28,123 nt of DNA, from IMG/VR virus record IMGVR_UViG_3300020439_000052, positions 1 through 28,123 of that record; one strand, given 5' to 3'. Under the pieces are notes generated by a model, which was given only the letters and a program-made list of their open reading frames with translations, was not told where the DNA came from and ran no database searches. A program made the translations under genes and the position numbers. Positions 1 through 28,123 of the stretch are shown here, in pieces; within the stretch, counting starts at the first letter, position 1; the number at the start of each line of letters is the position of its first letter. The stretch is from a virus.

Positions 1-98
1 ACTTCTGTCAGTTGAATAGCTCGTTCAACTACTGCTACCATTTCTGGGTGGACACCCTCTAGTCGATCTAGAGATCTCTGACTTAATCTAAATGCCAT
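1..98 (-). CDS. Endolysin, peptidase M15 (VanY/T5-endolysin type), N-terminal fragment
   Basis: Only the first 32 codons lie in the window; the rest runs off the left edge. The N-terminus (MAFRLSQRSLDRLEG, then VHPEMVAVVERAIQLTEV) is the typical opening of phage L-Ala-D-Glu or D-Ala-D-Ala peptidases of family M15, which cut peptide bonds in peptidoglycan at lysis. The zinc-binding catalytic residues lie outside the window and cannot be checked. An AGGAAAG ribosome binding site sits before the ATG, overlapping the end of the upstream basic-protein gene, so the two are probably translated from one message. Its place last in a block with a holin candidate and a coiled-coil membrane protein fits a lysis role. 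Family assignment is from the recognisable N-terminal pattern. Confidence 0.8.
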   Translation of the reverse strand, partial: MAFRLSQRSLDRLEGVHPEMVAVVERAIQLTE

Positions 99-102
99 GT
101 TC

Positions 103-639
103 TTACTTTCCTGATTTAATACCTGTGTTTAATTTTTCTGCAGTCTTAAGAAGACCACCTTCGGAATACTGTCTTCCTGCAAGAGTCATCAACGGTTGCC
201 TCAACATAGAAGGTGTAAGCTGTTTTCTATTTCTTCTCCCCCTAGAACCTGTTGCTCCTCTTGCAGAGCGTCCATATCCAAAACCTCCTGGCATTCCTTG
301 CAAAGGTCTAGCTATTCTTGGTCTTTGAGGAGGTTGTGAAATAGGAGTGGGTGCTAGTCCTCTTGGACCTCTAGGTATAATAGATCGTACAGGCCCAGTT
401 CTTTTTGGGGCTTTCTTCAATAATTGCTTATATATTTGTCGTTCTTTATCTGTTAGCTTTCGTGCAGACTTAGCTTGTTTCTGTGCTTTCTTAAAAAGAT
501 CAAGTTGATTTGAAATAGGAATCCCCTTCATCATTCTCTGTTGGTCTGCACGAGTTGCAATACCTACATTGCCTATTGCTTGCCTTGGTCTTCCAACATT
601 ACCTATTGCTTGTCTTGGTTTTCTTAATCGTGATGACAT
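103..639 (-). CDS. Basic, Arg/Pro/Gly-rich protein of unknown function
   Basis: 178 residues, very rich in Arg, Lys, Gly and Pro, with no recognised domain. It opens with two perfect copies of a ten-residue unit (RPRQAIGNVG-like), produced by a 30-bp tandem duplication. A Lys/Gln-rich helical stretch follows (about residues 45-75), then a long Pro/Arg/Gly linker (about 78-135). Such composition suggests nucleic-acid or membrane binding, but this is inference. It sits between the Lys-rich protein (1-base overlap of stop and start) and the endolysin (4-base gap), so it belongs to the leftward lysis-block transcript. It could also be a minor virion or DNA-condensing protein. Confidence 0.75.
   Translation of the reverse strand: MSSRLRKPRQAIGNVGRPRQAIGNVGIATRADQQRMMKGIPISNQLDLFKKAQKQAKSARKLTDKERQIYKQLLKKAPKRTGPVRSIIPRGPRGLAPTPISQPPQRPRIARPLQGMPGGFGYGRSARGATGSRGRRNRKQLTPSMLRQPLMTLAGRQYSEGGLLKTAEKLNTGIKSGK
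566..625 (-). repeat. Two tandem copies of a 30-bp unit inside the basic-protein gene
   Basis: The units at 566-595 and 596-625 differ at only a few bases and keep the reading frame, encoding two copies of a ten-residue RPRQAIGNVG-type peptide near the N-terminus of the 178-aa protein. Replication slippage is the simplest origin. Confidence 0.85.
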
Positions 640-1118
640 TAGCTTGGCCTCTTCTTTGGTTTAATCTTAGGGAAAGGTTTCTTTGGCCTTGGCCTTGGCT
701 TTACAACTTTCTTTTTAGTCTGTGCTTTCTTAACAGCCTTTTTAACACTACTCTTTTGTTGTTTATCTTTAGCTGCAGAAGCAAACCCCATAGGTTTTCT
801 ATCAGGGTTTACTGTAGCTTTACCTGCATTTTTTGCGGCTGCTAATATACTAGTTGCAATAGTCGGTGTTATACCTACTGCAAAACCAGTGCCTCCTGCT
901 TTTACTTCTTGTTTAGCTACAGTTCTGCTTGATCTAACTGCAGGAGCTATTTTTGTTTCACCTGCAGTGTTTGGTCCTTGAAGTAATTTTTTAAACCTAA
1001 CAGGAATGTTCATATTCTGAATCATCTTTTTAGTTAGTTTACTAACAGGCACTCCTGCTTGTTTAGCTGCTGACTTTGCTAAACCTAAAAGTGCTGCTGC
1101 TCCTAGTTGTGCTGCCAT
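639..1118 (-). CDS. Lysine/proline-rich protein with histone H1-like tail
   Basis: 159 residues. The first about 35 residues are Ala/Leu-rich and could form an amphipathic or weakly hydrophobic helix (MAAQLGAAALLGLAKSAAKQ). The last about 45 residues are almost only Lys, Pro, Ala and Arg (for example KKAVKKAQTKKKVVKPRPRP), like the C-terminal tail of histone H1 or bacterial H1-like proteins. A DNA- or RNA-binding role is plausible but unproven; membrane insertion of the N-terminus is an alternative. The start ATG overlaps the stop of the EF-hand gene upstream by one base, showing tight coupling within the lysis block. No named family was recognised. Confidence 0.75.
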   Translation of the reverse strand: MAAQLGAAALLGLAKSAAKQAGVPVSKLTKKMIQNMNIPVRFKKLLQGPNTAGETKIAPAVRSSRTVAKQEVKAGGTGFAVGITPTIATSILAAAKNAGKATVNPDRKPMGFASAAKDKQQKSSVKKAVKKAQTKKKVVKPRPRPKKPFPKIKPKKRPS

Positions 1119-1447
1119 TACCTCATATCCTTTTTCATTGCTATCTTGTTGCCCATTGGCTTACCTGCCATGTATGCTGTCGCTCCCATGTAGGCTGCTA
1201 CAACACCAGTTTGTGCTATGTAGAAAAGACCAAGCAACTCAGCTAGGGCAGAAACTCTTGTGTCTGACATGAGGGGAGTAAAGAGAAAGACTGTGAAACC
1301 TATCATCATTACCATAGCTACCCAAGCCATCTTCTTTTGGGATTCAGCCTTTTCTTCTCGTAGCTCTATCTCGAGCATACGTTCTTTCATGGCTACTTCT
1401 TCTTCTGTGATCTTACCGTCACCATCTACGTCAAAGTCTACTACCAT
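1118..1447 (-). CDS. EF-hand calcium-binding membrane protein, holin candidate
   Basis: 109 residues. Residues 6-17 form a complete canonical EF-hand loop, DVDGDGKITEEE: Asp at positions 1, 3 and 5, Gly at 6, Ile at 8 and Glu at 12. A charged helix follows (about 18-36), then two hydrophobic segments (about 39-60 and 66-93) and a basic C-terminus. Size, two membrane spans, basic tail and position just before the endolysin side of the block fit a class II-type holin; the EF-hand suggests Ca2+ binding on the soluble N-terminal part. It overlaps the next gene upstream by one base (TAATG-type junction). Holin function is inferred from topology and context; the Ca2+ site is read directly from sequence. 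A single EF-hand would usually pair, so a dimer is likely. Confidence 0.8.
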   Translation of the reverse strand: MVVDFDVDGDGKITEEEVAMKERMLEIELREEKAESQKKMAWVAMVMMIGFTVFLFTPLMSDTRVSALAELLGLFYIAQTGVVAAYMGATAYMAGKPMGNKIAMKKDMR

Positions 1448-1716
1448 TATTCCCCTACCACTTCTTTAGTTCCACACAGACGTTCATAAACCATGTCTGA
1501 TGTGTAGGCTTCAGCCCACTTGTTCTCAGTGAAAGTACAGAAATCCCACAAATCGTTTACGTCCTGGTCTAATATTTCTATTTGTTCTTGTTGTTCTGAT
1601 ACTGTGTTCTGTAAATGCTCTATGTCATGTACGAGGTTGCTGATATACCAAACCAAAGCAACCAACTGAACAGCCATTGCAAACACAAGGGCTACTGGAA
1701 TCTTAAGACCGTCCAT
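1447..1716 (-). CDS. Small membrane-anchored coiled-coil protein (spanin-like topology)
   Basis: 89 residues. A single N-terminal membrane segment (about residues 5-27) is followed by a polar Gln/Glu-rich stretch with heptad-like spacing (about 28-60) and a Trp/Cys-containing C-terminus. This is the topology of inner-membrane spanin (Rz-like) subunits, which bridge to the outer membrane at the last step of lysis in Gram-negative hosts. No partner lipoprotein (Rz1-like lipobox) was found nearby, so the role is uncertain. It lies 2 bp after the preceding gene and directly abuts the EF-hand holin candidate. Confidence 0.7.
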   Translation of the reverse strand: MDGLKIPVALVFAMAVQLVALVWYISNLVHDIEHLQNTVSEQQEQIEILDQDVNDLWDFCTFTENKWAEAYTSDMVYERLCGTKEVVGE

Positions 1717-1718
1717 AA

Positions 1719-1973
1719 TTACTCCCAGTCTCTTTTTCTGTTAGGATCTAAAACGTCAGACTTTCTGAGCATACCCTCAAGGTACATAGCTCGTTCCATT
1801 CTATCTAAGGATACCCAGTGTCCTGTTCTCTCGAAGTAAGCTCTACGAATATAAAAGACATCTGAACGTGGGATATGTACCCTACGCAGTTTCTTTTCGT
1901 CTTTTGATGCTAATGCTTTGTAGAACTCTTCAAGTACTGAGTCTGACTCAAAGTACTTTACTCTTTTGTTCAT
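1719..1973 (-). CDS. Hypothetical protein, first gene of the leftward lysis block
   Basis: 84 residues, charged, soluble, with no membrane segment and no motif I recognise. It is rich in Arg and aromatic residues (for example SDVFYIRRAYFERTGHW). It is the first gene after the control region and lies about 25 bp downstream of a good promoter (TTGACA and TACAAC, 16-bp spacing). The upstream Shine-Dalgarno is weak (AAAGAAA). Being promoter-proximal it is probably well transcribed. Function unknown. Confidence 0.7.
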   Translation of the reverse strand: MNKRVKYFESDSVLEEFYKALASKDEKKLRRVHIPRSDVFYIRRAYFERTGHWVSLDRMERAMYLEGMLRKSDVLDPNRKRDWE

Positions 1974-1995
1974 TATTATTTCTTTGTGTTGGATA

Positions 1996-2023
1996 GTTGT
2001 ACTTAAAGTATTACCTATGTCAA
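1996..2023 (-). promoter_or_regulatory. Sigma70-type promoter for the leftward lysis block
   Basis: On the minus strand a perfect -35 box TTGACA (2023-2018) is followed by 16 bp and a -10 box TACAAC (2001-1996; 4 of 6 matches). It is placed a short distance before the first leftward gene and nothing else in the gap better serves that block. Since no phage RNA polymerase is seen, a host-type promoter makes sense. Confidence 0.5.
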
Positions 2024-2439
2024 CTGTCGTTTTTCAAATTTCTGACGAAATTAGGACAACAAAAAATGATATAAGGGAATACTTGTAGTATTTACTAAGA
2101 GTATATACTAAATATAAGAATAAAAATATAAGAAATAATACTATTAGTAGTTACTCTAAGTATTATACTAAATAGTTATACAGGCTTCAAGGAAAAAACA
2201 AGAAATAATACAGGCAAATGACGTTATGTCACACTTCCTTTCTTAAGATAATGTAAGCAAACGTTTTTGTACCTGGTTAATAGCACCAGATACCCCCTGT
2301 TATCAAACAATAAGTACTTATTTTTCCTTTTTAGTATCTTCATACCCCTAGTTATACTCACAGGAAACTATTGTTCAACTGTAAACCACTAGTTTAACAA
2401 TGTGGTTAACACTTAAAAATTACTAATCTCTGTCATTGA

Positions 2440-2461
2440 GTGTATATACGTACGTATACAC
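2440..2461. repeat. Imperfect 22-bp dyad (arms GTGTATA / TATACAC)
   Basis: Seven-base arms with an eight-base centre that is itself close to self-complementary (TACGTACG). It lies just left of a short C/G-rich run in the control region. It could be an operator or part of the origin; no function is shown by sequence alone. Confidence 0.5.
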
Positions 2462-2548
2462 CCCCGGTGGAGCACGCACCCCATCGATTTTCTGGAGGCA
2501 ACACATTCAAATATTACAATATGTTAATGCTTGAATATGAAACAGATA

Positions 2549-2634
2549 GTTTAACATTAAATTACTTTTGAAAACTGGTTTAACATTAAACTATTTTCCA
2601 GGTTTTCACTCAGTTTGATTGTTTAGTATTAAAC
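2549..2634. repeat. Three copies of a GTTTAACATTAAAC dyad
   Basis: Copies at 2549-2562 (last base differs), 2578-2591 (perfect) and 2621-2634 (GTTTAGTATTAAAC). Each is a near-perfect 14-bp palindrome with 6-bp arms around two central bases, and the second and third are followed by CTATTT. The form suggests binding sites for a dimeric protein, such as a phage early regulator or initiator. Confidence 0.65.
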
Positions 2635-2673
2635 TATTTGTACTAGGTGAGTAAATTAGGAGGGCATCCACAC

Positions 2674-2703
2674 TTGACAGAGTACACATTCAGAAAATTG
2701 AAT
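2674..2703 (+). promoter_or_regulatory. Possible rightward early promoter
   Basis: A perfect TTGACA (2674-2679) is followed after 18 bp by TTGAAT (2698-2703; 4 of 6 to TATAAT), which overlaps the first ATTCA/TGAAT dyad. An alternative -10, TATAAT at 2795-2800, has only a weak -35 (TTGAAT, 2774-2779, 15-bp spacing). Either could start the rightward block; the evidence is weak. Confidence 0.25.
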
Positions 2704-2779
2704 ATGGTCAGGTATACATTCAGAAATATGAATACTTGAATATTGTCTGGTCGGCATTCACATATTCATATAATTGAAT
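2688..2779. repeat. Cluster of ATTCA / TGAAT inverted-repeat units
   Basis: ATTCA at 2688, 2718, 2756 and 2764 is paired with TGAAT at 2699, 2729, 2737 and 2775, giving repeated short dyads; an outlying pair lies at 2505-2509 and 2532-2536. The first two full units begin ACATTCAGAAA. Spacing between the first two units is 30 bp. They may act as iteron-like or operator sites. Confidence 0.6.
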
Positions 2780-2821
2780 ACGTTATTTTATATTTATAAT
2801 GTATATACACCTGGAATGAGA

Positions 2822-3008
2822 ACGAATCAGGAACGAATCACTTTGGGAGAACGAATCAGGAACACCAAGATTTTCTCTGATTTTCGTAAAAACTTTTTTT
2901 CAACTTTCTTGTAAGTCATTGATTTTAAACAAATACTTTTTCTTGTATTTCACGCTGCCGAATGCGATAAATAATCATCAAAACAAAACAGGAGAAAAAA
3001 CGAATCAG
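2822..3008. repeat. Four direct repeats of ACGAATCA
   Basis: Copies begin at 2822, 2833, 2851 and 3000. Three are extended to ACGAATCAG, and two as GAACGAATCAGGAAC. The first two are spaced 11 bp apart (about one helical turn), the third 18 bp further on. They flank an AT-rich stretch (2880-2950). Such an array is typical of initiator or regulator sites. Confidence 0.6.
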
Positions 3009-3047
3009 AATTAAACAAGTAAATACTACCAGTCTATCAGACTCAAA

Positions 3048-3173
3048 ATGACCATAGCCGACATTGTAAGAATAAAACATGTAGGTACGATTATCACAAT
3101 CACAGAGACAATAAACGTGTACGGCACTAAGTCTCTAAGCGAGTTGACTTATTCGCACCCACTGAAAAGGTGA
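3048..3173 (+). CDS. Possible 41-aa microprotein in the control region
   Basis: An ATG-started frame of 41 codons, Ile/Thr-rich at the start (MTIADIVRIKHVG), with no clear Shine-Dalgarno in front of it and no recognised family. It may be real, decayed, or chance. It is listed because it fills part of a long gap just before the first good rightward gene. Confidence 0.25.
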   Translation: MTIADIVRIKHVGTIITITETINVYGTKSLSELTYSHPLKR

Positions 3174-3301
3174 CAACCTACTGTTGATCTGTGAACTATT
3201 TTTCTTTGAGGTACACTTGAAGCTAAGACAAGCCAACTTGTTCTTGCTCTTGAAGCATGGGTTGATGGTGTGCCTACATGGTAAAATAGGAGATACCAAA
3301 A

Positions 3302-3526
3302 ATGAATATTACAATAACAGCAGAAGACAGTTTCGGTAAAGAAAAACAGATAGGTTTAGATGAATACGTAGAGCGTTGGACGTGGGGAGTTCAAAACATA
3401 CCATGTTTGGGTAACAACTTGGATGAAATTGAAGAATTACAGGGAATAAAACAACGCATCAAAGACTTAGCCGTGAAAAGGTTCTTCAAACTTTATGAGG
3501 AAGAACAACAGAAAAAGGAGGTGTAA
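3302..3526 (+). CDS. Small hypothetical protein, first clear gene of rightward block
   Basis: 74 residues, acidic, mostly soluble, with a predicted charged helix at the C-terminus (about residues 40-74, Lys/Glu-rich). An AGGAG site lies about 10 bp before the ATG. Two bases after its stop region begins the next gene, whose ribosome binding site is embedded in its last codons. No domain recognised. Position suggests early expression. Confidence 0.7.
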   Translation: MNITITAEDSFGKEKQIGLDEYVERWTWGVQNIPCLGNNLDEIEELQGIKQRIKDLAVKRFFKLYEEEQQKKEV

Positions 3527-3528
3527 AA

Positions 3529-3714
3529 ATGACCAAAGCAGATAGAAAAGAACTAGACGCTAGACTGCAAGCACTAGACTACTACAGAGGTCTAGCTCTA
3601 AGGTGTCTAATAGAACAAGGTGTAAGATCCAAAAGACGAGTTCTTGCAGATCTTAGAAACGAAGAAATGAAATTAAAAGTAGGGAGGAACTACGATGAAA
3701 CAATGGACTCTTAA
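3529..3714 (+). CDS. Small charged helical hypothetical protein
   Basis: 61 residues, rich in Arg, Lys, Leu and Glu and probably all-helical. A near-perfect Shine-Dalgarno (AAGGAGGTG) precedes the ATG, one of the strongest in the window, so high translation is likely. Its end overlaps the Gp88-like gene by 20 bp, and that gene's GGGAGG site lies inside it. No family recognised. Confidence 0.7.
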   Translation: MTKADRKELDARLQALDYYRGLALRCLIEQGVRSKRRVLADLRNEEMKLKVGRNYDETMDS

Positions 3715-4360
3715 AGATGCAAAGCAGATTTCAGTAGTCGGTAACGGCAACTCTAAGATGCCTGGATCTACGTTTTCCACAGACGCATTCTCATGCAAGG
3801 TGGGGTCTAAGCTTGCCAAAGTGGAGGGTAGTGTCTGCAACAAATGTTATGCTAGACGTATCCAAACATTCAGAAAGAACGTGGATAAATCTTGGAAGGA
3901 TAACTATCTGAAAGCTACAACTATGATTGCTTCAGATCCTGAGAAATGGTCAGATGCAGTAGCATTCCAGATCAAAAGAATTGCGAACAAGACAGGAGAA
4001 AACTACCACAGGTGGTTCGATTCTGGAGACTTGGATAGTGTAGCCATGCTACGAGCAATCGTACGAGCATGTAAGAAAACACCAGACATAAAACACTGGC
4101 TACCCACAAGGGAAGCTCAGATTGTCAAAGAATACCGTAAGCAATACGGTGTAGAACCACCAAACCTAGTGATCAGAGTATCAGCTACAATGGTTGGTGA
4201 CAAACCCATCAAAGGACATGCTTTGACCAGTACCGTCCACGTGAAGGGGCAACAATCGTATGGGCATCTTTGCCCTGCACCAAAACAAAACAACAACTGT
4301 GGCTCTTGTCGTGCATGTTGGTCAACCAATGTGCCTAACATAAGCTACACCAAACACTAA
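3695..4360 (+). CDS. Gp88-like cysteine-rich phage protein
   Basis: 221 residues. The pattern GNGNSKMPGSTFS near residues 16-28, then a Cys, then CNKCYARR (about 48-55), and a late cluster CPAPKQNNNCGSCRACW matches what I recall of the phage 'gene product 88' family (PF17338), first named in mycobacteriophages. Central residues include a WFDSGD motif (about 107-112). At least seven Cys in two clusters suggest a metal site, zinc or an iron-sulfur cluster; the enzymatic activity of the family is, to my knowledge, not settled. A strong GGGAGGA site selects this ATG. It lies among small early genes just before the methyltransferase region. Family call is by motif memory only. Confidence 0.6.
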   Translation: MKQWTLKDAKQISVVGNGNSKMPGSTFSTDAFSCKVGSKLAKVEGSVCNKCYARRIQTFRKNVDKSWKDNYLKATTMIASDPEKWSDAVAFQIKRIANKTGENYHRWFDSGDLDSVAMLRAIVRACKKTPDIKHWLPTREAQIVKEYRKQYGVEPPNLVIRVSATMVGDKPIKGHALTSTVHVKGQQSYGHLCPAPKQNNNCGSCRACWSTNVPNISYTKH

Positions 4361-4376
4361 AAAAGGAGAAAGTGTT

Positions 4377-4760
4377 ATGACTACATTTACAAAACCACAA
4401 CTACAACTAATCAGAAAAGAAATGGAAAGAGCTTTAGGGTCAGCAGCCTTAGAGGGTGTGACATTCACAGTAGGTAACTGTACCTACAGTGGTGGTGAAG
4501 CAACGTTCAAGGTTGAGGTCTTGCTTGACGGAGCAGAAACCAAAGAGCAAAAAGATCTGACACAGATGGCAAGCCTACACGGTATTGACACAAGCATAAT
4601 CAAGAGCACTCAAGGCATGAGCCTGAGTCTCACAGGTTACAACAGAAAAGCACGTAAGATGCCTTGGATTGTGCAGGATTTGCTAACAAGCAAAACCTAC
4701 AAGCTATCTGACAGACAAGCAGAGTTGTTCTTCAAGAAAGCAGAGGAATTGGTATCATGA
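4377..4760 (+). CDS. Hypothetical protein
   Basis: 127 residues, soluble, mixed alpha/beta appearance, with a Gly/Thr-rich strand section near residues 28-55 and a C-terminal segment typical of small phage proteins (MPWIVQDLLTSKTYKLSD). The start follows an AAGGAG site. Its stop overlaps the next ATG (ATGA). I do not recognise the family; its preserved length and good ribosome binding site support it as a real gene. Confidence 0.65.
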   Translation: MTTFTKPQLQLIRKEMERALGSAALEGVTFTVGNCTYSGGEATFKVEVLLDGAETKEQKDLTQMASLHGIDTSIIKSTQGMSLSLTGYNRKARKMPWIVQDLLTSKTYKLSDRQAELFFKKAEELVS

Positions 4761-4939
4761 GAAGTCACAAAGTAAATCTAACAGAATCACAACTACAAAT
4801 TATAGAAGATAAACTAAGGGATCATTTATCATTCGGGGATTACCAACCAGGTAATCCCCAAGTTTGCAAAGCAAATGATTGTTGGGATGCTGTAGCCCAC
4901 TGGAGTTTACTTGCAACAATCATAGAAGCAAGGGAGTAA
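4757..4939 (+). CDS. Small hypothetical protein carrying an internal hairpin
   Basis: 60 residues with no known motif; the only two Cys lie close together (VCKANDCW). The start codon overlaps the upstream stop (ATGA), indicating translational coupling. The middle of the gene contains a perfect 10-bp inverted repeat with a 5-nt loop, listed separately, encoding the DYQPGNP segment. Function unknown. Confidence 0.65.
   Translation: MRSHKVNLTESQLQIIEDKLRDHLSFGDYQPGNPQVCKANDCWDAVAHWSLLATIIEARE
4835..4859 (+). other. Perfect 10-bp hairpin with 5-nt loop inside a small gene
   Basis: GGGGATTACC and GGTAATCCCC flank AACCA. No U-run follows, so it is not a standard terminator. It could be an mRNA processing or stabilising structure, or a protein binding site upstream of the methyltransferase. 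Confidence 0.7.
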
Positions 4940-4945
4940 CTGCCC

Positions 4946-5143
4946 TTGTTTTACGATGTTACAACAAAGTATAAAGACGATGTACCAAAGGTAACTTGGA
5001 CATTCGGAAGATCAAGTGGTGCTTCAATGCAAGACCTAATCAAAATGATGGATAATCCTGAGTTGGAGTACATAAAAATATCAATGTCAACTTTTTGGAG
5101 GAACAAAAGAGATGAAAAGTATAAACGTACTAAGTCTGTTTGA
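4946..5143 (+). CDS. Small hypothetical protein with TTG start, overlapping the methyltransferase gene
   Basis: 65 residues, starting MFYDVTTKYKDDVPKV if TTG is used; there is no upstream ATG in frame. An AAGGGAG site lies at workable distance before this TTG. The last 32 bp overlap the start of the DNA methyltransferase, and the GGAGGA site for that gene is inside this one, so the two are probably coupled. Composition is charged with a few aromatic residues; no domain recognised. The start is uncertain. Confidence 0.5.
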   Translation: MFYDVTTKYKDDVPKVTWTFGRSSGASMQDLIKMMDNPELEYIKISMSTFWRNKRDEKYKRTKSV

Positions 5144-6344
5144 CGGTATGTCTTGTGGGCAGATTGCCCTTGACCAACTAGGTATACCAGTAAAAAATTA
5201 TTTCGCAGCTGAGATTGACAAGTTCGCAATCAAGGTAGCACGAGCAAACTATCCTGACATGATTCACCTTGGTGATGTTCAGAACATACAAACCATTGAT
5301 GATAACTTGATAGATGAGTTTGATTGTGGACACAAAATCGATTTACTGATCGGAGGTAGTCCGTGTCAGGGTTTCAGTTTTGCAGGTAAGCAACTCAACT
5401 TTGACGATCCTAGATCCAAGTTATTCTTTGAGTACGTCAGGCTACTTAAAGCATTGAAACCAAAGTATTTCTTGATGGAGAATGTCAAGATGTCCAAACA
5501 ATCCCAACAGATTATCACAGACTATCTGGGTGTTGAGCCTATTGAAATCAATAGCAACCTGGTTTCAGCGCAGAACAGACGCAGACTATACTGGACGAAC
5601 ATACCAGTTGACGGACTGCCAGAGGACAAGGGTATAGTCCTAGCTGACATCTTAGAAGATGGGTTCACTGACAGGGACAAGTCCTACTGTCTGGATGCAA
5701 GCTACTACAAAGGTGGTGGTGCTAGCAATGTCAGACTGTACTTTGAAAAGAGTAGAAGACAGATAGTCTTTGGTTCTGGCATAAATGTAATAGGTGAAGC
5801 TACCGACATCAAAGGTAGAGAAAGTATACGAAGAGTCTACGGCACAGACGGTAAAGCACCAACATTATTAGCTACCACAGGTGGCAACACTCAACCTAAA
5901 GTTTGTGTAAAGGGTGCTAGGATAGTCAACCGTAGACTAGATGAAAGAGGTAAGAGACAAGATAATAATAAGGACATACCTCTCAAAGCTCAACTAGAAC
6001 TACGGCTAGATGACAAGGCAGGGTGTCTAACCACAGTTCAAAAAGATTCTGTCCTTGCCTACCCAAAAATATTACAACGAGCTAGAGGCTACAACAAAGG
6101 TGGACTCAAAGCTTTGGATGGTAAGACTCCAACACTCAGCACGAGTGCATGGGAACACAACAATCACCTCACACTGGATGAGGGAACGACATGGAGGAAG
6201 CTCACACCGACAGAGTGTGAGAGACTTCAAACTGTACCTGATGGGTACACTGACCATGTGTCCAACACACAACGATACAAGATGCTAGGTAATGGTTGGA
6301 CAGTAGACGTAATCAAACATATCTTTGGAGGACTAACACAATGA
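5112..6344 (+). CDS. DNA (cytosine-5) methyltransferase
   Basis: 410 residues, normal length for the family. It transfers a methyl group from S-adenosylmethionine to C5 of cytosine in DNA. All main motifs are present in order: motif I LFDGMSCGQIAL (SAM binding, near the N-terminus), motif IV GGSPCQGFSF with the catalytic Cys at about residue 85, motif VI MENV with Glu about 123, motif VIII QNRRRLYW (about 154-161), motif IX RKLTPTECERLQ and motif X GNGWTVDVI at the C-terminus. Between VIII and IX lies a target-recognition region containing several short repeated patterns (CLDASYYKGGG, APTLLATTGG, TPTLSTSAWE). No restriction endonuclease neighbour is seen, so it is an orphan enzyme that probably protects or marks phage DNA. 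GGAGGA precedes the ATG; its stop overlaps the next start (ATGA). Confidence 0.95.
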   Translation: MKSINVLSLFDGMSCGQIALDQLGIPVKNYFAAEIDKFAIKVARANYPDMIHLGDVQNIQTIDDNLIDEFDCGHKIDLLIGGSPCQGFSFAGKQLNFDDPRSKLFFEYVRLLKALKPKYFLMENVKMSKQSQQIITDYLGVEPIEINSNLVSAQNRRRLYWTNIPVDGLPEDKGIVLADILEDGFTDRDKSYCLDASYYKGGGASNVRLYFEKSRRQIVFGSGINVIGEATDIKGRESIRRVYGTDGKAPTLLATTGGNTQPKVCVKGARIVNRRLDERGKRQDNNKDIPLKAQLELRLDDKAGCLTTVQKDSVLAYPKILQRARGYNKGGLKALDGKTPTLSTSAWEHNNHLTLDEGTTWRKLTPTECERLQTVPDGYTDHVSNTQRYKMLGNGWTVDVIKHIFGGLTQ

Positions 6345-6493
6345 AAAGATATTACGTAGAGTACCGTCTTTATAAAGAATCACACACTGATTATTTTTAT
6401 ATGAAGGCTTACAGTCCAGAACAAATTCATGAAATGATGGATGTTTATGAAATAATTGAGATAGATCAAACAGATTAAAGGAGGACTAACACA
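6327..6493 (+). repeat. Duplicated 14-bp translation leader GGAGGACTAACACA
   Basis: Identical copies at 6327-6340 and 6480-6493 stand directly before the ATGs of two consecutive small genes. The copy carries the Shine-Dalgarno and spacer, so the 45-aa gene appears to be framed by repeated initiation signals. Confidence 0.8.
6341..6478 (+). CDS. 45-aa hypothetical protein coupled to the methyltransferase
   Basis: The ATG chosen here (MKRYYVEYRLYKES) overlaps the methyltransferase stop as ATGA and has GGAGG at proper distance; an upstream ATG in the same frame has neither. The protein is rich in Tyr and Glu and looks like a small beta-alpha domain. Its leader sequence GGAGGACTAACACA is repeated exactly before the next gene. 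Function unknown. Confidence 0.65.
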   Translation: MKRYYVEYRLYKESHTDYFYMKAYSPEQIHEMMDVYEIIEIDQTD

Positions 6494-6678
6494 TGCAAAT
6501 TGATTCAATGTTATTTCACAAGAACAAACTCATACGGTTAGCTCTGATAGCTAAACAATTACAGATAGATTCAAGCTCAGTATTTAAAACAAAACAGGAG
6601 AGAGACACCGCAATCGGTAAGCTCTGCAGCTTGAACAATAAAGTAGAGGAGATACTTTATGAAACTAGACGAACTTAA
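6493..6678 (+). CDS. Small helical hypothetical protein
   Basis: 61 residues, rich in Leu, Lys and Ile, likely two helices. A strong GGAGG site precedes the ATG. Its end overlaps the start of the following coiled-coil gene by 20 bp, and the site for that gene (GAGGAG) lies within it. No family recognised. Confidence 0.6.
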   Translation: MQIDSMLFHKNKLIRLALIAKQLQIDSSSVFKTKQERDTAIGKLCSLNNKVEEILYETRRT

Positions 6679-6883
6679 GTCTGACCTTGAGATGTATGAC
6701 AGATTCATACTCAAGGCAGAGCAAGAGATAAAAGATCTTGAAGATAAATACGGCACAGGTGTCAGACCTGGTTGGGTTTCAGCAGAGATGAGCACTCTTT
6801 GGGAAAGACTCAATCGTTTGTATGTAAAATCAAGTGAATGTGAAATACAAATAAAGGAGAAAGAAAATGAGCAAATATCCTAA
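6659..6883 (+). CDS. Small coiled-coil hypothetical protein
   Basis: 74 residues, mostly charged, with Leu/Ile at heptad-like spacing in the first half (MKLDELKSDLEMYDRFI) and again at the C-terminus, suggesting a coiled-coil dimer. Overlaps both neighbours. The start is supported by GAGGAG. Function unknown. Confidence 0.6.
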   Translation: MKLDELKSDLEMYDRFILKAEQEIKDLEDKYGTGVRPGWVSAEMSTLWERLNRLYVKSSECEIQIKEKENEQIS

Positions 6884-7124
6884 ACATGTTTGGGAATCAA
6901 CCTGCCACTATTGGTTGGATGATATGTATAAACCAGTACAAACTACGTTGTATCAATCTAGGACCAGAGCAATCAGAGATGCTATCGTAACGATACGAGA
7001 TACAGATCTGGATGAACATCAGGTGATGGAAGTGGGCAACACTATCAAGAAAGATTACACTGTAGTAAGCACTAGCAATAGACCATCAAAACAATACATC
7101 ATAAGAAAGAAAGCATTAGTATGA
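6867..7124 (+). CDS. Hypothetical protein
   Basis: 85 residues, mixed composition with three Trp/Tyr-rich spots at the N-terminus (YPKHVWES, CHYWLDDMYK). No motif recognised. AAGGAG precedes the ATG, which lies inside the previous gene. The stop overlaps the next ATG (ATGA). Probably an early protein. Confidence 0.6.
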   Translation: MSKYPKHVWESTCHYWLDDMYKPVQTTLYQSRTRAIRDAIVTIRDTDLDEHQVMEVGNTIKKDYTVVSTSNRPSKQYIIRKKALV

Positions 7125-7249
7125 ATAAGACACCAAAAGAAAAGAAATACTCTAACCCAATGTGGACTAAAGAAGAACAGGAGGCAGTGGATAAATACAT
7201 TGCATCGATAAAATTCAAACCAAAAGACAAGGAGGAAAAAGAGGAATGA
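7121..7249 (+). CDS. 42-aa highly charged microprotein
   Basis: MNKTPKEKKYSNPMW followed by Lys/Glu-rich sequence to the end; almost half the residues are charged. It is tied to both neighbours by ATGA overlaps, which is good evidence that it is translated despite its size. The next gene's GGAGG site lies within its last codons. Function unknown. Confidence 0.6.
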   Translation: MNKTPKEKKYSNPMWTKEEQEAVDKYIASIKFKPKDKEEKEE

Positions 7250-7476
7250 ATTGTAAAACTTTCATACGAAAAGGTGAGCTACCAGAGAAAGACCAGGTGG
7301 TAAAGTTCTACAACTATGCTGACATTGACGCACTCAATGCAGCCAAGGTAGTGCTCAACAAAGTAGGAGACAGTGGCTACTGGAAACGTAGAACAATGGA
7401 TGTATGGGAATACGTTCACGTCAAAGAGTTAAACGATGAAGATTTAAAGGAGCAACTAAATGCCTGTAACACTTAA
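7246..7476 (+). CDS. Hypothetical protein
   Basis: 76 residues, soluble and mildly acidic. The sequence DIDALNAAKVVLNKVGDSGYWKR looks like a helix followed by a strand; no named domain. The start is fixed by GGAGG and by the ATGA overlap. The end overlaps the next gene by 17 bp. Confidence 0.6.
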   Translation: MNCKTFIRKGELPEKDQVVKFYNYADIDALNAAKVVLNKVGDSGYWKRRTMDVWEYVHVKELNDEDLKEQLNACNT

Positions 7477-7660
7477 TCAAATACTAGCTATGGAAAATGT
7501 TTTAGCTACTCGCAAAATACCTAGTGACATTGTAGCAATGGCAAAGACTAAACGCTACAGTGAAAGCAAACAAAAAGTAATTACCCTAGGTGAGCAACCA
7601 CTACACTACGTATTAAGAATACTAGCAAAGGAAGGGTTAGATAACTCATGGAGTACATAA
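7460..7660 (+). CDS. Small basic helical hypothetical protein
   Basis: 66 residues, helical and basic in the middle (AMAKTKRYSESKQK). AAGGAG before the ATG. Its last 13 bp overlap the next small gene. No family recognised. Confidence 0.55.
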   Translation: MPVTLNQILAMENVLATRKIPSDIVAMAKTKRYSESKQKVITLGEQPLHYVLRILAKEGLDNSWST

Positions 7661-7797
7661 TTCACATAAGCAAGAAAGGTGGTGAGTGTTTTGCTTACCA
7701 CTCTACAAGAGATAAGTCAGAATTGGATAGACTTGTTAGCAAGTATATGAGGATGAAGGACATAACACTTGAAGTAAAGAAAAGGTTTATACCGTGA
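7648..7797 (+). CDS. 49-aa hypothetical protein
   Basis: Begins MEYIIHISKKGGECFAYHS, then a Lys/Asp-rich helix; probably a compact beta-alpha fold. The ATG lies inside the previous gene and the stop TGA overlaps the following GTG start (GTGA), which supports translation by coupling. Function unknown. Confidence 0.55.
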   Translation: MEYIIHISKKGGECFAYHSTRDKSELDRLVSKYMRMKDITLEVKKRFIP

Positions 7798-7964
7798 CAC
7801 CTAAAGTAGAGAAACTATACAACAAGATTTACTACAGTAGGCTGACAGAGTACGAGATCAAACAACTGATAGTAGGTCTTGTTGGTATGACCTTGACAAC
7901 AAAATCTTTTGAAGACGCAGCTAAAACAACTTGCGACTACAAGTACGATGATGTTGCAAAATAA
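7794..7964 (+). CDS. 56-aa hypothetical protein with GTG start
   Basis: Starts at GTG overlapping the upstream stop as GTGA. Sequence VTPKVEKLYNKIYYSRLTEYE, then a short hydrophobic patch (LIVGLVGM) and a charged tail. No recognised domain. It is the last member of a run of tightly overlapping genes before a less dense interval. Confidence 0.5.
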   Translation: MTPKVEKLYNKIYYSRLTEYEIKQLIVGLVGMTLTTKSFEDAAKTTCDYKYDDVAK

Positions 7965-7996
7965 TAAAAGGATGGTACAACTAAAGGGGTTCCTCA

Positions 7997-8062
7997 ATGA
8001 GTGCTGATATTATATCGGTGGGTGTTGCATTAATTGTGTGGGGTTACATCCTCTTGCAATGA
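7997..8062 (+). CDS. Possible 21-aa membrane peptide
   Basis: MSADIISVGVALIVWGYILLQ is almost wholly one hydrophobic helix. AAAGGGG lies at a suitable distance before the ATG. Tiny membrane peptides are common in phage early regions, but this length could also arise by chance. Confidence 0.3.
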   Translation: MSADIISVGVALIVWGYILLQ

Positions 8063-8093
8063 CGTGACAACTTGCCTCACTTGAAACAAACAT

Positions 8094-8173
8094 AAAGTAT
8101 AACGACATACTAGTAGTATAATACTTCAAGTTTATAACTTATATTATTATATTATTATTGTTGTTATACTTTA
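8094..8173. repeat. Inverted repeat flanking an AT-rich gap
   Basis: AAAGTATAAC (8094-8103) and its exact complement GTTATACTTT (8163-8172) bracket about 60 bp made mostly of A and T, including TATAAT at 8117-8122. This 128-bp gap (8063-8190) has no gene. No matching -35 was found, so promoter function is only possible. It could be an internal control site for the genes that follow. Confidence 0.5.
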
Positions 8174-8190
8174 AGTATAGGACTTAAACC

Positions 8191-8379
8191 TTGAGCAAAC
8201 CACCAAAAAAAAGAATCATAGTATATGAAGACGAGCCAGAGTTCGATGAGTTACTACAAATAAATAGTAACTTGTTAGAGCACGTCCTGGATTTACAAGA
8301 GTTCTTACTCTTGCAGGGTATATCAGAAGAAAGCTTTCTGAAATGGCAAGAAACAAAAAAAGAAAGGGTATATCATTGA
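8191..8379 (+). CDS. Small acidic hypothetical protein with TTG start
   Basis: 62 residues. It begins at TTG (MSKPPKKRIIVYEDEPEF) with AGGA in front; no in-frame ATG precedes it. A basic head is followed by an acidic, Leu-rich helix (about 17-50). Its last 37 bp overlap the next gene in another frame. Function unknown. Confidence 0.5.
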   Translation: MSKPPKKRIIVYEDEPEFDELLQINSNLLEHVLDLQEFLLLQGISEESFLKWQETKKERVYH

Positions 8380-8591
8380 GTATATATTTACCAGAGCCTA
8401 CGACTATTCTTGTTGCAGTCCTGTCGTTTTTGATAGGTTTTTTGTACAGGAAATATAATGATAACGAAAGTATAAAAGATTCTTTTGATGAAGGATTCAA
8501 GAAGGGTGAACAGAACGTCATCAAGTCGTTGGCTCAACTGACCAGGGGAGAGCAAGAAATTGAACTGTTTAGATCAAAGGTGGATAGATGA
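8343..8591 (+). CDS. Small single-pass membrane protein
   Basis: 82 residues: a basic N-terminus (ARNKKRKG), a hydrophobic segment (about residues 20-35, ILVAVLSFLIGFLY) and an acidic/polar C-terminal part (about 40-82). Topology is likely N-in with a soluble tail. No clear ribosome binding site; start by ATG inside the previous gene. An inner-membrane early protein is plausible. Confidence 0.55.
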   Translation: MARNKKRKGISLSIYLPEPTTILVAVLSFLIGFLYRKYNDNESIKDSFDEGFKKGEQNVIKSLAQLTRGEQEIELFRSKVDR

Positions 8592-8632
8592 CCCACACGA
8601 TGAAGTAACACACTGGATAGGGAGGATGGACA

Positions 8633-8818
8633 ATGCGACACTTAAACTACGAGAAAGAGAAAGTTGTTGCTGTCGAACAGTATATCATCGCATTACAGAA
8701 GGATATAAGTGATCTGGAATGGGACGGTGAATACAAAAAAGCAGACAACCTTAAAAGAATATTAGAAGATGTAACGGAGCAAAAAGAAAGAGGTGAAGTA
8801 TGGTATCCAATGTTTTAG
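8633..8818 (+). CDS. Small charged helical hypothetical protein
   Basis: 61 residues, Lys/Glu-rich, likely helical throughout (YEKEKVVAVEQYIIALQKD). GGGAGG lies before the ATG. Overlaps the next gene by 19 bp. No family recognised. Confidence 0.55.
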   Translation: MRHLNYEKEKVVAVEQYIIALQKDISDLEWDGEYKKADNLKRILEDVTEQKERGEVWYPMF

Positions 8819-8997
8819 AAGACTACGCAATATATTTCCAAGATGAGTTACCACTTAATCATGAGCCTAGCTTAGATCATTGGGCTAAACTTAGGGCAAA
8901 ACAAGAAATGGAAGATGGGTGCTACACTAATTGGGATCATGCCTATGAAGCAGAGTGGATGTATCTGGATGCAGAATATAACTACAGTTATGTGTGA
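8800..8997 (+). CDS. Small acidic, Trp/Tyr-rich hypothetical protein
   Basis: 65 residues, strongly acidic, with many Trp and Tyr (WAKLRAKQEMEDGCYTNWDH and a YLDAEYNYSYV end). Acidic, aromatic-rich small phage proteins sometimes mimic DNA or bind host enzymes, but that is only a thought here. The start lies inside the previous gene with AGGTGA-like sequence upstream. Confidence 0.55.
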   Translation: MVSNVLEDYAIYFQDELPLNHEPSLDHWAKLRAKQEMEDGCYTNWDHAYEAEWMYLDAEYNYSYV

Positions 8998-9006
8998 GGT
9001 AACATT

Positions 9007-9180
9007 ATGGTATGGGTTTTAATATGGATGCAGTTGTTTAGTACACAGGCTGTTGATTATTATCAACTAGGCACTTTTGCTACGGAGAAAGAGTGTACAG
9101 CAGCACTGAGCAAAGCAGCAGTAATGATAACACACAAGTCAGAGACAGTGGCTTGTTTAGAAGTAGAGGTAAACCAGTAA
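9007..9180 (+). CDS. 57-aa protein with N-terminal hydrophobic segment and two Cys
   Basis: Starts MVWVLIWMQLFSTQAVDYYQ: a short hydrophobic stretch followed by an AxA-poor but signal-like boundary, then a soluble part with two Cys (KECTAAL and VACLEV). It could be exported to the periplasm with one disulfide, or be membrane-anchored. GAGGT lies before the ATG. Its stop overlaps the next start as TAATG. Function unknown. Confidence 0.55.
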   Translation: MVWVLIWMQLFSTQAVDYYQLGTFATEKECTAALSKAAVMITHKSETVACLEVEVNQ

Positions 9181-9395
9181 TGCAACCAAAGGATCTTCCT
9201 TGTCACATCAGACTTAAGTATGAGCCTACACAAATGCAACTAGGTAAAGCTTGCCGTTTGCATGGTAAAGACTTTAAGAGTGTAGCAGATGCAGCACGTT
9301 ACTTTAACGTCAACTACTCGTGGGCAGCGGAGCAAGTGAGAAACGGATGGAACACTGAAGACTTTCCAAAAAAGAGGAGGAAGAATTATGACTGA
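9180..9395 (+). CDS. Small protein with helix-turn-helix-like (NUMOD-type) motif
   Basis: 71 residues from the ATG at the TAATG junction; an earlier in-frame start would lie inside the previous gene without a ribosome binding site. The segment FKSVADAARYFNVNYSWAAE, then QVRNGW (about residues 36-61), resembles the helix-turn-helix repeats found beside phage nucleases (NUMOD1-like 'F.SV.EAA..F.V..S.V...L..GW'). A basic tail follows (PKKRRKN). It may bind DNA. The family call is by pattern only. Confidence 0.5.
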   Translation: MQPKDLPCHIRLKYEPTQMQLGKACRLHGKDFKSVADAARYFNVNYSWAAEQVRNGWNTEDFPKKRRKNYD

Positions 9396-9537
9396 ACAAT
9401 ACTGTACAACCAAAGGATTAGGTTGGGCTTTCATTACCTGTGTATTCTTTATACTAGGTGTACCTGTACTGATGTGGTTAGCTTTGGAAGGGGCTGCCTG
9501 GTACAACAAGTTTGACTTAATGAACCCAATGTGGTAG
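9388..9537 (+). CDS. 49-aa single-pass membrane protein
   Basis: A hydrophobic helix (about residues 11-33, LGWAFITCVFFILGVPVLMW) lies between a short polar head with one Cys and a polar tail. GGAGGA precedes the ATG, inside the end of the previous gene. Real by ribosome binding site and coding context; role unknown. Confidence 0.55.
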   Translation: MTEQYCTTKGLGWAFITCVFFILGVPVLMWLALEGAAWYNKFDLMNPMW

Positions 9538-9541
9538 AGCT

Positions 9542-9679
9542 ATGGCAGAAGTTCAAGAGTGGCATATTGATAGGAAGAAAGGTATATCGAAAGAGATCAG
9601 ACCAATGACCAAAGAAGAACGTCAAAGATCTATTGAAAAGGAGAAACTTAATGACTGCGATAGTGAGCAGCAACAATGA
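9542..9679 (+). CDS. 45-aa highly charged microprotein before the primase gene
   Basis: MAEVQEWHIDRKKGISKEIR, then Lys/Glu/Arg-rich and a Gln end. Its last 29 bp overlap the primase-helicase start, and that gene's GGAG site lies inside it, so it may act partly as a leader for translation of the primase. Function of the peptide unknown. Confidence 0.5.
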   Translation: MAEVQEWHIDRKKGISKEIRPMTKEERQRSIEKEKLNDCDSEQQQ

Positions 9680-11246
9680 AATTACACATCAACCATGTCC
9701 ATATGATGAATGCGGAAGCTCAGATGCTTTCAGCTACAATTTAGTTACAAAGGTAGGCAAGTGTCACTCGTGTAACAGAGGGTATCCAGGAAGAGATTCA
9801 AAGTTTGAATGGGCAGAATCTACATACCCACCACCTCCCCCCAAGATTGATTTAAAACAAGCTAGAGTTATAAGTGGTAGGCACGATGGTATACGTGGCC
9901 TTGAAGAAGATGTTGCTAAACTGTACAACATTCAGTTGCAGTACGGTGAAAGCAATGAACCTATCCGTTACGCATTCAAGTACAAGAACAATGTAAAGTA
10001 TCGGGGCTACCACGAGAAGAAGTTCTGGACTAAAGAACGTGGAGCACCCACAGATTTATTTGGTCCTGACTTCAATGCAGGATCTAGCAAACGTATATAC
10101 ATTACTGAAGGTGAGTTTGATGCAGCCAGTTTGTATCAGGTTCTAGGTAAATCATACCCAGTGAAGTCATTGCCAAGTGCTTCCCTGTCAGAGAAATTTA
10201 TCAGGGATAACTTTGATTACCTCAACTCTTTTGAGATGGTAGTCTACGGTGGTGAGCTTGATGCAGCAGGTCAAGGTGCAGCACAGAAACTTTATAGCAT
10301 GATGCCTGAGAAGTTTTACTATGTACCTATGACAAAATGGAAAGATGCTAACGAGTTTCTGATGAAGGGAGACGAGTCAGATCTTAAATGGGCAGCACTT
10401 AAACCACAAAGGTTTTCACCTGACAACTTCTTTGTAGGTGACTTGGAGGTAGAGAAAGCAATCACTACTGAGAATCCTTACGAGTATGTACCGACAGGAC
10501 ACACTGGTATTGATGATAAGATCAGAGGATTAGTGAAGGGTGGTCTAACATTTATCAAAGCACTGAGAGGTCAAGGCAAGACTGAGCTAGTCAGATACTT
10601 TGAAGTTCAACTACTCAAACAGAACACTCGTGTTGCTATGCTACACATGGAAGAGATGAAGTCTACAACCTACAGGGCAATGGCAACCTACGAACTTGGT
10701 TGGAACGTCAGGACTAAAGAGGATGCCGTAGCCACAGGATTCAGTGAAGAGCAAGTGATCCAGGCTGCACAGAAAATGGCAGGAGATGAGAACACAATCA
10801 TCTTTGAGATGCAGAGTCGTGATGATCCAATGCAGTTGTTGGATTATGTAAGGTTGGCCTCCACAGTTTATGGAGCACAGTATATATTCATAGATCACGT
10901 TCAACGACTAGCCTATCTGTCAAACTCTGGTGTTGATGCAGCTACAAGCACACTCACCACTCTTGGTTCAAGGATGGCACAACTCGCAAAAGAACTTAAC
11001 ATCGGTGTCGTTTTTATCTCTCAAGTAAATGATGATGGACGTACCAAGTACGCAGCTTCACTTGAAGAAGAAGCAATCATCTGTATTAAACTGAACAGGA
11101 ACACTGAGTCAGACGATGAAGTAGAAAGAAACACAACTCATTTTATTGTTGATAAGAACAGACCATTTGCAAAGCTAGGTAATGCAGGTTCAGTATATTA
11201 TGATCCTGAGACTACGATCCTAGAAGAAACGGTTTGGCAAGGATGA
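9651..11246 (+). CDS. T7 gp4-like primase-helicase
   Basis: 531 residues. It makes RNA primers and unwinds DNA at the fork. Domains in order: zinc-binding primase head with Cys16, Cys21, Cys38 and Cys41; TOPRIM primase core with ITEGEFDA (about 146-153) and a second acidic motif GGELDAAG; RecA-like helicase with Walker A ALRGQGKT (about 303-310), Walker B YIFIDHVQRL (about 410-420) and a later ISQVNDDGR segment. T7 gp4 is 566 residues, so this is full length. The ATG at 9651 has AAGGAG in front; an earlier TTG in frame is less likely. The TOPRIM second motif reads ExD where T7 has DxD. The stop overlaps the polymerase ATG (ATGA), coupling the two replication proteins. Confidence 0.93.
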   Translation: MTAIVSSNNEITHQPCPYDECGSSDAFSYNLVTKVGKCHSCNRGYPGRDSKFEWAESTYPPPPPKIDLKQARVISGRHDGIRGLEEDVAKLYNIQLQYGESNEPIRYAFKYKNNVKYRGYHEKKFWTKERGAPTDLFGPDFNAGSSKRIYITEGEFDAASLYQVLGKSYPVKSLPSASLSEKFIRDNFDYLNSFEMVVYGGELDAAGQGAAQKLYSMMPEKFYYVPMTKWKDANEFLMKGDESDLKWAALKPQRFSPDNFFVGDLEVEKAITTENPYEYVPTGHTGIDDKIRGLVKGGLTFIKALRGQGKTELVRYFEVQLLKQNTRVAMLHMEEMKSTTYRAMATYELGWNVRTKEDAVATGFSEEQVIQAAQKMAGDENTIIFEMQSRDDPMQLLDYVRLASTVYGAQYIFIDHVQRLAYLSNSGVDAATSTLTTLGSRMAQLAKELNIGVVFISQVNDDGRTKYAASLEEEAIICIKLNRNTESDDEVERNTTHFIVDKNRPFAKLGNAGSVYYDPETTILEETVWQG

Positions 11247-13204
11247 GGATATTAGTAAGTGACATAGAAACAAACGGACTTGAGAACAGTGACAAGCTTT
11301 GGATTTGTGGTGGTAAAGATCTTACTACTGGTGAAGTATCTAGGTTTGATAATTGTCACGAGGACAGTGTTGCTAAACGTGAAGCAATCAAGTGGTACGA
11401 ATCAGCAGATCTAATTATTGGTCACAACTTCTTACAATTTGATGCACCTATGATTAACAAACTTCTCAAGCCAAAACTTATTGATCCTTACAAAGTATTG
11501 GATACCCTTGTGGTCAGTAGACTAGTTGACTACGACATTGACATACCAAAGGGAGCTAAGTTTCCCCACAGCTTACAGGCTTGGGGTATCAGATTAAATA
11601 AACATAAAGGAGACTTTCATGAGTTTGATAGATTCAGTAATGAAATGGTTGAATACTGGTATCAGGACATCGAGGTTACAGAATCTTTGTTCAATCATTT
11701 CCATGATATTATTTGGAATCCTGATTGGAGCAAGTCTATAAAGACTGAGCACTACGTTCAGATAGAGTTAGTTCGTACTCAGTATTATGGTTTTCACTTT
11801 GATAAAACAAAAGCAGAGTTCTTACTTAACTCAGTCAAGACCAAGATGAAAACACTGGAAGAACAATTCCAAGTAGACTTCCCACCTAAACTAACTGAGG
11901 TTAATCGTATCAAGTACCGACTCAAGAAAGACGGTACGGAGATGGCAACAGTCACCAAAGCTAAAGACAAGTATGCTCTTACAAGAGTTGAGAATGAGGA
12001 TCTCGTATGCTCTGATTGGATTGAGTTTAATCCTGGATCTTCTAAAGATAGAATAGATGTTCTATGGGAAGCAGGGTGGAAGCCAGTAGACAAAACTAAA
12101 ACAGCTATTAACTTTGCTCGTAAGAAAGTTGGTGATCCTTACGGTAAGTCTATAGCCAGTATGACTCAAGAGTTTTACAATCAAAAGAAGTCTGACCTTG
12201 ATCGCTATGGTTTTACTGTATCAGAGACAAACCTCAGTACACTTCCAGAGGATGCACCCACAGGAGCTAAAGCTCTAGCCCAGTGGTTGACACTAGAAGG
12301 TAGACGTTCATCACTGGTGGAGTGGCTAGGACAGTGTGGTGAAGATTCACGTATTCACGGTAGGATAAACAACATTGGAGCATGGACAGGACGGTGTGCT
12401 CACAAAGATCCTAACACGGCTAACATATCTTCTCCGTTTCATGGTGATCCTAAGTCAGCAGTAGATGAAGTTAAGAAACAATTTGATGTACACTTACGTG
12501 CTTGTTGGACTGTCCCTTCTGGCTCTTGGTTAGTGGGTACAGATGCAGACGGTATTCAGTTACGAGTCTTAGCTGATTACCTTTGGAGAAAGTTTGATGC
12601 TGACCAGTATGCACAAGCTATCATGGAAGGTAAGAAAGAAGATGAGACAGACATCCATAACCTCAACAAGAAAGCTTTAGATGTACCGAATGGTACGAGG
12701 GATATGGCAAAGACTTTTATTTATGCTTGGCTTTTGGGGGCAGGGGTAGCAAAGACTGCTCAGATTCTGAAGGTAGATATGCAAGAAGCTCAAGCTGCAC
12801 GTACTCGTTTTGAGATGAGCATTGACGGTTTATATAATCTAAAGAATCAGTACGTACCAAAGGTAGCTGATCACGGATGGTTCAGAGGGTATGATGGACG
12901 CAAAGTTCCTGTACCCAATGCACACAAAACATTAGCAGGTATCTTACAAAACGGTGAGGCTTGCTTGATGAAGCACAGTCTACTCAAGTGGCACGACAGA
13001 GCTAGAAAGCAAGGACTCAAATTTAAAATGGTAGGATTCATACACGATGAATACCAAGTAGAAGTAATAGGAACAGAAGAGGAGGCAAAGTTACTAGGTA
13101 AAATACAATCAGACTGTATGTTAGAAACTGGTGAAGAGTTAGGATTCAAGATACCTACACCAGGTTCTTTTGACATCGGAAAAAACTGGGCAGAAACCCA
13201 TTGA
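11243..13204 (+). CDS. polA: Family A DNA polymerase (T7 gp5-like) with 3'-5' exonuclease
   Basis: 653 residues, near the 704 of T7 gp5. The N-terminal proofreading exonuclease shows DIE (Asp7, Glu9), the HNFLQFDAP motif and YWYQD. The polymerase part shows motif A TDADGIQLR (Asp434), motif B/O-helix RDMAKTFIYAWLLGAG (Arg486, Lys490, Tyr494) and motif C IHDEYQ (Asp602, Glu603). The residue equal to E. coli Pol I Phe762 is Tyr, as in T7; the residue equal to Tyr766 is Leu498. No helicase or DnaJ-like insertion was seen. ATG chosen because it overlaps the primase stop as ATGA; a TTG three codons earlier is possible. T7 polymerase uses host thioredoxin as clamp; a thioredoxin-binding loop could not be located with confidence here. 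Confidence 0.95.
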   Translation: MRILVSDIETNGLENSDKLWICGGKDLTTGEVSRFDNCHEDSVAKREAIKWYESADLIIGHNFLQFDAPMINKLLKPKLIDPYKVLDTLVVSRLVDYDIDIPKGAKFPHSLQAWGIRLNKHKGDFHEFDRFSNEMVEYWYQDIEVTESLFNHFHDIIWNPDWSKSIKTEHYVQIELVRTQYYGFHFDKTKAEFLLNSVKTKMKTLEEQFQVDFPPKLTEVNRIKYRLKKDGTEMATVTKAKDKYALTRVENEDLVCSDWIEFNPGSSKDRIDVLWEAGWKPVDKTKTAINFARKKVGDPYGKSIASMTQEFYNQKKSDLDRYGFTVSETNLSTLPEDAPTGAKALAQWLTLEGRRSSLVEWLGQCGEDSRIHGRINNIGAWTGRCAHKDPNTANISSPFHGDPKSAVDEVKKQFDVHLRACWTVPSGSWLVGTDADGIQLRVLADYLWRKFDADQYAQAIMEGKKEDETDIHNLNKKALDVPNGTRDMAKTFIYAWLLGAGVAKTAQILKVDMQEAQAARTRFEMSIDGLYNLKNQYVPKVADHGWFRGYDGRKVPVPNAHKTLAGILQNGEACLMKHSLLKWHDRARKQGLKFKMVGFIHDEYQVEVIGTEEEAKLLGKIQSDCMLETGEELGFKIPTPGSFDIGKNWAETH

Positions 13205-13229
13205 CATATAATGTTATTAGAATTATGTA
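13201..13229 (+). promoter_or_regulatory. Possible promoter before the SSB gene
   Basis: TTGACA (13201-13206) overlaps the polymerase stop, with TATGTA after 17 bp (3 of 6 to TATAAT). A second TTGACT at 13230 is followed by no good -10. The SSB gene also has its own downstream terminator, so a separate transcript is plausible, though the -10 is weak. Confidence 0.3.
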
Positions 13230-13257
13230 TTGACTTATAGATTAGAAGGAGGCTGTA

Positions 13258-13761
13258 ATGGCTACAAGAAAAGTAACAATCGAAGGAACTTTAGATTGGG
13301 CTAAAGTTTTTGAACACAACCGTGACAAGGCTTCATTTCATGAAGAGACAGACGGTGCTTATAAGATTACTGTGACTATGGATAAAGACAATCTGAAGAA
13401 ACTAAAAGATGCAGGTTGCTCACGGTCAGAGAAAAATGTGGACGGTGGATTTCAAATAACTTTTGATAGGCCACACAAGGGACGTGAAGACTGGATGGGT
13501 GGTCCACCAGTTGTAGCAGACATTACTGGTAAACCTTGGAGTCTGGAAGACAAAGGTGTAATCGGTAATGGAAGTAAAGGTTTAGTTCAACTCTCCGTTT
13601 TTGATTCTAAACCTCGTAACGGTACACGACTTGAAGGTGTACAGGTTACAGAGCATGTGGTCTATGAAACAGAAAAAAGTAACACCGCTATGTTTCAAGA
13701 CCTCTCTAAGAGTTCTGAGGTTCCCTCCTCCCAAGAATCTCAGGACTCTATACCATACTAA
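13258..13761 (+). CDS. Probable single-stranded DNA-binding protein (T7 gp2.5-like position)
   Basis: 167 residues, soluble, beta-rich appearance, starting MATRKVTIEGTLDWAKVFE. Length and position, directly after the polymerase and before the nucleases, match phage ssDNA-binding proteins that coat the lagging strand. The core has aromatic and basic residues spread through it (for example FDRPHKGREDWMGGP), as in OB folds. The C-terminus (SSEVPSSQESQDSIPY) is polar and mildly acidic rather than strongly acidic with a terminal Phe as in gp2.5. GGAGG lies before the ATG and a strong terminator after the stop. The call rests on context as much as on sequence. Confidence 0.65.
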   Translation: MATRKVTIEGTLDWAKVFEHNRDKASFHEETDGAYKITVTMDKDNLKKLKDAGCSRSEKNVDGGFQITFDRPHKGREDWMGGPPVVADITGKPWSLEDKGVIGNGSKGLVQLSVFDSKPRNGTRLEGVQVTEHVVYETEKSNTAMFQDLSKSSEVPSSQESQDSIPY

Positions 13762-13793
13762 TAGTGTGGTAGTTTTCATTAGTACCTCCAACT

Positions 13794-13830
13794 CCCCCAC
13801 CTTTAGTTCCATTTCGGTGGGGGTTTTTTT
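13794..13830 (+). terminator. Rho-independent terminator after SSB gene
   Basis: Stem CCCCCACC / GGTGGGGG (8 bp, all G-C but one) with a 14-nt loop, followed by seven T. It sits between the SSB and nuclease genes and probably gives partial termination, adding extra SSB transcript. Confidence 0.9.
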
Positions 13831-13843
13831 AACAGGATAACAA

Positions 13844-14716
13844 ATGCCAAACATAGAAAACCTAGTAAAAGATATGGAAGAAACTATCCAAGGATTAAAA
13901 GGATGGGATCACATAGTAGGTTTACGAATGGGAGATGCAATAGCAAAGGCAGCTTACAACAGGTTTGGTAAACCTCAGAAACCTCGTGGGTATCTATCTT
14001 TCTCTTCTATCGGTAGCCCATGTAAAAGAAAACTATGGTATAAGATTAACGATCCTTCATCAGCTAAGTTGGTATCTCCTTCAGACTTACTGAAGTTCTT
14101 CTACGGTGATATGATTGAGGAACTGATTCTCTCTATCGTCAAAGTCTCTGGTCACGACTTAGGAGGACAACAGGATCGTATGTTCATCAATGGATTGGCA
14201 GGTCATAGAGATGCGGTCATTGATGGAATGACGGTGGATGTAAAGTCAGCATCTCCTTACTCATTTAAGAAATTTGCTGAAGGAGGCTTGAAGGATAATG
14301 ATCCTTTCGGGTACATCAGTCAGCTTAGTTCTTACGTGTATGCAGCCAAGGACGATCCACTCGTAACCGACAAAACAAGAGGAGCTTTTCTTGTTGTTGA
14401 TAAAGTAAACGGTTCAATATGTTTGGACATACATGACTTCTCAGAAGAACTAGAGAACAAAGAGAAGGAAGTAGACAGCGTAAAGAACATGGTCAAAGGG
14501 AGCATACCTCCTCGTGGCTTTGAACCTGTACCTCAATCAAAGACAAGCCCGAATACAAAGCTACATCCTTCTTGTGGTTTTTGTGACTTCAACAAGAAAT
14601 GTTGGCCTGAAGCCAGGAGATTTGTTTACAAGACAGGAGATGTTCTACTTGTAGATGTAGTCACTGAGCCTAACGTGCCAGAGGATCTTACGTACAATGA
14701 ACAGAAAGAAGTTTAG
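13844..14716 (+). CDS. Cas4/RecB-like PD-(D/E)XK exonuclease with Fe-S cysteines
   Basis: 290 residues. The sequence holds the pattern of Cas4/RecB-type nucleases: Cys60 in GSPCKRKLWY, an acidic residue in GHRDAVIDG (Asp123), the VDVKSAS motif (Asp132, Lys134), a QLSSYVYA helix (about 160-167) and three further Cys at 244, 247 and 253 (CGFCDFNKKC). One early and three late Cys is the arrangement that holds a 4Fe-4S cluster in Cas4 and AddB. In a T7-like cluster it takes the place of the gp6 5'-3' exonuclease, for recombination and breakdown of host DNA. Next to it lies endonuclease I, overlapping by 20 bp. No clear ribosome binding site except AGGATAACAA; translation may follow the terminator read-through transcript. 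Confidence 0.85.
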   Translation: MPNIENLVKDMEETIQGLKGWDHIVGLRMGDAIAKAAYNRFGKPQKPRGYLSFSSIGSPCKRKLWYKINDPSSAKLVSPSDLLKFFYGDMIEELILSIVKVSGHDLGGQQDRMFINGLAGHRDAVIDGMTVDVKSASPYSFKKFAEGGLKDNDPFGYISQLSSYVYAAKDDPLVTDKTRGAFLVVDKVNGSICLDIHDFSEELENKEKEVDSVKNMVKGSIPPRGFEPVPQSKTSPNTKLHPSCGFCDFNKKCWPEARRFVYKTGDVLLVDVVTEPNVPEDLTYNEQKEV

Positions 14717-15092
14717 TGCAGCAGCACTCAAAGCAGGTTACAGATCTGGATTTGAAGATGAGGTTGCCAAAGAGTTACGAAAGAAGAAAGTACAATTCAC
14801 TTATGAAAAAGAAAAAATAAAGTGGGTTGACATAAGAGTAAGAACGTATACACCTGACTTCGTTTTAGCTAACGGTATTATCATTGAAACAAAGGGACGA
14901 TTTGTAGCAAATGATAGACGAAAGCATAAAGAAATAGCTAAACAATTTCCTGATTTAGATATTCGTTTTGTTTTTCAAAACAGTAGAGCAAAGCTTTACA
15001 AAGGAGCTAAGTCTTCTTACGGAGATTGGTGTAAGAAATACGGTTTCGTTTACGCAGATAAATCTATTCCTGATGAATGGATCGAAGAATAA
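14697..15092 (+). CDS. Endonuclease I, Holliday-junction resolvase (T7 gp3-like)
   Basis: 131 residues (T7 gp3 is 149). It cuts branched DNA and Holliday junctions. The match to T7 endonuclease I is clear along its length: YRSGFEDEVAKEL at the N-terminus, TYTPDFVLANGIIIETKG in the middle, LDIRFVFQNSRAKLYKGAKS and SYGDWCKKYGF later, ending SIPDEWIEE. Catalytic residues aligned with T7 Glu20, Asp55, Glu65 and Lys67 are Glu20, Asp54, Glu64 and Lys66. The basic C-terminal tail of gp3 is missing. Overlaps genes on both sides (20 and 16 bp), consistent with translational coupling. Confidence 0.95.
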   Translation: MNRKKFSAAALKAGYRSGFEDEVAKELRKKKVQFTYEKEKIKWVDIRVRTYTPDFVLANGIIIETKGRFVANDRRKHKEIAKQFPDLDIRFVFQNSRAKLYKGAKSSYGDWCKKYGFVYADKSIPDEWIEE

Positions 15093-15298
15093 TTGTTGAC
15101 GTAGTAAATCAAACCAATATAACTTGGAGTTTCCTGTTGTTGTTTGAAGTTACTTTACTAGTTAAACTAGATCCTGATGCTAACTTCATAGCTTCAGATT
15201 CTAACGGTGCATCCTCTGGTCTAGAAGATGTACTGGTAGATACAATATATGATATTGATGACGTTGAAATAATAGAAATAGAGGTGAAAGAAAAATAA
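15077..15298 (+). CDS. Hypothetical acidic protein
   Basis: 73 residues. A moderately hydrophobic stretch (about residues 16-32, ITWSFLLLFEVTLLVKL) is followed by a very acidic half (Asp/Glu-rich to the end). It may be a beta-rich soluble domain rather than a membrane protein. The start ATG lies inside endonuclease I; the last base of the stop is the first base of the MazG-like start (TAATG). Function unknown. Confidence 0.6.
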   Translation: MDRRIIVDVVNQTNITWSFLLLFEVTLLVKLDPDANFIASDSNGASSGLEDVLVDTIYDIDDVEIIEIEVKEK

Positions 15299-15675
15299 TG
15301 TTAACAGGAAAAGACTTAGAAGACATGGGCTATTTTGAAGCTTTTCAAAGTGCAAAGACAATAAATCTAGAAGACTACGCTGAGTGGGTAGAAGACAAGA
15401 TGATTACCACTGGTGATAAAAGGTTTCTTGAAAACACAATGGGTTTGATAGGAGAGACAGGAGAGTTCTTTGAAAAGTTAAAGAAGCATAAGAGGGATGA
15501 TACACCCCTAGATAAACAAGGTGTTACACTTGAAGCAGGTGATATGTTCTTCTATTTTATAGCTATACTAAATCTTTTAGATATAAAACTAGATGATGTT
15601 GTAAAACAAAATATGAAGAAGCTTGATAGCAGACAGAAACGTGGAAAAATTAAAGGATCGGGAGACTACAGATGA
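15298..15675 (+). CDS. MazG-like nucleotide pyrophosphohydrolase
   Basis: 125 residues, all-alpha. The Mg2+-binding pattern of MazG/all-alpha NTP-PPases is visible: GLIGETGEFFEKLKK (about residues 51-65, acidic residues as in ExxE) and LEAGDMFFYFIAIL (about 80-93, ExxD), followed by the usual C-terminal helix with KLDSRQKRGK. These enzymes cut nucleoside triphosphates or alarmones to monophosphates. Phage versions are thought to clean dNTP pools or lower ppGpp signals. It overlaps the RNR gene as ATGA, which supports a role in nucleotide supply. Confidence 0.85.
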   Translation: MLTGKDLEDMGYFEAFQSAKTINLEDYAEWVEDKMITTGDKRFLENTMGLIGETGEFFEKLKKHKRDDTPLDKQGVTLEAGDMFFYFIAILNLLDIKLDDVVKQNMKKLDSRQKRGKIKGSGDYR

Positions 15676-17438
15676 ATGAAGACTATGGACCAACATTAGA
15701 AATATCAGAAACTATTCACGCAGAAAAGTATCGAGGTAAAGGTGAGTCGTTTAAAGATGCAATGACTCGTGTTGCTGAAGCTTTGAAAGATGGTGAGGAA
15801 CACTTCTCTAAGTTTAGAGACATCTTATACAATCAAAGATTCTTACCTGCAGGGAGAGTGCAGTCTGCTATGGGAGCACCAAGACGTGTGACTCCTTATA
15901 ACTGTTTTGTATCTACAACTATTGAAGATAGTATGGACGGTATCATGGACGCTGCGAGACGTGCAGCAGAAACCATGCGACTAGGAGGTGGTATCGGATA
16001 TGACTTCTCTACTCTACGTCCTCGTGGAGCAATGATTAAATCTTTAGAGTCTAAGTCTTCTGGTCCTCTTTCTTTCATGGGTATCTTTGATGCAGTCTGC
16101 AAGACGATTGCTTCTGCAGGTCACAGACGTGGAGCACAGATGGGTGTGCTACGTGTTGATCACCCTGACATTGAAGAGTTTGTTACAGCAAAGAACAACA
16201 TGACTGCCCTCACAGATTTTAATATTAGTGTTGGTGTTACTGACAAGTTTATGACTGCTGTAAAAGAAGGAACTGACTTTGATTTAGTCTTTAACGGAGA
16301 GGTACGTAAAACAATTGATGCTCGTGCTCTTTGGGATAAAATCATGAGGAGTACATGGGAGTGGGCAGAACCTGGTATTCTTTTTATTGATAGGATCAAC
16401 AAGAAAAATAACTTACATTACTGTGAGACAATAGCAGCAACAAACCCTTGTGGTGAACAACCCTTACCACCTAACGGTGCATGTCTTCTTGGTTCTTTTA
16501 ACTTAGCTAAGTACGTAGTTCAGCATGATGCTGTAGCTCGTTGGGGTTTAGAAGATAAGTACGTATTCAATATGGATCAACTTCGTAATGACATACCTCA
16601 CGTTGTTAGAGCAATGGACAACGTAGTAGACAGAGCAACCTATCCTCTCAAGGAACAGGAACAGGAAGCTAAAAGTAAAAGACGTATGGGCTTGGGTGTT
16701 ACTGGTGTAGCCAATGCTATTGAAGCATTAGGTTTTGAGTATGGTAGTGAACGATTCCTACAGACCCTAGAAGAAATCATGGGAGTAATTAGGGATGTTG
16801 CATACACTACCTCAGTAGAGCTTGCCCTTGAGAAAGGACCATTTCCTTTATTCACTCAGGCTTATCTTGAATCTGATTTTGCTAAGTCTCTCCCTCCTTA
16901 CATACGTACATTAATTAGTGAGAATGGTATACGTAATAGTCACCTTCTTTCTGTTGCACCTACAGGAACTATCAGTCTCTCAGCAGACAACGTATCTTCT
17001 GGTATTGAACCACCCTTCAGTCTTTTCTATGATAGAAAGATTCAAGAGTTTGACGGTGAAAGAACTGAGAGAGTAGAGGATTACGGTTATCGTGTCTTTG
17101 GTGTCAAAGGTAAAACAGCAAACGAGTTGTCTGTGTTTGATCATGTCAAAGTTTTAAATGTAGCATCTAAGTTTGTTGACTCTGCCTGTTCAAAGACTTG
17201 TAACGTTGGTGACGATGTAACCTGGGAAGAGTTTAAAAAGATTTATATGGATGCTTATGATGGTGGTGCTTCAGGTTGCACGACATTCAGGGCAGCAGGT
17301 AAACGTATGGGAATCTTAACTGCTTCTTCCTCTGAAGAAATATCTGAACAAGAACAAGTAGAGGATACACAGGACTTTGTAGATGAAGGTGGTGCTTGCT
17401 ACTTTGATCCTGCAACAGGACTTCGTAAGTGTGAATGA
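15672..17438 (+). CDS. nrdJ: Class II (adenosylcobalamin-dependent) ribonucleotide reductase
   Basis: 588 residues, usual for a phage monomeric NrdJ. It reduces ribonucleotides to deoxyribonucleotides using B12. Visible features: first active-site Cys78 in YNCFVSTTIED; a glycine-rich GGGIGYDFSTLRP; NPCGEQPLP with the radical Cys260 and Glu262; the partner Cys271 (GACLLGSFNL); the late ASGCTTFRAAGKR block; and a C-terminal CYFDPATGLRKC pair (Cys576, Cys587) that would regenerate the active site. No small subunit (NrdB) or NrdI/NrdG neighbour is present, which supports class II. The phage therefore needs host cobalamin. It lies in a run with MazG-like and DUF1289 genes, coupled by ATGA overlaps. 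Confidence 0.93.
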   Translation: MNEDYGPTLEISETIHAEKYRGKGESFKDAMTRVAEALKDGEEHFSKFRDILYNQRFLPAGRVQSAMGAPRRVTPYNCFVSTTIEDSMDGIMDAARRAAETMRLGGGIGYDFSTLRPRGAMIKSLESKSSGPLSFMGIFDAVCKTIASAGHRRGAQMGVLRVDHPDIEEFVTAKNNMTALTDFNISVGVTDKFMTAVKEGTDFDLVFNGEVRKTIDARALWDKIMRSTWEWAEPGILFIDRINKKNNLHYCETIAATNPCGEQPLPPNGACLLGSFNLAKYVVQHDAVARWGLEDKYVFNMDQLRNDIPHVVRAMDNVVDRATYPLKEQEQEAKSKRRMGLGVTGVANAIEALGFEYGSERFLQTLEEIMGVIRDVAYTTSVELALEKGPFPLFTQAYLESDFAKSLPPYIRTLISENGIRNSHLLSVAPTGTISLSADNVSSGIEPPFSLFYDRKIQEFDGERTERVEDYGYRVFGVKGKTANELSVFDHVKVLNVASKFVDSACSKTCNVGDDVTWEEFKKIYMDAYDGGASGCTTFRAAGKRMGILTASSSEEISEQEQVEDTQDFVDEGGACYFDPATGLRKCE

Positions 17439-17641
17439 GTATCCCTCATGTAAGAAGAAGGCTTGCTCCTAGAATTGGGAACACTCCCTCTCCCTGTATT
17501 AAAGTTTGCCAGATAGACGATGAAGGTTTTTGTATGGGGTGTAAAAGAACTGTTGACGAAATACGCAACTGGGTGATAATGTCCGACTACGAGCAGACTA
17601 TGTTACTCGCAGAGCTACAGTGGAGAAAAGATCATGGCTAA
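17435..17641 (+). CDS. DUF1289 small cysteine protein
   Basis: 68 residues. The pattern PSPCIKVCQIDDEGFCMGC, then KRTVDEIRNW, with Cys21, Cys25, Cys33 and Cys36 is diagnostic of DUF1289, a family of short proteins, mainly in proteobacteria, predicted to bind a metal or Fe-S cluster; its role is not established. The start overlaps the RNR stop (ATGA), so the two are made together. An RNR-linked redox or cluster role is a guess from this position. Confidence 0.88.
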   Translation: MSIPHVRRRLAPRIGNTPSPCIKVCQIDDEGFCMGCKRTVDEIRNWVIMSDYEQTMLLAELQWRKDHG

Positions 17642-17789
17642 AGTTCAGATCGTTGGTGCAGCAGCTAACTCTCATCAACCTATGAAAAAGAAAACTTCAC
17701 AGTCAAAGAGAATATCTTCAATTAAGTTTGGCTCTATGAATAAACATAAGCGCAGAGCTACAAAACCATACAGAGGACAGGGCAAATGA
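17634..17789 (+). CDS. 51-aa basic microprotein
   Basis: MAKVQIVGAAANSHQ followed by a Lys/Arg/Ser-rich part ending HKRRATKPYRGQGK; strongly basic, probably disordered, perhaps nucleic-acid-binding. GTGGAG stands before the ATG; the stop overlaps the next start as ATGA. Not a known family to me. Confidence 0.55.
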   Translation: MAKVQIVGAAANSHQPMKKKTSQSKRISSIKFGSMNKHKRRATKPYRGQGK

Positions 17790-18223
17790 GAGGCTTCGAT
17801 CAAGAGGATTATAATAAGTGGGACAACACGGCTAAGAAAGCGTTAGTACGTGTGTTACAACAAGAGGGTCACGAGATTCAAAGAGTGTCAGAAAATTTTT
17901 ATGCTGATGTTGAATCAAAGAAAGACGGTGAAACTATTTACAGTGAAGCAGAAGTAAAAACTGCTTGGTCAAATGATTGGCCTAACAACTGGGCAGAGAT
18001 TAGAATACCTGGACGTAAGAAAAGACTTCTTAAAAAGTATAACAATAAAGTTACTTTCTATGTTTTTAGAAAAGATCTAAAACAAGTCTGGAGAATAAAA
18101 GGTGAACAGTTAAAAGACTCTAACCTTAAGTCTGCTTTCGGTAAAAATATTTCTCATGGTGAAAAGTTTTTTCATATCCCATATCAAGAAGCTGAGTTGG
18201 TAAAGGTTCCTGATGAACTGTGA
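17786..18223 (+). CDS. Putative PD-(D/E)XK nuclease-like protein
   Basis: 145 residues. An N-terminal helix (about 7-28, KKALVRVLQQEGHEI) is followed by FYADVESKKDGETIYSEAEV and K58, with Asp41 in ADVE, Glu56 and Lys58 in EVK, which resembles the D...ExK core of restriction-like nucleases. Basic helices follow (GRKKRLLKKYNN) and a strand-rich C-terminus (KVTFYVFRKD). It may be a small phage nuclease or resolvase; the match is only to the short motif and the fold order. ATGA overlap with the gene before, 11-bp overlap with the gene after. Confidence 0.5.
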   Translation: MRGFDQEDYNKWDNTAKKALVRVLQQEGHEIQRVSENFYADVESKKDGETIYSEAEVKTAWSNDWPNNWAEIRIPGRKKRLLKKYNNKVTFYVFRKDLKQVWRIKGEQLKDSNLKSAFGKNISHGEKFFHIPYQEAELVKVPDEL

Positions 18224-18497
18224 GAAGTGTGGTAATCTTTTAGACGATAATAATATTTGTGGAGAATGTATGACTGATCCAGTGAAAAATCCTATACACT
18301 ACAACCAAGGTGCAGTGGAGTGTATTGATGCTCTTCGTTCCATGACTAAGACTATGGATGGAACATCAGCCTACCTCAGTGGTAACGTAGTAAAGTACAT
18401 TTGGAGACATCAATATAAGAACGGTATAGAAGATTTAGAGAAGGCACAGGTTTACCTTGACTGGCTCAAAGAACATTACAGGACAATACACAAGTGA
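18213..18497 (+). CDS. DUF3310 protein with zinc-ribbon head (T7 gp1.7-like domain)
   Basis: 94 residues. Cys3, Cys6, Cys16 and Cys19 (CEKC...CGEC) form a small zinc-ribbon-like head; then PVKNPIHYNQGAVECIDAL, and YLSGNVVKYIWRHQYKNG with LEKAQVYLDWL, is the DUF3310 pattern. The C-terminal part of T7 gp1.7, a nucleotide kinase, belongs to this domain family. Its location right after RNR and MazG-like genes is in line with a nucleotide-related role, but the T7 activity cannot be assumed for this shorter protein. Its end overlaps the next GTG start. Confidence 0.85.
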   Translation: MNCEKCGNLLDDNNICGECMTDPVKNPIHYNQGAVECIDALRSMTKTMDGTSAYLSGNVVKYIWRHQYKNGIEDLEKAQVYLDWLKEHYRTIHK

Positions 18498-18718
18498 GTA
18501 AAGATAATAAAAAAACCCTTGAGCAAGAAGCCCAAGAGTTTATTAAACAAGAGATTCCCAGTCGTGACATAGCGACTAGGGATTACTTTGCAGGTGCAGC
18601 ACTATCGGGTCTGCTAGGATCTGGAAAGTATTTACGATCAGACGAGATCGTTAATCAAGCATTTTGTTTTTCGTGTCTGATGCTTGATTATAAAAAAAAT
18701 AAAGATAAATCGTCTTAA
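18494..18718 (+). CDS. Small conserved-type phage protein, GTG start, last gene of the rightward block
   Basis: 74 residues starting at GTG that overlaps the upstream stop (GTGA). The core RDYFAGAALSGLLG followed by a late EIVNQAFCFSCLMLDYKK helix is a pattern common to small phage proteins of unknown role, often with 'AY..AD.ML'. Its 3' third contains two adjacent inverted repeats (listed separately). No function known. Confidence 0.65.
   Translation: MSKDNKKTLEQEAQEFIKQEIPSRDIATRDYFAGAALSGLLGSGKYLRSDEIVNQAFCFSCLMLDYKKNKDKSS
18634..18690 (+). other. Two adjacent hairpins in the 3' end of the last rightward gene
   Basis: ACGATC/GATCGT (18634-18639 with 18646-18651, 6-nt loop) is followed without gap by an 11-bp perfect inverted repeat TAATCAAGCAT / ATGCTTGATTA (18652-18662 with 18680-18690, 17-nt loop). 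Both fall in coding sequence, about 30 bp before the terminator. Confidence 0.65.
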
Positions 18719-18721
18719 ACT

Positions 18722-18752
18722 AAACCCCCAGAAATTAACTGGGGGTTTTTTT
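18722..18752. terminator. Strong terminator at convergent operon ends
   Basis: Stem AAACCCCCAG / CTGGGGGTTT (10 bp) with a 7-nt loop, followed by a run of T on the plus strand. It lies between the last rightward gene and the end of the leftward virion gene. On the minus strand the stem is followed by TTTAGTTT-like sequence, so it may work weakly in both directions. Confidence 0.9.
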
Positions 18753-21700
18753 AGTTATCCATTTTTACGTCTGGTGTTGAACCACTAGCAGATCCTTCTA
18801 CGAACTTTTCTGCTGCTTTCATTATGTCTTGTCTTCTATTTATTTCTCCATTTGCTCCTGTTATATCTTCACTATCTCCTAGATAATCAGCAGCAGTTTT
18901 ATAAAGTTTTCCTTCATCATCTCTTTTGTTTAGAATAACAGTGGCTTGATCATATAGATCCTTTACCCCAAACTTTTTTTGAAGCTCAAGTTCTTTTATA
19001 GTGTACTGATTTCTTATAAAACCCAGAGCAGCTTTAGGTGAATTGTTAAGAAGATCAACAAATTTTTCTTCTACAAATTTTCTATTAGCTTCAATCTGAC
19101 TATTCACAAAACCTGTTAAAGCTATCTTCTTCAGGTTAAAGTCTAGCTGATCGTATGATCTACCTGCAAATGCAGCTAGGCTTTCATCATCTCCATCTCC
19201 CCCAAGAGGTATCTTTCTCCAGGTTTCAAATATTTCTGGCATTGTTTTAGATAAACGATAACGTACTGCCCAATCCACAGTGGGGTTTTGAACTTTAGAT
19301 GAGTTATATAATTTGTACTTCTCTAGTTTTAATACGTTTAATTCTTTCTCTAATCCATTTAACTCAGGGTCTTCTCTGAAGCCCATCTGTCTAGTTAAAG
19401 GATTAACTCCCCCTACTGGTCTTTTGTTAAAACCATCATACAAAGGTATATCATTTTGACCGTTGAATGTTTGAGATAACTGTATAAAATTTAGATCTGG
19501 TAAGAAACGTATGCTTTGATTTACTAATAACTCAGAGTTTAGAATGTCACCAAGAAAATTTCTTTCCCCTACAATGTCTTCTTTATTTTCTAAGCCTGGT
19601 GTTATTGACTTTGTGTAAGGAGATGCAGCAGAGTCTATGTTTATTTGGCCTTGAATATCTCTAGCAATAGTAGCAGGATAAGTAAAAGTAGAAAAGATAT
19701 TACCTATCTGCTTCTCAGCAGCATCAGTAAACTGACCTTGCTTTAAAGAGTCTATTACATTCCTTGCTAAAGATACGTCAAAACCTAAGTCACCCATACC
19801 TGCAGCGACTTCCAAAGCATCTTCTCCCATGTTGCCTATCGGCATATCATTATACCAACGATAGATTAGATCACCTAACAAAAGGTGTGCAGCAAATGGC
19901 CCTGCAACACGTCCTGTCTCAAGAGCACCACCACTTTCTAAACCTATCTGTCCGTAGTCTAACTCACCCTTTTTCTCAGAGGCAAGGTATACACCACCCA
20001 TAAGAAGAGCAGCACCTGTCATCTGCCTAGCTATACGGTCTTGGGTAGTTTTATATTTAACACCTTTGTACATTGCACTATCAAGTCCTGACAGACCACC
20101 TGTAAAAAGACCGATAGGAGTGTAATCATTTATGTATTCTAAATGGTTTGCTATATATCTTGGAAAGGGTACTCCCATTATACCAGATACAAAAAAAGGA
20201 ACTTCTCTGTGAAATTTAACTACACCTCTTACACCACGTCCGTACATGGACTTATCGCTTGTATAGGTTTGTTGGAAAGTAAATCGATTAGCATCTTCCA
20301 TAGCATCTTTGATAAGACCATCAGGTAGCTCATCTACACCTTTCCCACTTTCTATAAACTGTCTAAAGCTTGAACCTTGTTGCCGTAACCTACGATCCAC
20401 ACCTGCGTACAACATACTTTGTTTAAAGACACCATCAACAGCAGTATTAACAACGTTAACTTTACGGCTAAGTCTAGCAAGCAAAGAGTTACTTCCTGTA
20501 ATAACTTCTGCACGTTGCACATCATGGAAAAGATTCTGGTATGCAATAGGTTGTTCTGTAAACATCATCTGACGTAACACTCTAGCTTCATCCTGACTAA
20601 AAGTCATTCCTCTTACGTTAGAGAACACTCCTCCTAACCACCCTCTTTGAACAACCTCACCTGTTAAGAAACCTTTCCAAAATTGATCAGCAATATCAAG
20701 GATTGTGTTACCCATACTCGTGATTGCGTTGGCTGATGTAGTCCCTATTTGAGATGTCATGAAAGCAATACGAGCAGCGTCAACTTCCTTTGCCATATTC
20801 AACAGAGTACCAGGCACTCCATTCTTTGATTCAATGGCTTGATCTATTATTTCTTTTGCTCGTATATCGTTAAAACTTGAAGCACCTTTTTGAGAAAGAA
20901 CTTCTATGTTAAGCATAACCTCATCTAATTTAGTAGCATCAGCAGCCTTTGATAATTGACTTGCCTGATTTAGAATACGTCCTGCTTCAGATAAGTCTGA
21001 CAAATAAATGAGAGACATATCTTCTTTTGACAAACCATACTTCTTTCTTATAGAATCTAGTTCACCAAACCTTTTCTTAAACTGGGCAGGTGTTGCTTTA
21101 CTTAAATACCTAGCTACAGCAGAAGTTATTCTTTCACCTTTTTCTATAGGAATTTTGTCAGCAATATCTAAAGTGGCTGCGGTGATACCTCTTATTGAAT
21201 CCATAGACAGACCAGTAGTCAGCATTCTATCTGAGTCAGAGTTAATTATCTCTTTCTTTATTAAGTCACCTTCTTTAACTAATGCTTCAGGTAAGGTGTC
21301 TTTCTTTTCTCGATAGATTAAATCTTTAGCTATTTGAACAGATCTGTCCATAGCTACTTGAACTTCTTTCTTTTTAGCTGTACTACCCTTGCCTTTAGAT
21401 TTTAACTTTTCATCTATCGTTTTCTTTGCTGCTTTTCTCGCAGCCTTTCTTTTATTGTTGCCTTTAGTTTCTATTGTTAGCAGAGAATCTATAACTTTGT
21501 TGTTTACTTTTTGATTGTATGCACCGACTGCACCACCAATACTAGTCCCTAATGCTGTACTGATAGCAGCATCTTTAACTAAGTCTGTGTTTGTGTATTC
21601 AAAGTCTTCAATAACTTCTTCTCTTGTTTCTCCTTGGGCAGCAGCCATGCCAGTACCTAGAGCACCTTCTACCACACCAGTTCTTGCTGCAGCTTTAAGA

Positions 21701-22239
21701 GCCTCTGAAGAAACACTCTTCTTAAGAGTTTTCTGTATACTTTCTTTTGCTACACCCTTCTTAACTAACTCTGCTATTTGTTGACGAATAGCTAGTTGTG
21801 TTGCCTTACCTGCTGCTTTAGCAAACAGTTTAGAACCTATACCAAAACCACCAGTTAAAATTGTAGCTGCAGTTGAAGGAGAAGATAGAGTAGCAGCACC
21901 ATAGTCTGCAGCACCTTCAAAAAAACCAGTACCTGCTCCTTCTGATTTATCCCAAGCAGTCATTAATCTACCAAAAGATTCTAGACCTCTTTGATCTGTG
22001 TTCTCTTTGTCTTGTACGTATTGTAAATCTTTTAAAGCTGTAACTTCATTACTAGCTTGGTATCTCATGTGTTCTACAAAATCATTTGCAAGACCTTCAG
22101 CCCCTCTTTTTTTCATCTCGTCTGCAGAAAGTCTATACCTCCCACCAGAGAAGAAACGTACTAAATCTTTTTGAAAGTCAGCATCACCTGACATTTCTAA
22201 AAACTTTTTACCTTCAACTTGATTTATGTAGTTTACCAT
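18751..22239 (-). CDS. Large internal virion / DNA-ejection protein
   Basis: 1162 residues. Overall make-up matches the large core proteins of podoviruses (T7 gp16-type): hydrophobic Gly/Ala segments (about 110-150, 190-245), long polar helices, a segment VPFFVSGIMGVPFPRYIANH (about residue 690) similar to the VPFF.F..N motifs I recall from phage ejection proteins, and Lys-rich stretch about 255-300. No lytic transglycosylase motif was seen, in line with a separate lysozyme gene nearby. It is the last gene of the leftward virion block, ending within the T-run of the convergent terminator. A weak ribosome binding site (AGAAAG) precedes the ATG. The role is inferred from size, order and composition. 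Confidence 0.65.
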   Translation of the reverse strand: MVNYINQVEGKKFLEMSGDADFQKDLVRFFSGGRYRLSADEMKKRGAEGLANDFVEHMRYQASNEVTALKDLQYVQDKENTDQRGLESFGRLMTAWDKSEGAGTGFFEGAADYGAATLSSPSTAATILTGGFGIGSKLFAKAAGKATQLAIRQQIAELVKKGVAKESIQKTLKKSVSSEALKAAARTGVVEGALGTGMAAAQGETREEVIEDFEYTNTDLVKDAAISTALGTSIGGAVGAYNQKVNNKVIDSLLTIETKGNNKRKAARKAAKKTIDEKLKSKGKGSTAKKKEVQVAMDRSVQIAKDLIYREKKDTLPEALVKEGDLIKKEIINSDSDRMLTTGLSMDSIRGITAATLDIADKIPIEKGERITSAVARYLSKATPAQFKKRFGELDSIRKKYGLSKEDMSLIYLSDLSEAGRILNQASQLSKAADATKLDEVMLNIEVLSQKGASSFNDIRAKEIIDQAIESKNGVPGTLLNMAKEVDAARIAFMTSQIGTTSANAITSMGNTILDIADQFWKGFLTGEVVQRGWLGGVFSNVRGMTFSQDEARVLRQMMFTEQPIAYQNLFHDVQRAEVITGSNSLLARLSRKVNVVNTAVDGVFKQSMLYAGVDRRLRQQGSSFRQFIESGKGVDELPDGLIKDAMEDANRFTFQQTYTSDKSMYGRGVRGVVKFHREVPFFVSGIMGVPFPRYIANHLEYINDYTPIGLFTGGLSGLDSAMYKGVKYKTTQDRIARQMTGAALLMGGVYLASEKKGELDYGQIGLESGGALETGRVAGPFAAHLLLGDLIYRWYNDMPIGNMGEDALEVAAGMGDLGFDVSLARNVIDSLKQGQFTDAAEKQIGNIFSTFTYPATIARDIQGQINIDSAASPYTKSITPGLENKEDIVGERNFLGDILNSELLVNQSIRFLPDLNFIQLSQTFNGQNDIPLYDGFNKRPVGGVNPLTRQMGFREDPELNGLEKELNVLKLEKYKLYNSSKVQNPTVDWAVRYRLSKTMPEIFETWRKIPLGGDGDDESLAAFAGRSYDQLDFNLKKIALTGFVNSQIEANRKFVEEKFVDLLNNSPKAALGFIRNQYTIKELELQKKFGVKDLYDQATVILNKRDDEGKLYKTAADYLGDSEDITGANGEINRRQDIMKAAEKFVEGSASGSTPDVKMDN

Positions 22240-22253
22240 GCAGTCTTAACTTT

Positions 22254-23414
22254 CTACTTTATAATGTTTGATTCTACAACAGTACCGAAACCACCTAACT
22301 CTTCATCCTCTTCGTCTTTTTCTTCTGAGCCTGGTAAACCTGCCATAGCTACTGCTTTTGAAACTTCATCAGCACTCACTGAACCAGATAAAGGAGCTTC
22401 TATTACGTCAACATTTTCACTAGCTGTTTCCAAGGTAGGCATTGATGAAAACTCAAACTTAGGTGAAGTTAAGCTTACGTTACTAAATTGTTGATTCAAG
22501 TAGTTTATAGCTGACTTCGGACTCTTTGTTTTTTGCATAATGTCCTGCAAGCTAAGTGACATAGCAGAAGTCAAACCTTCTATCGTGTAGTCCTCTTGAT
22601 CAGAATACTCTTGTAATCTATTCAATTCAATGGTTTGTTCTACCATCTTTTCTACTAAGCTTCTAGCTTCGGCTGACCCTTCTCCCTCATATATGTAAGT
22701 AGTTCCACCATATCCATCTGAGACTGCTTTAATTGCATCTCCTACATACGGTTTTAAATCTGCTGAGTACTTATTAAAGATTGTTTTTCTATCGGTTCGA
22801 TCTGGTGCTTCTAGACCAGAGTAACTAAAATCAAAAGGTTCTTGTGTAGCAGCCTTATCAACATTCATAGTTGCTAAGTTAACAAGAACATCATAACCTG
22901 CAGTTGCAAGATCTGCTTCTATTAAAGCATTCCTTTGCTCTTCTATCGTGTTTATCTTCTCTGAAGAGTTTAAAGCTGCGTTAACACCTGTAGTAATTTT
23001 GTCAGATCTTTCAGGATCTCTTTCCTCTACTTGTTTAAGTATATATTCATCAAGAACTTTTAAAAATTTTCTATCTAGAGTTCCAGCTTCTTCTCTTTTT
23101 TCAACAAGATCTACAACAGGTTTAAGCTGTTTACTATCTGATAAAGCGTTGACAGTTTCTTGACTAAAATACTTTCGTGCTCTTCGTTTATTTTCTGTTT
23201 CTTCTTTCTCTAAACCACGAACATATTTAAGTTGTTCAAGGACAAGAGGAAGAACAGCATTCCTATTTCTAGCAGCTAGTTGAGCATCAAACTTTTCACG
23301 GTCAAACTTTTGCCTTGCTATACGTTCTGACTTTTCAAACTCACGTTCTTTCTCTGCTTCTAGTTTTGCTTCGTAACCCTGTATAGCAAGTAGAATACCT
23401 TCTGCATAACTCAT
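22254..23414 (-). CDS. Probable virion (internal core) protein
   Basis: 386 residues. The first about 90 residues are a charged helical region (MSYAEGILLAIQGYEAKLE, then KEREFEKSERIARQ), followed by mixed helical parts and a Pro/Ser/Glu-rich C-terminus. It is preceded by an ATGA overlap with the 179-aa gene and followed after a short gap by the 1162-aa protein, so it belongs to the ejection/core set. No named domain recognised. Confidence 0.6.
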   Translation of the reverse strand: MSYAEGILLAIQGYEAKLEAEKEREFEKSERIARQKFDREKFDAQLAARNRNAVLPLVLEQLKYVRGLEKEETENKRRARKYFSQETVNALSDSKQLKPVVDLVEKREEAGTLDRKFLKVLDEYILKQVEERDPERSDKITTGVNAALNSSEKINTIEEQRNALIEADLATAGYDVLVNLATMNVDKAATQEPFDFSYSGLEAPDRTDRKTIFNKYSADLKPYVGDAIKAVSDGYGGTTYIYEGEGSAEARSLVEKMVEQTIELNRLQEYSDQEDYTIEGLTSAMSLSLQDIMQKTKSPKSAINYLNQQFSNVSLTSPKFEFSSMPTLETASENVDVIEAPLSGSVSADEVSKAVAMAGLPGSEEKDEEDEELGGFGTVVESNIIK

Positions 23415-23950
23415 TCAACTGACTCCTTTGCCATTAAACCTTTAGGCTTTTCTGCTTGAGTTACATCTTGCATAGCCTCTTCAGCTTCTTCTTCAGGTCT
23501 TTCTTTTACTTCTTCCATGTCTACTTGAGCTAGTGTTTCTTCTATGTTTATACCCATCTTCTCAAGCTTCTTGTTTGATAAAGCAGAGGCACGATCTTTC
23601 CTGAGTTGTGATCTATCCTCTTTCTCAAATCCTGTTTTGTATTCAACATCCAAAGCATCTGCTGCAGTTCTAATGAACTCGTGCATAGTGGGCTGCACTA
23701 TCAAGCTCACGTCTACTGAGTGAATACCTGCCATTACTGCGCTACGAGTAATACCTTCTACTATTGTTTGAATATCAATATCAATCTCTAGGAGGTACAT
23801 AATATCTTCTAGAGTATCAGCATCACTTAACTTAGCTAAGTGAATTGCTAAAGCCTCATCTGGATCAGTAACTTCAGGAGGTCTTTCATAAGGCATATTC
23901 TTTGGAGTGGTTGTTAACGACTGTCCAGGAACAGGTCTATCAAATAACAT
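23411..23950 (-). CDS. Virion-associated protein of marine-phage type
   Basis: 179 residues. The opening MLFDRPVPGQSLTTTPKNMP with YERPPEVTDPDEA is a pattern I recall from structural genes of marine podo- and myoviruses, where it lies beside internal core genes. The middle is helical and the C-terminus is acidic (Glu-rich, about 145-165). The start is shared with the lysozyme stop (TAATG); the end overlaps the 386-aa start as ATGA. Function unknown; may be a scaffold or tail-tube partner. Confidence 0.6.
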   Translation of the reverse strand: MLFDRPVPGQSLTTTPKNMPYERPPEVTDPDEALAIHLAKLSDADTLEDIMYLLEIDIDIQTIVEGITRSAVMAGIHSVDVSLIVQPTMHEFIRTAADALDVEYKTGFEKEDRSQLRKDRASALSNKKLEKMGINIEETLAQVDMEEVKERPEEEAEEAMQDVTQAEKPKGLMAKESVE

Positions 23951-24657
23951 TAATCATATCCTTCTGCAAATAGTTTAGCTTCTGCTTTCCTTCGTTCAAC
24001 GAGACCGTCTAACTTTTTACCATCTGCATAAACGTACTCTAGTATCATGAAAGATATTTCTTCGTCACCTCGAGTTCCTTTTTCAGTTAGTTCATTTAGT
24101 CCACCACGTCCTGCATTATAAGTAAAACTTGCGAGAGCATCTCTTTGATTGTTAGACCAAGTGTAACCATGCTGCTCTGCATGGTCATCAACTATTTTTC
24201 TAGCTTTGGCTAGGTCTTGCTTCATAAGACGTGAAGCTTCTTCTTCACTGATAACTTGGTTAGGTCCAGATGCTTTTGTACCATAACCTATTGAGTATCT
24301 ATTTGGTCCATCTTTGTAAGCATTTGATCTAAAGCTTTCAAAACTTTTGACCATACCTACTATATCCCCTTTTTGTTTTATATCAGGATCATAAAAGTTA
24401 AACTCTTCGTCACTGTACTCGTTTCTAAATTCTTCTGCAGTCTCCCTCATAGTAACCATAGACTTTGCATCTTTCATAAGACGATTAGCCATAGACTCTT
24501 CTGAGACTATTTGTTGAGAGGTTTTCTTCAAACCCTGTCTTTCCATAAGAGCAAGATTTCCTTTAGCTTCTTCTAAACTTTTTATCTTACCTGATTGAAG
24601 ATCGTCAGCTAAGTTGATTGCATTCATATAGAAAGACTGAGTAGGAGTAGTAACCAT
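23950..24657 (-). CDS. Virion-associated lysozyme (GH24, T4-lysozyme type)
   Basis: 235 residues from the ATG with AGG at good distance; an earlier in-frame ATG lies inside the preceding gene. An N-terminal helical part (about 1-95) is followed by a glycoside hydrolase 24 domain: FESFRSNAYKDGPNRYSIGYG gives Glu107, Asp116 and Ser122, in the spacing of T4 lysozyme Glu11, Asp20 and Thr26, with Ser replacing Thr. A NQRDALASFTYNAGRGGL segment, typical of the family's second lobe, follows. It cleaves the glycan chain of peptidoglycan. Its place among core virion genes suggests it works during DNA entry rather than as the main endolysin, which here is of M15 type. Confidence 0.85.
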   Translation of the reverse strand: MVTTPTQSFYMNAINLADDLQSGKIKSLEEAKGNLALMERQGLKKTSQQIVSEESMANRLMKDAKSMVTMRETAEEFRNEYSDEEFNFYDPDIKQKGDIVGMVKSFESFRSNAYKDGPNRYSIGYGTKASGPNQVISEEEASRLMKQDLAKARKIVDDHAEQHGYTWSNNQRDALASFTYNAGRGGLNELTEKGTRGDEEISFMILEYVYADGKKLDGLVERRKAEAKLFAEGYD

Positions 24658-24668
24658 AATAATACCTG

Positions 24669-27600
24669 TTATATACCAAATAAAAGTTTTGTCCAAAGAG
24701 CACCTTTAGCGGTCTTATCGTCACTCTTTAGCTTTAGTCGGACTGCTTCAAGATCTTTATCACCTAATATAATTTGTAAAGCTCTATCTTGTTCTGATTC
24801 ACTAGCAGTAAAAGCAAAAGACATAAGATCCCTTTCTCGTTGCCATATCTGATCCAAGTTTGTAGCTGTTAAAGCATTTATAGTTTGAGCAAAAGCCATG
24901 TTGCTTTCGTTCTGTGCTGCAGTATTTAGGGTTGCTATGTTCTGTCTCCACTGAGCATTTGCTTGTGCAACAACCAAACCATTCTGTGCATTAAACATAT
25001 CTCTTTGCTGTTGTATGTTAGCATTAAATTCTTTTAAAGCATTCACACTATTCACGTTGAACTGCTCAACAGCATTCTTTTGTGAAGCATTGAACTGAGA
25101 AACCTGAGAAGATAAAGAAGCAAAGAACTGATTAGTTTGATTTTCACTGGAAGCATTGAACTGAGCAGCAGCATTTTCTGCAGCTTGATCGGAAAATAAA
25201 GCAGCAATATTCTGTTGTGCTTTAAATATTGTTGTTTGCTGTTCTCTATCTAAATTAGCCATGTCCATTGCTAAAAAGTTTTGAGCATTCTGAACTGCAG
25301 CTTGCTGCCTATTGTTTAAGTTTGCTATGTCTAGGTTGGCTAATGCAGCAGCCTCTGCCATAATTAAAGCTTGAGAGTTAGAAAGATTAGATAGTTCCAT
25401 TGTGTTTGCTGCACGAGAATTTTCTAAAGCAATCTGCATGTCAGCATTAAAGTTCATGTTAGCTATTTCAGATATTTTAGAAGCGTTAATTACACGAGCT
25501 TGAAATGCTTGATCAAACTCTTGCCCCATAAACTTAGCTCTTTGTTCTGCAGCAAGAACAGCCATCTGCTGTTTGTTAGAAAGATTCATTGACTCAAACT
25601 TAGCATTAGTCTGAGCATCCATTTGTGCAATAGGAAGAGCAGCCTCCATAGCAGCCTGGATAACAGCCTGTCCTGCCATGCTCGAAGCACCTAGACCACG
25701 AGCAGAGAGTTGAGCCATAGCTGCTCTCATAGAACCTGCAGCCCAAGCAGGTGTTTCACCACCTTCAAAGTCAGCCATCAAATCTGCTAATTGACCTTTT
25801 ACTGTAGCCTTAGTGCTAGGTGCAGCAGAAGCTGCTTGAACTTCTTCTACGAACTTAGAAGCTTTTTCAGCTTGACCTGTAATATTTCCTTCAACATCAA
25901 TAAGCTCACCGTCTTCAATCTCTCTTTGATTGGGTGCAGTAACTTCAATAGACTCCCCTTGTGCAGCCTTTAGTTTAGAGACTGAACTTTCGTCCTCTTC
26001 TTCTGCTGTTATCTTGGCTCCTTCTCTTATCTCCCCTTCAACAGGATCTAGATCATCTGTTACTTGCTTAACGTCTGCACCCACAGTAGCAGCATCTACA
26101 GTTGTGGGAGCAACTACATTTGGTTGGCTTACTTGCTCAACACTTTCAACTTTTGAAGCTTCTACTTCAGGTGCTGAAGCATCTGTTTGACCTGCTGTTG
26201 ACGCAATAAAGTCTGCTGAGTCAGGCTGAATTTTATCTATGTTAGATTGTGTGGGTTGCATAGTTTGAGACACCAAGCTACCCTGCATATTTTTCATTTC
26301 TTCAGGAGTTGGAACAAGGGTTCCTTCATCTGCTCCCATTCTTTTATTAGACATACCTACCATTGCCTTACGATACTTACCCATACGAGCAGCAGCCTGT
26401 GGGTTAGCAGCAAGAAAGTTTTCAAGCTGACTGTCTGGACCTTCAAAGTCTAACAGTTTTCGTGCTATAGTAGCTTCTACTGCTCCTCCTTTTGGGATTC
26501 CCCCTGGAGAAAAAGCCTGTGTTGTAACTTCAGGTGTGAATCCAGGAGGTACATATACCATAGGTTTTCCTTCCCCATCTACAGAGATCATCATAGTTTG
26601 ACCAGTCATTTTATTTACGTATTTTTTAAGGCCACCAAAACCTTTTTGAGATTTTGAAGTAAGCTCTTCCATAGTTTTACCAGTGTAATTTTTTGTAGCT
26701 ATTGGACTTGGAGTTCCTAAAGAAGACTCATCCTTCGTGTCTACATCTGTGCTAAAAGTTCCTGATACGTCAGTAGTAGGATATGTGCCTGTAACACTGT
26801 CTTTAACAACACCTGGGCCTTCTGTTGTCGCTTCTACCCCTATAGTATCTCCACTTGTTTTTGAATCATCACCTTTAAGTATTTCTTCAGTCTGATCTAC
26901 TACGTCACCTTTTCCTTCAGTGACATCCCCCACTACTCCAGTTTCTGTTTCTCTTTCAACTTCTTTTGTAACATCTTGAGTACTAGGGGTAGACACTGCA
27001 CTAAGACCAGACTTTTTTCTCCAGTCTGAGTAAGACAGGCCATCATCAACAATATCTAAAGTTCCCATAAAATCTTCAAAAGAAGGAATTGGAGAGGAAT
27101 ACTTACCACCTAAATCAATTCCTTGTTCTTGGGCAGCTTTGTTTATTTCACTGTAAATATTTCTTAAAGATGAATCTCTTTGAATTGTTTCGTTATACAA
27201 AGATTTATATGCTTCTTCATCAGTTTTAAGACCCTGACTGTCTTTTACAAATTGTATTGTATTCTTAGAAATTTTATCTAAATTACGATATTCTTTCTGA
27301 GATAAAGCCATTGATAGTTTATTAGCTTTATCATACATTTGTTTACGAGCATCTTCTAGATTATCAGCAGAACCTAAAACTACTCCCTTTGGTCCTACAA
27401 TTTTTGTAGCCCCACTACTATCTGTTTTAATATTGAAAGTACCTTGACCAATACGTATATTTTTATTCGTAATGTGATTTCTATACTGCTCATCTGTATC
27501 AAAGTCTTCACGAGTACGAGCATCAGTTATATAATCATTATACATTTTTGCTCTTGATACAGTTCTTTGTGCCTCTAGAATACCCTCTCTGTCAGACCCA

Positions 27601-27908
27601 GTATGATGAACACTACCATCCTTGTATTTAACACCCCAACCTGTGCTTGTTTTAACAATAGTTCCCTCTTCCTTTAGTTCGGATGGATCAACTTCTTTTC
27701 GTGGGTTTTCTTTATACTCGTTGACAACAGAAGTTACATTACCGCTAGAATCTAAAACACTTCCAATACGTTTTCCATAAGCATCTTTTAAAGACTGTAA
27801 CGCATTCTTTCCTGATACGGTTTGAGTTTTCCTACCATACCTGTCAAGAGTGGTAAACGTACCGTTACCATTGTCTATAATGTTTAAAGAACCTTGTTCT
27901 GTTGCCAT
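24669..27908 (-). CDS. Giant repeat-containing virion protein
   Basis: 1079 residues. The N-terminal part (about 1-290) is a mixed soluble region with a Gly/Asp/Thr-rich start; a Thr/Asp/Glu/Ser-rich linker (about 300-400) is of low complexity; the C-terminal third (about 720-1050) is Ala/Asn/Gln-rich and helical. There, 11-residue repeats with QFNAS-type starts follow each other, preceded by 22-residue units starting NL.N.Q. This suggests a long right-handed or straight hendecad coiled coil, as in tail or ejection-tube parts. It precedes the lysozyme by 11 bp and is the largest structural gene after the 1162-aa one. The function is inferred from context; no family name can be given. Confidence 0.65.
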   Translation of the reverse strand: MATEQGSLNIIDNGNGTFTTLDRYGRKTQTVSGKNALQSLKDAYGKRIGSVLDSSGNVTSVVNEYKENPRKEVDPSELKEEGTIVKTSTGWGVKYKDGSVHHTGSDREGILEAQRTVSRAKMYNDYITDARTREDFDTDEQYRNHITNKNIRIGQGTFNIKTDSSGATKIVGPKGVVLGSADNLEDARKQMYDKANKLSMALSQKEYRNLDKISKNTIQFVKDSQGLKTDEEAYKSLYNETIQRDSSLRNIYSEINKAAQEQGIDLGGKYSSPIPSFEDFMGTLDIVDDGLSYSDWRKKSGLSAVSTPSTQDVTKEVERETETGVVGDVTEGKGDVVDQTEEILKGDDSKTSGDTIGVEATTEGPGVVKDSVTGTYPTTDVSGTFSTDVDTKDESSLGTPSPIATKNYTGKTMEELTSKSQKGFGGLKKYVNKMTGQTMMISVDGEGKPMVYVPPGFTPEVTTQAFSPGGIPKGGAVEATIARKLLDFEGPDSQLENFLAANPQAAARMGKYRKAMVGMSNKRMGADEGTLVPTPEEMKNMQGSLVSQTMQPTQSNIDKIQPDSADFIASTAGQTDASAPEVEASKVESVEQVSQPNVVAPTTVDAATVGADVKQVTDDLDPVEGEIREGAKITAEEEDESSVSKLKAAQGESIEVTAPNQREIEDGELIDVEGNITGQAEKASKFVEEVQAASAAPSTKATVKGQLADLMADFEGGETPAWAAGSMRAAMAQLSARGLGASSMAGQAVIQAAMEAALPIAQMDAQTNAKFESMNLSNKQQMAVLAAEQRAKFMGQEFDQAFQARVINASKISEIANMNFNADMQIALENSRAANTMELSNLSNSQALIMAEAAALANLDIANLNNRQQAAVQNAQNFLAMDMANLDREQQTTIFKAQQNIAALFSDQAAENAAAQFNASSENQTNQFFASLSSQVSQFNASQKNAVEQFNVNSVNALKEFNANIQQQRDMFNAQNGLVVAQANAQWRQNIATLNTAAQNESNMAFAQTINALTATNLDQIWQRERDLMSFAFTASESEQDRALQIILGDKDLEAVRLKLKSDDKTAKGALWTKLLFGI
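24867..25388 (-). repeat. Region encoding 22- and 11-residue repeats in the 1079-aa protein
   Basis: Three 22-residue units (starting NLSNSQAL, NLNNRQQA and NLDREQQT) are followed by nine 11-residue units: QFNASSENQTN, QFFASLSSQVS, QFNASQKNAVE, QFNVNSVNALK, EFNANIQQQRD, MFNAQNGLVVA and three more divergent ones. Counted directly from the translation. Confidence 0.85.
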
Positions 27909-27919
27909 TTCCCAATACC

Positions 27920-28123
27920 TTATAAGTTTAAAGTTCTCCTAAGATTTACAGTATCTGCTCGAGTAAAGTCTTGGTAACTTTCTTTTAATTTCTCTGGCAT
28001 ATCTATCCACTCAATAGATGCACCTGTTTCCTCACACACCTTTAAGGCAACCTCATAAAAACTTTTCTCAAACCCTGTACCCATGTTCCAGACACCTGAC
28101 TTTTTTATAGAGAAAAATCTTTG
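27920..28123 (-). CDS. C-terminal part of an ADP-heptose 6-epimerase-like sugar epimerase
   Basis: Only the last 67 codons are in the window; the N-terminal NAD-binding half lies beyond the right edge. The sequence SGVWNMGTGFEKSFYEVA, and later IEWIDMPEKLKESYQDFTRADTVNLR, matches the C-terminal part of HldD/GmhD (RfaD) epimerases (E. coli: FNLGTG..SF..VA and FPDKLKGRYQ.FTQADLTNLR). HldD converts ADP-D-glycero- to ADP-L-glycero-manno-heptose for the LPS inner core. This protein ends soon after NLR, about 25-30 residues before the E. coli end, lacking the last helix. It sits just before the large repeat virion gene. The catalytic Tyr-Lys pair cannot be checked. It could act on another nucleotide sugar. 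Confidence 0.7.
   Translation of the reverse strand, partial: QRFFSIKKSGVWNMGTGFEKSFYEVALKVCEETGASIEWIDMPEKLKESYQDFTRADTVNLRRTLNL

Follow-up and report, generated by a model that had tools for sequence, protein, structure and literature searches.

A phage membrane protein joining a conserved EF-hand loop to two transmembrane helices is a candidate calcium-binding holin

What sets the moment at which holins fire has long been asked, and the chief trigger known for them is membrane potential. The lysis block of a 28,123-nt viral contig (IMG/VR record IMGVR_UViG_3300020439_000052; hereafter the window, whose features are read on the minus strand) raises a particular form of this question: what is an EF-hand loop doing at the head of a small membrane protein encoded among lysis genes? 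We call this protein EFh, for its EF-hand loop and two transmembrane (TM) segments (Table 1).

Table 1. Positions of EFh, its parts, its neighbours in the window and two protein types found beside its homologs
Feature	Position	Strand	Basis
EFh gene, EF-hand loop plus two-TM membrane protein, 109 aa, MVVDFDVDGDGKITEEEVAMKERMLEIELREEKAESQKKMAWVAMVMMIGFTVFLFTPLMSDTRVSALAELLGLFYIAQTGVVAAYMGATAYMAGKPMGNKIAMKKDMR	1118..1447, stop codon included	-	open frame; PHROG_27150 6e-13; CRP-9 gp72 88% identity
EF-hand loop codons, residues 6-17, DVDGDGKITEEE	1397..1432	-	homolog consensus; synonymous ligand-codon changes
Predicted TM1, residues 40-60	1268..1330	-	hydropathy; AlphaFold2
Predicted TM2, residues 67-94	1166..1249	-	hydropathy, conservation, AlphaFold2
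Basic C-terminal tail, residues 95-109	1121..1165	-	5 K/R
i-spanin-like protein, 89 aa, N-terminal TM plus coiled coil	1447..1716	-	weak Rz-like PHROG matches, E 0.005-0.03
Basic protein, function unknown, between EFh and endolysin	639..1118	-	ORF; no family; 8/150 same-clade loci
Basic protein, function unknown	103..639	-	ORF; weak phrog_16780
M15 (L-Ala-D-Glu peptidase type) endolysin start, cut by window end	1..98	-	translation MAFRLSQRSLDRLEGVHPEMVAVVERAIQLTE; like CRP-9 gp71
phrog_32327-type proteins, examples	L002:3363-3824, L004:5478-5960 and others		
PHROG_30566 proteins, examples	L001:2365-2739; L002:4870-5211; L089:4784-5149		

The complete 12-residue EF-hand loop described in a previous, sequence-only reading of this DNA was indeed present. 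It follows the textbook pattern, and the strict form D.[DN].[DN]G.[ILV]...E occurs once in the six frames of the window, at residues 6-17 of EFh. A chance origin of the loop was ruled out by a shuffle test, in which the strict pattern arose in 9 of 200,000 shuffles of the EFh protein. The incoming (E) helix is nearly absent, with about 5 residues, and for this reason the Pfam model EF-hand_1 (PF00036) scored the window protein at 20.1 bits, under its curated cut-off of 25.4; the same model matched all 10 diverse EFh members tested at E <0.1. When the profile of the EFh family was compared with the PDB, calmodulins came first, aligned on their EF-hands, with a whole-sequence E-value of 6e-10 and an i-E of only 0.03 for the best single EF-hand. 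The ligand pattern of the EFh loop is nearly identical to that of calmodulin EF-hands. Unlike calmodulin, EFh has a single hand, its E helix is short or missing, and the hand is joined to a membrane hairpin.

The two membrane segments and the basic tail that had been read from the sequence were confirmed. Hydropathy, with a cut-off of 1.3 (at 1.6 the TM2 of EFh itself was missed), identified two hydrophobic segments, one from about residue 43 and the other from about residue 67, and it predicted two TM helices in 270 of the 276 unique homologs described below. TM2 has a conserved face of small residues (A85, G88 and A91). AlphaFold2, run on a 77-sequence alignment, predicted helices at residues 15-55 and 62-95 connected by a turn at 56-61 (mean pLDDT 80.9, pTM 0.47), the first of them being one unbroken 41-residue helix that runs from the end of the EF loop through TM1. 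For a DC31-type homolog with a longer N-terminus, the prediction, of low confidence, showed loop positions 7-8 as a strand and residues 10-14 as a short E helix. Foldseek searches gave no informative match. Over 46 homologs, the median number of K/R residues was three before TM1, one in the turn and two in the C-terminal tail, and the positive-inside rule alone favours a topology in which both termini would be cytoplasmic (N-in, C-in).

The gene order of the window agreed with the earlier placement of EFh next to a spanin-like gene and three genes before the M15 endolysin: along the minus strand, an 84-aa gene is followed by the i-spanin-like gene, EFh, the two genes for basic proteins and the start of the endolysin. 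The stop codon of the i-spanin-like gene overlaps the start of EFh (TAATG). The endolysin resembles CRP-9 gp71 (phrog_465 endolysin, 5e-51). As read from their sequences, the endolysins associated with EFh begin without an evident signal peptide and would therefore need a hole-forming partner, namely a large-hole holin and not a pinholin. One of the basic proteins, encoded at 103-639 (-), has a tandem RQAIGNVG peptide repeat at its N-terminus.

The window protein matched PHROG_27150, a family with no function assigned, over residues 3-96, and this family also matched 7 of 10 diverse EFh members; all the homologs belong to PHROG_27150 or are close to it. The EF-hand, the TM-TM layout and the lysis context are additions of this work. 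A tblastn search gave close homologs, at 88-89% identity, in the Roseobacter phages CRP-9 and CRP-1. Weaker matches came from Limnohabitans phage DC31, CRP-207 and Sinorhizobium phages, and second-round queries added CRP-345, CRP-810, the pelagimyophage HTVC008M and the methylophage Melnitz. The known hosts thus include Roseobacter, SAR11, OM43, Limnohabitans and Sinorhizobium, and scans of IMG/VR revealed homologs on hundreds of contigs. The resulting collection comprised 377 loci corresponding to 276 unique proteins distributed in four main clades; the search for the EF-hand-TM-TM architecture, which had been proposed for marine phage genomes, showed it to recur in marine, freshwater and rhizobial phages. 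In two scans of 84,980 bacterial species genomes we detected no real homolog, which makes the EFh family look viral. The sole bacterial match (L377) was an FtsX-like permease frame and was rejected, and a VIT1 match (E 4e-4, under the cut-off, in 1 of 10 members) was judged compositional.

We tested a consensus over the 12 residues (D1, D/N/S3, D/N/S5, G6, I/L/V8, E/D12) and found it in full in 275 of the 276 unique homologs, the exception being cut by a contig end. A set of 46 representatives with <80% identity had a median pairwise identity of 31%. Throughout this set, loop positions 1 and 6 were invariant, as was a glutamine (Q37) before TM1; position 12 was E in 45 proteins and D in the other, only D or N occurred at positions 3 and 5, and only V, I or L at position 8, with drift at positions 2, 7, 10 and 11. 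Mean column entropy was 0.43 bits in the loop versus 1.90 bits elsewhere in EFh. In the close clade, the codons at D1, G6 and E12 varied, but only synonymously, with position 1 encoded by 46 GAC and 46 GAT. These patterns support very strong purifying selection on the loop. Since the searches might have been biased toward loop-bearing homologs, we also used queries restricted to the membrane half of the protein. They retrieved 133 loci, 125 of them with the loop; in four others it was cut by contig ends, three near-identical loci carried a G6N change with the ligands intact, and one (L401:1920-2225, in a T4-like contig beside gp51) had a degenerated loop and an intact membrane half. Homologs lacking the loop in otherwise identical lysis cassettes, which would have argued against the sequence-only reading, were not found among these 133 loci.

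We consider that the loop very probably binds Ca2+. It might instead be structural or filled with Mg2+ and serve, without any sensing function, to stabilise a dimer or the N-terminal helix, which would be compatible with any role in lysis. The single, odd EF-hand, with its short E helix in the clade of the window, and the retention of the loop in freshwater phages (DC31) fit that explanation, but the canonical Ca2+ ligands, E12 among them, never leave their positions and drift is confined to positions such as 2, 7, 10 and 11, which is the pattern of selection for Ca2+ binding. We regard a purely structural loop as rather unlikely.

The genomic surroundings of the homologs provided clues about the process in which EFh takes part. 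We counted only well-flanked loci and considered an endolysin as associated if it was within 1.8 kb of EFh. By this measure, an endolysin accompanied EFh in 74 of 87 loci of the clade of the window, 64 of 64 of the DC31 clade and 34 of 34 of the CRP-345/810 clade. The endolysins were of several types (M15, M15_3, GH108, GH19-like and GH24) and had Rz or u-spanin-like proteins as partners. In the clade of the window, 73 of the 87 loci carried a spanin-like gene and 67 a u-spanin-like gene, with EFh > M15 > u-spanin and spanin-like > EFh > M15 > u-spanin as common orders; in the DC31 clade, EFh > Rz > M15_3 occurred in 42 of 64 loci. With these data, EFh is likely to be a protein of the lysis module. 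Some annotations of neighbouring genes deserve comment. The PHROG_30566 proteins ("unknown function") combine a lipobox signal with a C-terminal TM, which is the layout of a u-spanin. The CRP-207 protein gp73 (L003:3292-3873), deposited as "putative lysozyme", has no lysozyme domain that we could find and reads as an N-terminal TM plus coiled coil, spanin-like. Limnohabitans phage DC33 (L383, PQ492659) bears Inoviridae in its taxonomy line, yet its record is 39 kb long and has a lysis block of tailed-phage type.

Is EFh the holin of these cassettes? Class II holins have two TM segments, as exemplified by S21 of phage 21. Like S21-type holins, EFh is small, with two predicted helices, and is encoded beside an endolysin and a spanin; in the predicted topology it would also share a short outer loop and charged cytoplasmic ends; it differs from class II holins by its EF-hand and by having no detectable similarity to the holins of Pfam and NCBIfam. 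No model of these databases scored above its cut-off (Phage_holin_3_6 reached 15.8 versus 28.4 bits), and GTA_holin_3TM (PF11351) was absent from the Pfam matches of the window protein. The positive evidence came from the cassettes themselves, 144 of which, in the three clades that are not T4-like, have an endolysin and no holin of known type nearby. In the complete genome of CRP-1 (54 kb), the other small frames with at least two TMs were a u-spanin-like gene and an antisense frame only, and a search for PF11351 gave no match, so that EFh (gp56) is the only credible small multi-TM holin candidate seen in this phage. The early region of CRP-9 contains one more two-TM frame, and DC31 has several. 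A protein of the phrog_32327 type, with a soluble domain and one C-terminal TM, lies just upstream of EFh in 33/87, 20/34 and 9/64 loci of the window's, CRP-345/810 and DC31 clades, respectively; it is possible that it is a one-TM holin.

Other families occupy the place of a holin in some related cassettes. In CRP-823 and ctQRb9, which have a similar M15 endolysin, a GTA-type holin is encoded immediately upstream of the endolysin, and in CRP-13 a phrog_2524-like protein is found one gene further upstream of M15; this last assignment was judged by eye against L362. A search for phrog_2524 in nine phage records gave no match, but neither did its control, so that this absence carries no weight. 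GTA_holin_3TM and phrog_2524 proteins are thus encoded in, or close to, the position preceding M15 endolysins; they are a different family from EFh and have no EF-hand, but they are sometimes encoded together with it, in 24 of 34 loci of the CRP-345/810 clade and 5 of 87 of the window's clade, usually directly after EFh. The membrane-half query from CRP-810 retrieved further cassettes of the form EFh > GTA_holin_3TM/phrog_2524 > endolysin. Because a recognised holin is encoded directly downstream, EFh may be accessory there, as an antiholin or partner. Extended to the whole family, this would make EFh a regulator, either an antiholin or a second holin, that senses Ca2+ through its EF-hand and thereby tunes the downstream holin. 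The recurrence of that arrangement with endolysins of different families speaks for it, as does the isolate CRP-810, where gp33-gp32-gp31 include a GTA_holin_3TM at 2.5e-20, but the 144 cassettes devoid of a known-type holin and the lack of another credible candidate in CRP-1 do not, and we find this general explanation unlikely.

A second difficulty comes from the T4-like relatives (82 loci, including HTVC008M, Melnitz and Sinorhizobium phiN3), where EFh is flanked by gp51 and a tape-measure-like gene. The order gp26-like > gp51 > EFh > tape measure was found in 24 of 50 well-flanked loci, and an endolysin within 1.8 kb was recognised in none of the 50. In these phages EFh may either serve as the holin or play another role. 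It could be argued from this location, shared by phiN3, and from the absence of holin HMM matches over cut-off that EFh is not a lysis protein at all, but a Ca2+-binding membrane protein with some other late function (tail-hub assembly, superinfection exclusion or cation handling) carried in gaps between late genes. Nevertheless, podovirus-type and DC31-type genomes, whose endolysins are from several unrelated families, keep EFh next to the endolysin and the spanin, and the homologs of Melnitz and CRP-207 are about 63% identical over 81 aa, which shows that the gene moves as a module between T4-like and lysis-cassette settings. A role outside lysis seems improbable to us. The holin-like character proposed in the sequence-only reading accordingly held for the cassette setting, the two-helix layout and the candidacy in CRP-1, and found no backing in holin families, in the cassettes with a recognised holin beside EFh or in the T4-like location; on balance, we incline slightly towards EFh being the holin itself.

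The following scheme combines an inferred membrane topology with putative holin activity, Ca2+ binding and Ca2+ gating. EFh would be a two-helix hairpin with cytoplasmic N and C termini, and its N-terminal loop would work as a single EF-hand in the cytoplasm, its exit helix running into TM1. Free Ca2+ in the cytosol is very low. Late in infection the protein would accumulate harmlessly, its loop empty or filled with Mg2+, until membrane lesions or a loss of potential admitted Ca2+ and the loops filled. Pairing of odd EF-hands usually goes through loop position 8. Filled loops might pair in this way between neighbouring EFh subunits, and their pairing might tighten or re-orient TM1, spreading the opening cooperatively; the M15 endolysin, which lacks a signal, would then escape and the spanin act afterwards. 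The conserved loop suggests that the release of new viruses may respond to calcium. That EFh is the Ca2+-binding two-helix holin of the window phage, opened through the filling of its cytoplasmic loop, we hold to be an evenly poised proposition, and that Ca2+ changes the timing of lysis we think less likely than not. A widespread class of phage holins gated or sharpened by the direct binding of Ca2+ to a cytoplasmic EF-hand that continues into the first membrane helix, so that Ca2+ entry would feed back positively on lysis among the phages that infect abundant aquatic bacteria, is a doubtful generalisation. Seawater had been put forward as a source of this calcium, a link that is now weakened: freshwater Limnohabitans phage DC31 and Sinorhizobium phages such as phiN3 retain the loop, so that we doubt a seawater-specific role and reject seawater calcium as the selective reason for the loop.

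The components of EFh, an EF-hand and a holin-like two-TM hairpin, are known, whereas their fusion, and the constancy with which lysis cassettes conserve it, appear to be new: we found no description of an EF-hand holin in a literature search largely limited to openly available papers. If EFh is a holin or a holin regulator, its strictly conserved Ca2+ loop would represent a second, chemically addressable input to lysis. EFh is also a lysis-gene candidate for phages without an assigned holin. These include the HMO-2011-type phages, for which the describing paper names no holin (PMC9038755), and Melnitz, for which none was recorded and CsgG, the curli pore, was proposed as a stand-in (PMC9004378).

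Two further features of the window lie outside the EFh neighbourhood. The frame at 23950-24696 (-), within the structural gene block, encodes a phage lysozyme domain (PF00959, 1.9e-23) and its product is probably carried in the virion as a muralytic enzyme distinct from the M15 endolysin. A non-coding AT-rich stretch at 2500-2870 contains three palindromes of the GTTTAAYATTAAAC type, three copies of ACACATTCA...TTGAATA and two of GAGAACGAATCAGGAAC, repeats that are possible operators or an origin.
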